This document shows, one piece after another, positions 1 to 64,000 of a stretch of 64,000 bases of DNA; position 1 is the first letter of the stretch; each line of letters opens with the position of its first letter. The notes beneath the pieces were generated by a model. It had not been told where the DNA came from and searched no databases. It worked only from the letters and a program-made list of their open reading frames with translations. Source of the DNA: Sinorhizobium medicae. GTDB taxonomy: Bacteria; Pseudomonadota; Alphaproteobacteria; Rhizobiales; Rhizobiaceae. The stretch covers positions 248,001 through 312,000 of the forward strand of contig NZ_VITA01000007.1 in NCBI RefSeq assembly GCF_007827695.1. The letters run 5' to 3'. The position numbers and the translations under genes were made by a program.

Positions 1-698
1 TGCTCGCCGCCGCGCACAGCGCGCGGCGCGGTATCGCTGCCGAGGCGATCCTGCTCCTCGAGAGCCGGGTCTTCGGTTTGGCGGAGCTGCTCGCGCAGTT
101 TCCGCCCGACGTCCCCCTCTATGTGGCGACCAGCGCAGTCTTCGATGCTATCGCCGGTTTCAATATGCATCGCGGCGTCCTGGCGCTAGGCCGGCGCGAC
201 GCCGCGCCGGAGCAGGAGGCGCTGATTGCAGGGTTGCCGCAGTCGAGCCTCGTGCTCGCGGCCTGCGGCATATCGAACCACGACAATATGGGATCGCTGT
301 TTCGCAATGCGGCGGCTTTCGGGGCCGATGCTGTGCTGATGGATATGGCGAGCTGCGATCCGATGTACCGCAAGGCAATCCGCGTCTCCGTCGGGTCGGT
401 GCTGACCCTGCCTTTTGCGCGCGAGGGTGGTGCGGCAGAGCTGATCGGGCGCCTGCAGGCCGCAGACTTCGTCGTCTGGGGCCTGTCGCCGCGCGGCGCC
501 GTGGACATCACCGCAATTCCGCCGGCGCCGCGCACAGCATTGCTGGTCGGTACCGAAGGCGAGGGGCTGCCCGAAGCTATCCTTTCGCAGATCCACACTG
601 CCCGCATCCGCCAGCGGCCGGGCCTGGACAGCCTGAACGTGGCCATGGCGGCGGGCATCGCGCTGCACCAGGTCGCAAATATCAACGGGAGGATTTGA
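1..698 (+). CDS. TrmH/SpoU-family RNA 2'-O-methyltransferase, 5' end cut off
   Basis: The reading frame is open from base 3 to the stop at 696-698, so the gene begins left of the window and only the last ~231 residues are present. Three SPOUT motifs of the TrmH/SpoU methylase fold are visible: NMGSLFRNA (motif 1, near base 287), LLVGTEGEGLP (motif 2, near 541) and LNVAMAAGIALHQ (motif 3, near 634). Such enzymes use SAM to methylate ribose 2'-OH groups in tRNA or rRNA. The region before motif 1 resembles the substrate-binding end seen in the TrmH/RlmB type. The exact RNA target cannot be told from the sequence. It converges with the next gene. Confidence 0.85.
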   Translation, partial: LAAAHSARRGIAAEAILLLESRVFGLAELLAQFPPDVPLYVATSAVFDAIAGFNMHRGVLALGRRDAAPEQEALIAGLPQSSLVLAACGISNHDNMGSLFRNAAAFGADAVLMDMASCDPMYRKAIRVSVGSVLTLPFAREGGAAELIGRLQAADFVVWGLSPRGAVDITAIPPAPRTALLVGTEGEGLPEAILSQIHTARIRQRPGLDSLNVAMAAGIALHQVANINGRI

Positions 699-765
699 GC
701 GGAACGGCCGGTCTCCCTTCGGCAGGCGGATGAGGGGGAATGCCGGCTGCGCCGAGCGCCTGATC

Positions 766-1848
766 TCATTCGGGCTCCAGCATCTCCTTCACCCGCAACG
801 CCAAGCTCCTGCGCCCTGCCTGCCCTTCGGCATCGTCCCCTGCGAGAAGGCCGTGAATGGGCGAGGTATCGCCCTCGCGCGTCGCGGTCAAGGCGGCCAT
901 GCCCGCTGCGATTTCGGCCATTTCCTCGCGGAGCGCCTCGTCGTGAGCAGCGGATGTGGAGCCGACAAGGCGTTCCGAGAGCGCGGTCGCCCGGTTTCTG
1001 AGATCATCGGAAAGGGCGGTCGCGTCGAGACCATCCGCCGTCGGGTTGTCCTCGTCCTCGTGTTTCGAGCGCTTCGCACGGCGCGTTTTGATCTGCGACC
1101 TCAAATGAGCGATCTCTGCCGCGCGCTGTTCGAGGGCACTCTCGCGATCGGCATTGGCCGCCGTTTCGCGGGCGAGCCGGTTTTCCAATTGGTGCATGCG
1201 TGTCTCGTCTCGGGCGAGGCGCAGCTCCATTTCCCGCGCGCGGATGGCTTCCGCCTCGAGCTTGGCGCGCAAAGCCTCCCGCTCGCTGTGCAGCGCTGTC
1301 ATCCGGCTCTTCAGGTGCTCGATTTCGGTGTCGCGCGCCGCAAGATCTATCCTGAAGCCATCGAGGTCCGCGCTTTGTTTATCGATCCGGCTCTGCAACG
1401 AGCGCACGGTCTCGGAATTCGCGCCGTTCTCTCGTGCCGATTCTTTGGCCGCGGCCTCCGTGCTTTCCAGGCGCTGTTCGAGCTGACGGATCGTGGACCG
1501 CATGCTGGCCGCCTCGACATTCATATCCGCCAGCTGCGCCTGAAGTTCGGTGTTTTCGCTCGCCAGATGGCGCGCATCCCTCAACGTCTTTTCATTCTGC
1601 ACCATCAGTGCGACGGCCTTGTCGCGCTCCCGGCGCAGCGCCTGAAGCGCCTTGGCATTTTCGACGGCATAGCTTGCGCGCGCCGCATCCCTTTGTGCAC
1701 GCACTTCCTGCGGGCTCAGAGGCATCGTTGCCTTCAGCCTGTCCTCCGCAAAGCGCACGATGCGCCTCTGGATGGCAGGCGCGACGAGAAGGCCAATGAC
1801 GACCGCCGTCAGGAAACCCAGGGCAAAGAGAAGCGCATATTCAATCAC
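766..1848 (-). CDS. Membrane-anchored coiled-coil protein, function unknown
   Basis: The 360-residue product starts with one hydrophobic helix (about residues 3-23) and then has about 220 residues rich in Glu, Arg, Ala, Leu and Gln in heptad-like order. This predicts a long cytoplasmic coiled coil anchored in the inner membrane. A basic patch (TRRAKRSKH) follows near residue 260, then an acidic tail. The start taken is GTG at 1848, because it places the hydrophobic helix right at the N-terminus; the ribosome site is weak. I recognise no enzymatic domain. The architecture recalls structural or scaffold proteins of the envelope, but this is only a description. Confidence 0.7.
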   Translation of the reverse strand: MIEYALLFALGFLTAVVIGLLVAPAIQRRIVRFAEDRLKATMPLSPQEVRAQRDAARASYAVENAKALQALRRERDKAVALMVQNEKTLRDARHLASENTELQAQLADMNVEAASMRSTIRQLEQRLESTEAAAKESARENGANSETVRSLQSRIDKQSADLDGFRIDLAARDTEIEHLKSRMTALHSEREALRAKLEAEAIRAREMELRLARDETRMHQLENRLARETAANADRESALEQRAAEIAHLRSQIKTRRAKRSKHEDEDNPTADGLDATALSDDLRNRATALSERLVGSTSAAHDEALREEMAEIAAGMAALTATREGDTSPIHGLLAGDDAEGQAGRRSLALRVKEMLEPE

Positions 1849-2000
1849 GGGCGGGCCGTTTCAGTGTGGACCGGGTCTGCAGCAGTCAGTCGTTCGCGTT
1901 CATGCAGTAAGCATGATGCAGGAAATGCTGCAACAATTACCACAAGCTTGCACGTTTTTTCGAGTGGCACGCGTCATCGGCGCCGGGTGATGCCCACGTC

Positions 2001-2600
2001 TCAGAAGGGGTTCCAGGTGGGCTGTTGCGTCAGCTTGAGATAGCCGACATTGATTCCCAGTCTGGCGCCGATGCCGGTGCGGATCGGCACGACCACGACT
2101 TGCTCGTCGGTCAGCACCGTCATACCGACGCCCGCGACCACGTAGGCCGAGCCGGAAACGCCGCCGAAGCGCTTGTAGAGCGCCGGGACGCTCGGCAGAT
2201 TGTATACGAGCATCATGGCGCGGCTGCCCTGACCGCCCCAGTCGAGCCCAAGAGACGGACCCTGCCAGAAGACGCTGTGCTGCCCCACATTCTTGGTATG
2301 GAGCTCGCCCTCGCCATAGGTGACGCCGGCGATGAAGGCGCCGGATCCTTCCTGGCCGAGGATATAGCCATTGGGCAGACCATAACGCTCGAAGGCCCGT
2401 TCGACGACCTTGGCGAGACCGCCGGAGGTTTCGCCGAAGAAGCCGTGGCCGGCATCGACGATTTCCTGCATGGTGTACTGGCTCGTGTTTTGGGATTGCG
2501 CCTGAGTGATCGAGATGCCGGCAATCAGGGTGCTGACCGTCAGGATCATGGTCGCAATAGCGCGGACAGCCATCAAGGTCGTCTTTGTCATCGGCTGCAT
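2001..2600 (-). CDS. EipA-family (DUF1134) exported envelope protein
   Basis: The 199-residue protein has a signal peptide (hydrophobic stretch around residues 10-33, ending near TQAQS). A DUF1134 domain follows, with the family's glycine-rich pattern (GHGFFGETSGGLAKV, GLDWGGQGSRAM, FGGVSGSAYVVAGVGM). In Brucella this family is called EipA and is a periplasmic protein needed for envelope integrity whose transcription depends on CtrA; that is known of the family, not shown here. ATG at 2600 was chosen because GGAGGAAACG sits directly upstream. It is divergent from chpT across a 366-base region that holds a CtrA-like box, which fits the Brucella regulation. Confidence 0.85.
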   Translation of the reverse strand: MQPMTKTTLMAVRAIATMILTVSTLIAGISITQAQSQNTSQYTMQEIVDAGHGFFGETSGGLAKVVERAFERYGLPNGYILGQEGSGAFIAGVTYGEGELHTKNVGQHSVFWQGPSLGLDWGGQGSRAMMLVYNLPSVPALYKRFGGVSGSAYVVAGVGMTVLTDEQVVVVPIRTGIGARLGINVGYLKLTQQPTWNPF

Positions 2601-2802
2601 CGTTTCCTCCGTCGGGGCGCGAAAGTGGCTCGCGCGCCGGCCGTCATGACCGGCTCTTCCATCGGCTGCCCGGTTGGTGCCGGTATGGGCCATTTTTCAC
2701 AAGAATGCGTTCGGGACGCACTAGCATTTGGAACGAGTGCACCCTATCGGTTCCAGGAACCCACCTGAATTCGGGGTGCTTCGACAATTTGAACCGATCA
2801 TC

Positions 2803-2818
2803 TTAACAATCGGTTTAC
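2803..2818. promoter_or_regulatory. Possible CtrA-binding box between eipA-like gene and chpT
   Basis: TTAA at 2803-2806 and TTTAC at 2814-2818 are separated by seven bases, close to the CtrA full-site pattern TTAA-N7-TTAA(C). It lies in the divergent region 2601-2966 between the EipA-family gene and chpT. Nothing else was recognised in that 366-base gap. The second half is one base off consensus, so the call is tentative. Confidence 0.35.
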
Positions 2819-2966
2819 CAAATGTGATGTCTTTATGGCTTCACGATACATGGCACGACCGCGCGCCCCATGTCTGACCGACGACCGTGCGGGAGCTTCA
2901 TCGGGCTTATGTGTGCCCGGCGCCCCAACAGCCCGTGATCCGGTTTGCAGCGAGCAAGGAAGAATG

Positions 2967-3629
2967 ATGGCAAAGAATCCGAATCTGACGTTGACGGGAC
3001 ATGATCTGGCCGCGCTGCTGTGCAGCCGTGTCTGCCACGATATCATCTCGCCGGTCGGCGCCATCAACAACGGTCTTGAACTCCTCGACGAGGGCGGTGC
3101 CGATGCGGATGCCATGGACCTGATACGCACCAGTGCGCTCAATGCCTCGGTGCGATTGAAGTTTGCGCGCCTGGCATTCGGTGCGTCCGGCTCCGTCGGG
3201 GCGTCGATCGACACCGGCGAGGCCGAGAAGGCCGCTAAGGATTTTGCCGCTTCGGAGAAGAAGACCGAGGTCACCTGGAATGGACCGCGGGCGATCATCG
3301 CAAAAAACCGCGTCAAGCTGCTCCTCAACCTTTTCCTGATCGCCTACGGATCGATCCCGCGCGGCGGCATCATCGACATCACTCTGGAAAACCCGGAATT
3401 CGACGCGCTGTTTACCCTTTCGGCGAAGGGCCGGATGATGCGGGTGCCGCCGAAGCTGGTGGAGCTCATCTCCGGCACGCCGGAGGAGGCGGTCGACGCA
3501 CATTCGATCCAGCCCTATTACACTGTTCTCCTGGCGGAAGAGGCCGGCATGGCTATCGACGTCGTCTCGACCGGCGAAGAGATCGTCTTCACAGCGCGCG
3601 TCGTCGCGCCGGAGGCGGCGGACGCCTGA
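2967..3629 (+). CDS. chpT: ChpT histidine phosphotransferase of the CtrA phosphorelay
   Basis: The 220-residue product has the ChpT pattern: an N-terminal helical hairpin with CHDIISPVGAINNGLEL (His near residue 22 is the expected phosphorylation site) and a C-terminal degenerate ATPase-like domain (GGIIDITLENPEF, then QPYYTVLLAEEAGM). In Caulobacter and Brucella, ChpT takes phosphate from the CckA hybrid kinase and gives it to CtrA and CpdR. Two adjacent ATGs (2964, 2967) exist; AAGGA at 2956-2960 spaces best to 2967. It lies 1.8 kb from ctrA, with an atypical receiver gene between them. Confidence 0.9.
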   Translation: MAKNPNLTLTGHDLAALLCSRVCHDIISPVGAINNGLELLDEGGADADAMDLIRTSALNASVRLKFARLAFGASGSVGASIDTGEAEKAAKDFAASEKKTEVTWNGPRAIIAKNRVKLLLNLFLIAYGSIPRGGIIDITLENPEFDALFTLSAKGRMMRVPPKLVELISGTPEEAVDAHSIQPYYTVLLAEEAGMAIDVVSTGEEIVFTARVVAPEAADA

Positions 3630-3839
3630 AGCTCAAAGCATGACGCGGAAACCTCTGGGAAAGCGCACGCGCCTCCCATAGGGTCCACGTGTTCATTCCC
3701 CCTTTCGATACCTTCGGACAGGCACCGGTGGATTTCGGCGCTGCAGGCCTCACCGTGGTAACGGTTTCTTTGCCAAATCCATATAGGATTGGTTGATGGA
3801 GATGGTTTCGCGTTTGGCGAGGCGGGAAGGAGTTTGGTC

Positions 3840-4202
3840 GTGCGGCGCTTGATGATAGCTGACGGGTCGGATGTTGTGCGCAAGGTCGGAAAGCGTATCC
3901 TTTCGGGGATGGGCTTCCTGGTTTCCGAGGCGCCGAGCAGCCTTGAAGCGCTCGTGCGATGCGAAGCCGAACTTCCCAACATTCTGATCGTCGATGCGGG
4001 CCTTGATGGCGCGCTCGACCTGATCGGCAATATCCGTCGCCTGCCTGAAGGCGCGTCGGTGCGAATTTACTATTGTGTCGTTCAGGCCGATCTCAGGAAG
4101 ATGATGGCCGGTAAGCGGGCCGGTGCCGACGACTTCCTGCTGAAACCATTCGACCGCAAGATCCTGACGAGCGTTTTCGCCGGTCAGTCCATGGCGGCCT
4201 GA
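3840..4202 (+). CDS. Stand-alone receiver-domain protein next to chpT
   Basis: This is a 120-residue single receiver domain without an output domain. GTG at 3840 is preferred because GGAAGGAG (3825-3832) lies seven bases upstream; an ATG at 3852 would cut off the first beta strand. The candidate phospho-acceptor is D52 (LIVDAGLDG) and the conserved lysine is K102 (LLKPF). The usual acidic pair is reduced to D8-G9, and the switch Thr/Ser position reads YYCVV, so phosphorylation may be weak or absent. By size and place it could be a CpdR- or DivK-like partner of ChpT, but it is not a clear CpdR. Confidence 0.75.
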   Translation: MRRLMIADGSDVVRKVGKRILSGMGFLVSEAPSSLEALVRCEAELPNILIVDAGLDGALDLIGNIRRLPEGASVRIYYCVVQADLRKMMAGKRAGADDFLLKPFDRKILTSVFAGQSMAA

Positions 4203-4247
4203 TACGGAGCCTGGAAGCATTCAGCTGCGCGGTTTACCCCTTGATCC

Positions 4248-4547
4248 CTATGTTGTGGCTGTCATTGAAATGCGCCAGCTCAAGGCTTTGGCTGAAAGAC
4301 GGCCTCGTAGGTTCGCCGATGCCAACTCTTCTGTGGGAAGCGGCCGCTCCATTTCAGGATCCGGGCCGACCAATTCGCCCGTGGCGTTTTCGACCCACCA
4401 TCCGTCAGCGTCTTGATGAACGCCGCCGGCAAGAATGACCTTTTTTATCTGCCGGTCATATTCTTGCCAGCGCCGCATCATTTCGGCGTCGTCGGCTTGG
4501 GTGTCACCAAGGTCTTTCGTAACGAATGAAGGCCATTTGCCGGTCAT
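4248..4547 (-). CDS. Small hypothetical protein (99 aa)
   Basis: The 99-residue soluble protein is charged at its start (KWPSFVTKDLGDTQADD) and Trp-rich in the middle (QDADGWWVENATGELVG). It has no signal peptide or membrane segment. AAAGGAG stands six bases before the ATG at 4547, a strong ribosome site that supports a real gene. Its stop is close to the end of the convergent receiver gene. I do not recognise a family. It could belong to the CtrA cluster only by position. Confidence 0.65.
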   Translation of the reverse strand: MTGKWPSFVTKDLGDTQADDAEMMRRWQEYDRQIKKVILAGGVHQDADGWWVENATGELVGPDPEMERPLPTEELASANLRGRLSAKALSWRISMTATT

Positions 4548-4648
4548 AGCCTGCTCCTTTCACTTTTGTTCGTTTGCTGCATGGAGATGAAGGAAAACGG
4601 CCTCCGAACCGAGCCGGCGGAAAAAGACGGCGATGATCCAAAGGCAAC

Positions 4649-4675
4649 AAAAAAACCCGCCTGTCGAGGCGGGTT
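4649..4675 (-). terminator. Rho-independent terminator after ctrA
   Basis: Read on the minus strand, an 8-bp stem (AACCCGCC / GGCGGGTT) with a 6-base loop is followed by a run of seven T (plus-strand A's 4649-4655). It stands 63 bases past the ctrA stop and should end the ctrA transcript. Confidence 0.9.
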
Positions 4676-4737
4676 CGGTTGCGGCTGGGGCGCGGCGGCG
4701 GGTGCGGGGAAGCCGCCTGCGGGGGAATGCCGTAAAA

Positions 4738-5439
4738 TCAGGCGGTTTCCAGGTAGGCGCTGCCTTCCGGCTCGCGCAGCACGTAGCCGCGACCCCAGAC
4801 AGTCTCGATGTAGTTGGCGCCGCCAGCGGCGTTTGCGAGCTTCTTGCGCAGCTTACAGATGAACACGTCGATGATCTTGAGCTCTGGCTCGTCCATGCCG
4901 CCATAGAGATGGTTCAGGAACATTTCTTTCGTAAGCGTCGTGCCCTTGCGCAGCGAGAGCAGCTCCAGCATCTGGTACTCCTTGCCGGTCAGATGCACGC
5001 GCTGGCCGCCGACTTCAACGGTTTTGGCATCCAGATTGACGATCAGTTCGCCTGTGGAGATGACCGACTGGGCGTGGCCCTTGGAGCGGCGCACGATCGC
5101 ATGGATACGGGCGACCAGCTCGTCCTTGTGAAAGGGCTTGGTCATATAGTCGTCGGCGCCGAAGCCAAGGCCCCGGACCTTGTCCTCTATGCCGGCCATG
5201 CCCGAAAGGATGAGAATCGGTGTCTTGACCTTCGACAGGCGCAACGTCCGCAGAACTTCGTAACCGGACATGTCCGGCAGGTTCAGGTCGAGGAGAATAA
5301 TGTCGTAATCGTAAAGTTTGCCGAGATCGACGCCCTCTTCCCCGAGATCGGTTGTGTAGACGTTGAAACTTTCGGACTTGAGCATGAGCTCAATACTTTG
5401 CGCCGTAGCGCTGTCGTCTTCGATTAGTAGAACCCGCAT
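4738..5439 (-). CDS. ctrA: Cell-cycle response regulator CtrA
   Basis: The 233-residue OmpR/PhoB-type regulator has a receiver domain (acidic pocket E7-D8-D9, phospho-Asp D51 in [14 protein letters not shown], Lys in [11 protein letters not shown]) and a winged-helix DNA-binding domain ([39 protein letters not shown]). It is nearly identical in pattern to alphaproteobacterial CtrA, the master regulator of cell-cycle, flagellar and division genes. ATG at 5439 starts MRVLLIEDD; the in-frame extension to 5478 lacks family support. The C-terminus (YLETA) ends in small nonpolar residues, as in CtrA proteins degraded by ClpXP. Its long upstream region carries CtrA and CcrM sites. Confidence 0.97.
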
Positions 5440-5984
5440 AGTCTTCCCCTTTTCCGCCGCCCAAGGTTGTCGTGGCATCCTTACGCGATACGGATCCAGT
5501 CGTTGCCTGATTTGGAGGCTGCCATTAAATGGTTAACAAATTCTGATTCACTCTGGCAAGGTGTATTGAGATTGTTAAATATTTTTAGCAGTCCTCTGAT
5601 TTCAAACATAAATCTGAATTTGCGTTCCTCAAGCGATGCGTGAGAGAATGCCGTTAACTGACTCTTACGACTCGTAAATGCTCGAAAGTCACATTTCATG
5701 CATCAGCATTTACGGAGCCTTAAATCATCGCACCTATGATTAACGATGCCCGTAAACGAAAGGTTACCAGCGGTAGGTATTTGTTAAGGCCGCGGTCGAT
5801 TTTTGTTTCCGGCTCGGTTGGGCCGGCGCAACGGGCCGCAGATCACGATGGCTCCCGGCGAATCCGGGGCCGTTTGATCGTTGGAAGGAGTTAGAGCGGG
5901 GTGCGGACGGAGATCCGCTTCACACCTTACTCATCCCGCTCGGGAACAGTAACCGGGGTCTCGGTATCCACGGGAGTATTGCGT
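5440..5984 (-). promoter_or_regulatory. ctrA upstream regulatory region with CtrA half-sites and CcrM (GANTC) sites
   Basis: This 545-base AT-rich stretch separates ctrA from divergent fliJ and holds no convincing gene. It contains three GANTC sites, at 5545-5549, 5660-5664 and 5669-5673, which CcrM would methylate. It also holds many TTAA(C) elements: 5525, 5533, 5575, 5654, 5720, 5740 and 5784. Autoregulation of ctrA by CtrA and control by CcrM methylation are established in Caulobacter and reported in S. meliloti. That they act here is inferred from site density and position. Confidence 0.7.
5525..5537 (-). promoter_or_regulatory. CtrA-binding site upstream of ctrA
   Basis: The minus strand at 5529-5536 reads TTAACCAT, the exact half-site reported as the Sinorhizobium CtrA consensus, flanked by a second TTAA at 5525-5528. 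It is 90 bases upstream of the ctrA start, suited to autoregulation. Confidence 0.6.
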
Positions 5985-6335
5985 ATGAAAGCACGTGAGA
6001 GCCTTGTTCGCCTGAAGGAATTTCAGGTTCGGGAAAAGCAGCGTCAGCTCGGCCAGCTTCAGATGATGATGGCCGAGTTCGAGCGCATGACCAAGGATCT
6101 GGAAAACCAGATCGTTTTTGAGGAGAAGAAGTCGGGGATCTCCGACCCTTCGCACTTCGCTTACCCTACCTTCGCCAAGGCTGCTCGTCAGAGGGCCGAC
6201 AATCTTCAGGTTTCAATCCGTGAACTGAAGATGCAGCAGGATGCGGCCGAACTCGCGCTTGAGGAGGTCCAGGCGGAATATGCGAGGGCAGCAGCACTCG
6301 AGGAGCGGGACACGGGCACGCGTCTGCGCGCCTGA
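5985..6335 (+). CDS. fliJ: Flagellar export chaperone FliJ
   Basis: The 116-residue, highly helical protein has long heptad-like segments (SLVRLKEFQVREKQRQLGQL, then AAELALEEVQAEYARA), typical in size and coiled-coil form of FliJ, the soluble stalk-like component of the flagellar type III export ATPase complex. ATG at 5985 follows GGGAG at 5972-5976; the upstream in-frame extension from 5901 is not protein-like. It is divergent from ctrA, which controls flagellar genes in this group. It stands alone here, away from the ATPase gene fliI, and is followed by a strong terminator. Low sequence conservation in FliJ keeps the call below certainty. Confidence 0.75.
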   Translation: MKARESLVRLKEFQVREKQRQLGQLQMMMAEFERMTKDLENQIVFEEKKSGISDPSHFAYPTFAKAARQRADNLQVSIRELKMQQDAAELALEEVQAEYARAAALEERDTGTRLRA

Positions 6336-6342
6336 CAAAACA

Positions 6343-6400
6343 GCCACAGCGACGGCACTGCGCGTCCGATGAGACGCGCAGTGCCGTCGCGGTGGCTTTT
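6343..6400 (+). terminator. Very strong terminator after fliJ, probably bidirectional
   Basis: A 24-bp near-perfect stem (GCCACAGCGACGG... against ...CCGTCGCGGTGGC) with a 6-base loop is followed by TTTT on the plus strand. The minus strand also runs into GTTTTG. It lies between convergent fliJ and the GNAT gene and should stop both. Confidence 0.9.
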
Positions 6401-6445
6401 CTGTTCTTTCAGGCTTCTTCCAGCGCTTTCAGGCCTGAATCACGT

Positions 6446-6727
6446 TCAGCCCTCGATAACGTCCCGCCACTCCGCATGGCGCGTTGTCTGAGCGCGCATG
6501 AACGGGCAGAGCGGGATGATCTTCCAGCCGCCCTTGCGCGCTTCTTCGACCGCATAGAGCGCCAGCGCCTGCCCGACGCCCCTGCCGCGCAACGCGTCCG
6601 GCACGAACGTATGGTCCACGATGACGAGACGGGGCGACGACCTGGAATAGGTCATTTCTCCCGTGTGACCGTCGAGCGTCGCCGTGTAACGGCCTTTCGC
6701 ATTCGTCTCTTCCTGCGCGATTTCCAT
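6446..6727 (-). CDS. Small GNAT-type N-acetyltransferase (NATD1/Gtn2-like)
   Basis: The 93-residue protein has the short GNAT form: a beta-hairpin start (GRYTATLDGHTGEMTYS), the acetyl-CoA-binding segment VPDALRGRGVGQALALYAVEEAR with the R/Q-x-x-G-x-G/A loop, and the ending IPLCPFMRAQTTRHAEW. The family is common and its substrates are unknown. AGGACG lies just before the ATG at 6727. It sits between fliJ and sciP on the opposite strand to fliJ, and nothing links it to the cell cycle beyond location. Confidence 0.85.
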   Translation of the reverse strand: MEIAQEETNAKGRYTATLDGHTGEMTYSRSSPRLVIVDHTFVPDALRGRGVGQALALYAVEEARKGGWKIIPLCPFMRAQTTRHAEWRDVIEG

Positions 6728-6927
6728 CGGTCGTCCTTCTTATGATGCAGTGATGTTCTGATGCAGGTGCCGGCGGCGCATTTCATCGCGGCACGCCCTA
6801 TCAGGCGCGCAGGATGGCTGCAGCACTTCGATCTCGTATGTTTATATCGCTGAAATCGGATGAAACGAAACCGGCGGCTCAGGAGGTTCCCGATCCGCCG
6901 GTTCGAACTATGGCCCTGGAGGGCTGA

Positions 6928-7203
6928 TCAGTGGCGATATTGCTGAATGCGCGTCGTGCGCAGGCCGGCGAGGCCGTGGTCATTGATCGAGGACTGCCAG
7001 GAGAGGAACTCTTCGACCGTCAGCGTGTAACGCTCGCACGCCTCTTCAAGGCTCAAAAGGCCACCGCGCACGGCGGCAACGACTTCAGCCTTTCTGCGGA
7101 TCACCCAGCGCCGGGTATTGGCCGGCGGCAGATCCGCAATCGTCAGGGGGCTGCCATCAGGGCCGATAACATATTTCACGCGTGGACGCATCATTTCGGT
7201 CAT
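6928..7203 (-). CDS. sciP: SciP-like CtrA inhibitor (DUF1153)
   Basis: The 91-residue protein matches the DUF1153 family in full: KYVIGPDGSPLTIADLPP, then RRWVIRRKAEVVAAVRGGLLSLEEACERY and LTVEEFLSWQ, a compact helix-turn-helix-like fold. In Caulobacter SciP (small CtrA inhibitory protein) binds CtrA or its promoters and blocks transcription of CtrA targets in G1. The start at 7203 is preceded by GAGAG. A GACTC (CcrM) site at 7206-7210 lies in its leader. Its nearness to ctrA, chpT and the receiver gene makes a control cluster. Confidence 0.9.
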   Translation of the reverse strand: MTEMMRPRVKYVIGPDGSPLTIADLPPANTRRWVIRRKAEVVAAVRGGLLSLEEACERYTLTVEEFLSWQSSINDHGLAGLRTTRIQQYRH

Positions 7204-7629
7204 GGGACTCTCTACACAAACTCAAGACCATATGACTGAGACCTTAGCTTGCCACATTTAATAATTGCCTAAACCGTTGATAACCATTTGATCATCATTT
7301 GACCCGCCTCGGCGGCGAAGGACGCGACGGTTCGAAGTGCCTTTAACGCGATGGAAGGAGCGAGCCCGTTCCTAGAGTTTCGCGCGTGCAAGTCATGCAA
7401 TTACCACATTTCACTTCGACTGGAATTCCCGACAATGAGGCGCCGGCAAAGAGCCTCCATGCGCACGCTCACATAGTTTGCGAAGGCCGGCGCGGATGAT
7501 CTTTGCGGCCAGGGCGGGTCGACCGCCTTGAAAGGACCGCTCCAGTCTAGCCGCGGCAACGCCGGCAAAACGGTGACCAGAATGAAGGTAACGAACGAAC
7601 CGGCCTCGCGGCGCGAGGGCGAAACGGAC
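7204..7629. other. Intergenic region between sciP and the LuxR-type gene
   Basis: These 426 bases hold no convincing gene. The half near sciP is AT-rich (7235-7300), with one GANTC site (7206-7210) and an ATAACCAT one base off a CtrA half-site near 7280. In-frame extension of the LuxR-type gene reaches 7528 but lacks a good start. Confidence 0.5.
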
Positions 7630-8325
7630 ATGCTTTTCGAGATCGATCCCGCATCGGTGCGCACGGAATATGAACTCCTGCATCTGATGAGGCGGCTGAT
7701 CTCCCGCTACGGCTTTGCGCATTTCATGATCGCGCGGCTGCCGATGGCCGACGAGCAGCGGTTTTCCGAGCGTCTCATGCTGAGCAACTGGCCGGCGGAA
7801 CTGGTGCAGCAATACGATGCCAGCGAAACGTTCCAGGCGAGCCTGCTGATCGAGCGGCTGCGCCAGACGAAGCTGCCCATCGCCGGCGGCCCGGAACTGA
7901 TGGAGCCTGCGCGCAAAGGCGCCGGAAAGGCGCCGGCTATTCTGCTTCCGCCCCATGCCGATATGGCCCATTTCGCGGTGCTGCTGCACACGACTTATGG
8001 CGAACCTTTTGTGGTGGTACTCTCAGGAAAGCGGGACGAACCGGCCGGTGGGGAGCGTGCGACGCTCTATCTGGCGCTCGTGCAGCTTTTCGAATGTCTC
8101 GAGCGTACCTTCGATGCCGGCAGCGGCGCCCGCGAAAAGCTTTCGAGCCGTGAGATCGAATGTCTGCGCTGGGCGGCGGCCGGAAAGAGCAGCGACGAGA
8201 TAGCCATCATCCTCGGCATATCGGCCTATACGGTGAGCAGCTATTTCAAGAGCGCGACCCGCAAGCTCGACGCCGTCAACCGCATGCAGGCGATCGCAAG
8301 GGCGATGCGGATGAAGCTGATCTGA
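7630..8325 (+). CDS. LuxR-family transcriptional regulator
   Basis: The product is about 231 residues. The N-terminal part (YELLHLMRRLISRYGFAHFMIARLP) resembles the autoinducer-binding domain of LuxR proteins. The C-terminus has a GerE/LuxR helix-turn-helix: LSSREIECLRWAAAGKSSDE, then ILGISAYTVSSYFKSATRKL. No luxI-type synthase gene is near, so it would be an orphan ('solo') regulator. The start is uncertain: ATG 7630 has GAGGG ten bases upstream; ATG 7582 would add 16 residues but lacks a ribosome site. Ligand and targets cannot be predicted. It is followed after 273 bases by mnmA. Confidence 0.85.
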   Translation: MLFEIDPASVRTEYELLHLMRRLISRYGFAHFMIARLPMADEQRFSERLMLSNWPAELVQQYDASETFQASLLIERLRQTKLPIAGGPELMEPARKGAGKAPAILLPPHADMAHFAVLLHTTYGEPFVVVLSGKRDEPAGGERATLYLALVQLFECLERTFDAGSGAREKLSSREIECLRWAAAGKSSDEIAIILGISAYTVSSYFKSATRKLDAVNRMQAIARAMRMKLI

Positions 8326-8598
8326 TGGGTCGGGGCCAGGCCTGCCTGCTGGCGGCCCGTTCGGGTCGCCCACTCTTGCCGTGACCGGCACAAGTTTCTA
8401 TATGTCGCGGCATGAAACAGCCTGATCCATGCCGTCCGAGGGTGTATGGCTGTTTTGAGATGACGACATGCACATGAAATACCTGAAGGGGTGGGCCCTC
8501 CAGGAGGAGCGGGCGCCGCCCTGATATGCTCGGCGGCCCCAAGCTTGAAAACAGAGTATCGGCCGCAGGTGCCGTGCCCGGATGCCGGATTGGATCCC

Positions 8599-9795
8599 GT
8601 GAACAGTCTCGATTTCGACCGTAAGCCCGAAGATACGCGCGTCGTCGTCGCCATGTCCGGCGGCGTCGATTCTTCCGTCGTTGCGGGGTTGCTCAAACGC
8701 GAAGGCTACGATGTTCTCGGCATCACGCTGCAGCTTTACGACCATGGCGCGGCGGTGCACAGGGCCGGCTCCTGCTGTGCCGGCCAGGACATCGACGACG
8801 CGCGACGTGTCTGTGAGACGATCGGCATTCCGCATTACGTCCTCGATTACGAGGCGCGATTTCGCGAAACGGTGATCAATCCCTTCGCCGAAAGCTATAT
8901 AGCGGGCGAGACGCCCATCCCGTGCGTCGCCTGCAATCAGACGGTCAAATTCGCCGATCTGCTCGCGACCGCCAAGGAACTGGGCGCCGATGCGCTCGCC
9001 ACAGGCCATTACATCCGCTCGCGGCCGAGCCCAATGCCGCGCTATCCCGGGCAACGCGCACTCTACAGGCCTGCCGATGCCGATCGCGACCAGAGCTACT
9101 TCCTCTTTGCGACCACTCAGGAGCAGATCGACTACCTTCGCTTTCCGCTCGGCGGTCTTCCGAAGAGCGAGACGCGGGCGCTCGCCGAAGAGATGGGCCT
9201 CGTCGTGGCCAAGAAGGCCGACAGCCAGGACATCTGTTTCGTGCCCCAGGGCAAGTACAGCGACATCGTGTCGAAGCTCAAGCCGAATGCGGCGCTGGCC
9301 GGCGAGATCGTCCACCTCGACGGCCGCGTGCTCGGCGCGCACGAGGGAATTCTGCACTACACGATCGGTCAGCGCCGAGGCATCGGTGTGGCAACCGGCG
9401 AACCGCTCTATGTCGTCTATCTCGATGCACGCTCGCGCCGCGTCGTCGTCGGCCCGAAAGAAGCGCTGGAGACCCGCCGCGTCTACCTGCGCGACGTCAA
9501 TTGGCTTGGTGACGAAGAGCTGGAGGCGGCGGCGCGTAGCGGCTTCGAATGTTTCGCCAAAGTCCGCTCTACCCGCCGTCCGGCTCCGGCGGTTCTCAGC
9601 TGCGACGCCGAAGGGCTTTATGTCGAGCTGGTGGAAGGCGAGGCGGGCGTGGCGCCCGGCCAGGCCTGTGCACTCTATTCCGGCATCGGCGAGGACGCAC
9701 GCGTCTATGGCGGCGGCTTCATCCGCAGATCCGAGCGCGAGCCGGCCGCGGAAGCGGCGCTGAAGGCACTTTTGCAGGCCCCCGCGGCGGCCTGA
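8599..9795 (+). CDS. mnmA: tRNA-specific 2-thiouridylase MnmA
   Basis: The 398-residue protein carries the PP-loop ATPase motif [10 protein letters not shown] (residues ~17-26) and the catalytic cysteines in CVACN and SQDICFV. C-terminal beta-barrel segments include [13 protein letters not shown]. MnmA adenylates U34 of tRNA-Lys, -Glu and -Gln and inserts sulfur at C2, receiving it from a sulfur relay. GTG at 8599 ([17 protein letters not shown]) gives the usual family length; the frame upstream to 8491 is open but not conserved-looking. A TusA-like protein is encoded 30 kb away at 39976. Confidence 0.95.
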
Positions 9796-9852
9796 TACAT
9801 CTCGCTCGAAGGGCACAGCGATCTTCGGGTAATGAAGATCGGAAAACAGCGC

Positions 9853-9878
9853 CCTGAGGCGTCTCGACACGCTTCAGG
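9853..9878. repeat. Intergenic hairpin downstream of mnmA
   Basis: CCTGAGGCGT and ACGCTTCAGG pair over 10 bp (one G-T) around a 6-base loop. On the minus strand it is followed some bases later by GTTTTCC. It may be an mRNA-end stem or a small palindromic repeat. Confidence 0.45.
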
Positions 9879-9930
9879 ACAAGGCGGTCAGGCAAGACGG
9901 GAAAACATCGCTTTTTCCGGAAGACATTGC

Positions 9931-9959
9931 TTGACACTAGCCGGAACAGCGCCTTATAA
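9931..9959 (+). promoter_or_regulatory. Promoter of tRNA-Met
   Basis: A consensus -35 TTGACA (9931-9936) and a -10 TTATAA (9954-9959) are spaced by 17 bases, 52 bases before the tRNA. It is one of the best sigma-70-type promoters in the window. Confidence 0.85.
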
Positions 9960-10011
9960 GCCGCCCGACCAGCCGAGACGGGCTTCGCTCAGAAGCTTCC
10001 ATGGCGCCGGC

Positions 10012-10088
10012 GGCGGAGTAGCTCAGTAGGTTAGAGCAGAGGAATCATAATCCTTGTGTCGGGGGTTCGAATCCCTCCTCCGCTACCA
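10012..10088 (+). tRNA. tRNA-Met (anticodon CAT)
   Basis: A full cloverleaf is visible: acceptor GGCGGAG pairs with CTCCGCT, D stem GCTC/GAGC, anticodon stem GAGGA/TCCTT with loop ATCATAA (anticodon CAT), T arm GGGGGTTCGAATCCCTC, and encoded CCA at 10086-10088. G1 pairs with U72, so it is not the initiator tRNA, which has a mismatched first pair. Elongator Met is most likely; tRNA-Ile with modified CAT is the alternative. Confidence 0.93.
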
Positions 10089-10262
10089 ACAGAACAGGGT
10101 CCATTCTGGACACATAGGTTACTGTAGCTCGCCGCGAATTTCCGGAATTTCGACAACGAAGCCGGGTGCCGTTTGGCTGAAACGGCTCGGATGTCTAGCC
10201 TTTGGCAGCTGGCGGTCACCGCGACGACTTCGTGCCACCCGGGTGGAGGTCGCTGGAAAGTC

Positions 10263-10451
10263 CTAGCGGCGCGACAACCATCTTCTGCCGAGATATTCGA
10301 GCGCCTTCAGGCTGTCGGGGTGCGCTGCGCGGTTTACGCCTACCGACTTCCGGCGCTTCGCAACAGTTATCTTTGGCGTATCCGATGCAACAATCTCGTC
10401 GGCTGGTGCGGTCTTTTCCGGCAAGCCGTGTTCGTCTCGGTCTGGCATCAT
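10263..10451 (-). CDS. Small basic hypothetical protein (62 aa)
   Basis: The 62-residue reading begins MMPDRDEHGLPEKT and ends in a basic stretch KALEYLGRRWLSRR, with TPKITVAKRRKSVGVNRAA in the middle. CCAGGA a few bases upstream of ATG 10451 (or 10448) could be a ribosome site. No family is recognised. It sits alone downstream of the tRNA in a gene-poor stretch, so it may be a recently gained or fast-changing gene, or not a gene at all. Confidence 0.45.
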   Translation of the reverse strand: MMPDRDEHGLPEKTAPADEIVASDTPKITVAKRRKSVGVNRAAHPDSLKALEYLGRRWLSRR

Positions 10452-10894
10452 CGATTCCTGGCGTTTAAGGCGAGTGCGCCTCAAAGCTGCCAAGAAGGGA
10501 CGGCGCCGGCGGCTCTGAGGCACTACTCACACGAACGGCTGACGAGGTTGCCGCTCGGCATGACAACTCCAATAAGCCTCAATGGTTTCGCTTGGCCGCG
10601 TGCGTAAGACCTTTGCTTTTCATGGGACGGACTTAGGTCCGATATGCCCTTCATGTCGGGCGATTTCGGTGCTCACGCACCCTTGATCCGGCTTCCGTCC
10701 TCGCTATCTCAATAGCAGTAACGACGTTCGAAGCGGTTCCCTTGGATGGAACGGGACGAATAAGCCCAACCTGTGATGAAACGTCGCGAACGGAGCTGCA
10801 GCGGATCTGGCCATTCCACCTGCAGCTCTGCTTTTGTCATTGATCGACGCGCGCCTGTGCGGACGAGAGTGCTTCCGCCCGTCCCCCGGCACGC
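10452..10894. other. Gene-free stretch downstream of the tRNA block
   Basis: These 443 bases show no convincing reading frame, RNA or repeat on either strand. The short frames here overlap each other without ribosome sites. Confidence 0.5.
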
Positions 10895-11926
10895 TCAAGT
10901 CCCATTTCCGTTCGGCCCTGCGCGAAATCTTCGGCGATACTCAGTTGGGCTCAGACCGATGATCCGCGTGAAGATTCGTCGAAAGGCGCTGGGATCGCTG
11001 TAGTGAACATCCCAGGCGATTGAATCGATGGGATCGCGTGTCAGCTGGAGCAGGTCACGTGCCCGGTTGATACGCAGACGTTGAACATATTCGCCTGCCG
11101 TATGGCCGGTTGCTTTCTGGAATCGCCGCATAAAGGTACGCGGTTCAAGGCCTGCCTGCTCCGCGAGGGCCGCAAGTCTCATCTCTTTCCCGCCGGTGAG
11201 TTGAAGCCAGTGCTGAACCTTCAAGATCGAATCGTCACCATGATTGAGACGTGGCGAGAAGCCCCTGTAGTAACTTTGTTTGCGTCCCGGTGGATCAACC
11301 AGGAAAGCTCCTGCTGTTTCCACCATGATGTTCGGGCCGAGAAAACGCTCGATCAGAATCAGACTGAGATCGATCCATGCCATCACGCCGCCGGCCGTGA
11401 GTATGTCGCCATCGTCTATGATCAGACGGTCGGTGTTCACCTTGATGTCGGGAAATCGAGAGGCAAGCTGCTCCTCATAGGTCCAGTGAGTGGTCACTGT
11501 CCGGCCCGCAAGAAGCCCGGTCTCTCCCAACAGGAAGGCTCCTTTGCAGATCGAGCACAAAGCTGCTCCTCTCGAATGTTCTGAAAGAAGCCAGTCGGCG
11601 TAGAATTTCGCTTCGTGCTCGGGGAGCGGATCGCCAAGCCCTGGAGGGATGACGATGACGGTTGGCCTGCTGCCACCTATGCCAGGGTCGGAATCGAACA
11701 GCCGCTCAGGCGCAGCCCGCCCATCTTCGCGTGTCCAGTGACTCACGCGAAGTAGGGGGTGATCAATGGCATGCATTTTACGTGCAAAGCCGTCTGCGGC
11801 GGTCAGAAGATCGGTCATTCCAAGCACCGCGGCAGCCTGAGCCCCCTTGTAGCCAACGATGCCGACTTCGTGAATATCCTTCGTTTTGTCCATATCACCC
11901 TGAAGTTTGTCACTCACGACACTCAT
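10895..11926 (-). CDS. GlxA-type transcriptional regulator (DJ-1/PfpI + AraC)
   Basis: The 343-residue protein has an N-terminal DJ-1/PfpI-like domain (residues ~20-200, with the nucleophile-elbow-like ALCSICKGAFLLGETGLL) and two AraC helix-turn-helix units at the C-terminus (MRLAALAEQAGLEPRTFMRR, then IAWDVHYSDPSAFRRIF). GlxA-type regulators control catabolic or nitrogen-compound genes, with the PfpI domain thought to sense a small molecule. ATG 11926 follows AAGG at good spacing. It is divergent from the cysteine hydrolase and probably regulates it, which is inferred from the 52-base divergent gap. Confidence 0.88.
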   Translation of the reverse strand: MSVVSDKLQGDMDKTKDIHEVGIVGYKGAQAAAVLGMTDLLTAADGFARKMHAIDHPLLRVSHWTREDGRAAPERLFDSDPGIGGSRPTVIVIPPGLGDPLPEHEAKFYADWLLSEHSRGAALCSICKGAFLLGETGLLAGRTVTTHWTYEEQLASRFPDIKVNTDRLIIDDGDILTAGGVMAWIDLSLILIERFLGPNIMVETAGAFLVDPPGRKQSYYRGFSPRLNHGDDSILKVQHWLQLTGGKEMRLAALAEQAGLEPRTFMRRFQKATGHTAGEYVQRLRINRARDLLQLTRDPIDSIAWDVHYSDPSAFRRIFTRIIGLSPTEYRRRFRAGPNGNGT

Positions 11927-11978
11927 ACGATGCCTTAGCCCTCATTATACAGGCGCATCAACTTCGGAAAGGATGCTC

Positions 11979-12524
11979 ATGAGCAAGCGCGCGGTAATCG
12001 TTGTCGATCTTCAGAAAGACTACCTGGCTTCAGGAAAATTCGCTTTGGTCGGTATGGACGCTGCGATCGAAAACGCTGCAAGGATCGTGGCCATGGCTCG
12101 TCGTTCCGGCGATCTGGTGATCAACGTTCGACACGAGGGACCCACCGATGCCCCCTTCTTCGTCTCGGGCACTGAGGGGGCGGAGATCGTGCCTGCCATG
12201 ACCCCGCAGGAGGGCGAGGACGTCATAACCAAGAACTACCCCAATGCGTTCCGTGAAACGAATTTGGCGGACTTGCTGTCGTCTGCTGCGATTGAAGACG
12301 TGACGATCATCGGGGCCATGAGTCACATGTGCATCGATGCGACCGCAAGGGCTGCTGCCGATCTCGGGTACAAGACGACCATCATCCAGGATGCTTGCGC
12401 TACACGCGATCTTGAATACCGGGGCGAGGCTGTGCCCGCCGCGAAGGTCCACGCTGCCTTCATGTCTGCGCTCGCCTTCGGATACGGGAAGGTGCTTTCG
12501 ACCGACGAATATCTGGCGAAGTGA
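11979..12524 (+). CDS. Isochorismatase-family cysteine hydrolase
   Basis: The 181-residue protein shows the family's catalytic triad elements: Asp in VIVVDLQKDY, Lys in VITKNYPNAF and Cys in GAMSHMCIDATARAA. Related enzymes hydrolyse amides such as nicotinamide, ureidoacrylate or carbamoyl compounds, and the substrate here is unknown. ATG 11979 is chosen over 11973 because AAGGA (11968-11972) is six bases upstream. It is divergent from the GlxA-type regulator and 35 bases ahead of the metallo-hydrolase gene, so the two likely form an operon. Confidence 0.88.
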   Translation: MSKRAVIVVDLQKDYLASGKFALVGMDAAIENAARIVAMARRSGDLVINVRHEGPTDAPFFVSGTEGAEIVPAMTPQEGEDVITKNYPNAFRETNLADLLSSAAIEDVTIIGAMSHMCIDATARAAADLGYKTTIIQDACATRDLEYRGEAVPAAKVHAAFMSALAFGYGKVLSTDEYLAK

Positions 12525-12559
12525 TCCCCACCCGACGACCGCAACAGCAAGAGAAAGCC

Positions 12560-13459
12560 ATGACAGATCCAAGTCGGAATCCAATGCTCGTAGGCCGCCG
12601 TGGCACGCTTAAACTGTTCGCCGCGGCGGCAGTCGCTTCCGGCGCCGGCGCTCTCCTTTCGGAAAAAACCGCCTTCGGAGCGACGCAGTTCCACCTGACC
12701 CAGGTGCGCAACGCGACGCTACGTGTCGACTACGCCGGCGTTCGGTTCCTCATCGATCCGATGTTCGCCGGGAAGGGCGCAACCCCCGGCTTCGAAGGAT
12801 CGGCAAACAGCAAGCTGAGGAACCCTCTCGTCGACCTGCCTTTGACAGTCGAACAGCTCGCCGATGTAGATGCAGTTGTCGTGACGCATCTGCATAGCGA
12901 CCATTGGGACGACGAAGCCGCAGCCATCCTCGATAAGAAGCTACCGCTCTTTGCCCAGAACGATGAGGATGCGGCTCATATCAGGAGCCAAGGTTTTCAG
13001 GATGTCCGCACCCTCACGGAGAACACCGAGTTCCAAGGAATCCACCTTGCGAAGACTGGCGGGCAGCACGGAACAGATGCCACACTGGAAGCCATTCCGG
13101 CGCTGGGGCAGGTCTGCGGGGTGGTCTTCAGCCACCCGTCGAACAAGCGGCTGTACCTTGCCGGCGACACGATCTGGAACGAGCATGTGGCAGCCGCCAT
13201 CTCCCGGCATCATCCTGAAATCATCGTGCTCAACGCCGGCAAAGCGGTCTTCCCCGGTTTCCCTCCGATCATCATGGGAGAGGAAGACGTGTTGGCCGTT
13301 CACAAGGCTGCACCGGAAGCTACGTTGATCGCGAGCCACATGGAGGCGGTAAACCACTGTGTCCTCAGCCGCGCCGCGCTACGAGCCTATTCGGAGGAGC
13401 AGGGCTTTGCATCCAGCCTGCTTGTCCCTGCGGATGGGGAAACCCTGGCGTTCAAATGA
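12560..13459 (+). CDS. Tat-exported metallo-beta-lactamase-fold hydrolase (UlaG-like)
   Basis: The 299-residue protein begins with a twin-arginine signal (GRRGTLKLFAAAAVASGAG, cut near AFGA), so it is likely exported folded. The mature part has the metal-binding signature VVTHLHSDHWDD and later metal-ligand regions LAGDT and ASHMEAVNHC. It resembles UlaG-like and YtnP-like soluble hydrolases, with no catalytic assignment possible. Its place right behind a cysteine hydrolase suggests co-transcription. It converges, with seven bases between stops, on the TetR gene. Confidence 0.87.
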   Translation: MTDPSRNPMLVGRRGTLKLFAAAAVASGAGALLSEKTAFGATQFHLTQVRNATLRVDYAGVRFLIDPMFAGKGATPGFEGSANSKLRNPLVDLPLTVEQLADVDAVVVTHLHSDHWDDEAAAILDKKLPLFAQNDEDAAHIRSQGFQDVRTLTENTEFQGIHLAKTGGQHGTDATLEAIPALGQVCGVVFSHPSNKRLYLAGDTIWNEHVAAAISRHHPEIIVLNAGKAVFPGFPPIIMGEEDVLAVHKAAPEATLIASHMEAVNHCVLSRAALRAYSEEQGFASSLLVPADGETLAFK

Positions 13460-13466
13460 CCGGCAT

Positions 13467-14240
13467 TCATGATCTCGGAGCAAGTCCGTCGAGCAGGAAG
13501 TCTAGACCCTTCCTGAATGCGCCGTCCCAATCGTCATCCAACAGCAGCCGAGAGCGTTCGATTGTCGGATAGTGTTCGCCGAGACCTGTAAGGCGCTGCT
13601 GCGCGACGGACCTGTCCTCGTCCGAGAGGACGAAACTCGCCCGCGTGACGGTTGCGCCTATCACATAGTTCCAGAGCGACCATATCGCGGCATTCAGATC
13701 CGCGTCCGCTACACCGGCCCTGGACAAGGTATTGCTCAGCAGTTCCAGGCGGCTGAGAATGTTCGGGCCAAGTGCCCGGCGCGGCAACAGCGACGCCGAC
13801 CAGGGATGGCGCAGCATGCTGGCGCGCCAGTCTTCAAGCATATGAAACACTTCGCCGCGCCAGTCCCGAGACTCTGCTTTCTGCGGCGGTCCGCGATATG
13901 CGAGCACTGAGTCGAGCGCCAGATCGAAGACCATTTCCTTATTTTCGACATGCCAGTACAGGCTCATCGCGCCCGCACCGAGACGGTCGGCCAGCTGACG
14001 CATCTTCAATCCGTCGACGCCCCTGGTGTCCAGCAGTTCCACCGCCGCCGCCACGATCCGGTCGAGAGACAGGGATGGTTCAGTGCGCGGCCCCTCCAAA
14101 GACTCAGATGATCCAGACTCGGGTGGGGCAGACTCGGGTGAGGCGGACTGGGGTGGTGCGGACTGAGGTGGTGCGGACTGGGGTGACGCACGCAGGCGTC
14201 GAGGCCGGTCGCCCTGTGGGCCGCTGGGTTTGGCTGCCAT
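13467..14240 (-). CDS. TetR/AcrR-family repressor with repetitive N-terminal tail
   Basis: The 257-residue protein has a TetR helix-turn-helix near residues 50-100 (RIVAAAVELLDTRGVDGLKM, then GAGAMSLYWHVENKEMVFDL) and a TetR-C-like ligand domain. The first ~50 residues are an unusual Ser/Pro/Glu-rich tail built from repeated SAPPQ and SAPPE units, encoded by 15-bp tandem repeats at 14116-14190. ATG 14240 follows AAGGAAG. The gene is divergent from a RidA-family gene; two perfect palindromes between them are the likely operators. Confidence 0.87.
   Translation of the reverse strand: MAAKPSGPQGDRPRRLRASPQSAPPQSAPPQSASPESAPPESGSSESLEGPRTEPSLSLDRIVAAAVELLDTRGVDGLKMRQLADRLGAGAMSLYWHVENKEMVFDLALDSVLAYRGPPQKAESRDWRGEVFHMLEDWRASMLRHPWSASLLPRRALGPNILSRLELLSNTLSRAGVADADLNAAIWSLWNYVIGATVTRASFVLSDEDRSVAQQRLTGLGEHYPTIERSRLLLDDDWDGAFRKGLDFLLDGLAPRS
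14116..14190 (-). repeat. 15-bp tandem repeat inside the TetR gene
   Basis: Five 15-bp units lie head to tail (14116, 14131, 14146, 14161, 14176), each starting GACT(C/G)(G/A)GGTG, with a decayed sixth unit at 14101-14115. As the unit is a multiple of three, gain or loss of copies would keep the frame and alter the length of the SAPPQ/SAPPE tail. Confidence 0.9.
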
Positions 14241-14306
14241 CCGTCTTCCTTACTGATCAATACGCCGATTTAATCCGGCACCGGGGCGAATGTCGATCCT
14301 GACCAA

Positions 14307-14336
14307 TTGACTCGTACGTTGTACGATGCAATTTAT
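14307..14336 (+). promoter_or_regulatory. Probable promoter of the RidA-family gene
   Basis: TTGACT (14307-14312) and an AT-rich -10 (ATTTAT, 14331-14336) are spaced by 18 bases. The -35 abuts the first palindrome, and the second palindrome begins right after the -10, a layout suited to repression. Confidence 0.5.
14312..14326. promoter_or_regulatory. TetR operator 1
   Basis: The perfect palindrome TCGTAC-GTT-GTACGA (6-bp arms, 3-base centre) lies in the tetR-ridA divergent region. An identical-arm copy is centred 25 bases downstream. Confidence 0.75.
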
Positions 14337-14351
14337 TCGTACGGCGTACGA
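14337..14351. promoter_or_regulatory. TetR operator 2
   Basis: TCGTAC-GGC-GTACGA has the same arms as operator 1 and a different centre. The spacing of the two sites (25 bp centre to centre, about 2.4 helical turns) suggests two repressor dimers. Confidence 0.75.
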
Positions 14352-14472
14352 GTCGTATGGCGAGGGGGCAAATTTCGGTCTGTCAGCCGCGAGTGACCGT
14401 TACTCCCGCTCCAGAGCCGAGAGAAATAAGTCACGCGCAATCCCGCATCTGCTTATCGGAGGGCAAATCATC

Positions 14473-14916
14473 ATGACCATGGGAGTTCCGATTGGGACGG
14501 CAGCGAACGAGAATGACCTCAAGCTGACCATCGTCAATCCCCGAAACCTCTACGACCCCACGCCAAACGGCTACAGCACCGCAGTGATCGTGCCTCGGGA
14601 AGGCCGATTGGCATATATCTCCGGGCAGGGCGGCCAGGACAATAGGGGGGCTTTGTCGCCCGATTTTGCCGTTCAGGTCGAGCAGTCCTACAAAAATCTG
14701 CGCACCGCCCTCGATGCGCTGGGCGCACGGCCGGAGCAGGTCGCCAAGCTCACGGTCTTCGTGGTCGATCACAATATGTCCAAGCTTGAGGTGCTGACCA
14801 GGGCCGTCAAGGAGATGTTCGGCGAGACACTGCCGGCGCAGACGCTTGTTCCCGTCCCAAAGCTTGCGATCGAACCAATGCTCTTCGAGGTCGAAGCCGT
14901 CGTCATGCTGGAATAG
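14473..14916 (+). CDS. RidA-family (YjgF/UK114) protein
   Basis: The 147-residue protein has the RidA fold pattern: YISGQGGQD near residue 50, EQSYKNLRTALDALGARPEQV, and the C-terminal IEPMLFEVEAVVML. RidA proteins deaminate reactive enamine/imine intermediates; this one looks like a Rid subfamily member rather than archetypal RidA, since the usual catalytic Arg segment near the C-terminus reads LVPVPKLAIEPM. ATG 14473 follows GGAGGG by nine bases. Transcription probably starts within the operator pair upstream and is repressed by the divergent TetR protein. Confidence 0.82.
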   Translation: MTMGVPIGTAANENDLKLTIVNPRNLYDPTPNGYSTAVIVPREGRLAYISGQGGQDNRGALSPDFAVQVEQSYKNLRTALDALGARPEQVAKLTVFVVDHNMSKLEVLTRAVKEMFGETLPAQTLVPVPKLAIEPMLFEVEAVVMLE

Positions 14917-14958
14917 CGGGGCGGCTGGAATAGCGGGGCGGCTGGAATAGCAGGCGGC
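14910..14958 (+). repeat. 17-bp tandem repeat over the end of the RidA gene
   Basis: GGAATAGCGGGGCGGCT occurs at 14910-14926 and again unchanged at 14927-14943, with a partial third copy to 14958. The first copy contains the gene's last codon and its TAG stop, so the repeat has duplicated the gene end. Confidence 0.9.
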
Positions 14959-15173
14959 AATGCCGCTCGAGGTGATTGTCCGCCCACCGCCCGCAGTGCA
15001 CATTCTTCTTCGAAACTCAGCTTCCATCCTACAGCGTGCAGAATTGATCGGCGGGTTGGCCGATCAATTCGGCACGCCTGCATGAGACGCTGCAATCACG
15101 GAACCAATCCGCTCCCTTACCGTTCAGATAGGAGATTAAGCGATCTCTCAAATGAGAGTATGGAGGAGAAGTC

Positions 15174-15500
15174 ATGAACATCGGCAGGCTTTTTGCAGCC
15201 GGGTTGATCTTGGGTGGCGCGGTGGCCGCCGTACCTTCTGCTTCGTCGGCCCAGTCATTCGACCTGTATATCGGTCCGGACGGTCCACAGCTTCGTGATC
15301 GCAGATATGACGATGACGATTATCGCGACAGGGGCTGCAGCGAGCGCCAGGCTATTCGCCGCGCCTATCGGCTCGGTATCCGCGATCCTGATATTCGGTC
15401 GATTACGCGGCGCGAGGTGGCGGTAGACGGGGTCGGGCGACGCGGGCGGCTGACGACCGTCTATTTCGCAAATCGGCCGGGATGTCCTCGCATAGGTTGA
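15174..15500 (+). CDS. Small exported hypothetical protein
   Basis: The 108-residue protein has a clear signal peptide (RLFAAGLILGGAVAAVPSAS, cut near SSAQS). The mature part is short, with an Asp/Tyr/Arg-rich stretch RDRRYDDDDYRDRGC and two cysteines (C55 and C104 region) that could form a disulfide in the periplasm. TGGAGGAGAA before the ATG is a strong ribosome site. No known domain is recognised; such small periplasmic proteins are common in rhizobia. Confidence 0.75.
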   Translation: MNIGRLFAAGLILGGAVAAVPSASSAQSFDLYIGPDGPQLRDRRYDDDDYRDRGCSERQAIRRAYRLGIRDPDIRSITRREVAVDGVGRRGRLTTVYFANRPGCPRIG

Positions 15501-15693
15501 ACCTCATCTGATAGTATAAGCTGCGGCGCCGCGCGTCTGTCGATGCACGACGCCTAAGCCGTTCCGTTGCCGTTATGTCAGATGCAGCAGACATTCGGCA
15601 GCGCTCGGTTCAAGGCGGCTATACCGTTGGATGGACGAGGCAGGCGGCGGAACTTCCGGGCGCCGGCCTTGTTAGATCGGTCAGGAGGATCGC

Positions 15694-15927
15694 ATGCCGG
15701 CGCCGAAAGAGATGGATTCCGCACTCACAAATCTGCCCTTGAGGATCGGGGCATATGTTCCCGACGATCTTCTGGAGGATTGGTTCGCTCCGGGAACGGG
15801 GATGAACCCTCCCTCAAAAACCGCCTTGGCCGAGGCGGCGGCCTATGGGCGGCAGTTCGAATGCGAATTCAAGTATTATCCCGAGCGAAAGGAAGGGGTC
15901 TTCTGGAAATGGGTACCAGCCATATGA
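15694..15927 (+). CDS. Hypothetical protein (77 aa), first of an overlapping pair
   Basis: The soluble 77-residue protein contains LPLRIGAYVPDDLLEDWF and FECEFKYYPERKEGVFWKW. AGGAGG lies just upstream of the ATG. Its stop overlaps the start of the next gene in an ATGA, so the two are probably translated together. No family is recognised. Confidence 0.65.
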   Translation: MPAPKEMDSALTNLPLRIGAYVPDDLLEDWFAPGTGMNPPSKTALAEAAAYGRQFECEFKYYPERKEGVFWKWVPAI

Positions 15928-16109
15928 ACGAAGGCAATCTTGAGGCGAAGGCCATCACTGCCGTTGTAGAAGAGCTGCAGCGGCAGGCGGCGGAGAACCC
16001 TTCAAAGCTTCAGATCCGTCGAGTGGGAGATAAGCTCGCGATCAATGGAGAGATCGATGTCGACGCGCTGGTGATGGTGGTCGTGGGGTCAATGGCAGGA
16101 GGGCCTTGA
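15924..16109 (+). CDS. Hypothetical protein (61 aa), translationally coupled
   Basis: The 61-residue protein, ITAVVEELQRQAAENPSK then LQIRRVGDKLAINGEIDVDA, has a helix followed by a beta-hairpin. It starts within the stop of the preceding gene (ATGA, 15924-15927). An unrelated longer frame can be drawn upstream to 15567, but the overlap start is the natural one. Function unknown. Confidence 0.6.
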   Translation: MNEGNLEAKAITAVVEELQRQAAENPSKLQIRRVGDKLAINGEIDVDALVMVVVGSMAGGP

Positions 16110-16189
16110 AAGCCATCCCCGGGCCGTGCCCGACTACGCCGCCCCCCGCTGACTGCCTCGTGCGCGTTCCGCGAGCCGATTTGAACAAT

Positions 16190-16390
16190 TCAGGAAGGAT
16201 TGTCCTTGTCGCCCGTGGCGCTCGGCGGGTTCTCGTCTATGGTATTGACGCCGTCCGCATTGACCTTGGTGTCCTCGATCCTGGTAGTATTGGTCGAGGG
16301 GAAACGGTCGACATATACATAGAAGATCGCACTGGCAATTATAATGACGGCGGCGCCGATCAGCGCCAGTCTCTCCCAGGTCCGGTTCAT
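16190..16390 (-). CDS. Small single-pass membrane protein (66 aa)
   Basis: One transmembrane helix (RLALIGAAVIIIASAIFYVYV, roughly residues 6-25) is followed by a polar, probably periplasmic, tail rich in Asp, Asn and Thr. GGAGGTG lies eight bases before ATG 16390, a consensus ribosome site that decides the start over 16396. The size and form match the many small rhizobial stress or envelope proteins without assigned function. Confidence 0.7.
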   Translation of the reverse strand: MNRTWERLALIGAAVIIIASAIFYVYVDRFPSTNTTRIEDTKVNADGVNTIDENPPSATGDKDNPS

Positions 16391-16395
16391 GGACA

Positions 16396-16599
16396 TCACC
16401 TCCGGTCGCTCATGGTCGAAACCGCAGCCGGGCGCAAAGGTTCCGGCGACACGGTCCTCATACGGCTTGCATCGTCTAAGGCCGCTGCGAACCAGGGCGT
16501 CTGCTCAATCTCTGCGTGCGCGAGGATGTGAGCCGCGCGGCCGAGGAAAAAAGATCGCCAGGGGGAGGAACCATTTGAACTGATCGGCGTTTCATCCAT
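16396..16599 (-). CDS. Possible small protein upstream of the membrane protein
   Basis: This 67-residue frame (SPWRSFFLGRAAHILAHAEI then QTPWFAAALDDASRM) ends in a TGA that lies inside the GGAGGTGA ribosome site of the next gene, an arrangement typical of coupled genes. Against it, no ribosome site precedes ATG 16599 and the start region overlaps the leader of the plus-strand gene at 16619. It is listed as possible only. Confidence 0.3.
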   Translation of the reverse strand: MDETPISSNGSSPWRSFFLGRAAHILAHAEIEQTPWFAAALDDASRMRTVSPEPLRPAAVSTMSDRR

Positions 16600-16618
16600 C
16601 GCAGTTGGGAGGCGCAGG

Positions 16619-16807
16619 ATGAGACACGCGGACATCGGAAAGCTTCACGAATCCCAGGCCAAGCATGTCTGGGATGTGGCGGAATACTGCAGACGTAGCG
16701 GCATCCACGAGGCCGAGGAACGCCGTCTTATCAAGGTTCTCGGGCGCTACGCATCGAGCCACGAGCTTCAGATGAACGTCGTGCGTCCTCAGAAGCGCAT
16801 ACGTTAG
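16619..16807 (+). CDS. Small helical hypothetical protein (62 aa)
   Basis: The charged, helical 62-residue protein (HESQAKHVWDVAEYCRRSGI, then EAEERRLIKVLGRYASSHEL) has no signal peptide. GGGAGG lies eight bases before the ATG. The length and helical content could suit a small regulatory or DUF-type protein, but no family is recognised. A palindromic intergenic repeat starts at its stop codon. Confidence 0.65.
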   Translation: MRHADIGKLHESQAKHVWDVAEYCRRSGIHEAEERRLIKVLGRYASSHELQMNVVRPQKRIR

Positions 16808-16881
16808 AGCATTTCCGATTTTCTTCGGATCGCGGAATTCCGGACGGAAAACCGTCGCGCACTTTTTCTCGGAATTGCTCT
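16806..16881. repeat. Palindromic intergenic repeat (rhizobial mosaic-element type)
   Basis: A 76-bp element has inverted ends (AGAGCATTTCCGA at 16806-16818 against TCGGAATTGCTCT at 16869-16881) and an inner core GGAATTCCGGACGGAAAACCG. The core and ends resemble the short palindromic elements repeated in rhizobial intergenic DNA. Only this copy was identified in the window. Confidence 0.6.
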
Positions 16882-16929
16882 GGAGCGGCATGCGGAAAGG
16901 GCGTTCGCGCTGGGCCGGAGGATGAGCGC

Positions 16930-17163
16930 GTGTGGGTAACAGCGACCGGAGCATTTCTCTTTATAATCGGGCTCCTCTACATGGCCTGGGAGGCGCTCGG
17001 GCGGAGACGTTTGAGCGAGCCGCCACAGGCCCCGCGAGCCAATCCCGAGCAAACGCTCGAGCCACGCGGGCAGGGACTGCGTTTTCTGAGCCCCATCCGC
17101 AACTGGTTGGGCGTCGCGCTCATGGTGATCGGTGGCGCTCTCCTGCTCTTCGGGATGCGCTGA
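16930..17163 (+). CDS. Small two-helix membrane protein (77 aa)
   Basis: Two hydrophobic helices (VTATGAFLFIIGLLYMAW at residues 3-20 and WLGVALMVIGGALLLFGM at the C-terminus) flank a proline/arginine-rich loop of about 38 residues. The start is GTG at 16930, preceded by GGAGG. Its stop is two bases from the convergent hutD stop. Function unknown. Confidence 0.6.
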   Translation: MWVTATGAFLFIIGLLYMAWEALGRRRLSEPPQAPRANPEQTLEPRGQGLRFLSPIRNWLGVALMVIGGALLLFGMR

Positions 17164-17165
17164 AT

Positions 17166-17744
17166 TCAGGCCGGGCCGATCTCTATCAGAAAAGCTTCCG
17201 AAGCGATGTCGGCCGTGAGCGTGAGGCTGGCAGGCTGGACAAGGATCGCCGTGTCCAGCCCATGCAGGGTTGCCGAGACGCCTCCGGTCACGAGCGCAAC
17301 GCTGCCACGGTGGCAGAAAAGAACAAGGTCGCGGGCGTTCGTGGCAACCGGATGCGCGCCCTCGACATGAATTCTGCGCATGCGATGTTTCAACGCCTGG
17401 CGCCGCGTCATCACATTGAGGTCAGTGACCGGGCCATCCGAAAGCGCCGCCGATGTCGGCACATCGGCCGGAAAGCTGAGGGGGGCGTCCGAGGCAGTGA
17501 GCAGCTTCGGCTGCCGGCCTTCGATCGAAAGCGTCATCCCGCCGCCCTCGAGGATCGAGAGCGTGCGATCGACGCCGGGGAAGGTTGAGAAGGAACCGTT
17601 GGTGGCGACGGTCGCCATGCTTATGCGCCAGTCGAAATCGGCAATCGTGGCGCGATCCGGGGAAACGGCGATTTCCACCGTCTCCCCGCCGCCGTTCTTC
17701 CAGGGCATATGCCTGTACTCGCTCGAGCGCAAAATTCGCATCAT
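17166..17744 (-). CDS. hutD: HutD-family protein
   Basis: The ~192-residue cupin-like protein has the HutD/Ves signature MPWKNGGGETVEI near the start, followed by FDWRISMATV and GVDRTLSILEGGGMTL. HutD is found in hut operons and is thought to tune histidine utilisation by binding urocanate or a related intermediate; its mechanism is not settled. Start options are 17744 and 17759; the latter overlaps the upstream gene by 13 bases. No strong ribosome site is seen, which fits translational coupling to the gene before it. Confidence 0.85.
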   Translation of the reverse strand: MMRILRSSEYRHMPWKNGGGETVEIAVSPDRATIADFDWRISMATVATNGSFSTFPGVDRTLSILEGGGMTLSIEGRQPKLLTASDAPLSFPADVPTSAALSDGPVTDLNVMTRRQALKHRMRRIHVEGAHPVATNARDLVLFCHRGSVALVTGGVSATLHGLDTAILVQPASLTLTADIASEAFLIEIGPA

Positions 17745-17746
17745 CG

Positions 17747-19072
17747 TCAGCCGAGCCATCCCATGGATGTTCCGATCCAAACGATCGGTGCCGTCACCAG
17801 TATGCTCAATACGACGCGAATATACCAGATCACCAGAAGGTTGCGGAAGCTGAGCGGGATAGAGGTCGCCAGCATGCAGGGAACGGAGGCCGACAGAAAC
17901 AGGACCTGGCTGACAGACACCACGGCCGCCACGAACTTCATGTCCGGTGCTGCCTCCTTGAGCAGTATGGCAGGCAGGAACATCTCGGCAAGGCCGGAGG
18001 CGAGTGCCTTTGCCGCGAGCATCGGCTCGCCGAACTGCACGATCCAGGTGAAGGGATAGAGCGTCAGGCCGAGAATGTCGAAGATCGGCGTGAATTTTGC
18101 GGCAAGAAGCCCGAGGAGTCCGACAGCCATGATGCTCGGCAGGATCATCGCGGCCATGCGCAGGCCATCAAGGAAGCTTTCTCGCAAGAGTGTCGGCAGG
18201 CTCTTGGCAGTAGCCGCCTGTTCGAGGCCGGTCTCGACGGCGAACCTCAGGCGGCTGCGGCCGGCGGGCAGCGGCTGGTCCCGATCGCCCTCGTGCGCAA
18301 GCCCGGCAAGCGGCCAGATCCGGGCCGTGATCGCAGAAACGATGAACGTGACGACAAGCGTGGTCCAGAAGTAGAAATTCCAGACGTCCATGAGCCCCAG
18401 CGTCTTGGCCACGATGATCATGAACGTAGCCGACACGGTGGAAAAGCCCGTGGCGATGATCGCGGCTTCGCGTACCGTATACTTGCCTTCACGGAAGACC
18501 CGGTCGGTGATCAGGAGCGCAAGGGAATAGCTGCCGACGAAGGAAGCGACGGCGTCGATAGCCGACCAACCCGGCGTACGCCAGATCGGCCGCATCACCG
18601 GCTGGACGAGCACGCCGGTGAATTCGAGAAGGCCGTAGCCGATCAGAAACGCGAGTGCCAGAGCGCCTATCGGCACGATCAGCCCGACCGAGAGCACCAG
18701 CTTGTCGAAAAGAAAGGGAAGCATGTCGGGTGCGAAGAGGACCTCGGGCCCGATGCCTGCGAGATAAAGGACGGCGAGCGCCAGTCCGAGGACCCGCAGG
18801 ACCGAAAACACGGCATCGGTCACCGTCTTGCGCCAGGTACCGCGCAGGAAGGGTGCGAAGGCGCCATAGGCCATCAGCAACAATACGAAGCCGATCGCAA
18901 CCGGGCGCGCCTGCGTCGATATGGCGGTGGCCGCATGGTCGAGCAGGATCGTCGATTTGCCGTTGATATCGACCGGCACGAAGAACAGGAATATGCCGAT
19001 GAAGCTGCAGAGCACGAGCCGCAATGCGGCGCCGCCGCGCGAGCCCTTTGCCTCGGTAGTGATGTGCGTCAT
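17747..19072 (-). CDS. YjiH-type membrane protein with nucleoside-recognition (Gate) domains
   Basis: The 441-residue polytopic protein has about 10-11 hydrophobic segments and two Gate-like halves (AIDAVASFVGSYSLALLITD and ILPSIMAVGLLGLLAAKF). The YjiH family is of unknown substrate; Gate proteins include nucleoside and possibly amino-acid transporters. CGGAGGAG gives a strong ribosome site for ATG 19072. It sits between hutH2 and hutD on the same strand (20 bases after hutH2), so it is probably part of histidine or urocanate transport or its control, which is inferred from the operon only. Confidence 0.83.
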   Translation of the reverse strand: MTHITTEAKGSRGGAALRLVLCSFIGIFLFFVPVDINGKSTILLDHAATAISTQARPVAIGFVLLLMAYGAFAPFLRGTWRKTVTDAVFSVLRVLGLALAVLYLAGIGPEVLFAPDMLPFLFDKLVLSVGLIVPIGALALAFLIGYGLLEFTGVLVQPVMRPIWRTPGWSAIDAVASFVGSYSLALLITDRVFREGKYTVREAAIIATGFSTVSATFMIIVAKTLGLMDVWNFYFWTTLVVTFIVSAITARIWPLAGLAHEGDRDQPLPAGRSRLRFAVETGLEQAATAKSLPTLLRESFLDGLRMAAMILPSIMAVGLLGLLAAKFTPIFDILGLTLYPFTWIVQFGEPMLAAKALASGLAEMFLPAILLKEAAPDMKFVAAVVSVSQVLFLSASVPCMLATSIPLSFRNLLVIWYIRVVLSILVTAPIVWIGTSMGWLG

Positions 19073-19092
19073 GTCGTCTCCTCCGTTCCTTT

Positions 19093-20607
19093 TCAGAGCG
19101 GTTTACCTGTCGATTTCTGTTGGTCGGCGGCCCCCTGCATCAGGCGCCGCATACGGTCGAAGTCTTCGTTCATCGGGCGATCGTCGCGATAGGCGGGAAT
19201 TACCGAGCGTATGCGCCCGTAAAGGGCAGCGGTGCCTTGCGCCTTGGCGCGCACTTGCGGCTGCAGATCATAGGCCTGAACGGCCGCAAGCAGTTCGATC
19301 GCCAGGATCTGCTCGAGATTGTTGAGGATCGCGTGCACCTTCCAGGCGGCAGGCGTCGCATGGGTAAGAATGTCTTCCTGAAGCGCAGAGGTGATACCGC
19401 CATCGAGGCTGGCCGGTGCCGCCAGACGGCGGTTCTCCGCCACGAGCGCAGCAGCCGTGTACTGCGCGATCATGTAACCCGAAGAAACGCCGCTATCGGC
19501 AGCCAGGAAGGCGGAAAGACCGCTCACCAGAGGGTTTACGAGCCGGTCGATACGGCGCTCGGAAATCGCCGCGAGTTCCGCCACCGCGACAGCGAGACCA
19601 TCCATGGCCAGGCCGAGGGCGGCACCGACGGCATGTGCCTGCGAATGCACCTCAGGTGCCTCCGGCGAACCGCCGACGGCCGGGTTGTCGGTTACGCTTG
19701 AAAGTTCGCGGTCGACGATTTCGGCTACCTGTCCGAAAGCGTCGCGGGCGGCGCCGTGCACTTGCGGCACTGCCCTGAGGCTTAGCGGATCCTGTGTGCG
19801 CGTACCGGCGGTTTCTGCAAGCATTGCGCTCCCTGCCAGCCAGTCACGCAAGTCTTTGCCGACGGCCCTCAGGCCGGGGGATTGCCGCAAAGCCAGGGGC
19901 AATTCGGCAAACGCATTGGCCTGGCTGCCGAGATTTTCGTATGTCATGGCCGCGGCTGCATCCGCCCAGGCGAAGAGCCTTTCCGTGTGCGCGAGCGCCA
20001 GCGCCGCGAGACCGGTCGCGCACGGGGTCCCGTTGACGAGACTCAGGCCCTCTTTCGCTTCGAGCCGCAACGGCGCCAGCCCAAGGCGGGAAAGCGCCGC
20101 ATCGCCGCTCAGCCTTTCCGTCCCCTGCATGGCCCAGCCATGACCGATCAGGACGAGGCCGATCGCGGCGGCATGGGTAAGATATCCAACCGAACCGCGC
20201 GACGGAATGAGAGGGATCATGTCGGCATTGAGCAACGTCAGGAGCGCCTCGACCGTCTCGATCCGCACACCGGAATAGCCGTGAGCGAAATTGGCTATCT
20301 GTGCTGCCATCACCGCCCGCGCTTCCGCACGGCCGAGCGCATCGCCGACGCCGCAGGCGTGGCTCAGGATGATATTGCGCGAAAGCGCCTGCTGGTTCTC
20401 GCGGTCGATGATTACGTCGCAGAGTGCCCCGACGCCGGTGTTGATGCCGTAGCCGCGGATGCCGCGCTCCACCAGGGCATCGACGATCCGCCTGGCGTGG
20501 ACGATCCGCTCGCGTGCCGGCTCCGACAGACCGAGGCGAGCGCCCTCGGCGACCGAAGCGATCTCGCGCCAGTTGAGCGGTCCATCGACCGAGATCATCT
20601 CACGCAT
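19093..20607 (-). CDS. hutH2: Histidine ammonia-lyase homologue HutH2, MIO tripeptide absent
   Basis: The 504-residue protein follows the aromatic amino-acid lyase fold: GYGINTGVGALCDV near residue 60, NGTPC, QDPLSLRAVPQVHG, SSVTDNPAV and SSGYMIAQYTAAALVAENR. The segment that in true histidases reads GSVGASGDLAPL reads GSVGYLTHAA (residues 138-147). The Ala-Ser-Gly that forms the MIO electrophile is missing together with a net three residues. It may be inactive, a binding protein, or use other chemistry. It overlaps hutV by eight bases (ATG 20607, hutV stop 20600-20602), matching the known S. meliloti hutXWV-hutH2 operon. Confidence 0.9.
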   Translation of the reverse strand: MREMISVDGPLNWREIASVAEGARLGLSEPARERIVHARRIVDALVERGIRGYGINTGVGALCDVIIDRENQQALSRNIILSHACGVGDALGRAEARAVMAAQIANFAHGYSGVRIETVEALLTLLNADMIPLIPSRGSVGYLTHAAAIGLVLIGHGWAMQGTERLSGDAALSRLGLAPLRLEAKEGLSLVNGTPCATGLAALALAHTERLFAWADAAAAMTYENLGSQANAFAELPLALRQSPGLRAVGKDLRDWLAGSAMLAETAGTRTQDPLSLRAVPQVHGAARDAFGQVAEIVDRELSSVTDNPAVGGSPEAPEVHSQAHAVGAALGLAMDGLAVAVAELAAISERRIDRLVNPLVSGLSAFLAADSGVSSGYMIAQYTAAALVAENRRLAAPASLDGGITSALQEDILTHATPAAWKVHAILNNLEQILAIELLAAVQAYDLQPQVRAKAQGTAALYGRIRSVIPAYRDDRPMNEDFDRMRRLMQGAADQQKSTGKPL

Positions 20608-21427
20608 GGGTCTCCGGCCTTTCATGACGGCGCTGGACGAACCGGGCGACATAGTCGTTGGCGGGATTGTCGAGAATCTCGCTCGGATTACCGACCTGAA
20701 CGACCTGGCCGTCCTTCAGGATCGCGATCTCCGATCCGATGCGCAGAGCCTCGTCGAGGTCGTGCGTGATGAACACGATGGTCTTTGAGAGATTTTGCTG
20801 CAGTTGCAGCAATTGGTCCTGCATGTCGCCGCGGATCAGCGGATCAAGGGCACTGAACGCCTCATCCATCAGGATGACGTCGGTGTCGGCAGCAAGCGCC
20901 CGTGCCAGGCCGACGCGCTGTTTCATGCCGCCCGAGAGCTGATGGGGAAACTTGGCGTCATAGCCGGAGAGGCCCACCGTTTCGATCCATTTCATGCCGA
21001 TCTCACGGGCATCGGCTTTCGCCACTCCGCGCACGCGCTGGCCGTAGACGACATTCTGCAGAACGGTCCTGTGCGGCATCAGAGCAAAGCTCTGAAAGAC
21101 CATGCTGACGCGCCGCATTCGGAACGCACGCAACGCCTTCGCGTCAAGATCGAGAATGTTGCTGCCGTCGAAAAGGACCTCGCCGCTCGTGGGGTCGATC
21201 AGCCGGTTGATGTGACGCACCAGGGTTGATTTCCCGGACCCGGAGAGCCCCATGATCACGAAGATCTTCCCGGCGCCGATTTTCAGGCTCACATCGTTGA
21301 GGCCCACGCTGCAGCCGGATTTCGCCAGGATATCTGCCTTGCCGAGGCCATCCCTGACCATGCCCAGGGCCTTCTTCGCGTCGTGCCCGAAAATCTTGTA
21401 GACGTTCCGGATCTCAATATCAGCCAT
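20600..21427 (-). CDS. hutV: HutV ATP-binding protein of the histidine/betaine ABC transporter
   Basis: The 275-residue ABC ATPase has Walker A GLSGSGKST, signature LSGGM, Walker B DVILMDEAFSALD, and the switch His in FITHDLDEAL. It resembles ProV/OpuAA but is short and lacks the paired C-terminal CBS domains that sense ionic strength in those proteins. In S. meliloti HutXWV takes up histidine and also betaines and proline. Its start overlaps the hutW stop by eight bases, so the two are coupled. Confidence 0.94.
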   Translation of the reverse strand: MADIEIRNVYKIFGHDAKKALGMVRDGLGKADILAKSGCSVGLNDVSLKIGAGKIFVIMGLSGSGKSTLVRHINRLIDPTSGEVLFDGSNILDLDAKALRAFRMRRVSMVFQSFALMPHRTVLQNVVYGQRVRGVAKADAREIGMKWIETVGLSGYDAKFPHQLSGGMKQRVGLARALAADTDVILMDEAFSALDPLIRGDMQDQLLQLQQNLSKTIVFITHDLDEALRIGSEIAILKDGQVVQVGNPSEILDNPANDYVARFVQRRHERPETHA

Positions 21428-22277
21428 TGCGGGCGTCCTCCGTCCGGACCTTGCCGAAGCCCTGCGTGATGCGGTCGAGCACGATTGCGAGAATGACGAT
21501 GCCGATACCGGCTTCCAGGCCCTTGCCGACATCGAGCGTCTGGATGCCGTTCAATACCTGTTCGCCGAGGCCGCGTGCGCCGATCATCGAGGCAACGACC
21601 ACCATCGAAAGCGCCATCATGATCGTCTGGTTGAGGCCCGCCATGATGGTCGGTGTCGCAAGCGGCATTTCGACGCCGAAGAGAATCTGCCCCGGGCTGC
21701 CGCCGAACGCCGTTGCAGCCTCGACGACTTCCGCGTCGACCTGGCGGATGCCGAGATCGGTCAGCCGGATCAGCGGCGGAACGGCGTAGATGATGGTCGC
21801 GAGGATCGCCGGCACCTTGCCCAGCCCGAAGAGCATCAGAGCCGGGATCAGATACACGAAGCTCGGCATGGTCTGCATCACGTCGAGCACCGGCAGGGTG
21901 ATGTTGCGGACGACGCGGCTCTTGGCGACGAGAATGCCCATGGGTACGCCGATCACGACCGAGACGATTGTCGCCATCAGCATCAGCGCGAGCGTTTGCA
22001 TCGTCAGGTCCCAGAGACCGAGGACGCCGACGGCAAGGAGCAAGGCGCCGACGGCCAGTGTCAGCGACCACCGCCGCGAACTCCGCCAGGCGAGCGCCAT
22101 GAAGGCGAGGATAACAAGCCACCAGGGCAGGCCGCGCAGGATCCATTCGATGAACAGCACGGCCTTCAGGATGACACCGCTGATCGCCTTGAACACCCAG
22201 CCGTAATTGGCGACGAGCGCCTGGATGAAGTCGTTCACCGGCGCGCGGATCGAGAGATTGAGAGAGTCCGGAAACAT
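21420..22277 (-). CDS. hutW: HutW permease of the histidine/betaine ABC transporter
   Basis: The 285-residue ProW-like inner-membrane protein has about six transmembrane helices and the binding-protein-dependent permease (EAA) loop VEAATAFGGSPGQILFGVEM, where it docks with HutV. The start at 22277 follows AGGAAC; the longer frame upstream to 22457 runs into the intergenic stem-loop. It is the second gene of hutXWV-hutH2. Confidence 0.93.
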   Translation of the reverse strand: MFPDSLNLSIRAPVNDFIQALVANYGWVFKAISGVILKAVLFIEWILRGLPWWLVILAFMALAWRSSRRWSLTLAVGALLLAVGVLGLWDLTMQTLALMLMATIVSVVIGVPMGILVAKSRVVRNITLPVLDVMQTMPSFVYLIPALMLFGLGKVPAILATIIYAVPPLIRLTDLGIRQVDAEVVEAATAFGGSPGQILFGVEMPLATPTIMAGLNQTIMMALSMVVVASMIGARGLGEQVLNGIQTLDVGKGLEAGIGIVILAIVLDRITQGFGKVRTEDARNG

Positions 22278-22352
22278 CGGGTAGGTTCCTTGTTCAGGTG
22301 GGCGACGGCAAGCCGAAAGCCCCCCTGGCCGGGGAAACAGCCTTCTGCCTAC

Positions 22353-22390
22353 GATCACCTTACCCCGCGTGGGGCAGGGCACTGGTGATC
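22353..22390 (-). other. Stem-loop between hutX and hutW
   Basis: GATCACC (22353-22359) pairs with GGTGATC (22384-22390), enclosing a GC-rich inner stem (CCCC/GGGG). Such stem-loops after a binding-protein gene often protect that mRNA part from 3' decay, so HutX would outnumber the membrane parts. Confidence 0.6.
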
Positions 22391-22408
22391 GCGGACGAAA
22401 GACTGCCG

Positions 22409-23443
22409 TTATTCGAGGCCAGCTTCGATTTTGCCGCGTGCCTCGTCCGAGACCCACTTGCCCCAGATGTCGCCCTTGGCTTTCAGGAACTGCGCGGCGG
22501 CTGCCGTCGCATCGACCTTATTATCCGTCATATAGGCGAGGCTGGCATTGACCTCCTCGAGCGGAAAAGTTGCCTTTTCCAGGATCTCGATGATTTCCGG
22601 CGCCTCGGAAGCGAAGGTGCTGTTCACGCCATAAGAGACGTCGACGGAGGGAAAGGCGCAGCCTTCGTCACGCTTGCCGTTGGCACTGCTCAGTTCTTTC
22701 CAGCAGGCTTCGTTATAGGGCGGCTCTTCGAGCTGGATCAGCTTGTATTTACCCATGATCGCGGTCGGCGACCAATAATAGAAGAGGATCGGCTCTCCCT
22801 GGAGATAGGCAGAGGTAATCGCCGCATCGAGCGCCGTTCCCGTCCCCGGGCGGAAGTTCACGTAGGACTCGCCAAGCTTGTAGGCCTCGAGCTTGGCCGT
22901 GCTCACGCCCTCGCAGGTCCAGCCGGAAGGGCAGTTCAGGAAGCGGCCCTTGGACGGTTCCTCCGGATCAGCGAAGATCTCGGCGATTTTCGGGTCGGCA
23001 AGTTGGGATACGCTTTTCAGGTCCGGCGCCTTGGGTTCGATATTGCGAGCGGGATCGCCCTTGACGACATAGTCCGGCACGAACCAGCCTTCGCTGGCGC
23101 CTACAAAGGTCTTGCCGACGGCAACCACCTTCTTCTCTTCCACCGCCTTGTTCCAGATGTCCGAACGGCCGAGCCATTCCTCGGCGAAAATCTGAACGTC
23201 GTTATTGGCCGTTGCCTGCTCGAGAGTTACGGAATTGCCGGGAATCGAGTCGACCTGGCAGTCGTATCCCTTGGAAAGGATCGTTTTCATGACCTCGGTA
23301 ATGAAGGCGCCGCTTTCCCAATCTATGCCGGCGAAGGTTACGGTCTTGCCATCGCCGCAATAGGAAGCATTGGCGCCGCCGGCGGATGCCGCCAGCATCA
23401 GGCCGGCTGCCGCGACGGTGAGTTTCATTGTGCTGATCGACAT
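22409..23443 (-). CDS. hutX: HutX periplasmic histidine/betaine-binding protein
   Basis: The ~344-residue secreted protein has a signal peptide (LTVAAAGLMLAASAGGANAS) and an OpuAC/ProX-type binding fold (VTFAGIDWESGAFITEVM, then AEEWLGRSDIW, ILFYYWSPTAIMGKY). Aromatic residues of that kind line ligand pockets for quaternary amines and imidazoles. Start 23443 is preferred over 23449 because AAGGGG then lies seven bases upstream. It is the first gene of the hutXWV-hutH2 group and downstream of hutF by 30 bases. Confidence 0.92.
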   Translation of the reverse strand: MSISTMKLTVAAAGLMLAASAGGANASYCGDGKTVTFAGIDWESGAFITEVMKTILSKGYDCQVDSIPGNSVTLEQATANNDVQIFAEEWLGRSDIWNKAVEEKKVVAVGKTFVGASEGWFVPDYVVKGDPARNIEPKAPDLKSVSQLADPKIAEIFADPEEPSKGRFLNCPSGWTCEGVSTAKLEAYKLGESYVNFRPGTGTALDAAITSAYLQGEPILFYYWSPTAIMGKYKLIQLEEPPYNEACWKELSSANGKRDEGCAFPSVDVSYGVNSTFASEAPEIIEILEKATFPLEEVNASLAYMTDNKVDATAAAAQFLKAKGDIWGKWVSDEARGKIEAGLE

Positions 23444-23479
23444 GCGCATTCCCCTTTTTTCTGATCGCGATTTCGATTG

Positions 23480-24853
23480 CTATTTGAGCTTGTTCAGAAC
23501 GCGCGCAAAGGCGCGGTCGATATCTTCCTCCCGGTCATGCCGTCCGTTACGGATCTTCCATTCGCCCGCGACCATGACGTCGCGAACAGTATCCCCGCCC
23601 AGTGCGAAGAGCCAGCGATCGAGGATCTGGTTGCCGCCTGCCGCCGCGATGTAAGGATTGGCGCCGTCCAGAACGACGAGGTCGGCCTTGCCGCCGACGT
23701 GGATGCCGGGTTCGCCCGCGCCGGCGGCCCGGGCGCCGCCTGCGAGCGCCGCATCGAAGATGGTCCTGCCGACGGATGCGCCTGATGCGGCGAGCCGATT
23801 GCGCCTGCGGTCGCGCAGCCGCTGGCCGTATTCAAGGAGGCGCAGTTCTTCAGCTACGCTTGTTGCAACGTGGCTGTCGGTGCCGACGCCGAAGCGGCCG
23901 CCTGCGGCAAGGTAATCCACCGCCGGAAAAATCCCGTCGCCCAGATTGGCCTCGGTCGCCGGGCAAAGGCCGGCGACGGCTCCCGAATGGGCGAGCCGTC
24001 TCGTTTCCCCGGGCGTCATGTGCGTCGCGTGGATCGCACACCAGCGCTCGTCTACCGGCATATTGTCGAGGAGCCATTCGACCGGGCGCTGCCCGCTCCA
24101 GGCCAGGCAATCCTTCACTTCGCGCGGTTGCTCGGCGACATGGATGTGGATGGGCCCCGTGACCGGGGATGATTCCAGAATGACGCCCATTTCCTCCGGC
24201 GTCGCTGCCCGCAGCGAGTGGATGGCATAGCCGAGTGTGGCGCCGGCCGCCTCGCAAGCGGGCGAGAGCCGATCTAGGAGCGCGAGGAAGCGGTCCGGAT
24301 CATGCAGGAAGGGGCGCTGCCCTGCCTTGGGTGCCGCTCCGCCGAAATTGGCGCGGGCATAGAAGACCGGCAAATGGGTGAGGCCGATGCCGCTCGTCTG
24401 AGCGGCCCTCAATATGCGCAGCGACATTTCTGCCGGGTCCGCGTATGGGGTGCCGTCGAGCTGGTGGTGGAGGTAGTGGAATTCGACGACCCGGCCGAAG
24501 CCGCCCTTCAGCATCTCCACGTAGAGCTTGGCGCCGATTGCCTCGACATCATCCGGATCGACCAGCCCGACGGTGCGATACATCTCCTCCCGCCAGGTCC
24601 AGAAGCTGTCGTCGCCGGTTCCGGCCACTTCCGCGAGACCGGCCATGGCACGCTGGAAGGCATGGGAATGCAGGTTTGTCATCGTCGGGACGACAGGGCC
24701 GCAAAGCCGTTCGTCTTCCGGAGTTGCCAATTGGCCCGCTTCCACCGCGACGATGGATCCCGCCTGGTCGATGGAGATCGCGACGTTCTCGGACCAACCG
24801 GTCGGCAGCAGCGCCTGTTCGGCAAACAGTCGGTGAGCGGACGAAGCTGTCAT
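23480..24853 (-). CDS. hutF: Formimidoylglutamate deiminase HutF
   Basis: The 457-residue amidohydrolase shows the metal-site motifs TNLHSHAFQRAMAG (HxH), HIHVAEQ, IHATHMTPGE and VGTDSHVATS. HutF removes ammonia from N-formimidoyl-L-glutamate to give N-formyl-L-glutamate, the step that defines the five-enzyme histidine pathway. It is divergent from hutC and leads the operon into hutX. The usual partners hutU, hutI and hutG are not in this window, so they must lie elsewhere. Confidence 0.94.
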   Translation of the reverse strand: MTASSAHRLFAEQALLPTGWSENVAISIDQAGSIVAVEAGQLATPEDERLCGPVVPTMTNLHSHAFQRAMAGLAEVAGTGDDSFWTWREEMYRTVGLVDPDDVEAIGAKLYVEMLKGGFGRVVEFHYLHHQLDGTPYADPAEMSLRILRAAQTSGIGLTHLPVFYARANFGGAAPKAGQRPFLHDPDRFLALLDRLSPACEAAGATLGYAIHSLRAATPEEMGVILESSPVTGPIHIHVAEQPREVKDCLAWSGQRPVEWLLDNMPVDERWCAIHATHMTPGETRRLAHSGAVAGLCPATEANLGDGIFPAVDYLAAGGRFGVGTDSHVATSVAEELRLLEYGQRLRDRRRNRLAASGASVGRTIFDAALAGGARAAGAGEPGIHVGGKADLVVLDGANPYIAAAGGNQILDRWLFALGGDTVRDVMVAGEWKIRNGRHDREEDIDRAFARVLNKLK

Positions 24854-24873
24854 AGGTGCCGTTCCTGTACGTG

Positions 24874-24887
24874 GTTGTATATGGAAC
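24874..24887. promoter_or_regulatory. Possible HutC operator between hutF and hutC
   Basis: GTTGTATATGGAAC is an imperfect palindrome (five of seven base pairs symmetric) in the 126-base divergent region. HutC repressors bind TGTATATACA-like sites, and the core TGTATAT matches that. Tentative. Confidence 0.4.
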
Positions 24888-24979
24888 TATAGATATTTTC
24901 TTGTGGCGCGCAAGTTGGAAATAAAGGAAAACAATTCCTGATTTCCGGCCCCGGCGGGCGGTCGCATATGGAGCATCGA

Positions 24980-25723
24980 ATGGCGGTATTGGGGCGCAGG
25001 AGCGATAGGGCGGTCTTCGACGACGGACCGGTGCCGCGCTATGAGGCGGTCAAGCAGTTCATCCGGAGCCGCATCGAAAGCGGCGAGTGGCCGCCACACC
25101 ATCGCATTCCTTCCGAAAACGATATCGTCGCCGATCTCGGCGTCAGCCGCATGACCGCCAATCGCGCCCTTCGCGAGTTGGCGAGCGAGGGAGCGATCAC
25201 GCGGGTACAGGGGGTGGGATCGTTTGTCGCTGCCCATAAAGGAAGCACGGCCCTTCTGGAGGTCCGCAATATTGCCGACGAGATCCGCGAGCGCGGCCAC
25301 AGGCATACCTCGCGGACAGCGCTCATGGAAGAGGAGCAGGCAAGCCCCGAAATCGCGGAGGCGCTCGGGCTTACGACTAAGGCGCGGGTCTTTCACTCGA
25401 TCATCGTTCATGCGGAGAACGACGTTCCGATCCAGATCGAAGACCGCTTCGTCAATCCCGCAATCTGCCCCAATTATCTGGAACAGGATTTTGCCAGCAT
25501 GACCCCGAACGTCTATCTGACCCTGGTGGCGCCGATCACGCGCACGGAGCAGATCGTCGAGGCCGTGCAGCCAAAGCCGTGGGAATGCAAGCTTCTTTCG
25601 ATCAGCCGCGGCGAGCCGTGCCTGATGATCCGCCGCCGGACCTGGTCGGAAACCGCGAATGTGACGGTCGCACGTCTTGTTTATCCGGGCACACGCTATC
25701 GTCTCGAGGGTGTTTCGCAGTAA
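24980..25723 (+). CDS. hutC: HutC, GntR-family repressor of histidine utilisation
   Basis: The ~247-residue protein has an N-terminal GntR winged helix (VPRYEAVKQFIRSRIESGEW, then SRMTANRALRELASEGAITR) and a C-terminal UTRA effector domain (NVYLTLVAPITRTEQIVEA, GEPCLMIRRRTWS). HutC represses hut genes and is released by urocanate. ATG 24980 has GGAG six bases upstream; ATG 24968 would add four residues. It is divergent from hutF and 32 bases ahead of the large kinase/PLP gene, so it may also control that gene or share a transcript with it. Confidence 0.93.
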   Translation: MAVLGRRSDRAVFDDGPVPRYEAVKQFIRSRIESGEWPPHHRIPSENDIVADLGVSRMTANRALRELASEGAITRVQGVGSFVAAHKGSTALLEVRNIADEIRERGHRHTSRTALMEEEQASPEIAEALGLTTKARVFHSIIVHAENDVPIQIEDRFVNPAICPNYLEQDFASMTPNVYLTLVAPITRTEQIVEAVQPKPWECKLLSISRGEPCLMIRRRTWSETANVTVARLVYPGTRYRLEGVSQ

Positions 25724-25755
25724 CAGATACACCTTTGACCGACGGGAAGGATAGG

Positions 25756-28683
25756 ATGGTAGACGAATTGCTGAAGCACCGGACGCAGCTTGCAAGACCG
25801 GACGTGTCGACCGACGAAGCGCAGGCGGTCCTGGCCCAACACTACGGTCTTTCCGGTGATCTTGCCGAACTCGGCAGCCAGCAGGATCGCAACTTCCGCG
25901 TCGACGCAGACGAAGGGCGTTTCGTTCTGAAGGTAACGCGCGTCGAATATGCGCGGGTGGAGATCGAAGCCCAGAATGCCGCATTGCGGCATGTCGGCGC
26001 AAAGCCCGGCGCGCCGAAAGTGCCGGAAGTGGTGCCCTCTCTCGGCGGTGAGGACATCGTCTCCGCAGCCGTTCGCGAGGAGACCTATCATGTCCGCTTG
26101 CTCACCTATCTCGAGGGTAGCCCTCTGACGCGCCGCAGGCACCTGGGCGCTGAATCGGTGGCGGCACTCGGCGATGTTGCGGGACAACTCGCCGCCGCAC
26201 TCAAGGATTTCGATCATCCTGGGCTCGAACGAGAGCTGCAATGGGACCTCAGAAGGGCGGGGCCGGTCGCGCTGCACCTGCTTTCGGCCATGGCCGACGT
26301 GGACCTGCGCAAGCGCATTGCCGAGGCGATGATCGGTGCGATGCGCAAAGTTCAGCCCTTGATGCCGGAGCTGCGCCTGCAGGCGGTCCATCAGGACGTT
26401 ACCGACGACAATGTCGTGAGCCGGGTGGACAGCGGCGGGCGGCTCATCCCCGACGGTGTCATCGATTTCGGCGACGTCCTGAAGGGCTGGGTGGTCGCCG
26501 ATCTCGCCGTCACCTGCGCATCGTTGCTGCACCATGCGGGCGGCGATCCCTTCACTATCCTGCCGGCGGTGAAGGCGTTCCATGCGGCTTACCCGCTGAC
26601 CGATGCCGAATTGACGGCCCTCTGGCCGCTGATCGTCGCACGCGCCTGCGTTCTCGTCGCGAGCTCGGCGCACCAGCTCGAGGTCGATCCGGAAAATGCC
26701 TATGCCGCAAGCAATGCCGCGCATGAGCGGGAAATCTTCGACGTTGCGGTTTCGGTGCCGAACGAGCTGATGGAGCATGCGATCAGAAAAGCTGTGGCAA
26801 GGGAACGGCAGCCAGCGCCATCCGAGATGCACGGCCGCCTGTTGCCGGACCTCAATGCCGCAAGTGTCGGCATCGTCGATCTCTCCGTGCTCGGGCCGCA
26901 CCTTCCTGCCGATCGCTGGCACTACGAGGACACCGAAGCGCTGCTCCTGCAGTCGGCGGCGCGCGCGGCCGGCGCCGCGGCAACCCGCTATGGCGAGTAC
27001 CGGCTTACCGAAACGCGGCTCCTGCAGGCAAGCGCGCCACGAACATTCGCGCTCCACGTGGATTTGTGCCTACACGGGCAGACCGCCGTGCATGCGCCTT
27101 TCGCGGGCCGGCTCCACCAGGGCGGCGGCAAGCTGATCCTCTCGGGAGAGGGTCTTCACCTCCATCTTTACGGTGTCGAGGCGGACGATCCTGCCGAAGG
27201 TACGTTGGAGCCGGGCGCGAGGATCGGATTGGTCCCCGGCGAACCGTCCGCATTGAGGTTCCTGCGCGTACAGCTTTGCACTGTGCTGGATATGGATCCG
27301 CCCGCCTTCGCTGCCCCGCATCAGGCGGAGGCATGGGGCCGGCTCTGCCCATCGCCTGAGACGATCTTGGGTTTCGGATGCGATGCGCCCTTGCCTGACG
27401 CAGCCGCGCTCCTGCAGCGCCGTCACCGGCATTATGCACGGCCGCAGAAGAACTATTATCGCATGCCGCCGCAGATCGAGCGCGGGTGGAAGGAGCACCT
27501 CTTCGACCTCGAGGGGCGCGCCTATCTCGACATGGTCAACAATGTCACGCTCGTCGGCCACGGGCACTCCCGATTGTCCGCTGCGGTCGGGCGGCAATGG
27601 TCCTTGCTCAACACCAATTCGCGGTTTCACTATGCCGCCGTGGCGGAATTCTCGGAACGCCTGGCGGCACTGGCGCCAGAGGGGCTCGACACGGTCTTTC
27701 TCGTCAACAGCGGTTCGGAGGCGAACGATCTCGCCCTCCGGCTCGCCTGGGCCGCTTCCGGCGCGCGCAATGTAGTCTCGCTACTCGAGGCCTATCACGG
27801 CTGGACGGTTGCAAGCGACGCCGTTTCCACCTCGATCGCCGACAACCCGCAAGCGCTGACGACGCGTCCGGACTGGGTGCATCCGGTCGTCTCACCGAAT
27901 ACCTATCGCGGTCCGTTCCGCGGGGAGGGATCGACGGGCGACTATGTGGATGCCGTCTCTCGAAAGCTCCGGGAACTCGACGAGAAGGGCGGGAAGCTCG
28001 CCGGCTTCATCTCAGAGCCCGTCTACGGCAATGCCGGAGGCATTCCGCTTCCGCCGGGCTATCTGGAAGCGGTCTATGCCCTGGTGCGAGCGAGGGGCGG
28101 CGTCTGCATCGCCGACGAGGTGCAGGTCGGCTACGGCCGGCTCGGCCATTATTTCTGGGGTTTCGAGCAACAGGGCGTGGTGCCCGATATCATCACCGTC
28201 GCAAAGGGTATGGGCAACGGCCACCCGCTGGGCGCCGTGATCACCAGGCGCACAATTGCCGATGCGCTGGAGGAGGAAGGCTATTTCTTCTCCTCGGCCG
28301 GCGGCAGCCCCGTGAGTTCGGTGGTCGGCCTGACCGTCCTCGACATCCTTCACGACGAGGCCCTGACGGAGAATGCCCGGTCCGTGGGCGACTACCTCAA
28401 GGGGCGCCTCGAGGCGCTCGTGGAGCGGTTTCCGCTCGCCGGCGCCGTTCACGGCATGGGGCTCTATCTGGGCGTCGAATTCGTCCGGGACCGCGAAACG
28501 CTCGAACCCGCCACGGAAGAGACGGCCGCGATCTGCGACCGCCTTCTCGACCTCGGCGTTATCATGCAGCCGACCGGAGACCATTTGAACGTCCTGAAGA
28601 TCAAGCCGCCGCTCTGCCTCGCCCGGGAGAGCGCGGATTTCTTCGCCGACACGCTGGGCAGGGTGCTCGAAGAGGGGTGGTAA
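25756..28683 (+). CDS. Kinase-LytM-like-class III PLP enzyme fusion (copy 1, intact)
   Basis: The 975-residue protein has three parts. Residues ~1-380 are an APH/choline-kinase-type kinase (HQDVTDDN at ~212, VIDFGDV at ~234). Residues ~390-520 are a decayed LytM/M23-like beta domain without the zinc HxH. Residues ~540-975 are a class-III aminotransferase fold (NSGSEANDLALRLAW; PLP lysine in VAKGMGNGHPLG, ~817). In animals, APH-type hydroxylysine kinase and class-III ammoniophospholyases act in series on hydroxylysine or phosphoethanolamine, so a two-step amino-alcohol pathway in one chain is the best inference. AAGGA precedes ATG 25756. Confidence 0.85.
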   Translation: MVDELLKHRTQLARPDVSTDEAQAVLAQHYGLSGDLAELGSQQDRNFRVDADEGRFVLKVTRVEYARVEIEAQNAALRHVGAKPGAPKVPEVVPSLGGEDIVSAAVREETYHVRLLTYLEGSPLTRRRHLGAESVAALGDVAGQLAAALKDFDHPGLERELQWDLRRAGPVALHLLSAMADVDLRKRIAEAMIGAMRKVQPLMPELRLQAVHQDVTDDNVVSRVDSGGRLIPDGVIDFGDVLKGWVVADLAVTCASLLHHAGGDPFTILPAVKAFHAAYPLTDAELTALWPLIVARACVLVASSAHQLEVDPENAYAASNAAHEREIFDVAVSVPNELMEHAIRKAVARERQPAPSEMHGRLLPDLNAASVGIVDLSVLGPHLPADRWHYEDTEALLLQSAARAAGAAATRYGEYRLTETRLLQASAPRTFALHVDLCLHGQTAVHAPFAGRLHQGGGKLILSGEGLHLHLYGVEADDPAEGTLEPGARIGLVPGEPSALRFLRVQLCTVLDMDPPAFAAPHQAEAWGRLCPSPETILGFGCDAPLPDAAALLQRRHRHYARPQKNYYRMPPQIERGWKEHLFDLEGRAYLDMVNNVTLVGHGHSRLSAAVGRQWSLLNTNSRFHYAAVAEFSERLAALAPEGLDTVFLVNSGSEANDLALRLAWAASGARNVVSLLEAYHGWTVASDAVSTSIADNPQALTTRPDWVHPVVSPNTYRGPFRGEGSTGDYVDAVSRKLRELDEKGGKLAGFISEPVYGNAGGIPLPPGYLEAVYALVRARGGVCIADEVQVGYGRLGHYFWGFEQQGVVPDIITVAKGMGNGHPLGAVITRRTIADALEEEGYFFSSAGGSPVSSVVGLTVLDILHDEALTENARSVGDYLKGRLEALVERFPLAGAVHGMGLYLGVEFVRDRETLEPATEETAAICDRLLDLGVIMQPTGDHLNVLKIKPPLCLARESADFFADTLGRVLEEGW

Positions 28684-28744
28684 CAATCGAGACGCCGGAT
28701 GAGGGCGGAAAACCGCAGACACGTGTCCGCATCCCGCTCTCAGT

Positions 28745-29755
28745 TCAGCGGACCGGCGGAGCGTAAATCAGGCCACCGGCGTTCCAGAGCTTGTTGAGGC
28801 CGCGATCGATCTTCAGCGCGCTCGCCTGGCCGAGGTGACGCTCGAAGATCTCGCCGTAATTGCCGACGGCCGAGACCACCTGATAAGCCCAATCCGGATT
28901 GAGGCCGAGCGCCCTGCCGGCTTCGTTGTCGACGCCGAGAAAGCGTTTTTGCGCGACGGTCCCGCTTTCAAGAAGCGACGCGGCCGACTCCAGGGTGATA
29001 CCCAGTTCCTCCGCTTCTACCATCGCGAAGAGTGTCCAGCGAACCACTTTGAACCACTGGTCGTCGCCTTGCCGGACGGCAGGGCCGAGCGGCTCCTTGG
29101 AGATGACCTCCGGCAGGACGACGAAGCGGTCGGGATCGTTGAGCGTCATCCGCTGGGAATAGAGCGCGGAGGCGTCGGTGGAATAGACGTCGCAGCGGCC
29201 GGCGTTGAAGGCCCGGATCGTTTGGTCGGCCTTTTCGAAGGCGATGACCTTGTACTCGATCTTGTTGGCGCTGAAATAGTCCGCCATATTCTGCTCGGTC
29301 GTGGTGCCGGTCTCGGTGCAGACGGAAGCGCCGGAGAGCTCCTTGACGCTTTTGACGCCGATATCGTCGCGCACCATGAAGGCCTGGCCGTCGTAATAGG
29401 TCACGCCGACGAAGCTCATGCCGAGATCCGTATCGCGCGACAGCGTCCAGGTGGTCTGGCGCGACAGCAGATCGACCTCGCCGGACTGCAGGGCAGTAAA
29501 GCGTTCCTTGGTCGAAAGCGGCACATATTTTACCTGGTCCGCGTCGCCGAGGGCGGCGGCCGCGACCGCGCGGCAGAAGTCGATATCGAAGCCGGACCAC
29601 TCGCCCTTGTCATCAGGGGCAGAGAAGCCGAGCACGCCCTGGCTCACGCCGCAACGCAACTCACCGCGCTGCTTGACGACGTCGAGGGTCGCGGCCTGCG
29701 TTGCGGTGCCGGCAAGAAGCGCCGCTGCAAAGAGTGCCGAGATTCCGGTTTTCAT
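28745..29755 (-). CDS. Polar amino-acid ABC transporter binding protein (AapJ-like)
   Basis: The 336-residue family-3 solute-binding protein has a signal peptide (ISALFAAALLAGTATQA) and the domain start GELRCGVSQGVLGFSAPDDK. Other matching segments are WSGFDIDFCRAVAAAALGD and NMADYFSANKIEYKV. It matches the AapJ type that feeds broad amino-acid importers. No permease or ATPase gene lies beside it, so it must use a transporter encoded elsewhere. ACGGAGGAG lies before ATG 29755. It sits between two paralogous kinase/PLP fusion genes and could deliver their substrate. Confidence 0.9.
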   Translation of the reverse strand: MKTGISALFAAALLAGTATQAATLDVVKQRGELRCGVSQGVLGFSAPDDKGEWSGFDIDFCRAVAAAALGDADQVKYVPLSTKERFTALQSGEVDLLSRQTTWTLSRDTDLGMSFVGVTYYDGQAFMVRDDIGVKSVKELSGASVCTETGTTTEQNMADYFSANKIEYKVIAFEKADQTIRAFNAGRCDVYSTDASALYSQRMTLNDPDRFVVLPEVISKEPLGPAVRQGDDQWFKVVRWTLFAMVEAEELGITLESAASLLESGTVAQKRFLGVDNEAGRALGLNPDWAYQVVSAVGNYGEIFERHLGQASALKIDRGLNKLWNAGGLIYAPPVR

Positions 29756-29856
29756 GGTCCTGTTCTCCTCCGTTTTTGGACGCAATTCCTCGCTCCGGCG
29801 CACGCATCGTTGCGCCGGATGGCTCTGGTGGTTCGGTGATGTCTTTACGTCGAGCT

Positions 29857-32800
29857 CTATCCGGCTCGCGCGAGCACGGCCTCGAATGTCTCCGCGAGCA
29901 CGGCGATCAGGTGATCGGCATCGCGCTTCGAAAAGATCATGGGCGGACGCATCTTCAGGACATTGTCATGCGGTCCCTCCGTGCCCATCAGGACGCCGCG
30001 CTGCCGTGCTCCGTTCGAGACGGCCCGGGCGATCTCCGTCGCCGGCGCCTTGGTGCTTCGGTCGCTGACGAGCTCTATGCCGAGAAAGAGGCCGAGACCC
30101 CTGATGTCGCCGATGACCTCATAGCGCTCCTGCATCGAGCGGAAGGCGGCAAGGAGATAATTGCCGATCTCAAGGGCGTTGCGGCGCAAGTCTTCGCCTT
30201 CGATGACGTCGAGCACGGCGAGGCCGGCGGCGCAGGACACGGGATTGCCGCCGAAGGTGTTGAAATATTCCATGCCGTTGTCGAACGAGGCCGCGATCTC
30301 ACGCGTGGTGACCACGGCGGCGAGCGGATGACCCGCGCCGATCGGCTTGCCCATTGTGACGACGTCGGGGACGACGCCTTGCGTTTCGAAGGCCCACCAA
30401 TGGCTGCCGACCCGGCCGAAACCGACCTGTACCTCATCCGCGATGCAGACGCCCCCGGCGTCCCGAACCATGCGGTAGACCTCCTTGAGGTACCCGTCCG
30501 GCAGAAACACCTGGCCTGCGACGCTGGGAATGGACTCGGCGAGGAAAAAGCCGGGCGCTTCGCCTCTGGCACGCATGGCCGCGATCAGTTCGGCGATGTC
30601 TTCTGCAAAGCGTTTGCCATGCTCCTCGGCCGGCCAATCGGCGGGGGCGTGATAACTGTCCGGGACGGCTGCCACGTGCACATGCGATTTTGGACCCCTT
30701 CCGCCCTTGCGGCGAAATTTGTAAGCGCTGAGATCGATCAGTTCCTGCGTCGTGCCGTGATAGGCCCAGTCGAGCACGAGAGCGTTTTCGCGGCCCGTGT
30801 GCGCACGCATCAGGCGCAGGGCGAGGCTGTTGGCTTCGGAGCCGCTATTGGCGAAGGCGGCAATCGCGAGTTCCTTCGGCAACGTCGACGTCAGCCGCTC
30901 GGCATAGGCGACGATATTATCGTGGAGGTAGCGCGTGTTGGTATTGAGCGTTGCGGCCTGGCGCGCGATCGCTTCCACCACGGCCGGATGGGCGTGACCG
31001 ATGTGGCAGACATTGTTGAAGCAGTCGAGATAGGCGCGACCGCGATCGTCGATGAGCCAGACGCCTTCGCCGCGCACGAACTTTATCGGCTTTTCGTAGG
31101 AGATCGACAGGTTCGAGAGCAGCAGGTCCTTTCGAAGCCTGACGATTTCCTCATGGGTGCGGCCGGTCTGCTCGTAGAATTCCGGAGCAACACCGGCAAA
31201 TGCGCTTGCGTCGGGGAAAAGTTCTGACCAGACGTCGAGATAGCGTTCCTCGCCCACGCCCAGGATTTCCGACGCCGAAAGGCCCGTGTCCGTGCAGATC
31301 TGCAGATGCAGATGCGGCGCCCAGCCGCCGTTTTCCTCCGGAGCGCCCATTTCGCCGACGAGCGCGCCGGCCTCCAGCGTGTCGCCGGCCTTCAGCCGAC
31401 CGACAGCTTCATGGGCAAGATGTCCCCAGAGCGTCAGGAAGGGCGGGCAACCCTCCGGTTCATGGCGCAGCGCGACAAGGCAGCCATAGCCGAGCGGATC
31501 CGTCTCGATCTCGACACTCGCGACCGTCGCCGCGAGCGGCGTATAGACCTTCGTGCCTGCAGCCTTGAAGAGGTCGAGGCCGAGATGGCGCGAGCGGCGG
31601 GTCTTCTCGAGCAGGCGCGAGACGAACATTTCGCCCGAATAGACGGTGCGGGGCCTCACCCCAGGGACCGATGCCGAGCTCGACACCGGTACCACGGCAA
31701 TGCTCCGTCCAAACCGATTGCGCCTCATGCGGCCGCGCCGCTGCCGAATTTACGGTCATCGGATGCGCAGGGTCGCCATAGGGGACAATGTCGGCGGCAT
31801 AGGCTGCGGCTGGACGGTCGAGAAGCGCCAGCAGGTTCTTGCGGTTGCGGTCGATCCAGGCGCCGACGGCGCGGGCGCCGGCGACAGCCTCGAAACCGCA
31901 GGCCTTTCTCAGGATTGCCGTCGCGAAGCGCGGGTTCATCGCATCGAGCTTGCGCAGGAGCGCCCAGGCCGGCCTTTCGCTGATCGCGAGGTAAGGGTTG
32001 CCACCGGTATGCGCCCGACGCGAGGCGGAGATCGTCACCGAGGTCACCAGTCGCATGGCGATCAGGTCGAAGAGGAGGTCGACTTCCTCTTCGAGGAGTG
32101 GGTATTCGGCGTGATAACCATTGGCGATCGCAGCGGCCGCGCCGATCGGATCGGGATGATCGAGCCCGGCATAGGCGGCCGCGATGGCGACTTCAGCCAT
32201 GACGGGCGTATAGAGGGCATCGCCGAAGTCAATGATGCCGGAGATGCGGTTGCGATCGTCCTCACCGACGAGCACGTTCCAGTCGTTCGCGTCGTTATGG
32301 ATGACGGCCGAACGCAGCATCGGCAGCCGCGGGGCGATGCGCTCTTCGAACCGATCGATAAAGCGTTGAAGAAGAGCACGATCCTGGGGATCGGCGACAT
32401 GCAGGAGCCGCCCGGCAGAGCGTCCGGCATTGCGGATGTCCCAGTCGAGATCGCGAAGTGCGCCAGGATGCATGAAGCCCTTGAGCGAGGCGTCGAAGCG
32501 GCCGAGCATGTGGCCGAGGGACCGAAGCGCCGCGTCGGTCCTTTCGGACTGGGCAAGCGGCATGCCCTCGATCCAGCTGACCAGGCGCAACCGGTGAACG
32601 AGGCCGCTCCTGGCGCTCGTCGTAGCCAGGCTTTCGCCGGATAAGGCAGGCTGCAGATGCGGCACCGGAAGAGTGTCGGCCCTGGCGCCGAGATGCGCCA
32701 GAAGGGCCGTCTGAAAATCGCTTTCGATTTCGGGCTCGGCCGCATTGATGATCTTCAGGATATAGCTGCGGCCGTCGCCGGCGCTGACTTTGAAGTTCTG

Positions 32801-32914
32801 GTCCCGCTCGCTGTCGAGCGGCGTGAGCGCCGCGTTCAGTCCGAAATGCTGCGCAAGGAGTGCTTGCGCCTCTTCGATCGTGAAATCGGGTGTCGTCTTC
32901 AGCATGTCGTTCAT
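29857..32914 (-). pseudogene. Kinase-LytM-class III PLP enzyme fusion (copy 2), frameshifted
   Basis: Two overlapping frames encode one protein of about 1,018 residues. The frame from ATG 32914 gives the APH-type kinase (VIHNDANDWNVLV, GIIDFGDALY); the frame ending at 29857 gives a LytM/M23 domain with its zinc motifs kept (HLGLD and HLHLQ) and a class-III PLP domain (NSGSEANSLALRLM; lysine in [12 protein letters not shown]). The break is at the CCCC run 31659-31662: removing one base joins the frames smoothly (GIGPWVRPRTVYSG). It may be a real mutation, a switchable tract or a sequencing error. The break falls between kinase and LytM domains, so two shorter proteins could still be made. Confidence 0.8.
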
Positions 32915-33052
32915 GGGAACCCTCGCTCTTGTCACGAGAGTTGCACGCCCGCCCGGCGGGTGCACCAGTCATTTCGCCGGTTGCACCGGCATTTTGTTTG
33001 TAATAACCGTCATTTTGCCGGCGCTTTCAATTCCGGCCGAAGGAGACGGAAA

Positions 33053-33478
33053 ATCGACGCTGTAGACAGAACAATCCTCAGCATTTTGAGCCGCGAGGCG
33101 CGCATTCCGATGAAGTCGCTGGCCGGGCGCATCGGTTTGTCACGCAGCGCGACGGCAGAGCGCGTCGCACGGCTGGAGAAGGCCGGTGTCATCCGCGGCT
33201 ACCGCGCCGATATCGGCCAGCTGGAAGAAGGGCAGATCGAGGCCTTCCTCCTGGTGACGCTGCAGCGGACGCCTTCGCTTGGCGTGCTTGACCGGCTCGC
33301 CGGGTTTTCCTCGGTCAGGCGGGTCTCCTCCGTCAGCGGTCAGCTCGACCTTATCGTGGAGGTGGAGGTCGCATCGATCAATGCGCTCAACGAGTTGCGC
33401 AACGAGGTTGCGCAACTCGACAATGTCGAGGATCTGACCACCTCGATCGTGCTGCGCCGCGACATCGAGCGAGGCTGA
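33053..33478 (+). CDS. AsnC/Lrp-family regulator with unresolved, possibly ATC, start
   Basis: The ~141-residue protein has an AsnC helix-turn-helix (AVDRTILSILSREARIPMKS, GLSRSATAERVARLEKAGVI) and a RAM ligand domain (VRRVSSVSGQLDLIVEVEV). A strong ribosome site GAAGGAG (33039-33045) is seven bases before ATC 33053, exactly where AsnC proteins begin. No ATG, GTG or TTG exists there in frame; TTG near 32981 would add 24 odd residues, and ATG 33110 would remove part of the helix-turn-helix. It is divergent from the copy-2 fusion gene and probably its regulator. Confidence 0.75.
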   Translation: MDAVDRTILSILSREARIPMKSLAGRIGLSRSATAERVARLEKAGVIRGYRADIGQLEEGQIEAFLLVTLQRTPSLGVLDRLAGFSSVRRVSSVSGQLDLIVEVEVASINALNELRNEVAQLDNVEDLTTSIVLRRDIERG

Positions 33479-33530
33479 GCGGCTCTTCGAAGCGACCGCT
33501 ACCGTATGCACAACCTCCTGAAAGCTCCCA

Positions 33531-34472
33531 TTAACCCTCGCTCAGCATCTCCGCCTCGCCGCCCGTGCGGCCGATGAGATTGCGGCGAACGCGGCCGACA
33601 TCGCGCAAGGGCGGCTCTCCGAAGTGGCGGGCATATTCGCGGCTGAACTGGGATTGGCTCTCATAACCGACCTTGTGGCCGGCATTGCCGGCATCGAGGC
33701 GCTCCTCCAGCATCAGGCGCCGTGCCTCCTGGAGGCGGAGCTGCTTCTGGTATTGCAACGGGCTCATCGCCGTGATGGCCTTGAAATGGTGATGCAGCGA
33801 GGAAACGCTCATGCTGACGCGGCTTGCGAGGTCTTCGATGCGCAGCGGCCTGGAATAATGCTCTTTCAGCCAGGAGACCGCACGGCCGATCTGGTGCGGC
33901 TGGCTCTCCGTTGTCGCCATTTGTCGGAGCTTGGCGCCGTGCGGCCCGAGCAGCAGCCGGTAAAGGAGTTCCTGTTCGATCAGCGGCAAGAGCACAGGAA
34001 CGTCGTGCGGTCTGTCGAGGAGCCGCAGCAGCCGAAGCGCCGTGTCCTCGAGATCGGGTGTAAGCTTGCTCACCGCCATGCCGCGCGGCGAGCCTGCGGA
34101 TTTCGCAGCCCCGTGGCCGATGGTGTCGAGCAGCGCCGGAACCCTCGTCGGATCGATCTGGAAAGTCATGCTGAGATAGGGTTCTTCGGGCGACGTGAGC
34201 GATATTTGCGAGAGAACCGGCAGGTCGATCGAGGTCAGAAGGTAGTCGGAGGCTCCGTAAACGAGTGTTTCTTCGCCGAGCACGACACGTTTGGCCCCCT
34301 GAACGATGATCGCAACACTCGGCTTGTAAGCGGCGCAGTTCAGCTTCGCCGCAACCGAATGCCGGTGAATGCTGAGGCCGGGTATGCTCGTCTGGTGGTC
34401 ACCGTCCGCTCCGGCGATCCGGGCAATAATATCGATCATTTCCTGACGCGGCGCGTCTTGAATGTCTTTCAT
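33531..34472 (-). CDS. AraC-family transcriptional regulator (AraC_N type)
   Basis: The ~313-residue protein has an AraC_N-type sensor domain (IPGLSIHRHSVAAKLNC, PSVAIIVQGAKRVVLGEE) and a C-terminal pair of helix-turn-helix units (LRIEDLASRVSMSVSSLHHH, VGYESQSQFSREYARHFGE). Regulators of this build often sit beside and activate alcohol or aldehyde dehydrogenase genes. It is divergent from the alcohol dehydrogenase at 34691 across 218 bases. ATG 34472 is taken; a TTG at 34490 would add six residues. Confidence 0.88.
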   Translation of the reverse strand: MKDIQDAPRQEMIDIIARIAGADGDHQTSIPGLSIHRHSVAAKLNCAAYKPSVAIIVQGAKRVVLGEETLVYGASDYLLTSIDLPVLSQISLTSPEEPYLSMTFQIDPTRVPALLDTIGHGAAKSAGSPRGMAVSKLTPDLEDTALRLLRLLDRPHDVPVLLPLIEQELLYRLLLGPHGAKLRQMATTESQPHQIGRAVSWLKEHYSRPLRIEDLASRVSMSVSSLHHHFKAITAMSPLQYQKQLRLQEARRLMLEERLDAGNAGHKVGYESQSQFSREYARHFGEPPLRDVGRVRRNLIGRTGGEAEMLSEG

Positions 34473-34690
34473 ATTCAGAAGTCTTTCCAAACGCTTGGAT
34501 ATATGAGACTAGGAAAGGAACATAGGTCTGTTACGTCAGAACGCTACCGCAAATGGATGATCTTTGCAGGATCGTGCAAAATTATTGCAGGATCGAACTA
34601 ACGCACTGCCCTCGTGAGGCAGCATAGTCCCGCCTGCCGCCTTCGGTCCATACCGACAGGCGCGACTTTCCTACAGATGAGGACAGACCA

Positions 34691-35734
34691 ATGGCCATTG
34701 CACGAGGATATGCGGCGACGGACGCTTCGAAGCCGCTCGCCCCCTTCACCTTCGAACGCCGCGAGCCGCGCGACGACGACGTGGTGATCGACATCAAATA
34801 TTGTGGCGTCTGCCATTCCGATATCCACCAGGCGCGTGACGAATGGGGCAACTCGACTTTTCCCATGGTTCCCGGTCACGAAATCGTCGGGCTCGTCAGG
34901 GCGGTCGGCTCCAAGGTCACGAAATTCAAGATCGGCGATCGGGTAGGGGTTGGCTGCTTCGTGGATTCCTGCACGACCTGCGCCACGCGCGATCTCGACC
35001 TGGAGCAGTACTTGCCCGGCCTTGTGGTCACATATAACGGCGTGGAGGCCGACGGGACTCCGACGCAGGGAGGTTATTCCGACCATATCGTCGTCAAGGA
35101 GGGTTATGTGCTCTCCATTCCGGAGAACCTGCCGCTCGATGCAGCCGCACCGCTGCTTTGCGCCGGCATCACGCTCTATTCGCCGCTGCGTCACTGGGAG
35201 GCCGGCCCGGGCAAGAAGGTGGCGATCGTCGGCATGGGCGGCCTCGGCCACATGGGCGTGAAGCTCGCCCATGCGATGGGGGCGGAGGTCACGGTGCTCA
35301 GCCAGACGCTTTCCAAGAAGGAGGATGGGCTCAAGCTCGGGGCCGATCACTACTACGCGACGAAGGATCCGGAGACGTTTACGAAGCTCGCGGGCAGCTT
35401 CGACCTCATCATCTGCACGGTCGCGGCCGAGATCGACTGGAACGCCTATCTCAACCTCCTGAAGATCGACGGCGATCTGGTGCTGGTCGGCATTCCTGAG
35501 AATCCGGTTCCGGTCCATGCCTTCTCGCTCGTGCCGGCACGGCGCAGTATCTCCGGTTCGATGATCGGCTCGATCAAGGAGACGCAGGAGATGCTGGATT
35601 TCTGCGGCGAGCACGGCATCGCTTCGGAGATCGAGATGATCGAGATCGGGCAGATCAACGAGGCTTACGAACGCGTGGTGAGAAGCGACGTACGCTACCG
35701 CTTCGTCATCGACATGGCCTCGCTCAAGGCCTGA
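34691..35734 (+). CDS. Zinc-type NAD(P)-dependent alcohol dehydrogenase (YahK/CAD-like)
   Basis: The 347-residue medium-chain dehydrogenase has catalytic zinc ligands CGVCHSD and GHEIVG, and the Rossmann motif [12 protein letters not shown]. It resembles the YahK/cinnamyl-alcohol type, which reduces aldehydes with NADPH. The structural-zinc lobe keeps DSCTTC, but the third and fourth cysteines of the usual set are replaced (ATR and QYL), so this zinc is probably absent, as in some proteobacterial relatives. The divergent AraC gene is its likely activator. Confidence 0.9.
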
Positions 35735-35757
35735 TTTGCAGGGCCGCTGCCGTTGTC

Positions 35758-36222
35758 TCAAAGCAACGGCAGCGGCCCGTCATTCTTGATTTCCTCCATG
35801 ACCGCATAGGTTCGCGTCTCCTTGACGCCCGGGAGTGTCCACAGCACCTGGCCGAGAAAATTACGATAGGCGGCCATGTCCTCGAAGCGCGTCTTGACGA
35901 GATAATCGAAGCCTCCCGCCACCATGTGGCATTCGAGCACCGCGGGCGCCTGCTTTATGGCGGCCGCGAACTGGTCGAAGACCTCCGGCGTCGTCTTGTC
36001 GAGCATCACCTCGATGAAGACCAGCAGCCCGAAGCCGAGCTTGTGCGGATCGAGGCGTGCGCCGAAGCCGGAAACATAGCCCTCTTTCAGGAGCCGCCTC
36101 AGGCGTTCGCTGGTCGCGGTCGGGGAAAGCCCGATCCGGTCGGCGAGTTCCAGATTGGTAATCCGCCCGTCCGCCTGCAGGATATTGAGGATTCTCCGGT
36201 CCGTCTTGTCGATCTGGTGCAT
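35758..36222 (-). CDS. Lrp/AsnC-family transcriptional regulator
   Basis: The 154-residue protein has an Lrp helix-turn-helix (KTDRRILNILQADGRITN, IGLSPTATSERLRRLLKEGY) and a RAM domain (VLECHMVAGGFDYLVKTRF). It resembles leucine-responsive Lrp more than the AsnC protein at 33053. GGGAGG directly precedes ATG 36222. It converges with the alcohol dehydrogenase and lies 23 bases downstream of the amidohydrolase gene, so it may be co-transcribed with it. Confidence 0.92.
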   Translation of the reverse strand: MHQIDKTDRRILNILQADGRITNLELADRIGLSPTATSERLRRLLKEGYVSGFGARLDPHKLGFGLLVFIEVMLDKTTPEVFDQFAAAIKQAPAVLECHMVAGGFDYLVKTRFEDMAAYRNFLGQVLWTLPGVKETRTYAVMEEIKNDGPLPLL

Positions 36223-36245
36223 GGCCCCCTCCCGCTTTCCGTTAT

Positions 36246-37409
36246 TCAGGCGGCGAGCCGTGCCTCGGCGAGTTTCACCCAATAGGAGATTCCATGCGGG
36301 ATGACTTCGTCGTTGAAGTCATAGGCCGGATGATGCAGGCCCGCCGTGTCGCCATTTCCGATGAACACGAAGGCGCCCGGCCGGGAAAGCAGCATGTAGG
36401 AGAAGTCCTCGCCGCCCATCAACGGATCGAGCGCTTCATCGACGTTGCCTTCGCCGGCAACCGTGGCGGCGACGGCAAGCGCGTGGCCGGTTTCGGCGGC
36501 GTGGTTCACGGTCACCGGATAGTTACGGCCGTACCAGATGTCGACCGTGGCGCCATAGGCGAGAGCGATGCTCTCGGCGATCTGGCGGATCCGGACTTCG
36601 CCGATGTCCCGCACCTCCGGCGTCAAAGCGCGCACTGTGCCGGCGAGAGTGGCCTGTTCGGGGATGACGTTGTGCGCGAAGCCCGCATTGAACTTGGTGA
36701 CGGAGACGACGATCGAGGCAAGCGGATCGACGGTGCGCGAGGCGATCGTCTGAAGCGCGTTGACGATCTGGGCACCGATGGCGATCGGGTCGATCGTCCT
36801 GTGCGGCTGAGCCGCGTGTCCGCCGCGGCCCTTGACCGTGATGGTGAATTCGTCGGTTGAGGCCATGATCGGACCGACACGGCTGCCGAAATGGCCGACC
36901 GGCATGCCCGGCATGTTGTGCATGCCATAGACTTCCTCGATCGCGAAGCGCTCCATCATGCCGTCCTTCACCATCTCGTTTCCGCCGCCGCCGCCTTCCT
37001 CGGCCGGCTGGAAGATCACGGCGACATTGCCGGCAAAATTCCGCGTTTCAGCCAGGTATTTCGCCGCGCCAAGCAGCATGGCCGTGTGCCCGTCGTGGCC
37101 GCAGGCATGCATTTTGCCGGGGGTCTTCGAAGTCCAGGCCATTCCGCTCGCCTCAGTGATCGGCAGAGCATCCATGTCGGCCCTGAGCCCGATGGTGCGG
37201 CCGGGGCCGCGATTGCCACGGATCAGGCCGACCACTCCGGTGCGGCCGAGCCCGGTCACGATTTCGTCAACGCCGAATTCCTTCAGTTTCCGTTCGACGA
37301 AGGCTGCCGTGTTTTCGACTGCGAACAGAAGCTCCGGGTTCTGGTGCAGGTGGCGCCGCCATTCTGTCACTTCGGTCTTGAGGTCGGCGGCACGGTTCAA
37401 AATCGGCAT
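36246..37409 (-). CDS. M20-family amidohydrolase (hippurate hydrolase-like)
   Basis: The 387-residue M20D peptidase has the metal ligands GKMHACGHDGHTAM, EEGGGGG and MGGEDFSYML, and the dimerisation-domain motif KGRGGHAAQPHRTIDP. Relatives remove acyl groups from N-acyl amino acids (HipO) or auxin conjugates; the true substrate is not predictable. ATG 37409 follows AGGAAACGAACG; the frame upstream to 37751 is not family-like. It is divergent from the D,D-carboxypeptidase. Confidence 0.92.
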   Translation of the reverse strand: MPILNRAADLKTEVTEWRRHLHQNPELLFAVENTAAFVERKLKEFGVDEIVTGLGRTGVVGLIRGNRGPGRTIGLRADMDALPITEASGMAWTSKTPGKMHACGHDGHTAMLLGAAKYLAETRNFAGNVAVIFQPAEEGGGGGNEMVKDGMMERFAIEEVYGMHNMPGMPVGHFGSRVGPIMASTDEFTITVKGRGGHAAQPHRTIDPIAIGAQIVNALQTIASRTVDPLASIVVSVTKFNAGFAHNVIPEQATLAGTVRALTPEVRDIGEVRIRQIAESIALAYGATVDIWYGRNYPVTVNHAAETGHALAVAATVAGEGNVDEALDPLMGGEDFSYMLLSRPGAFVFIGNGDTAGLHHPAYDFNDEVIPHGISYWVKLAEARLAA

Positions 37410-37614
37410 CGTTCGTTTCCTGTCGGTCTGTTCGTTCCATGGGGTTCGAAACCTGAGGTCCGGCGCTGGAGCGTCCGGCTGAGGTCTCGCCGCCGGAGTG
37501 TTCCGGCGGTGGATTGACGCGGCCGCCAAAATGAATGGGCTTTGCCATTTCCTTGCCATATAGGCTAAATAGCGGGACGATACGAGGCAACAGCGGATTT
37601 TCGAGGTTTGGATT

Positions 37615-38745
37615 GTGGCGATAACAGGATTGTCGGTAGGTGACAGGCTAGGCAGGATGGGCACGCTTGCAGGCGCTTGCGCGATCTTTTTGGCTGCGGT
37701 GCTTCCCGCTTCTGCCAATCCGCGGCTCGTGATCGACGTCGATACGCTCAAGGTCTACGAGCATCAGGACATTTTCCAGAAGTGGTATCCGGCGTCGCTG
37801 ACCAAGCTGATGACAGCCTATATCACGTTCAGAGCGATCAAGGCGGACCAACTGACGCTGGAGAGCCCGGTCGTGATGACGAAGAACGCCGCTTCCGAGG
37901 CGCCGAGCAAGATGTTCTACAAGCCTGGCCAGAAGATGACGCTCGACAGCGCATTGAAGATGATGCTGGTCAAGTCGGCAAACGACGTCGCCGTTGCGAT
38001 CGCCGAGACGGTCGGCGGAACCGAGCAGGCCTTCATCGAGAGGATGAACGCCGAGGCCCGCCGCATCGGAATGACGTCGTCGCGGTTCATCAATCCCCAC
38101 GGCCTTCCCGGCGAAGGGCAATATACGACGGCCCGGGACCTTGCGGTCCTCGCTGTCACGCTGAAGCGCGAATTCCCGCAATATGCCTCCTATTTCGCGC
38201 TGGAAGGCTTCACCACCGGGAAGAAGGATTATCCCAACTACAACATGCTGATCGGCCGTTTCGAGGGTGCCGACGGCATGAAGACGGGGTTCATCTGCGC
38301 TTCGGGGTTCAATCAGGTCTCCTCGGCGGTCCGCTCCGGACGCCGGGTGGTCTCGGTCGTGCTTGGCGAAGACAGTCTTGGAGCGCGCGCCGACGAGTCG
38401 GCCCGGCTCCTGCAGAAGGCATTGACGACGGTGGCCACGGACAAGCCTTCGCTTGCGGAGATTCCGCCTTACGGCGAGAGCCGCGAAGTCGTTGCCGACG
38501 TCAGCAGGGAGATCTGCTCCAAGCAGGCAGCGAAGGTGCGCAGCGAGGGCCGCGACGAAGCGGGCCGGCAGAAACTGCTTTCACCCTATATTCACGAGAT
38601 CGACCGTCCGCTGAAACTTGCCTTCGCCGGGCTCATGCCGGGCAGCAACGACAAGATCGCAAAGGCCGGCAAGAATGCCACGGCGCAGGGCGACGCCGTC
38701 GAGATCGCTGACGTGCCGATTCCGGTCCCGCGCCCGAGCTTCTGA
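37615..38745 (+). CDS. D-alanyl-D-alanine carboxypeptidase (DacA/PBP5 type)
   Basis: The 376-residue protein has a signal sequence (GACAIFLAAVLPASAN) and the three serine-peptidase motifs: PASLTK (SxxK), KSANDV (SxN) and GMKTG (KTG). It would trim the terminal D-Ala from peptidoglycan pentapeptides in the periplasm. The GTG start at 37615 has GAGG seven bases upstream. The C-terminal tail is proline-rich (DVPIPVPRPSF) and lacks an obvious amphipathic anchor. It precedes the CobW-family gene by 12 bases, so they are likely one operon. Confidence 0.93.
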   Translation: MAITGLSVGDRLGRMGTLAGACAIFLAAVLPASANPRLVIDVDTLKVYEHQDIFQKWYPASLTKLMTAYITFRAIKADQLTLESPVVMTKNAASEAPSKMFYKPGQKMTLDSALKMMLVKSANDVAVAIAETVGGTEQAFIERMNAEARRIGMTSSRFINPHGLPGEGQYTTARDLAVLAVTLKREFPQYASYFALEGFTTGKKDYPNYNMLIGRFEGADGMKTGFICASGFNQVSSAVRSGRRVVSVVLGEDSLGARADESARLLQKALTTVATDKPSLAEIPPYGESREVVADVSREICSKQAAKVRSEGRDEAGRQKLLSPYIHEIDRPLKLAFAGLMPGSNDKIAKAGKNATAQGDAVEIADVPIPVPRPSF

Positions 38746-38757
38746 ACGGAGTCTTTC

Positions 38758-39906
38758 ATGAATGGTCCAATGCCGGTGGTGCCGGTCTCGATCCTCACCG
38801 GCTTTCTCGGCGCGGGCAAGACGACCCTTCTGAACCGGGTTCTCAAGGATCCGGCGCTTGCAGATACGGCCGTGATCATCAACGAGTTCGGCGACGTCTC
38901 GATCGACCACCTCCTCGTCGAGGCATCAAGTGACGGCGTCATCGAGCTTTCCGACGGCTGCCTGTGCTGCACCGTTCGCGGTGAGCTTGTCGATACGCTC
39001 GCCGATCTCATGGACCGGATGCAGACGGGCCGTATCAAGCCGTTGAAGCGCGTCGTCATCGAAACCACCGGGCTTGCCGATCCGGCGCCGGTGCTGCAGT
39101 CCGTCCTCGGCAATCCCGTCATTGCCCAGAACTTCCGTCTGGACGGCGTCGTCACCGTCGTCGATGCTGTCAACGGCGGGCAGACGATCGCCAATCATCC
39201 GGAGGCGCTGAAGCAGGTCGCCGTTGCCGACCGGCTGGTGATCAGCAAGACCGGGCTCGCGAAAGGCAGAGGGCTCGGAGGGCTTAAGGCGCGACTGAGG
39301 GATCTCAACCCGCGCGCGCCCGTCATCGACGGCGATACGGAGGAGGCGGGCCGGGCCGAACTCTTCGTCTGCGGCCTCTATGACGCCTCGACCAAGGTCG
39401 CCGATGTCGGCCGCTGGCTCCAGGACGAGGCCGACGCCGATCATGGCCATCACCACCACCACGGCGCTGGTCACGACCATGGGGGCGGGCACCACCATCA
39501 CGACCATCACCACGACGTCAATCGCCATGGCTCGGACATCCGCTCCTTCAGTATCGTGCACGACCGGCCGATCGAGCCGATGGCGCTGGAGATGTTCATC
39601 GATCTTCTGCGATCGGCGCATGGCGAAAAGCTTCTCCGCATGAAGGCGATCGTTTCTGTCGCCGACAATCCCGAGCGGCCGGTGGTACTGCACGGCGTGC
39701 AGGCGGTCTTTCACGCTCCGGAGCGGCTTGCCGCCTGGCCTGACCCGGCCGATCGCCGCACGCGGATGGTGCTGATCACCAAAGGCCTGGAGGAAGCGTT
39801 CGTGCGTGACCTTTTCGACGCCTTCACTGGCAAGCCGCGCATCGATCGGCCGGACGCACAGGCGCTCGCCGACAATCCGCTGGCCGTACCGGGAATGACG
39901 TTCTGA
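38758..39906 (+). CDS. CobW/COG0523-family GTPase with His-rich metal loop
   Basis: The 382-residue G3E GTPase has the P-loop GFLGAGKTT, the CxCC metal site GCLCC, ETTGLADP (Walker B side) and NKxD variant SKTGL. Between its two domains lies a His/Asp-rich loop (residues ~225-250, containing HGHHHHH and HHHHDHHHD), expected to hold zinc or cobalt. The family includes zinc metallochaperones and CobW of the B12 pathway. The cobS/cobT genes are 10 kb away, and no zinc-uptake genes are next to it, so the metal is not settled. Confidence 0.9.
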   Translation: MNGPMPVVPVSILTGFLGAGKTTLLNRVLKDPALADTAVIINEFGDVSIDHLLVEASSDGVIELSDGCLCCTVRGELVDTLADLMDRMQTGRIKPLKRVVIETTGLADPAPVLQSVLGNPVIAQNFRLDGVVTVVDAVNGGQTIANHPEALKQVAVADRLVISKTGLAKGRGLGGLKARLRDLNPRAPVIDGDTEEAGRAELFVCGLYDASTKVADVGRWLQDEADADHGHHHHHGAGHDHGGGHHHHDHHHDVNRHGSDIRSFSIVHDRPIEPMALEMFIDLLRSAHGEKLLRMKAIVSVADNPERPVVLHGVQAVFHAPERLAAWPDPADRRTRMVLITKGLEEAFVRDLFDAFTGKPRIDRPDAQALADNPLAVPGMTF

Positions 39907-39975
39907 GCCGCTGTCTTTCCGACCCATTCCCCTCCAGATCAGGGGCCATCGTCTGCGACGAGACGAACTGGAGCG

Positions 39976-40212
39976 CTAGGTCTTCTTGCGGATGAGAAAG
40001 CGATGCCCGCCTGAAACCGGCTCCGCCTTTTCCAGCCGGTGTCCGTCCTCGTTGCAGAAATGCGGGATGTCGACAACGGCCAGTGGATCGGTGGTTTCGA
40101 TCTCGATGAGAGCGCCAGCCGTCATGTTTTCCATGCGCTTGCGTGTTTTCAAAACGGGAAGGGGGCATTTCAGCCCCCTCAGATCGTATCGCAATTTCGC
40201 CTCTTCGGGCAT
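39976..40212 (-). CDS. TusA/SirA-like sulfur-carrier protein
   Basis: The 78-residue protein has the TusA motif LRGLKCPLPVLKTRK with its sulfur-carrying Cys near residue 17 and the ending GGHRFLIRKK. TusA proteins pass persulfide sulfur, for example towards MnmA for tRNA 2-thiolation. Its ATG overlaps the TGA of the L,D-transpeptidase gene by one base, so it is translationally coupled to an envelope enzyme, an odd partner. Confidence 0.88.
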   Translation of the reverse strand: MPEEAKLRYDLRGLKCPLPVLKTRKRMENMTAGALIEIETTDPLAVVDIPHFCNEDGHRLEKAEPVSGGHRFLIRKKT

Positions 40213-41633
40213 CAATTGCCCCAGATTTTCCAGAACGGGCGCTTCTTCGGCTGATCGATCGGGGCCTGATCAACCGCGGGCTGCTCGGCGGCCTGCGCCT
40301 GCGCATTCGCCGCAGGAGCAGCGGCCACCTGCGGCTTGTCTTGCGCCGGCGGGACTTCTTGTTGCCCGTTTGCGGCGGGTTGCGGCGGGGCCTGCGGCGC
40401 GGGAGAAGCGGCCGTCGGTGCCACGGGTGAGGCATTCGGCTCGTTCCGGGAGAAAAGACCCCATAGCGACTTACTCGCAGGCTCCGGCTGCACCGCTGCC
40501 TGCTCGACAGAGCGCTCAAGCGGGTTGGCCTGAGGTACCGGCAGACCCTTGCCTTCGCGGGCCGCCTTTTCCAGGGCTTCCTTCTGGATCAAGGCTGCCT
40601 GCTTGGCTTCCTCGGCCTCTTTCTGCTCCGCGATCTTCTTTTCGAGTTCGCTCACCTTGAGCAGCTTGCCGGCATCGAGCGAGCTGCCGGTCGGCGCGTA
40701 GGCAAGCTCGCGCCCCTTGCGCTGATCGGCGACAACAGCCTTGCGCTCGGCTTCGGTCGGTTCGTACCAGACCATGCCCTGGTATTTCTTCAACGCCTTC
40801 TCGTAGTCGCGCCGGAAGTCCTTGTCGTAGCTCGCCATAGCCATCTGCAGCGCCGGCGGTGTCGACATTGGCGGGCATTGGGCCGTCGCGTTGAACTGGC
40901 CCTCGGACTGCTGGTTGAAGACATATTTCCGCTCGCAGACATTCACTGCCGGCGGGCGCTTGGTCACTTCGAACTGGTCGTAGCCGACCTTCAGCATTTT
41001 CCAGAAATCGATGTTCGGATTGTCGCGGTGGCGCGCCATGTTCTCCGCCGTCATGCGGAAAGGGAAGGCCTGCAGCTGCACGCTTTCCTGACCACCTTTG
41101 AACGCATCGCGGGCGAGCGCGAAGATCTCGATGATCTGCTCGTCCGTCATCGAATAGCAGCCGGACGAGGAGCAGGCGCCATGGATCATCAGATGCGTAC
41201 CGGTGCGACCGTTGGCCTTGTCATAGGTGTTCGGGTAGCCGGTATTGATGGCAAGATAATAGCTCGAATTGGGGTTGAGCTGACGCGGATAGAGCGGATA
41301 GAAGCCCTCCGGGGCCTGCCGGTCTCCCTCCTTCACCTTCGGCCCAAGCTTACCGGACCAGGCGCAGATCTTATAGCTTTTCAAAAGCTGGAAGCGGTTG
41401 GCCGTGTTCGCTTTCCAGACTTCCAGCGTACCTTCTTCCTTGAAAATGCGCAGCAGGATCGGGGATGTCTTCTGCATCCCCAGCTCTCGCATCTTGCTGA
41501 CCATCTTGCCGGAGAGCTGGTACTCGGTCTTGTTCTTGACGGAGGACAGGTTTACGGAATCGAGCGTTTCGTTGGTGCAGCCCGCAAGAGCGGCTGCGAC
41601 AGCGACGGTGAGGATAAGGTTCCTGAAACGCAT
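40212..41633 (-). CDS. YafK-type L,D-transpeptidase-fold lipoprotein with long variable tail
   Basis: The 473-residue protein has a lipoprotein signal (AVAAALAGC) and a YkuD-type catalytic site HGACSSSGCYSM. The second half contains a helical Glu/Lys/Ala segment (LEKKIAEQKEAEEAKQAAL) and a long Pro/Ala/Gln tail ending PFWKIWGN. YafK-type enzymes act on cross-links between peptidoglycan and outer-membrane proteins. The start at 41633 places the lipobox correctly. The tail makes it far longer than the E. coli protein (about 250 residues) and may span towards the outer membrane. Confidence 0.85.
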   Translation of the reverse strand: MRFRNLILTVAVAAALAGCTNETLDSVNLSSVKNKTEYQLSGKMVSKMRELGMQKTSPILLRIFKEEGTLEVWKANTANRFQLLKSYKICAWSGKLGPKVKEGDRQAPEGFYPLYPRQLNPNSSYYLAINTGYPNTYDKANGRTGTHLMIHGACSSSGCYSMTDEQIIEIFALARDAFKGGQESVQLQAFPFRMTAENMARHRDNPNIDFWKMLKVGYDQFEVTKRPPAVNVCERKYVFNQQSEGQFNATAQCPPMSTPPALQMAMASYDKDFRRDYEKALKKYQGMVWYEPTEAERKAVVADQRKGRELAYAPTGSSLDAGKLLKVSELEKKIAEQKEAEEAKQAALIQKEALEKAAREGKGLPVPQANPLERSVEQAAVQPEPASKSLWGLFSRNEPNASPVAPTAASPAPQAPPQPAANGQQEVPPAQDKPQVAAAPAANAQAQAAEQPAVDQAPIDQPKKRPFWKIWGN

Positions 41634-41898
41634 CAGCAAAGCCCGTTCTAGCCACATTCCATCCGTGCACGCCTCTTCCAGGAAGGACAGGCGTCAACGA
41701 ATCAGTACGTCATTATTCTTCACGAAATCTTAACCGTGCAGGCGCCCCCTGCGAATGGCCATCTCTCATGACCGCATGAATATGGCCAAGATTTGGCCAT
41801 AGTCCAAATCCGGTTGTCGAACGCTCCCGATAATCGCGATGGTTCAGATCGGAACAAGCCAGATACGAGCGATAAGACGGAGCTTTTTCCCAGGGTTT

Positions 41899-42852
41899 TC
41901 AGAGATTACGGCCGATGTTCAGATATTTCTGCCGCCGGTCGGACCGCAATTCGTCGCCACTGCGTGCGGACAGCTCTTTGAGGGCATCGCCGATCACGGC
42001 TTCGGTGCGGCTGATGACCGCGTCCGGATCGCGATGGGCCCCGCCGATCGGCTCCGGAATTATTCCATCGATGACGCCGAGTGACTTCAAGTCTTCGGCG
42101 GTGATCTTCATGTTGCTCGCGGCCTCCTTGGCTCGCGTCGAGTCGCGCCAAAGGATCGAGGCAGCACCTTCCGGTGAGATCACGCTATAGATCGCATGTT
42201 CCAGCATGTAGACGCGGTTGCCTGTTGCAATGGCTATTGCGCCGCCTGAGCCGCCCTCTCCAATGACCACTGTGACGATCGGCACCTTGACGTTGAGGCA
42301 CATTTCGGTCGAGCGCGCGATCGCTTCGGCCTGGCCGCGCTCCTCCGCGTTAACACCTGGATAGGCGCCCGCGGTATCGACCAGCGTGATCAGCGGCAGG
42401 CCGAAACGGTCGGCCATCTCCATGATCCGTGTTGCCTTGCGATAGCCTTCCGGTCGAGGGCTGCCGAAATTGTGCTTGATCCGCGACTTGGTGTCGTTGC
42501 CCTTCTCCTGACCGATGACGGCGACGGGCGCGCCGCGGAATCGGGCGAGCCCGGCCTGGATTGCATCGTCATTGGCAAAGTTCCGGTCGCCGGCCAGCGG
42601 GGTGAACTCGGTGAAGAGGCGTGACGCATAATCGAGGAAATGCGGACGCGAGGGGTGGCGTGCGACTTGAGTCTTCTGCCAGGGGGACAACTTGGAATAG
42701 ATCTCAACCATCGCATCGCGGACGCGCCCTTCCAATCGGGCAATCTCGTCTGATGTGTTGACGCTCTCGTCTTCGCTGGCGAGTTTCTTCAGTTCGAGAA
42801 TCTTGCCTTCGAGATCAGAGATGGGTTTTTCGAAGTCGAGATAATTGTGCAT
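41899..42852 (-). CDS. accA: Acetyl-CoA carboxylase carboxyltransferase subunit alpha AccA
   Basis: The 317-residue protein matches AccA along its whole length ([16 protein letters not shown] at the start, [40 protein letters not shown]). With AccD it transfers CO2 from carboxybiotin to acetyl-CoA, giving malonyl-CoA for fatty-acid synthesis in the cytoplasm. It lies downstream of xerD with 63 bases between, so it may share a transcript. Confidence 0.97.
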
Positions 42853-42915
42853 CAGATGCGTTTCCGATCATTTTTCGACAGGGGTCGCCCTGCCAATCCA
42901 TTCCGTTAGGCGGAC

Positions 42916-43857
42916 CTAATCCTGCTTTTTCGCCTGTTTGGCAAGGGGGTGATGGCTTTGCACGAGGTCGTGAAGCCGTTCTTCCAGCACATGCGTATAG
43001 ATTTGTGTGGTGGAAATGTCCGAATGGCCGAGCAGTTCCTGCACGGCGCGAAGGTCGGCGCCGTTGGCGAGAAGATGGCTCGCGAAGGCGTGTCGCAGCA
43101 CGTGCGGAGAGATCGCCGCGACGCGAATTCCGGCACGTGCGGCGAGGCTCTTGAGGTCGCGGGCGAAGACCTGCCGCGGCAGATACCCGTTCCTGCCATA
43201 GGAGGGGAACAACCAGGGGCTATCGGCGCCGTCGGCCTCTCTGTGCAGTGCTTGGCCATAGGCCCGCATAGCCCGGATCGCCGTCTGCGACAACGGTACG
43301 AGCCTTTCCTTGTTACCCTTGCCGCGAATTATGAGGAAACGCCCGTCTTGCGCAAGCACGCTCGCCGGCAGCGAAACGAGCTCGCTGACGCGCATGCCGG
43401 TCGCGTAGAGGAGTTCGATCAGTGCGTGCATGCGCAGCTTCGCGACGGCGTCCTCACCGCCCTTTTCTGCTTCCGTCTCCGCCTGGCCGATCAGCCTTGT
43501 GACGTCTTCGATGCTGAGCGTCTTGGGAAGCGCGCGGTTTTTCTTCGGCGCGTCAAGGATGCCGGTCGGCTCATCCGTGCGCAGCCCCTCCGCATAGAGA
43601 AACTTGTAGAATTGCCTGAGGGCCGACAGCCGCCGGGCTTGCGACGACGATTTGAAGCCCTCACCCGTGAGGTGGGAGAGATAGCTTCGGAGATCGTCGG
43701 CCGAGGCGTCGACAAGCCCCACGCCGCGCGAGCGCAGGAAAGAACGCGCGTCCCTGAGGTCCCGCTCATAGGATTGCAGCGTGTTCACGGCCGCTCCGCG
43801 CTCGGCGCTCATCATTTCCAGGAAGGCTTCGAGGTGTGCTCCCGACAGATCCGTCAT
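42916..43857 (-). CDS. xerD: Tyrosine recombinase XerD
   Basis: The 313-residue protein has a SAM-like N-terminal domain ([20 protein letters not shown]) and a catalytic domain with Arg in ATGMRVSEL, HxxR in [10 protein letters not shown], His in LLGHSDIS and Tyr in TTQIYTHV. With XerC it resolves chromosome dimers at dif. Full-length XerD size and conserved gene context (accA, aroK) make this the housekeeping enzyme rather than a mobile-element integrase. Its ATG overlaps the stop of the small membrane protein before it (ATGA). Confidence 0.95.
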
Positions 43858-44003
43858 TGCGGCTTGTTGATCCGTTCCGAGGGAATGCGCACCGTAACGT
43901 CCCGCTCAACCGGGTCGACGAAGGTGACGAGCGCCACCATCGAGCCATAGATCATGCCGGCCGCGACGGCGCAGATGAACAGGAAGCGGAAGAGGGTGGG
44001 CAT
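43854..44003 (-). CDS. Small membrane protein ahead of xerD (49 aa)
   Basis: The 49-residue protein has one helix ([22 protein letters not shown]) and a short polar tail [22 protein letters not shown] precedes the ATG at 44003, and its stop overlaps the xerD start (ATGA), so it is co-translated with xerD. Function unknown; it is too short for a standard gene-finder length cutoff. Confidence 0.75.
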
Positions 44004-44330
44004 TTCGGTCTCCTCTGCATGGCACCGGGACACCGGATCCGTTTCGCGGACGGGCCATGCAGCCGTTCGATGTGCTGCGGCACGTTCATGGACGAAGGCT
44101 GCAGCGGGTGCGTGAACTATATGAACGGCTCCGCCGGAGAGTTCAAGAAGACAAACCACGGCCCTGAATGCGCCAGCGATCGCTCGCCTTTGCCGGATTT
44201 CGCATAGCACCAGCTCTGCCGGTCGTGAGACCATGTCCCATTGATCGTCCGAGGTGGCCCCCAACGCCTGCGACTTGACGCTCCACCCCGATTTGTCGAT
44301 ACCGGGGGGGAATGGGGAAATTGAAGTGCA
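44004..44330. other. Divergent intergenic region between the xerD operon and aroK
   Basis: This 327-base region presumably holds the two opposing promoters. No convincing gene, RNA or repeat was recognised in it. Confidence 0.5.
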
Positions 44331-44909
44331 ATGAACGATGTGACCGAACCGGTTTCCGCGACGCTGGTCGAAAGGGCCAAGCGCGCCCTCGGTAAGCGCA
44401 ATCTCGTTTTCATAGGCCTCATGGGGGCAGGTAAATCGGCAATCGGGCGTCTGACCGCGCAGGCGCTTGGCGTCCCCTTCGTCGATTCCGACCACGAGAT
44501 AGCGCGCGTCTCGCGCATGACGATCAGCGATCTCTTCGCGACCTACGGCGAGGAAGAATTCCGGGCGCTCGAGGCTCGCGTGCTGAAGCGCCTGCTCAGG
44601 TCGGGTCCTCGGGTGGTGTCGACCGGCGGCGGCGCCTATATCAACGAACGCTCGCGGCGGCATATCAAAAGGGGCGGCCTGACGGTCTGGCTCAATGCCG
44701 AGCTCGACGTTCTCTGGGAGCGGGTGAACAAACGCGACACCCGGCCGCTTCTGAAGACCGAGAACCCGAAGCAGACGCTCGAAAACCTGATGCGCGCGCG
44801 CTATCCGATCTATGCCGAGGCGGATCTGACGGTCCTTTCGCGCGATGTGAAAAAAGAAGCGATGGTCGAGGAGGTTCTCGCCGCCATCGCCGATCACCAG
44901 AAAGCATGA
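44331..44909 (+). CDS. aroK: Shikimate kinase AroK
   Basis: The 192-residue enzyme has the P-loop GLMGAGKSAIG, the shikimate-binding VDSDHEIAR and FRALEARVL, GGGAY and the lid RDTRPLL. It phosphorylates shikimate at O3 with ATP, the fifth step of aromatic amino-acid synthesis. Its stop overlaps the aroB start (TGA inside ATGA), and the pair aroKB is standard in proteobacteria. Confidence 0.96.
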   Translation: MNDVTEPVSATLVERAKRALGKRNLVFIGLMGAGKSAIGRLTAQALGVPFVDSDHEIARVSRMTISDLFATYGEEEFRALEARVLKRLLRSGPRVVSTGGGAYINERSRRHIKRGGLTVWLNAELDVLWERVNKRDTRPLLKTENPKQTLENLMRARYPIYAEADLTVLSRDVKKEAMVEEVLAAIADHQKA

Positions 44910-46048
44910 AACCCATGACCAGCGATGTGATGCCAGCCGCCGAGCGTAAGGTCCGCGTCGATCTTGCGGAGCGTTCCTACGATATCCTCATCGGCCCCGG
45001 CCTGATCGCCGCCGCGGGCGGGGAGATCGCCTCGCGGCTCAAGGGCCGGAAGATGGCGGTCATCACCGACGAGAATGTTGCGCCGCGCTATCTCGAACCG
45101 TTGATGGCGAGCCTTGCGGGAAGCGGCATGGATCCGGTCTCCCTGATTCTGCCGGCGGGTGAGAAGACCAAGAGCTTCGAGCACCTGATCCCGGTTTGCG
45201 AAGCGGTCCTGGGTGCCAGAATAGAGCGTAACGACGCGGTGATCGCGCTCGGTGGCGGCGTGATCGGCGATCTCACCGGCTTCGCCGCTGGTATCGTCCG
45301 CCGCGGCTCTCGCTTCATCCAGATCCCGACATCGCTGCTGGCGCAGGTCGATTCCTCCGTCGGCGGCAAGACCGGCATCAATTCGCCGCACGGCAAAAAC
45401 CTGATCGGCGTTTTCCACCAGCCGGACCTCGTTCTCGCCGACACCGCCGCGCTCGACACGCTCAGCCCGCGCGAATTCCGTGCAGGCTATGCCGAGGTCG
45501 TGAAATACGGCCTGATCGACAAGCCGGATTTCTTCGAATGGCTTGAGCAGAACTGGCAGGCCGTGTTTGCCGGCGGACCCGCCCGGATCGAGGCGATCGC
45601 CGTCAGCTGCCAGGCGAAAGCCGACGTCGTCGCCGCGGATGAGCGCGAAAACGGGCTGCGTGCGCTGCTCAATCTCGGCCACACCTTCGGTCATGCCCTG
45701 GAAGCCGCCACCGGATACGACAGCAAACGGCTGGTGCACGGGGAGGGCGTTGCGATCGGTATGGTTCTGGCGCACGAGTTCTCGGCCCGGATGAACATTG
45801 CGAGTCCCGACGATGCGCGGCGCGTGGAAATGCATCTGAAGACGGTCGGCCTCCCGACACGCATGGCCGACATTCCCGGTATGTTGCCGCCCGCCGATCG
45901 ACTGCTGGAGGCGATCGCCCAGGACAAGAAGGTAAAGGGAGGCAAGTTCACCTTCATTCTCACCAGGGGCATCGGACAGTCCTTCATCGCGGATGACGTG
46001 CCCTCCTCGGAGGTCCTAAGCTTTCTTGAGGAAAGGATCCCGCGATGA
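44906..46048 (+). CDS. aroB: 3-Dehydroquinate synthase AroB
   Basis: The 380-residue enzyme has NAD-binding GGGVIGDLTGFAA, the substrate/metal region PTSLLAQVDSSVGGKTGIN and metal His in NLGHTFGHALE and VHGEGVAIGM. It converts DAHP to 3-dehydroquinate. It starts within the aroK stop and its own stop overlaps the next gene start (ATGA), so all three are co-translated. Confidence 0.97.
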   Translation: MKPMTSDVMPAAERKVRVDLAERSYDILIGPGLIAAAGGEIASRLKGRKMAVITDENVAPRYLEPLMASLAGSGMDPVSLILPAGEKTKSFEHLIPVCEAVLGARIERNDAVIALGGGVIGDLTGFAAGIVRRGSRFIQIPTSLLAQVDSSVGGKTGINSPHGKNLIGVFHQPDLVLADTAALDTLSPREFRAGYAEVVKYGLIDKPDFFEWLEQNWQAVFAGGPARIEAIAVSCQAKADVVAADERENGLRALLNLGHTFGHALEAATGYDSKRLVHGEGVAIGMVLAHEFSARMNIASPDDARRVEMHLKTVGLPTRMADIPGMLPPADRLLEAIAQDKKVKGGKFTFILTRGIGQSFIADDVPSSEVLSFLEERIPR

Positions 46049-47349
46049 CCGATGTTATCCTTGCCTTTCTGGCCGACTACTGGCTGTCGCTGCTTTCCGT
46101 TATCTGCCTTCTCGTCATTTCGGCGTTTTTTTCCGGTTCGGAGACCGCACTGACCGCGGCTTCGCGCTCGCGCATGCACACGCTGGAAAACAACGGTGAC
46201 GAGCGTGCCGGTATCGTCAACAATTTGATCGAGCGGCGCGACCGTCTGATCGGGACGCTGCTCATCGGCAATAATCTCGTCAACATTCTCGCTTCGTCGT
46301 TGACGACGAGCCTTCTGATCGGCCTCTTCGGCGATTCCGGCGTGGCGATCGCCACCGTCGCCATGACGGTCCTGCTCGTCATCTTCTCCGAGGTGCTGCC
46401 AAAAAGCTGGGCGATCGCATCGCCGGATCGGTTCGCGCTGGCGGTTGCGCCTCTGGTCCGTCCCTTCGTTGTCGTCGTCGGACCGATATCCTCCCTCGTC
46501 AACGCGATCGTTCGCCGCATCCTGCACCTCTTCGGCGTCAACCTTTCATCCGACCTGCCGATGCTGTCGGCGCATGAAGAACTGCGCGGTGCCGTCAACC
46601 TGCTTCATCGGGAGGGATCGGTCATCAAGGCGGACCGCGACCGGCTGGGCGGAGTGCTCGATCTCGGCGAACTCGAGGTTTCCGACATCATGATCCATCG
46701 CACCTCCATGCGGGCGATCAACGCGGATGATCCGCCCGAGACCTGCGTGCGCGAAATCCTCGAAAGTCCGTTTACGCGCCTGCCATTGTGGCGCGGATCC
46801 GCCGACAACATCATCGGCGTCGTCCATTCCAAAGATCTGCTCCGGGCGCTGGCCGAACCGAATGTGGAACCTGAGACGCTCGATATCGTCAAGATCGCGC
46901 AAAAGCCGTGGTTCGTTCCGGACTCGACCAATCTCAAGGACCAGCTCAATGCGTTCCTTCGCCGCAAGCTGCATCTTGCCATCGTCGTCGACGAATATGG
47001 TCAGGTGCAGGGGCTTGTCACGCTGGAGGATATTCTCGAGGAGATTGTCGGCGACATTGCCGACGAGCACGACATCGACATTCAAGGCGTGCGTCAGGAA
47101 GCCGACGGATCGATCGTGGTCGATGGTTCCGTGCCGATCCGCGATCTCAATCGCGCGCTCGATTGGTCATTGCCGGACGAAGAGGCGACGACGGTTGCCG
47201 GCCTCGTGATCCATGAATCCAAGAGCATTCCGGAAGAGCGGCAGGCTTTCACGTTCTACGGCAAGCGCTTCACCGTGATGAAGCGGGTTAAAAACCGGAT
47301 CACCAAATTGCGAATCCGCGCCGCCGAGGACGAGGGGCAGGTCGGTTAG
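46045..47349 (+). CDS. CNNM/CorC-type transporter with CBS pair (HlyC/CorC family)
   Basis: The 434-residue protein has a CNNM (DUF21) membrane domain with three to four helices (VICLLVISAFFSGSETALTA), a CBS pair (MIHRTSMRAINADDPPE; LAIVVDEYGQVQGLVTLED) and a C-terminal CorC_HlyC domain. Family members move or regulate Mg2+ (or Na+) and were once called haemolysin-like. The unusual coupling to aroB by a 4-base overlap is common in Rhizobiales gene order; function in aromatic synthesis is not implied. Confidence 0.92.
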   Translation: MTDVILAFLADYWLSLLSVICLLVISAFFSGSETALTAASRSRMHTLENNGDERAGIVNNLIERRDRLIGTLLIGNNLVNILASSLTTSLLIGLFGDSGVAIATVAMTVLLVIFSEVLPKSWAIASPDRFALAVAPLVRPFVVVVGPISSLVNAIVRRILHLFGVNLSSDLPMLSAHEELRGAVNLLHREGSVIKADRDRLGGVLDLGELEVSDIMIHRTSMRAINADDPPETCVREILESPFTRLPLWRGSADNIIGVVHSKDLLRALAEPNVEPETLDIVKIAQKPWFVPDSTNLKDQLNAFLRRKLHLAIVVDEYGQVQGLVTLEDILEEIVGDIADEHDIDIQGVRQEADGSIVVDGSVPIRDLNRALDWSLPDEEATTVAGLVIHESKSIPEERQAFTFYGKRFTVMKRVKNRITKLRIRAAEDEGQVG

Positions 47350-47370
47350 CTTGCCAGCGCGTTGGTTCAC

Positions 47371-47652
47371 TCACCAGCGCGTCGGCTCGCCGGGCGCAGC
47401 CGGTTCCACTGCCAGGGCATGAAGACCGGCATCGAGTTCCGGTTTCAACAGGTCGTTGATGGCGCGGTGGCGCGCCACACGACTCATGCCGGCGAAGGCG
47501 CTCGCAACGATGCGGATGCGCATATGCGTCTCGCCGCCGCCGTCGAACCCCGGCTGATGCCCGGCATGCTGATGACTCTCATTGATCACCATCAGCCGCT
47601 CGGGATGGAAGGCTTCCGTAAGCTTGTCTTCGATATGGCGTCGCAGCGACAT
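47371..47652 (-). CDS. BolA-family protein
   Basis: The 93-residue protein contains the BolA pattern LTEAFHPERLMVINESHQHA, ETHMRIRIVASAFAGMSRVARHR and a C-terminal His region. BolA proteins bind [2Fe-2S] glutaredoxins and influence shape, iron handling and stress. It is divergent from the J-domain gene, as in many alphaproteobacteria, and converges with the CorC-type gene. Confidence 0.93.
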   Translation of the reverse strand: MSLRRHIEDKLTEAFHPERLMVINESHQHAGHQPGFDGGGETHMRIRIVASAFAGMSRVARHRAINDLLKPELDAGLHALAVEPAAPGEPTRW

Positions 47653-47801
47653 ATTTTCAGCCCCATCTTCCTGTTTTGCTGCACGGGATAGAACGGGACG
47701 GCGGCGCTACCCCAAACGATGCAAAATGCCCGCACAAAGCCAGCAACATTCCGCTTTGTCAATTCTTGTTGTGGCCCTCTGCAAACCCCATAATGTGCGT
47801 C

Positions 47802-48428
47802 ATGAAGCTCGATTCTAAATATTTCGACCGCATCCGGACGCGCCCCCGGGGCCAAGCGCGCGTGGAGCCGTCTGCGCCGCTATGCCAGTGGGATGGATGC
47901 GACGAGACGGCAGTCCATCGGGCGCCCGTGGGACGCAATGCCGAGGGCGAGTATTTCATGTTCTGTTTCGAGCATGTGAAGGCATACAACAAAGGCTATA
48001 ATTATTTCTCCGGCCTTTCGGACACCGAGATCGCCCGCTACCAGAAGGAAGCGGTCACCGGACACCGTCCGACCTGGACGGTGGGCGTCAACAAGAATGC
48101 GCGTAACGCTCCGACACAGTCGCAGACGCGCTCCGGCACGGCCGGCGCGCAGGCGCGCATGCGCGATCCCTTCGGCTTTTTCAACGAGGCACGGGCCCGC
48201 CAGGCACGGCACGAGCCGCGCATGCGGAAGTTGAAGACGCTCGAGGCCAAGGCTTTCGAGACGCTGGGGCTTGCAGCCTCGGCGACCTCGGCCGACATAA
48301 AGGCGGCCTATAAGGAGCTCGTGAAGAAGCACCATCCCGACGCGAATGGCGGAGACAGGGGATCGGAAGACCGCTTTCGGGCGGTGATTCAAGCCTATCA
48401 ATTGTTAAAACAGGCTGGTTTCTGCTAA
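47802..48428 (+). CDS. J-domain (DnaJ-like) protein
   Basis: The 208-residue protein has a novel-looking N-terminal region with Cys/His (CQWDGCDETAVHRAP, FCFEHVKAYN, a possible zinc site) and a C-terminal J domain (AFETLGLAASATSADIKAAY, HPD motif in KKHHPDANGGD). It would stimulate an Hsp70 partner, but lacks the G/F and zinc regions of DnaJ. ATG 47802 is chosen since family members begin with MKLDSKYF-like sequences. It is 75 bases ahead of cobS, as in related genomes. Confidence 0.9.
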   Translation: MKLDSKYFDRIRTRPRGQARVEPSAPLCQWDGCDETAVHRAPVGRNAEGEYFMFCFEHVKAYNKGYNYFSGLSDTEIARYQKEAVTGHRPTWTVGVNKNARNAPTQSQTRSGTAGAQARMRDPFGFFNEARARQARHEPRMRKLKTLEAKAFETLGLAASATSADIKAAYKELVKKHHPDANGGDRGSEDRFRAVIQAYQLLKQAGFC

Positions 48429-48503
48429 CAACGCGGATTATGACAGAAGCACAGTTTGCAGGCGAATGCGCGGGTGCCGTCCGGCGGCCGCTCTGGAGTT
48501 ATG

Positions 48504-49499
48504 ATGAGCAAGATTGACCTCGACATTTCCAACCTTCCCGACACGACCGTCTCGGTCCGGGAGGTTTTCGGCATCGACACCGATTTGCGCGTTCCGGCCT
48601 ATTCGAAGGGCGATGCGTATGTACCCGATATCGATCAGGACTATCTCTTCGACCGTGATACGACGCTCGCCATTCTTGCCGGCTTCGCCCACAACCGGCG
48701 CGTGATGGTCTCGGGCTACCATGGCACCGGTAAATCGACCCATATCGAGCAGGTAGCGGCGCGTCTCAACTGGCCATGCGTGCGCGTCAATCTCGACAGT
48801 CATGTGAGCCGCATCGATCTCGTCGGAAAGGACGCCATCGTCGTCAAGGACGGGCTTCAGGTCACCGAGTTCAAGGACGGGATACTGCCCTGGGCCTATC
48901 AACACAATGTCGCGCTCGTCTTCGACGAATATGATGCCGGCCGCCCGGACGTGATGTTCGTCATTCAGCGCGTGCTCGAGGCCTCCGGCCGCCTGACGCT
49001 GCTCGACCAGAGCCGCGTCATCCGTCCGCATCCGGCCTTCCGTCTGTTTGCGACCGCCAATACCGTCGGCCTCGGCGACACGACCGGTCTCTATCACGGT
49101 ACCCAGCAGATCAACCAGGCCCAGATGGACCGCTGGTCGATCGTGACGACGCTCAACTATTTGCCGCACGACAAGGAAGTCGACATCGTTGCCGCCAAGG
49201 TCAAGGGTTTCACTGCCGACAAGGGGCGCGAGACCGTGTCGAAGATGGTTCGTGTGGCCGACCTGACGCGTGCCGCCTTCATCAATGGCGACCTGTCGAC
49301 GGTCATGAGCCCTCGTACCGTCATCACCTGGGCCGAAAATGCCTATATCTTCGGCGACATCGCCTTCGCCTTCCGCGTGACGTTCCTCAACAAGTGCGAC
49401 GAACTGGAGCGGGCGCTGGTCGCCGAGCATTATCAGCGCGCTTTCGGCGTCGAACTCAAGGAGAGCGCTGCCAATATCGTGCTGGAAGCGACCGCCTGA
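48504..49499 (+). CDS. cobS: Aerobic cobaltochelatase subunit CobS
   Basis: The 331-residue AAA+ ATPase has Walker [10 protein letters not shown], Walker [10 protein letters not shown] and sensor region [11 protein letters not shown]. With CobT and CobN it inserts cobalt into hydrogenobyrinate a,c-diamide during aerobic B12 synthesis. GGAG is five bases before ATG 48504 (48501 is possible). It is followed after 139 bases by cobT. CobN is not in the window. Confidence 0.96.
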
Positions 49500-49638
49500 G
49501 CCTTCAAGCGCCGGTTTCCGTGAGAAGCCGGACTGCTTCCCTGGAGCGGGAGGGATTGTTTTTTATGCAGATTCCGCTCCTATCATTATAGTCGATGTGC
49601 TCGGATAGCGTCCGAATCCGGCTGGAGAAGGAATTGCA

Positions 49639-51534
49639 GTGAGTTCGAATTCCAAGGCGAAACCGAATACGAGGGAAAACGCCGCCGAACCGTTCAAGCG
49701 GGCGCTCTCCGGCTGCGTCAGGTCCATCGCCGGCGATGCGGAGCTTGAGGTCGCTTTTGCCAATGAGCGGCCGGGAATGACAGCCGAGCGCATTCGGCTG
49801 CCGGAACTCTCCAAACGCCCGACCCGTCAGGAGCTGGCAGTGGCGCGGGGCCTTGGCGATTCCATGGCGCTGCGCAAGGCCTGCCACGATGCTCGAGTCC
49901 ATGCGACGATGTCGCCGCAGGGGGCGGACGCCCGAGCGATCTTCGATGCGGTCGAGCAGGCGCGCGTCGAGGCGATCGGCGCTCTCAGGATGCCGGGTGT
50001 GGCCGACAATCTCTCCTCCATGCTCCAGGAGAAATACGCCAAGGCGAATTTCTCGGCAATCAATGCCCAGGCGGATGCGCCGCTCGAGGAGGCGGTGGCG
50101 CTGCTCGTGCGCGAGAAGCTGACCGGCGAGAAGCCGCCGGAATCGGCCGGCCAGGTCCTCGACCTCTGGCGTGAGTTCATTGAGCAGAAGGCCGGCAGCG
50201 ACATGCGCAACCTTGCCGGTACGGTCAACGATCAGCAGGCTTTTGCCCGCGTCGTGCGCGACATGCTGTCTTCGATGGACGTTGCCGAGAAATACGGCGA
50301 CGACGATAGCGAGCCGGACGAACAGGAGAGCGAGACCGACGAGGACCAGCCGCGCAGTCAGGAGCAGGACGAAAACGCCAGCGACGAAGAGCAGGGCTCC
50401 GATGCCGCCCCTGCCGAGGAAAACCAGTCTGCCGAGGAGCAGATGGAAGATGGCGAAATGGACGGCGCGGAAATTTCCGACGACGACCTTCAGGACGAAG
50501 GCGACGAGGACAGCGAAACGCCGGGCGAGGTCAAGCGGCCGAACCATCCCTTCGCGGATTTCAACGAGAAGGTGGATTATTCCGTCTATACCCGGGATTT
50601 CGACGAAACGATTGCCTCGGAAGAGCTCTGCGACGAGGCGGAGCTCGACAGGCTGCGCGCTTTTCTCGACAAGCAGCTCGCCCATCTGCAGGGTGCAGTG
50701 GGGCGCCTCGCCAATCGCCTGCAGCGCCGCCTGATGGCGCAGCAGAACCGGTCCTGGGAGTTCGATCTCGAGGAGGGGTATCTCGACACGGCCCGGCTGC
50801 AGCGCATCATCATCGATCCTATGCAGCCGCTTTCCTTCAAGAGGGAGAAGGATACCAATTTCCGCGACACGGTCGTCACGCTGCTGATAGACAATTCCGG
50901 CTCCATGCGCGGGCGTCCGATCACGGTAGCAGCCACCTGCGCCGACATTCTTGCGCGAACGCTCGAGCGTTGCGGCGTGAAGGTCGAAATCCTCGGATTC
51001 ACGACAAAGGCCTGGAAGGGCGGACAGTCGCGCGAGAAATGGCTTGCCGGCGGCAAGCCCCAGTCGCCGGGCCGCCTCAACGACCTCAGGCACATCATCT
51101 ATAAGTCCGCTGACGCGCCATGGCGCCGCGCACGGCGCAATCTCGGTCTGATGATGCGCGAGGGACTGCTCAAGGAGAACATCGACGGCGAGGCGCTGAT
51201 GTGGGCGCATGACCGGCTCCTGGCACGGTCCGAGCAAAGACGCATTCTCATGATGATCTCGGATGGCGCGCCGGTCGACGATTCGACCCTTTCGGTGAAC
51301 CCCGGAAATTACCTCGAACGCCATCTGCGCGCCGTTATCGAGCAGATCGAAACGCGCTCTCCGGTCGAGTTGCTTGCGATCGGCATCGGGCACGACGTCA
51401 CACGCTATTATCGCCGCGCCGTGACGATCGTCGATGCGGACGAACTCGCGGGAGCGATGACGGAGCAGCTTGCAGCCCTCTTCGAGGACGAGAGTACGCG
51501 CCGCCGCCCGGGCGGGGCGCGTCGAGCCGGTTAA
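49639..51534 (+). CDS. cobT: Aerobic cobaltochelatase subunit CobT
   Basis: The 631-residue protein has an N-terminal helical region, a long acidic stretch (residues ~215-300, rich in Asp, Glu and Gln) and a C-terminal von Willebrand A domain with a MIDAS motif DNSGSMRG. CobS and CobT form the two-tiered ring that drives CobN. GTG at 49639 begins SSNSKAKPN and matches family length. The phytase-like gene begins shortly after its stop. Confidence 0.96.
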
Positions 51535-51616
51535 TCAAGCCGGCCGCGCCGGATTCCCCCTCGACGGGTGCCGCTCCGGTCCGGCAGCGGCTGCCCCGCG
51601 TAAGGTCATTGCTCAG

Positions 51617-52609
51617 ATGTTCTGCCGACATTTCGCCGTGTTATTCATGCTGATCTCGGCCGCGGCCGCGCGCGCGGAGCCGGCGCGCGAGATCGTTCCG
51701 GTCAAGAGCCGGCAAATATCGCAATTCAGGGTCGGGTCCAACGAGAGGCTGTTCGGCGCCCTCGAGTTCATCGGCGGCATCGAGATGACGTCGGCCAATC
51801 CATTGTTCGGCGCGCTCTCGGCAATCCGATTCCTGCCCGACGGTCAATCCTTCGTCGCAGTCATGGATACGGGTCACTGGGTCAAGGGAGCCGTCATCCG
51901 CGACGATGCCGGCGGGCTCGAGGGGCTAACCGATCTGACGGTCACATCGATAACCGATGCGAACGGCGAAGCCCAGCTCGAGAAATGGCGGGTCGATTCC
52001 GAGGGGCTGGCTTTGCGAGAGGGGCAGGCGATCGTCAGCTTCGAGCAGTCGCCGCGCATCGAGGTCTATCCCTATCCGGGGTTTGCCGAAGCGAAGCCGG
52101 TCGGCCAGATGGCTCTGCCGTTTCCTGTTGAGGAATTGCGCAGCAATGGCGGCATCGAGACCATTGCGATAGCGCCGAAGGACGGCGCTTTGCGCGGCGC
52201 CGCCGTGATCGTATCCGAGCGCAGTGTCGACAGGTCTGACAATCTCTTCGCGGGGATACTGGAGGGGCCGATGAAGGGCGCCTTCGCGGTCGTGCGTGCG
52301 GATCCCTATGCCGTGACTGACGGGGCTTTCCTGCCGGACGGCGACCTGCTCCTCCTCGAACGCCGTTTCAATTTCGCCTCGGGTCTCGGCATGCGCATCC
52401 GCCGTATCGCTGGAGCCGACATCCGTCCGGGCGCAGTCGTCGACGGTGACGTGATGCTCGAGGCCGATATGGGCTATCAGATCGACAATATGGAAGCGCT
52501 CGACGTCATCGCCCTGCCTGATGGCGAGATCCGGATTGTCGTCGTTTCCGACGATAACCACTCCATTCTCGAGCGGAACCTGATGCTCGAATTCCGGCTC
52601 GTCAAATGA
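51617..52609 (+). CDS. Exported esterase-like activity of phytase-family protein
   Basis: The 330-residue protein has a signal peptide (FAVLFMLISAAAARA) and a six-bladed beta-propeller pattern of the phytase/esterase-like family (LSAIRFLPDGQSFVAVMDTG, GLTDLTVTSITDANGEA, DNMEALDVIALPDGEIRI). Activity of such proteins is poorly defined. It follows cobT with 82 bases between stop and ATG 51617. Confidence 0.85.
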   Translation: MFCRHFAVLFMLISAAAARAEPAREIVPVKSRQISQFRVGSNERLFGALEFIGGIEMTSANPLFGALSAIRFLPDGQSFVAVMDTGHWVKGAVIRDDAGGLEGLTDLTVTSITDANGEAQLEKWRVDSEGLALREGQAIVSFEQSPRIEVYPYPGFAEAKPVGQMALPFPVEELRSNGGIETIAIAPKDGALRGAAVIVSERSVDRSDNLFAGILEGPMKGAFAVVRADPYAVTDGAFLPDGDLLLLERRFNFASGLGMRIRRIAGADIRPGAVVDGDVMLEADMGYQIDNMEALDVIALPDGEIRIVVVSDDNHSILERNLMLEFRLVK

Positions 52610-52655
52610 AACGGGGCCGGATGGCCCGTAAAGACGCTTTTCAGTCGACGTTCTT

Positions 52656-53294
52656 TCAGGCCGTGGCCTTTGCTGCGGGCATGGGTTTAACGACGCTCAT
52701 CAGCGCGCCATAGGGAAGCAGCAGGACGATACCGCAGACAATCTTGACCGCGAGATCGCCAAGCGCCCAGGAGATCCAGCGCGGTGCATCGACGCTGAGC
52801 AGACCCAGCACCGGAGCGGCTTCCAGCGCGAAACCGTCATTCGGACCGAAGAAGACGAAGAACGGCGCAAAGGCGAAGGAAAAGAACATCGCCGTGTCGA
52901 GGCCCGAGCCGATGAGCGAACCCGCGAGCGGCGCATGCCACCAGGTCTGGCGCCGAAGCCTGTTGAAGATAGAGATGTCCAGGAGCTGCCCAAGCAGAAA
53001 AGCCGAACCGGAGGCGATGGCGATACGCGGCGTTGCAGCAAGGACGGAGAGCAGGACGGCGACCGCGAAGCCGGCTACAACGACGCGTCGCGCGATCCTG
53101 GGTCCGAACTGGCGATTCGTCAGGTCGGTGACGAGGAATGCGAAGGGATAACTGAAGGCGCCCCAGGTCAGGAGATCGCCCAGTTGCATGCCGGCGATGG
53201 AGCCGGGGAGCGGATATTGAACGAGGAAGTTCGATGCCACGACCACCAGGGTCATCAGCGCCACATAGAGGTAGAACATACGGTTGATCAGCAT
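52656..53294 (-). CDS. Queuosine-precursor transporter (YhhQ/VUT family)
   Basis: The 212-residue membrane protein has about six helices (LYVALMTLVVVASNFLVQY, LTWGAFSYPFAFLVTDLTNR) and the conserved segment GSLIGSGLDTAMFFSFAF. Family members import preQ0/preQ1, the precursors of the modified tRNA base queuosine. The leader of its mRNA folds like a preQ1-I riboswitch (53291-53320), which fits this role. AGGA seven bases before ATG 53294 is the ribosome site. Confidence 0.9.
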   Translation of the reverse strand: MLINRMFYLYVALMTLVVVASNFLVQYPLPGSIAGMQLGDLLTWGAFSYPFAFLVTDLTNRQFGPRIARRVVVAGFAVAVLLSVLAATPRIAIASGSAFLLGQLLDISIFNRLRRQTWWHAPLAGSLIGSGLDTAMFFSFAFAPFFVFFGPNDGFALEAAPVLGLLSVDAPRWISWALGDLAVKIVCGIVLLLPYGALMSVVKPMPAAKATA

Positions 53295-53320
53295 TTTTTT
53301 ATCCTGGGTTATGCCACCAG
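53291..53320 (-). promoter_or_regulatory. preQ1-I-like riboswitch overlapping the transporter start codon
   Basis: On the mRNA strand a P1 stem CTGG/CCAG encloses loop TGGCATAAC, followed by an A-rich tail. Loop bases GCA can pair with TGC of the tail, forming the second helix of an H-type pseudoknot. The layout (U after P1, C at the loop end, A-rich L3) parallels the preQ1-I aptamer known from Thermoanaerobacter. The pseudoknot would include the start codon (ATGC) and P1 partly covers the ribosome site AGGA, so ligand would block translation. Confidence 0.6.
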
Positions 53321-53367
53321 TTGAGGGATACGCAGGCAGTGCTTGCGCGGCGATTTGACGACACGAG

Positions 53368-53396
53368 AAAAAGGCTCGCCGGGCGAACCCGCAAGC
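53368..53396 (-). terminator. Terminator after rpmB
   Basis: On the minus strand GGCTTGCGGG pairs with CCCGGCGAGCC around a TTCG tetraloop, followed by TTTTT. It lies 34 bases past the rpmB stop and separates it from the downstream transporter gene. Confidence 0.88.
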
Positions 53397-53429
53397 CTCT
53401 TCATGGTCTACTCAGACGTACCGGCGCTA

Positions 53430-53720
53430 TCAGGCGGCTTCGGCAGCCTTCTTGACGATCTGACGACGCAGCAGGCGAGCGCGCATGCTGAGTTCGGTCT
53501 CGTCGGCCTTCAGCAGGAAGGCGTCGAGGCCGCCGCGGTGTTCGACCGAGCGGAGAGCCGCAGCGGAAACGCGCAGGCGGAAGCGCTGGCCGAGAGCATC
53601 GGAAATCAGCGTGACGTTGCACAGGTTCGGGAGGAACTTGCGCTTGGTCTTGTTGTTGGCATGGCTGACATTGTTGCCCGACTGGACGCCCTTGCCGGTC
53701 AATTCGCAACTACGGGACAT
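53430..53720 (-). CDS. rpmB: 50S ribosomal protein L28
   Basis: The 96-residue basic protein begins [20 protein letters not shown] and contains [14 protein letters not shown], both diagnostic of bacterial L28. The consensus promoter at 53814-53842 and the terminator after it make a single-gene transcript. Confidence 0.97.
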
Positions 53721-54148
53721 GGTACACCTATTCTCTTATCGCCGCCGGACAATGCGGTAGCGGGCCTAGAGCCCAGGCCGCGTTCCTGTTGGCCATTATT
53801 GGAAAGTCGCGGTTCTATAGTCACAGGTGGCTCGCCAGTCAAGTCAATCCTTCGCATTCCCTGGCGAATGCGGCAGTTTCGGCTGTCTTTCCGTGTCTAG
53901 CACGGCCGTTCGGGTACGCCAGGCGCATTCCAAGAGTGCGGCCGATAGGCTATCTTTTCCATGAGGACTGCGCCAGATTTCCGGCGGGCGCAGAAATGCC
54001 GCAAACCGCCCGCATCTCAGGTGTTTGCGGCATAAATACGCTATCGTCGGAAACGTCGAGTCGCTGCAACACTGTGAACTGCTGCATGGATCCGTTTCGA
54101 GCCATTCCGGTATCGGGGACCATGCACGAGAGAATGGGGCTTTCGGGC
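53721..54148. other. Intergenic region between rpmB and the DUF3108 gene
   Basis: These 428 bases hold the rpmB promoter. The rest is open in the frame of the next gene but is not protein-like, and no other feature was seen. Confidence 0.5.
53814..53842 (-). promoter_or_regulatory. Promoter of rpmB
   Basis: On the minus strand TTGACT (53837-53842) and TATAGA (53814-53819) are separated by 17 bases, 94 bases before the rpmB start. Confidence 0.75.
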
Positions 54149-54925
54149 ATGAAGTTGTGCATTGGATTTCGCGCGCCGGCACTCCTGGCCGCCATGATGT
54201 TTTCCACAGCTCCGCTCGCTGCGGAGGTGTCGCATCAGACGGATTACAGTATCAGGCTTGCCGGCCTGCCTCTGGCGCGCGCATCGTTCCACACCGAGGT
54301 CGAAAAGAATCGCTACACGATCTCCGGAACGCTGAATTCCTCAGGGCTCGCGGATATCATCAGCCACACGACCGGGCAGACTCGCGTCTCGGGGGTGATC
54401 GACCGAGATCATCTACGGGCCAGCGAATATTCCATGTCCTATCGTAGTGGGCGGAAGGGCCGGGCCATCAATGTGAGTTTTCGCAACGGCAATGTCGTGC
54501 GATCAAGCATGGTCCCGAAGCGTAGCCCTTTGCCAAAGAACTGGGTGCCGGTCACCAGCCGGGATATGCGAAACGTGCTGGATCCGCTCTCGGGCCTGAT
54601 CATCCCGGCCAAGGCCCGGGTCTGCCCCAACACCCTGCCGATCTTCGATGGCGAATCGCGACTCGACATAAGGCTTTCGCCGAAGGGGACTAGAAACTTC
54701 AAAACGAGGGGATTCGAGGGGGAGGTCATCGTCTGCGGCATCCGCTTCGTGCCGAAGGCCGGATATCGTAAAGGACGCGAGGACGTCGAATATCTGCGCC
54801 GCCTGGGAACCATGGAGATCTGGTATGCGAAAGCGAACGGCGTAGACGTCTATGCGCCGGTCTATGCGCGCATACCGACGAAGATTGGCCCTGTCACGGT
54901 GTCGGCGACGCGATTCGGCGATTGA
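54149..54925 (+). CDS. Exported DUF3108-domain protein
   Basis: The ~258-residue protein has a signal peptide (RAPALLAAMMFSTAPLAA) and a DUF3108 domain: YSIRLAGLPLARASFHTEV, then YTISGTLNSSGLADII, and late RLGTMEIWYAKANGVDVYAP. The fold is a lipid-binding-like beta structure; function is unknown. Start candidates are 54122, 54134 and 54149; the last gives the most typical signal peptide, but none has a strong ribosome site. Confidence 0.8.
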   Translation: MKLCIGFRAPALLAAMMFSTAPLAAEVSHQTDYSIRLAGLPLARASFHTEVEKNRYTISGTLNSSGLADIISHTTGQTRVSGVIDRDHLRASEYSMSYRSGRKGRAINVSFRNGNVVRSSMVPKRSPLPKNWVPVTSRDMRNVLDPLSGLIIPAKARVCPNTLPIFDGESRLDIRLSPKGTRNFKTRGFEGEVIVCGIRFVPKAGYRKGREDVEYLRRLGTMEIWYAKANGVDVYAPVYARIPTKIGPVTVSATRFGD

Positions 54926-55061
54926 GGCCCGCGGGGGTGCGATCCGCCTTGTCCACCTGTGGCGCCCCTTTCGACAATCCAGGAAGCGCGATAGATCAGT
55001 GAAAGTTGCGATCGAGCTATCGGCGACCGCCGAAGCTGATTCGCCGCGTGAGGAGGCAGGA

Positions 55062-55952
55062 ATGAAGTTCAAGGCTACGCTGATCGGTTTCGCCGCGATC
55101 CTCATGTGGTCGCTGCTGGCGCTTTTTACTGCCGCGTCCGGCAAGATGCCGCCGTTTCAGCTTTCGGCTATCTGTTTTCTCATAGGCAGCCTGCCGGGCA
55201 TTTTCGTTCTTGCGTCGAAGCCTGAGCGCCTCCCGCTTCTGAGGCAACCGGCAAAAGTCTGGATCACCGGCATTGCAGGTCTTTTCGGCTATCATTTTCT
55301 GTATTTCACGGCGCTCCGCAACGCGCCGGCCGTGGAGGCGGGGCTCATCGCTTACCTCTGGCCGCTCTTCATCGTCGTCGGCTCCGCGCTGTTGCCGGGC
55401 GAAAAGCTTGGCTGGCACCATATCGCCGGCGCCCTGGCAGGGCTCGTCGGAACAATCCTCATCGTGGCGCGCAACGGCATCGCCTTCGACGACGCCTATG
55501 CACTCGGCTACGGCGCGGCATTCCTCTGTGCCTTCACCTGGTCCGGCTATTCGTTGATCACACGCTGCTTCGACGCGGTTTCGACGGATGTCGTCACCGG
55601 TTTCTGTCTTGCCACGTCCGCGCTGTCCCTCCTCTGCCATTTAGGACTTGAAACGACGGTCTGGCCCGAGACACTCTTCGAGTGGCTCGCGGTGGCTGGG
55701 CTCGGCCTGCTTCCCGTCGGTGCAGCATTCTATGCGTGGGACCACGGCGTGAAGAACGGCGATATCCAGTTTCTGGGCGTCGCGAGCTATGCGGCGCCGG
55801 TGCTTTCGACCCTGATCCTCATCCTGTTCGGCTTCGCCGAGCCTTCCTGGCGAATTGTGGCTGCCTGTCTCCTGGTCACGGGCGGCGCCGTCCTTGCGGC
55901 GAAGGACATGATCTTCCGCAAGGGCAGGGCCACGACGCAACCCGCGGAGTAA
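55062..55952 (+). CDS. DMT-superfamily (EamA) exporter
   Basis: The 296-residue protein has about ten hydrophobic helices in two EamA repeats (GFAAILMWSLLALFTAASG; GYGAAFLCAFTWSGYSLI). It resembles YddG-type aromatic amino-acid and paraquat exporters. GAGGAGG lies before ATG 55062. The substrate cannot be told. Confidence 0.88.
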   Translation: MKFKATLIGFAAILMWSLLALFTAASGKMPPFQLSAICFLIGSLPGIFVLASKPERLPLLRQPAKVWITGIAGLFGYHFLYFTALRNAPAVEAGLIAYLWPLFIVVGSALLPGEKLGWHHIAGALAGLVGTILIVARNGIAFDDAYALGYGAAFLCAFTWSGYSLITRCFDAVSTDVVTGFCLATSALSLLCHLGLETTVWPETLFEWLAVAGLGLLPVGAAFYAWDHGVKNGDIQFLGVASYAAPVLSTLILILFGFAEPSWRIVAACLLVTGGAVLAAKDMIFRKGRATTQPAE

Positions 55953-56015
55953 AGCGAATTTCCCCTCTTCGGATTCAACCCTCACCCCGATGGTCGAATA
56001 GGGGCAAGAATCCGC

Positions 56016-56483
56016 TCACCCGTTCACTTGAGCCCCTTTGTGTGCGTCAGGCGGCTGCCATTCCGGGGGCGCCATCTCGAAGACGGTAAAATCAAACCCG
56101 GGGGCAACGGTGCAGCCGACGAGCGTCCAGTCTCCGAGCGAAGCGGCGGATTGCCACCAGTTGGCGGGGACGACATGCTGCGGCCGTTCTCCGGCGGGAA
56201 TGTCTGAGCCCAGCCGGACCTGAGAAGGGGGCCTGCCTGGTTCGCCAATGCTAAGTTCGAGCGGCGCGCCGGCGTAGTAGTGCCAGACCTCTGCGGCATC
56301 GCGAACGCGGTGCCAGTGCGATCGGTCGCCCCGCTCGAGCAGGTAGTATATGGCCGTTGAGTGACCGCGCGGACCGCCGTCGGCGTCGCGGAATGTCTCG
56401 CCATACCAGCCACCCTCAGGATGCCGCGCGAGCCTCAGGGTTTCGATAATGGCTGCCGCCGTCATCTCCCGGGTCGTCATCAA
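56016..56483 (-). CDS. Cupin-fold protein (DUF985)
   Basis: The 155-residue protein has the DUF985 pattern [37 protein letters not shown] and [21 protein letters not shown]985 proteins are cupin-like, possibly sugar or metal binding, with no agreed function. It overlaps the gloB stop by four bases (ATGA) and is co-translated with it. Confidence 0.9.
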
Positions 56484-57250
56484 AAACTGTCCTTGCGTTT
56501 GCGTATTTCTGCGAAGACGGCGGCATCGCTCGCCTTGTCCATGCCCAGAAAGGCGCGGATCTTTGGATCATCGGCGCGCAGGAACGGGTTCGTCCGCTTT
56601 TCAAGGCCCATGGTTGTGGGCGCAGTGAATCCGCCGTCCGATCGCGTCTCCTCGATCTCGGCCGCTCGTTCCTTCAGCGCCGTGTTTTCCGGATCGACGG
56701 TGACGGCGAAACGCGCGTTTGCGAGCGTGTATTCGTGGCCGAAGTAAATGGCCGTGTCATCCGGTAGCGCCATCAGTCGGCTCAGCGACTGCCACATCGT
56801 TTCGGGCGTTCCTTCGAACAGACGGCCGCATCCCAGAGCAAAAAGCGTATCGGCGGCGAAAAGCAGCTTGTCCTCAGGGAAATGGTAGCAGACGTGGCCG
56901 GCCGTATGTCCCGGCGTTTCGATGACCTCGACTGGGTGGCCGGCGAAGTCGAAGCGGTCGCCATGGCCCACGCTTCTGTCAATACCAGGGATCTTCGGAG
57001 ACTCGTTCTTCGGACCGATGATGGTCACGCCGAAGCGTTCCTTCAGACCGATATTGCCGGCCACATGGTCGCCATGGTGATGCGTTGTGAGGATGTGCGT
57101 CAGTTGCCAGCTGCGCCGTTCGAGCGCGTCGAGGATCGGTCTTTCTTCCGGTGCGTCGATCGATGCCGTCGCGCCGCTCAGCCGATCGTGGAGGAGCACA
57201 CCGTAATTGTCGGTGCGGCAGAGGAAGAGGTCGAGTTCGAGGGCGGCCAT
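56480..57250 (-). CDS. gloB: Hydroxyacylglutathione hydrolase (glyoxalase II)
   Basis: The 256-residue protein has the metallo-hydrolase motif [37 protein letters not shown] and [12 protein letters not shown], all diagnostic of glyoxalase II. It splits S-lactoylglutathione to D-lactate and glutathione, completing methylglyoxal detoxification. It is divergent from the methyltransferase. Confidence 0.96.
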
Positions 57251-57357
57251 GATTGGTCCTCCGATCGGTGCCGGTTATCGGGACGGGGCGATCCCGTTCG
57301 ATCGAATGTAGCGAGGCTCGCCTTGAAGTCTACCGCTTCGAGTCTAACATGTCGTCC

Positions 57358-58101
57358 ATGCACACCGATATCGTCGATCTCCGCCAATTCTACCACTCCG
57401 AGCTCGGCCGAATGGCGGAGCAATCGGTCAGCGCGGCGCTTGCTTCAATCTGGGCACGGCTGCCTGAAGAGAGACTCCTCGGGCTTGGTTACGCCGTACC
57501 GTATCTGGAGCGCTTCCGTGCCGATACGGAGCGGACCTTCGCCTTCATGCCGGCCGGCCAGGGTGCAGTGAACTGGCCGGTCGCGGACCTTTCTTCGACG
57601 GCACTGGTTTTCGATGAAGAACTGCCATTGCCGGATTCCTCGATCGATCGCGTATTGATGGTCCATTCTCTTGAGTTTGCCGAGAGCCCGCGCGAGACGA
57701 TGAAGGAGATCTGGCGTGTCCTGGCGCCCGGCGGACGCCTGATCATCGTGGTGCCGAACCGCCGCGGGGTGTGGGCGCAGATGGAGCACACGCCTTTCGG
57801 CTCGGGGCGGCCCTATTCGCGCGGACAATTGACTGCGCTTCTGCGCGAAACGAACTTCACGCCCGGCGCCACCTCGGAAGCGCTGTTCTTTCCGCCCTCG
57901 AAACGCAAGCTTGCACTTCGGCTGCGCCACGGCCTCGAACGGTTTGGTCGTTCGCTCTGGCCCGCCTTTTCGGGCGTGATCATCGTCGAGGCGCAGAAAC
58001 GGCTTTATCAGGGCCTGCCCGTGGCGGCGCGTGCCTCGCGGCGCGTCTTTGTGCCGGTGCTCGCCCCGCGCGGCATACCCAGCACGCGCAGCCGACCATA
58101 G
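57358..58101 (+). CDS. Class I SAM-dependent methyltransferase
   Basis: The ~247-residue protein has the methyltransferase-11 pattern LGLGYAVPYLERF (motif I, altered from the usual GxGxG), LPDSSIDRVLMVHSLEF (motif II region) and VLAPGGRLIIVVPNRRG (motif III). The substrate is unknown. ATG 57358 gives the start MHTDIVDLRQFY; 57349 adds three residues. It is divergent from gloB, a common arrangement in Rhizobiales. Confidence 0.88.
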   Translation: MHTDIVDLRQFYHSELGRMAEQSVSAALASIWARLPEERLLGLGYAVPYLERFRADTERTFAFMPAGQGAVNWPVADLSSTALVFDEELPLPDSSIDRVLMVHSLEFAESPRETMKEIWRVLAPGGRLIIVVPNRRGVWAQMEHTPFGSGRPYSRGQLTALLRETNFTPGATSEALFFPPSKRKLALRLRHGLERFGRSLWPAFSGVIIVEAQKRLYQGLPVAARASRRVFVPVLAPRGIPSTRSRP

Positions 58102-58206
58102 GGAAACCGACACAGCGGAGGCCGCCAGCATGCCACGGCCGCACTCGACAAACTCCACCGTCCCCGGTATTGGCTGGACCGCATTCTCCCCGTGAAAGCT
58201 GGTCCG

Positions 58207-59313
58207 ATGAATCTTGCCCTGAAAAGCCCTGAGCCGCGTTCCGGCATTCTGGACATCGCCGCCTACGTGCCCGGCAAGGAAATAGCGCCCGGTCTTGCCA
58301 AGGTGCACAAGCTTTCGTCGAACGAAACGCCTCTCGGCGCGAGCCCGCGCGCGATCGAGGCTTTCCAGAAGGCAGCTTTCAATCTCGAACGCTACCCGGA
58401 CGGTCAGGCGAATGCGTTGAAGGAAGCGATCGCTGCCGTTCATGGGCTGAATGCCGCCAATATCCTGTGCGGAAACGGGTCGGACGAACTGCTCGGTCTT
58501 CTCTGCCAGACCTATCTCGGCCCTGGCGACGAGGGGATCGTCACCCAGCATGGTTTTCTGGTCTACAGGATCCAGATCGCTGCCTCCGGCGGGACGCCCG
58601 TCACGGTCAGCGAAAGGGACGAGCGCGTCGATGTCGATGCGATCATCGCGGCCGTCACCGAACGGACGAGGATCGTGTTCATAGCCAACCCGGGCAATCC
58701 GACCGGCACCTATGTCCCGGTGGACGAAGTCCGGCGCCTGCATGCGGCTTTGCCGGCCGGCGCTCTGCTGGTGCTCGATGCCGCCTATGCGGAATATGTC
58801 AGGCGCAACGACTATGAAGCCGGGCTTGAGCTCGTATCCTCCAACCGCAATGTCGTGATGACGCGAACCTTCTCGAAAATCTACGGCCTCGCGGGTTTGC
58901 GCATCGGCTGGATGTATGCGCCGCGCGACGTGGTGGAGGCGTTGGACCGCGTGCGCGGCCCCTTCAACCTGAATGCTCCGGCGATCGCCGCCGGCGCCGC
59001 GGCAATCCGCGATCAGGCCTTTATTGCCGAGGCGGGCGACCACAATCAAAAATGGCTGGCAATCGTCAGTCAGGCGCTGACGAAAATCGGCCTCCGCGTT
59101 ACGCCGTCGGTGACGAACTTCGTGCTGATCCATTTTCCGGCAGAAGCCGGCATGTCTGCCGGCGATGCGGATTCCTATCTGACAAGCCGCGGTTTCATCT
59201 TGCGTGCCGTCGGCGCCTACGGTTTTCCCAATGCGCTGAGAATGACGATAGGCACGAAAGAAGCGAACGAGGGCGTCGTTGCGGCGCTGACTGAATTCAT
59301 GGGACGGAAATGA
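58207..59313 (+). CDS. hisC: Histidinol-phosphate (or aromatic) aminotransferase HisC
   Basis: The 368-residue class-II PLP aminotransferase has [29 protein letters not shown] and the PLP lysine in [17 protein letters not shown]. Overlap of its stop with the tyrC start (ATGATG) suggests it makes the transamination step of tyrosine/phenylalanine synthesis as well as, or instead of, histidine synthesis. ATG 58207 is used; a GTG at 58192 is in frame. Confidence 0.92.
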
Positions 59314-60236
59314 TGGCTCAGCAGTTCGAAACCATCGCTCTGATCGGCGTCGGTTTGATCGGATCGTCGATTGCGCGGGATATCCGTGAGAAGCAGCTTG
59401 CCGGTCGGGTAGTGGTTACGACCCGCAGCGAAGCGACGCTGAAGCGTGCAAGCGAATTGAGCCTCGGCGATCTTTACACGCTTTCGGCGGCCGAGGCGGT
59501 AAAGGGCGCTGACCTCGTTATCGTGTCGGTGCCTGTCGGTGCCTCCGGGGCGGTCGCTGCGGAAATCGCGGCCCATCTGAAACCGGGGGCGATCGTCACC
59601 GATGTCGGCTCGACCAAGGGCTCGGTCATCGCCCAGATGGCCCCGCATCTGCCTGAAAACGTCCATTTCGTTCCCGGCCATCCTATTGCCGGCACCGAGC
59701 ACTCAGGTCCGGATGCGGGCTTTGCGGGTCTCTTTCGTGGCCGCTGGTGCATTCTGACGCCGCCCACCGGCACGAATGACGAGGCCGTCGCCAGGCTCAG
59801 GCTCTTCTGGGAAACGCTCGGCTCGATGGTGGACGAGATGGATCCCGAGCACCACGACAAGGTGCTGGCGATCGTATCGCATCTTCCGCACATCATCGCT
59901 TACAATATCGTCGGCACCGCCGACGACCTCGAGACGGTGACTGAGTCCGAGGTTATCAAATACTCGGCCTCGGGCTTTCGCGACTTCACCCGCCTCGCGG
60001 CCTCCGATCCGACCATGTGGCGCGACGTCTGCCTGCACAACAAGGAGGCGATCCTCGAAATGCTTGCCCGCTTCTCCGAAGATCTCGCCTCCCTGCAGCG
60101 CGCGATCCGCTGGGGCGACGGCGACAAGCTTTTCGATCTCTTCACCCGTACGCGGGCGATACGCCGCTCGATCATCCAGGCCGGTCAGGATACCGCTATG
60201 CCCGACTTCGGCCGGCACGCGATGGATCAGAAGTAG
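59310..60236 (+). CDS. tyrC: Prephenate/arogenate dehydrogenase TyrC
   Basis: The 308-residue enzyme has a Rossmann start [23 protein letters not shown], the substrate motif [13 protein letters not shown] and SHLPHIIAY. It oxidatively decarboxylates prephenate or arogenate towards tyrosine using NAD(P). It overlaps the aminotransferase gene by four bases, and the two likely act in sequence. Confidence 0.95.
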
Positions 60237-60323
60237 GCCACGGCGTTCCGCTATCTGATTGAGATGCTGACGGGTTTTGGAGCGGGACGAGGAAAGGTGC
60301 GTGCGCCTTAAGGAGAGCGGCGC

Positions 60324-61337
60324 CTACAGCGTCGGCAGCATCCCGATCGGTACGAAGGCGAGGAAAGCGGTGCCGTCCCTGACGTTCAGCTTCACGGTCG
60401 CCTCGTTCTTGCCGCCCGCAAGGGCCTTCAACATATTCGCGACGTTATCGATGAGGTCTTTTTCGTCGGGAGCGATCTTGACGATGTTTTCCCGCCAGGC
60501 ATCGATATTTGCAAGCGTGAGGGAAAATTCTCCTGAAATCAGGCCTTGATCGTTCACCGAAAAGGGGCCGGTGAGCTTCGCCGTCATCCCCGAGCCCGCA
60601 TCGAGTGTCAATTGCCGCAATTCGCCTTTGCTGCCGCGGAGCATGTGCGGTGCTACGTGGGCCGACTGAAGCCACTCGGCTTTTTCCGCGACGGTCAGAT
60701 CCATTGATACATCGGCAGGTGCGGCCAGGCTGGGGCCCTCGTCGGGGCGCAGGTCGAGCCCTTCGATGCTGAGGGCTGCGTCGAGATCGCCCTCGTTCTG
60801 GCGCAGATGAAGCTCGCCATGGCTGGCGCCGAAGCCGAGGCCCGTGCCGGTCAGGGGCGCACGCGCGGTGCCTGTCAGGTTGTCATAGGCGATCGACGTG
60901 CGGTCGACGCCAGAGAAGCTTGCCGCGACGCTTGCACGGAGAAGGGTCCAGTCGGCCGAAACGGTGAAGCCGGGGGACACGCGTATTTCTGCAGGCCCGT
61001 CCAGCTCAAGCACCGCACGCCCGGGCTGGTAGACCTGCGCCGCCGAACGCAAGGCGCCGAAGGAAGCGGAAGCGCCACGGCGTGTATCATCCAGGCGAAC
61101 CTTGTCGCAGAAAAGACCGAGGCGGAAGGGAAAGCCGCGCACTTCCATAGCGCCGCATTCACCGCTGAAGCCGATCGCTTGTCTTTCCGTCAGAAAAGCG
61201 GTCAGCCGCTCTCGAATCTGGTCCGCGGCGAGAAACCAGCCGGCGGAATAGAGGCCGCTCACGAGCACGATACCTGTTGCCAGCCAGAAGAATTTCCTTC
61301 CGGCAGGCGATGGCTTGGCGACGGCGGTCACGGTCAT
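60324..61337 (-). CDS. DUF2125-domain membrane-anchored protein
   Basis: The 337-residue protein has an N-terminal anchor (FFWLATGIVLVSGLYSAGWF) and a large periplasmic beta-rich region with the DUF2125 pattern IGFSGECGAMEVRGFPFRLG and repeated beta-strand pairs. The fold resembles AsmA-like lipid-handling proteins, but function is unknown. It converges with tyrC. Confidence 0.88.
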   Translation of the reverse strand: MTVTAVAKPSPAGRKFFWLATGIVLVSGLYSAGWFLAADQIRERLTAFLTERQAIGFSGECGAMEVRGFPFRLGLFCDKVRLDDTRRGASASFGALRSAAQVYQPGRAVLELDGPAEIRVSPGFTVSADWTLLRASVAASFSGVDRTSIAYDNLTGTARAPLTGTGLGFGASHGELHLRQNEGDLDAALSIEGLDLRPDEGPSLAAPADVSMDLTVAEKAEWLQSAHVAPHMLRGSKGELRQLTLDAGSGMTAKLTGPFSVNDQGLISGEFSLTLANIDAWRENIVKIAPDEKDLIDNVANMLKALAGGKNEATVKLNVRDGTAFLAFVPIGMLPTL

Positions 61338-61592
61338 GATTATGGGTACTCCAAACTTGCCGCAGTAAGCGGCCTTTCGGGTGGCCGGTCGCCAAGCGGC
61401 GAACTAGTCTTCATCCGCGTCCCTGAGTTCGGGACCGTCATGCCCCTTTTCGCGGATGACTGGATTGCAATAGAACTGCTGCATAATTTTGTCTTTCGAT
61501 CGACACGATCTCGGCGATTATGCAGTAAAAATTCCGGTACGCCGCAGGAGCGCCGGCCACTAATTCGGTGACCGGTCCGGCGGCATGTTTGG

Positions 61593-62162
61593 ATGGCAGT
61601 GGATATGGACGAATTTTGGGTCTTTGGCTACGGGTCGCTGATGTGGAATCCGGGCTTTCGCTTCGAGGAGAAGCTGACGGCGCGCGCGTTCGGTTATCGC
61701 CGCTCCCTGTGTGTGCGCTCCTGGGTTCACCGCGGCACGGAACTGCGCCCGGGGCTGGTACTCGGGCTCGATTATGGGGGCTCCTGCGTCGGAACGGCTT
61801 TCCGCGTCGAGTCCGCGCAGAAGACTGGCGTCATCGATTATCTGCGCGAACGCGAACTGGTCACCCATGTTTACAAGGAAAGAACCATGCCGGTGCTACT
61901 TTCCGACGGACGGCGCGTCCCTGCGCTGACCTATGTGATCGATCGCAGCCACGCTCAATATGCCGGCGCGCTTCGCGCAGAGGAGGCGGCTGCGGCGGTT
62001 GCCGTGGCCATCGGCAAATCCGGCCCGAACAGCGAATATGTTCTCAACACGCTCCAGCATCTCCGCGAAATGGGCATTCGTGACCACTGGCTGGAGGAGG
62101 TTGCCGCGAGGTTGGCGGCTAGCGAAGCACCGCCCGACCGAAGCCTGCACGCGGGCGGGTGA
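61593..62162 (+). CDS. ChaC-like gamma-glutamylcyclotransferase
   Basis: The ~189-residue protein has the ChaC pattern FWVFGYGSLMWNPGF (YGSL glycine loop), RRSLCVRSWVHRGTE and LRERELVTHVYKER with the catalytic Glu. These enzymes split gamma-glutamyl peptides such as glutathione, releasing 5-oxoproline. Start 61593 (MAVDMDEF) or 61605 are both possible; neither has a strong ribosome site. It converges with plsC. Confidence 0.9.
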   Translation: MAVDMDEFWVFGYGSLMWNPGFRFEEKLTARAFGYRRSLCVRSWVHRGTELRPGLVLGLDYGGSCVGTAFRVESAQKTGVIDYLRERELVTHVYKERTMPVLLSDGRRVPALTYVIDRSHAQYAGALRAEEAAAAVAVAIGKSGPNSEYVLNTLQHLREMGIRDHWLEEVAARLAASEAPPDRSLHAGG

Positions 62163-62182
62163 TGCCCGCCTCGCTCCCGCGA

Positions 62183-62962
62183 TCACGCTGCAAGTTCGCG
62201 CAGCCGCTGTTCGGCAGTGGGCGGCAGCGGCAGATGCGGATTGGCGTTCACCGTTTCGACGAGCAGGTCGTCGCTCGCCGCCTCCGTCACTTCCACCAGC
62301 TTCGCGAGAAAGGCGTCCGGATCCAGACCGGCCTCGATCGGCGGAAGGACCCGCACCTTGAAGTGGCCGGGGAAACGCAGGAACTTGCGGCGGGGCCAGA
62401 ACAGCCCCGGATGCATTGCAACGGGAACCACCGGAACCTGGAGGTCGCGGTAGAGCCGGGCTATGCCATATTTGTATTCCGGCGGCGCGCCGGGCGGACG
62501 TCGCGTTCCTTCAGGATAGATGATCAGCTGACGACCCGTTGCCATCTCGTGCTTCGTGCGCTCCATGACCGCGGCCATCGCCTTGCCGCGCGCGGCGCGG
62601 TTCACCGGAACCATGCGCTGCTTCATAACGTACCAGCCGAACAGCGGTATCCAGGTGAGCTCCCGCTTGAGAATGAAGAAGGGATCGTCGAGCCAGGGCA
62701 GAAGCGCATAGACATCCCAGAAGGACTGATGCTTCGGCGCGAAGATGTAGGCGCCTTTGGGAATGTTATCGAGGCCTTCGACCTCGAAGGTCGTTCCGAC
62801 GATCTTCGCTAGGAGCCAATGGTTGCTTCGCGCCCAGTTCTTGGGCACGAACCAGGCCGTTTTGCGCGGCACGAGGAAATAGATCGGCGTCAGCACGATC
62901 ATCTGCACGACCAGGTTGGCGTAGAAGGCCAGGTTGAAGAGGATCGAACGCAGGATGATCAT
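62183..62962 (-). CDS. plsC: 1-acyl-sn-glycerol-3-phosphate acyltransferase PlsC
   Basis: The 259-residue enzyme has a hydrophobic N-terminus, the acyltransferase motif KHQSFWD (HX4D) and the second motif IIYPEGTRR. It adds the second acyl chain to make phosphatidic acid at the inner membrane. It is downstream of the YdcF-like gene on the same strand with 133 bases between. Confidence 0.95.
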   Translation of the reverse strand: MIILRSILFNLAFYANLVVQMIVLTPIYFLVPRKTAWFVPKNWARSNHWLLAKIVGTTFEVEGLDNIPKGAYIFAPKHQSFWDVYALLPWLDDPFFILKRELTWIPLFGWYVMKQRMVPVNRAARGKAMAAVMERTKHEMATGRQLIIYPEGTRRPPGAPPEYKYGIARLYRDLQVPVVPVAMHPGLFWPRRKFLRFPGHFKVRVLPPIEAGLDPDAFLAKLVEVTEAASDDLLVETVNANPHLPLPPTAEQRLRELAA

Positions 62963-63095
62963 CAGGGCAGACTCTCGAAGCGGATATGGACGCCACGCTG
63001 CCTACACGAATATGCGCGCGAGGAAAACAGCCGTATCGGCGCATTACTGGAGGAGCGATCCTCGACCAGATGCAGGGGCCGTGTCTGCGGCGGAG

Positions 63096-63794
63096 CTATT
63101 CCTTGCCAAGTCTGACAGGCGAGGGCTCATTCCTCAGTCCATTGGTCCAACCGGCGCCCATAACGTCGCGGAGCGAGGAGACCGAGTATTTGACGTATTC
63201 GAGCAGAATGGCCTTGAGCACCAGCGGGTTGCGGAGCCAGTTGGTCGTCTTGAGATCCGAGTTGACGACAGGATAGGCGACGAATTCCGTTTCCGGCCTG
63301 GCGCGGCGCAGTTCGAGCAGACTGCGCGGCATATGGTAGTTATTCGTCACGACGAGAATGGTCCGGTACCCCCGGCTGCGGATCCAATGCGAGGTCTCGG
63401 TCGCATTGCCAATCGTATCGACCGCTTCACGGCCAATATCGACGCAGCATTTGAAGAGGTCGGCCGAGCTCTGGGTGTTGCGCCGGATCTGGCTTCGTGT
63501 CGTCGACGGATGCACGCCGGAAATCAACAGCCGCTTTCCGGCACCGAGTTTCAGGAGGTCGACCGCCTGGTCGATCCGCTGAAAGCCGCCTGTGAGCACG
63601 ACGATCGCGTCCGCCTTCGGGGTGGGAGGTGGCTGCAGCGAGGCGACCGTATCGGCGAATTGAAGGAAGCCGGCAATGAATACGGCGAGAAAGGCGAGCA
63701 GCACGAAGAAACTGCGGCGCAGGAGTTTGCGCAGCACGCTGCGGGACTGGCGACGGCGCGCGGCCCTCTCCAGCCATTTGCCCCTCTCGGCCAT
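63096..63794 (-). CDS. YdcF-family (DUF218) membrane protein
   Basis: The ~232-residue protein has one N-terminal transmembrane helix (SFFVLLAFLAVFIAGFLQF) and a DUF218 domain: ADAIVVLTGGFQRIDQAVDLL, RLLISGVHP, RTILVVTNNYHMPRSLLEL. Family members include ElyC/SanA, linked to envelope assembly and vancomycin sensitivity. ATG 63794 has GGGAG five bases upstream and is preferred over 63833. Confidence 0.88.
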   Translation of the reverse strand: MAERGKWLERAARRRQSRSVLRKLLRRSFFVLLAFLAVFIAGFLQFADTVASLQPPPTPKADAIVVLTGGFQRIDQAVDLLKLGAGKRLLISGVHPSTTRSQIRRNTQSSADLFKCCVDIGREAVDTIGNATETSHWIRSRGYRTILVVTNNYHMPRSLLELRRARPETEFVAYPVVNSDLKTTNWLRNPLVLKAILLEYVKYSVSSLRDVMGAGWTNGLRNEPSPVRLGKE

Positions 63795-63899
63795 TCCGCT
63801 CCCGCGTAGTTCTCCCGCCTTCATGATTCCCATCACATAGCCGCAGATTGCGGCAGGGAATAGATCGTTTGCGGGTAAATCATGGCTTTCCGGCCGTTT

Positions 63900-64000
63900 T
63901 CAACCCTGAAAGCTGTCGGTCCGGCCGGGATCGGATCGGATGAGGTCTATTTCGTAGATCGTCCGCATGACGGTGAGGCGCGCCGTCAAGGTCGTCAGCA
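63900..64000 (-). CDS. C-terminal end of a minus-strand gene, probably ftsX
   Basis: Only the last ~33 codons are inside the window (LTTLTARLTVMRTIYEIDLI, then RSDPGRTDSFQG and TGA at 63900-63902). FtsX proteins often end with a transmembrane helix followed by a similar basic TARLTVLR-type stretch, and ftsEX-YdcF-plsC order is seen in related genomes. Without the rest of the gene this is a guess. Confidence 0.5.
   Translation of the reverse strand, partial: LTTLTARLTVMRTIYEIDLIRSDPGRTDSFQG

What the first reader, a model, noticed from the sequence alone, without database searches (positions are those of the whole stretch)
25756..32914. Paired kinase-LytM-phospholyase fusion proteins: a probable one-chain amino-alcohol degradation system
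Two very large paralogues face each other across a polar amino-acid binding protein. Each joins an APH-type kinase, a LytM/M23-like beta domain and a class-III PLP enzyme. In animals, hydroxylysine kinase (APH family) and the class-III ammoniophospholyases act one after the other on hydroxylysine or phosphoethanolamine. Fusion would channel a phosphorylated amino alcohol to elimination of phosphate and ammonia. The LytM domain is the unexplained part: zinc motifs HLGLD and HLHLQ are kept in copy 2 but lost in copy 1, so the paralogues may have split roles.
Basis: partly seen in the sequence, partly recalled or inferred. Interest (0 to 1): 0.72.

Follow-up and report, generated by a model that had tools for sequence, protein, structure and literature searches.

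The report
Kinase–phospholyase fusion pair in Sinorhizobium
A root-nodule bacterium carries two very large enzymes, each joining a kinase, a peptidase-like domain and a phosphate-and-ammonia-removing enzyme, and relatives elsewhere suggest that such fusions break down hydroxylysine, an amino acid known chiefly from collagen.

Summary
The pair is real, with one correction: copy 2 is broken by a frame shift near 31650 in this assembly; intact single-frame copies exist in four relatives. The host is a Sinorhizobium. Copy 1 belongs to NCBIfam NF004800 (PRK06149); copy 2's two pieces cover NF004799 (PRK06148). The fusion is thus catalogued, but I found no tested function. The PLP domains fall with the phospholyases (human ETNPPL, bacterial A1RDF1), apart from transaminases; both kinases keep their catalytic motifs. 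The M23 zinc motifs are complete in 16 of 16 copy-2-type domains and in 0 of 19 copy-1-type domains. The best substrate evidence lies outside the window. A sister set (kinase–lyase without M23) lies beside beta-galactosidase, galactose, saccharopine-pathway or piperidine-6-carboxylate dehydrogenase genes in 7 of 13 loci, against 1 of 56 counted loci of other make-up. That points to (galactosyl-)5-hydroxylysine. For the window's own subfamilies the context is weak: copy 2 has an amino-acid-binding protein and an Lrp regulator; copy 1 follows hutC. Hydroxylysine is likely, not shown, for copy 2; copy 1 may have diverged. The role of the M23 domain remains open.

The parts
24968..25723 (+). hutC-type GntR/UTRA regulator, 32 nt upstream of copy 1, probably co-transcribed
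   Evidence: Pfam GntR + UTRA; a gap of 24-33 nt to copy 1 in 16 of 17 Sinorhizobium loci; no hutC match in the 17th, L043
25756..28683 (+). copy 1, kinase - degenerate M23 - PLP phospholyase-like protein, 975 aa (NF004800/PRK06149)
   Evidence: NF004800 1605.6 bits against cut-off 973
25804..26808 (+). copy 1 kinase domain (APH), with HQDVTDDN and VIDFGD kept
26809..27405 (+). copy 1 middle domain: M23 homologue without complete zinc motifs
   Evidence: no Pfam hit; hhalign E 3.6e-19 to the M23 domains; His of HxxxD and second His of HxH lost in 19 of 19 rows
27406..28680 (+). copy 1 class-III PLP domain; PLP lysine K817; NVLK motif
   Evidence: that K817 is the PLP lysine is inferred from the family motif
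28745..29803 (-). polar amino-acid solute-binding protein, 53 nt downstream of copy 2 on the same strand
   Evidence: SBP_bac_3 60.2 bits; 66% identical to the binding protein beside the Rhizobium-family copy-2 orthologue L122
29857..31650 (-). copy 2, C-terminal piece: M23 + PLP domain (frame of ORF 29857-31728)
   Evidence: homology to relatives begins at residue 27
31652..32914 (-). copy 2, N-terminal piece: kinase and linker (frame of ORF 31460-32965); frame break near 31650
31916..32875 (-). copy 2 kinase domain (HNDANDWN, IIDFGD)
31234..31608 (-). copy 2 M23 domain with HLGLD (31573-31587) and HLHLQ (31300-31314)
   Evidence: Peptidase_M23 45.6 bits; motifs
29860..31143 (-). copy 2 class-III PLP phospholyase domain
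   Evidence: phmmer 447 bits to human ETNPPL 6tor against 195 bits for the first non-phospholyase
32978..33478 (+). Lrp/AsnC regulator divergent from copy 2 (start approximate; the ORF call opens at 32657)
   Evidence: AsnC_trans_reg and HTH_AsnC; beside copy 2 in 4 of 4 Sinorhizobium loci with copy 2: L029, L036, L042, L043

Best explanation
Each protein is a one-chain kinase plus PLP-dependent ammoniophospholyase. The N-terminal APH-type kinase phosphorylates the hydroxyl of a small amino alcohol. The C-terminal class-III PLP domain then removes phosphate and ammonia from the phosphorylated product and releases an aldehyde. For copy 2 the likeliest substrate is 5-hydroxylysine, imported as an amino acid. 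It would give 2-aminoadipate 6-semialdehyde, which the genome's own piperidine-6-carboxylate (P6C) dehydrogenase (contig C4) and the aminotransferase beside it would carry to 2-oxoadipate. The M23 domain is an accessory: its zinc site is intact in copy-2-type proteins, where it may free the substrate from a conjugate, and it is a dead scaffold in copy-1-type proteins. Copy 1 keeps both catalytic cores, but its active-site loops are altered and it is tied to hutC, so its substrate may differ. Shown: domains, motifs, family placement, gene contexts. Inferred: the reactions, the substrate, the M23 role.
For: Copy 2's PLP domain scores 447 bits against human ETNPPL and 351 against phospholyase A1RDF1; the next solved protein scores 195. 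The model of the intact S. meliloti copy 2 (pLDDT 83) has 6tor as its best Foldseek match (48% identity, E 1.2e-37). Five transaminase/epimerase rows lie outside the lyases (100/99). Every phospholyase-like row printed has Lys at the NVLK position and no transaminase/epimerase row does. Kinase motifs are intact. Substrate: in 7 of 13 kinase-PLP loci lie LacZ, GalT/GalK, saccharopine-pathway genes or P6C dehydrogenase, against 1 of 21 kinase-M23-PLP, 0 of 10 copy-1-type and 0 of 25 non-fusion loci. L131 has P6C dehydrogenase (824 bits, cut-off 730), fusion and LacZ on one strand and GntR, GalT, GalK, SSF divergent. L130 has saccharopine-dehydrogenase and AlaDh_PNT proteins on the opposite strand. 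L044, a copy-1 orthologue, has an AmaA-like oxidase and P6C dehydrogenase 1.6-4.5 kb downstream. L124, kinase-M23-PLP, has P6C dehydrogenase about 7 kb downstream. The window's genome has a P6C dehydrogenase (823 bits) about 25 nt before a PRK06107-like aminotransferase. P6C dehydrogenase occurs in 17 of 20 fusion genomes against 65 of 377 others.
Against: The context signal comes from one clade (7 rows, 100/100) that is not the window's; its near-duplicate L192 (92% identical to L132), left out of that tree, lacks the markers, and 6 of the 13 kinase-PLP loci lack them. In the window's subfamilies the same markers were seen in 1 of 21 kinase-M23-PLP loci (L124), 0 of 10 copy-1-type loci and 1 of 61 named copy-1 loci (L044), besides a GH1 glycosidase in L122/L123. 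The nearest enzyme with a solved structure is a phosphoethanolamine lyase, not a phosphohydroxylysine lyase. The co-occurrence is not corrected for kinship: the 20 fusion genomes are 11 genera, and Rhizobiaceae-family genomes without a fusion often have P6C dehydrogenase too. Copy 2 is frame-shifted in this assembly. Copy 1 lacks the YKF motif of ETNPPL and most other fusions.
Confidence: 0.55

Rival explanations
1. Same chemistry, but on ethanolamine (or 1-aminopropan-2-ol): the kinase makes phosphoethanolamine and the lyase releases acetaldehyde, phosphate and ammonia, with the neighbouring zinc alcohol dehydrogenase (34691-35734) handling the aldehyde.
For: Human ETNPPL is the closest solved enzyme and groups with copy 2's clade. 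An alcohol dehydrogenase lies about 2 kb away. Amino-alcohol kinase plus phospholyase activities are classical in Erwinia (recalled).
Against: The alcohol dehydrogenase is in 16 of the 17 Sinorhizobium loci (L038 is too short to show it), and 12 of those 16 lack copy 2, so it is not tied to copy 2. The adjacent transporter part is an amino-acid binding protein. The contexts with a clear signal point to the aminoadipate-semialdehyde node.
Confidence: 0.25
2. Copy 1 has moved to a different substrate linked to histidine use: it would be expressed with hutC and act on an amino alcohol that arises in or enters the hut regulon.
For: hutC lies 24-33 nt upstream of copy 1 in 16 of 17 Sinorhizobium loci. 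In another lineage (L079) copy 1 lies next to more distant hutC (33%) and hutF (50%) homologues. The copy-1 clade has a long stem and changed active-site loops.
Against: In 43 of the 44 other named copy-1 loci no hutX, hutF or hutC match was found, nor hutC/hutF clusters within 7 kb in G188, G343, G367 and G401. I know of no histidine-pathway intermediate that fits the reaction well.
Confidence: 0.2
3. The PLP domains are ordinary class-III transaminases and the kinase acts on something else.
For: NCBIfam names PRK06149 'aminotransferase'; the Pfam family is Aminotran_3. For copy 1 the margin is smaller: A1RDF1 251 bits against 215 for the first non-phospholyase, dialkylglycine decarboxylase.
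Against: Tree placement. ETNPPL leads the first non-phospholyase by 252 bits for copy 2 and by 115 for copy 1. Lys at a position where the five usable transaminase/epimerase rows have Arg (two) or other residues (three).
Confidence: 0.05
4. In this particular strain copy 2 is a recent pseudogene, so only copy 1 works.
For: Two frames abut near 31650.
Against: dN/dS against S. meliloti is 0.128 (N piece) and 0.105 (C piece), no higher than in the intact pair L029/L036 (0.167), so the break is very recent or a draft-assembly error.
Confidence: 0.45

Closest known systems
NCBIfam NF004800 (PRK06149) and NF004799 (PRK06148)
   Same: Copy 1 passes NF004800 over its full length (1605.6 bits, cut-off 973); copy 2's pieces cover NF004799 end to end.
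   Different: Copy 2's pieces stay under the 1128-bit cut-off one by one because of the frame break. The models are named 'aminotransferase' and 'hypothetical protein'; I found no tested function.
Human O-phosphoethanolamine phospho-lyase ETNPPL/AGXT2L1 (6tor) and phospholyase A1RDF1 (5g4i)
   Same: PLP domain closest to both in sequence and, for the copy-2 model, in fold; shared NVLK motif; copy 2 shares YKF with ETNPPL.
   Different: The matched chains are 446-499 aa long, without room for kinase or M23. Copy 1 has altered loops and no YKF.
Hydroxylysine kinase HYKK/AGPHD1 plus PHYKPL/AGXT2L2 (animals)
   Same: Same two-step logic, recalled from Veiga-da-Cunha et al. 2012, which I saw only as a reference in PMC8154272 and PMC13406643.
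   Different: Separate proteins in animals (recalled). Their sequences were not compared: no such chain appeared among the solved-structure matches shown.
PbfA, (R)-1-hydroxy-2-aminoethylphosphonate ammonia-lyase
   Same: Another class-III PLP enzyme that is a lyase (PMC8154272: passages, and section 13).
   Different: Copy 1 scores 191 and copy 2 232 bits against its model, cut-off 525: not members.
Peptidase family M23 (LytM/lysostaphin type)
   Same: Copy 2's middle domain passes PF01551 (45.6 bits, cut-off 28.7) with both zinc motifs.
   Different: It lies inside a metabolic chain; copy 1's version lacks complete motifs.

Membership tests
NF004800 / PRK06149 | whole-protein score over the curated cut-off (973 bits) | tested here: met
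   copy 1: 1605.6 bits, positions 2-972 of 972
NF004799 / PRK06148 | whole-protein score over the curated cut-off (1128 bits) | tested here: inconclusive
   copy 2 is split: 548.9 and 1103.4 bits for the two pieces; intact proteins in the genus pass, e.g. 1682.5 bits for L009
class-III PLP phospholyases (ETNPPL type) | groups with ETNPPL/A1RDF1 and apart from transaminases | tested here: met
   copy 1's place as first branch inside the lyases may be affected by long branches, as the tree tool warned
class-III PLP phospholyases (ETNPPL type) | release of phosphate and ammonia from a phosphorylated amine | not testable with these tools
   needs purified protein
hydroxylysine kinase / PHYKPL pathway | route onward from 2-aminoadipate semialdehyde in the same genome | tested here: met
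   NF050084 823 bits, cut-off 730, in G000; the aminotransferase that follows scores 569.7 with PRK06107, under its cut-off of 617
hydroxylysine kinase / PHYKPL pathway | linkage to aminoadipate-semialdehyde genes in the window's own subfamilies | tested here: inconclusive
   1 of 21 kinase-M23-PLP loci (L124), 0 of 10 copy-1-type loci, 1 of 61 named copy-1 loci (L044)
hydroxylysine kinase / PHYKPL pathway | sequence closer to HYKK and PHYKPL than to ETNPPL or other kinases | not tested
   HYKK and PHYKPL sequences were not at hand
Peptidase M23 | HxxxD and HxH zinc motifs (copy 2) | tested here: met
   HLGLD, HLHLQ; the four positions are invariant in 16 of 16 copy-2-type rows of A2, which does not include the split window copy
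Peptidase M23 | HxxxD and HxH zinc motifs (copy 1) | tested here: not met
   19 copy-1-type rows, the window's included: His of HxxxD in 0, second His of HxH in 0, first His of HxH in 1 (L079), Asp in 15; a homologue, not a zinc peptidase
PbfA | NF049939 cut-off 525 bits | tested here: not met
   191.2 and 231.8 bits

The most novel reading that the evidence does not exclude
Bacteria have a hydroxylysine salvage pathway carried by fused kinase-phospholyases, in some lineages as a complete galactosyl-hydroxylysine cluster (beta-galactosidase, galactokinase, uridylyltransferase, kinase-lyase fusion, aminoadipate-semialdehyde dehydrogenase). In the copy-2 subfamily the M23 domain is a built-in zinc hydrolase that frees the amino acid from a conjugate, so that one chain does hydrolysis, phosphorylation and elimination. 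In the copy-1 subfamily the same domain has been retired to a scaffold and the enzyme has changed substrate.
Probability: 0.25. Interest if true: 0.72.

Novelty: new member of a known kind. Interest (0 to 1): 0.5.

Why it matters
Two catalogued families named 'aminotransferase' and 'hypothetical protein' (NF004800, NF004799) would get a testable function. The neighbourhoods of the sister fusions predict how bacteria use hydroxylysine, including the galactosylated form known from collagen; the listings of my ten searches of a library of open papers showed no such pathway, though several listings were capped and most subscription papers are not held. The consistent live/dead split of an M23 zinc domain inside a metabolic enzyme is an open question that this pair makes testable in a standard laboratory strain.

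Tried and rejected
Ordinary transaminase reading: rejected by trees, scores and motif; the margin is smaller for copy 1.

Lrp, binding protein and alcohol dehydrogenase as one conserved operon with copy 2: of the 13 Sinorhizobium loci without copy 2, 12 keep the alcohol dehydrogenase and the 13th (L038) is too short to tell; the binding protein is present in 2 of the 4 loci with copy 2, the Lrp gene in 4 of 4.

A full 2-oxoadipate operon in L124: its aminotransferase, acyl-CoA dehydrogenase and E1 genes stay below the curated cut-offs shown, so only the P6C dehydrogenase was used. LacZ beside the kinase-PLP fusions was first noted as irrelevant (note) and re-read as galactosyl-hydroxylysine after the galactose and lysine genes appeared. 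Sugar-type ABC transporter genes beside L138 and L140 were left uninterpreted.

What the marker count leaves out: L128 (M23-PLP), L200 (fusion without a detected M23, beside an NhaC homologue) and nine fetched loci in which my crude gene caller found no phospholyase gene at the centre (L146, L147, L151, L155, L162, L170, L171, L174, L180). Loci differ in length (6.7 to 20 kb). The 61 named copy-1 loci were checked apart for the same genes. L189-L208 were fetched by searching with two of the kinase-PLP proteins, so that set is not a random draw.

Searches for a function in print; others listed only part of their hits. One listed paper (PMC8249566, on Mycoplasma bovis) holds the word PRK06148 once and was not read. 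Papers looked into: PMC8154272 (passages and section 13) and PMC13406643 (passages). Veiga-da-Cunha 2012 is not held and is recalled.

The first tree contained one wrong reading frame (L090) and only one own-genome transaminase. It was rebuilt without L090 and the mis-called own L007 row, and with 12 near-duplicate rows dropped, among them L192, whose locus lacks the markers. One dN/dS comparison was in the wrong frame (19 codons) and was redone. The structure model of copy 1's middle domain was still unfinished and is not used.
Full report
What is there. The window comes from a Sinorhizobium/Ensifer genome: the best named relatives of copy 1 are S. meliloti 4H41 and Ensifer sp. USDA 6670 (both 87% amino-acid identity). 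Copy 1 (25756-28683, plus strand, 975 aa) is intact. Pfam finds an APH kinase and a class-III PLP domain in it, and NCBIfam places it in NF004800/PRK06149 with 1605.6 bits against a cut-off of 973. Copy 2 (minus strand) has an APH kinase, a Peptidase_M23 domain and a class-III PLP domain and matches NF004799/PRK06148 end to end, but in two frames that abut near 31650. In S. meliloti (L029), USDA 6670 (L036), LCM 4579 (L042) and S. kostiense (L043) the same protein is one frame. dN/dS of the two pieces against S. meliloti (0.128 and 0.105) is close to that of copy 1 (0.163), the binding protein (0.121) and an intact copy-2 pair (0.167), so the break is very recent or an error of the 68-contig draft.

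Surroundings. Copy 1 follows hutC by 24-33 nt in 16 of the 17 Sinorhizobium loci; the 17th, L043, has no hutC match. Copy 2 with its Lrp regulator is present in 4 of those 17 loci, and the binding protein in 2 of these 4. The alcohol dehydrogenase further on is found in 12 of the 13 loci without copy 2, the 13th being too short, so it is not part of the module. In Rhizobiaceae-family genomes L122 and L123, two close relatives of one genus, the copy-2 orthologue is followed by a binding protein (66% identical to the window's for L122), a second binding protein, a permease and a GH1 beta-glycosidase (554 bits, cut-off 478.5, for L122; 97% identical in L123).

The PLP domain. Against solved structures copy 2 scores 447 bits with human ETNPPL (6tor) and 351 with A1RDF1; the first non-phospholyase scores 195. 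Copy 1 scores 330 and 251, with dialkylglycine decarboxylase next at 215. In a 78-row tree the five transaminase/epimerase rows separate (100/99). The copy-1 clade is one 13-row group (100/100) on a long stem. Copy 2 sits in a 26-row group with ETNPPL and most kinase-PLP fusions (99/95). The tool warned of long-branch joining between the copy-1 clade and the transaminases, so copy 1's exact place is unsure. In one search every phospholyase-like row printed, both window copies included, has Lys at the NVLK position, and no transaminase/epimerase row does. Copy 2 also shares YKF with ETNPPL; copy 1 has SIAD there and altered flanking loops. An AlphaFold2 model of the intact S. meliloti copy 2 (mean pLDDT 83, pTM 0.59, 15 sequences) matches 6tor best (48% identity, E 1.2e-37).

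The kinase. Both copies keep the HxDxxxxN motif and IDFGD. No solved structure matches copy 2's kinase piece at E<=0.01. The two window kinases are 36% identical.

The M23 domain. It is an accessory: the loci hold kinase-M23-PLP, kinase-degenerate-M23-PLP, kinase-PLP and one M23-PLP protein, and elsewhere kinase and lyase are adjacent separate genes. In 16 of 16 copy-2-type rows the HxxxD and HxH positions are invariant. In 19 copy-1-type rows the His of HxxxD and the second His of HxH are lost in all, the first His of HxH is kept in 1 (L079) and the Asp in 15. The window's copy 1 does contain a string HLHL, but at another place of the alignment. The two sets are nevertheless homologous (hhalign E 3.6e-19). 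No function was found for the domain.

Substrate. The most telling evidence is the neighbourhood of the kinase-PLP fusions. Of 13 such loci, 7 carry LacZ (5), saccharopine-pathway pairs (4), P6C dehydrogenase (2) or GalT/GalK (2). For the same markers the 21 kinase-M23-PLP loci have 1 (L124, P6C dehydrogenase), the 10 copy-1-type loci 0, and the 25 loci without a fusion 0; among the 61 named copy-1 loci 1 has one (L044, P6C dehydrogenase). GH1, present in 2 of the 21, was not counted as a marker. L131 has, on one strand, P6C dehydrogenase (824 bits, cut-off 730), fusion and LacZ, and divergently GntR, GalT, GalK and an SSF transporter. L189 has the same set by similarity. L130 has LacZ and, on the opposite strand, saccharopine-dehydrogenase and AlaDh_PNT proteins; L190, L191 and L193 have their homologues at 56-60%. 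The seven rows form one clade (100/100) from 4 genera and 3 families, so they are not seven independent events; L192, 92% identical to L132 and left out of the tree as a near-duplicate, lacks the markers. That the AlaDh_PNT plus saccharopine-dehydrogenase pair is the lysine saccharopine route, that lysine by this route and hydroxylysine by kinase and phospholyase both give 2-aminoadipate semialdehyde, and that collagen hydroxylysine is often galactosylated are recalled. Together they make 5-hydroxylysine by far the best substrate for that clade.

Transfer to the window. The genome has a P6C dehydrogenase followed by a PRK06107-like aminotransferase (569.7 bits, under the cut-off of 617). A copy-1 orthologue (L044) lies next to an AmaA-like oxidase (474 bits, under the cut-off of 600) and a P6C dehydrogenase over its cut-off. 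A copy-2-type protein (L124) has P6C dehydrogenase about 7 kb away. Of 398 genomes of the phylum, 17 of 20 with a fusion have P6C dehydrogenase against 65 of 377 others (own genome set aside). Relatedness was not corrected: the 20 are 11 genera, and of the same-family genomes listed without a phospholyase-like hit several have it too. I therefore hold the chemistry as likely (about 0.85), hydroxylysine for copy 2 as somewhat more likely than not, and copy 1's substrate as open.

Known or new. The fusion families are catalogued. From recall, the 2012 paper that identified hydroxylysine kinase and the ammoniophospholyases began from such bacterial fusions; it could not be read here and was seen only as a citation. 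The listings of my ten searches of the held papers showed no tested function of these fusions. What is added here is the frame break, the subfamily-wide loss of the zinc site in copy-1-type proteins, the phylogenetic test and the (galactosyl-)hydroxylysine gene clusters of the sister fusions.

Noticed in passing
   Followed up: yes
L131 (G393:C5:68000-87900) and L189 (G566:C54:55000-74900): Apparent complete galactosyl-hydroxylysine clusters: P6C dehydrogenase, kinase-lyase fusion, LacZ on one strand; GntR, GalT, GalK, SSF on the other (L189 by similarity only).
   Followed up: partly
L122:14494-16194, L123:3720-5411, L137:13070-14722, L138:12546-14198: Polar amino-acid ABC permease ORF of 550-566 aa whose first 350 or so residues have no Pfam match in the two scanned (L122, L137); 70-72% identical between loci of two different fusion clades.
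   Followed up: no
L143:10508-11614, with homologues in L144 and L145: Agmatine deiminase (620.9 bits, NF010070, for L143) beside copy-1-type fusions in one genus, 3 of 4 loci.
   Followed up: no
L150, L159, L166-L169, L172, L173, L178: A second, more distant APH-type kinase (Pfam scan of L150's) near standalone phospholyases; L150, L169 and L178 also carry aldehyde dehydrogenases that are not P6C dehydrogenases. Possibly an ethanolamine-type route.
   Followed up: no
L128:9217-11295: M23-PLP protein without the kinase domain.
   Followed up: no
L079: A copy-1 orthologue in another rhizobial lineage also lies beside hutC- and hutF-like genes (33% and 50% identity).
   Followed up: partly
L138 and L140: Sugar-type ABC transporter genes (MalK/UgpC-like ATPase, SBP_bac_1 in L140) and LacI-type regulators beside a third set of kinase-M23-PLP fusions.
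   Followed up: no
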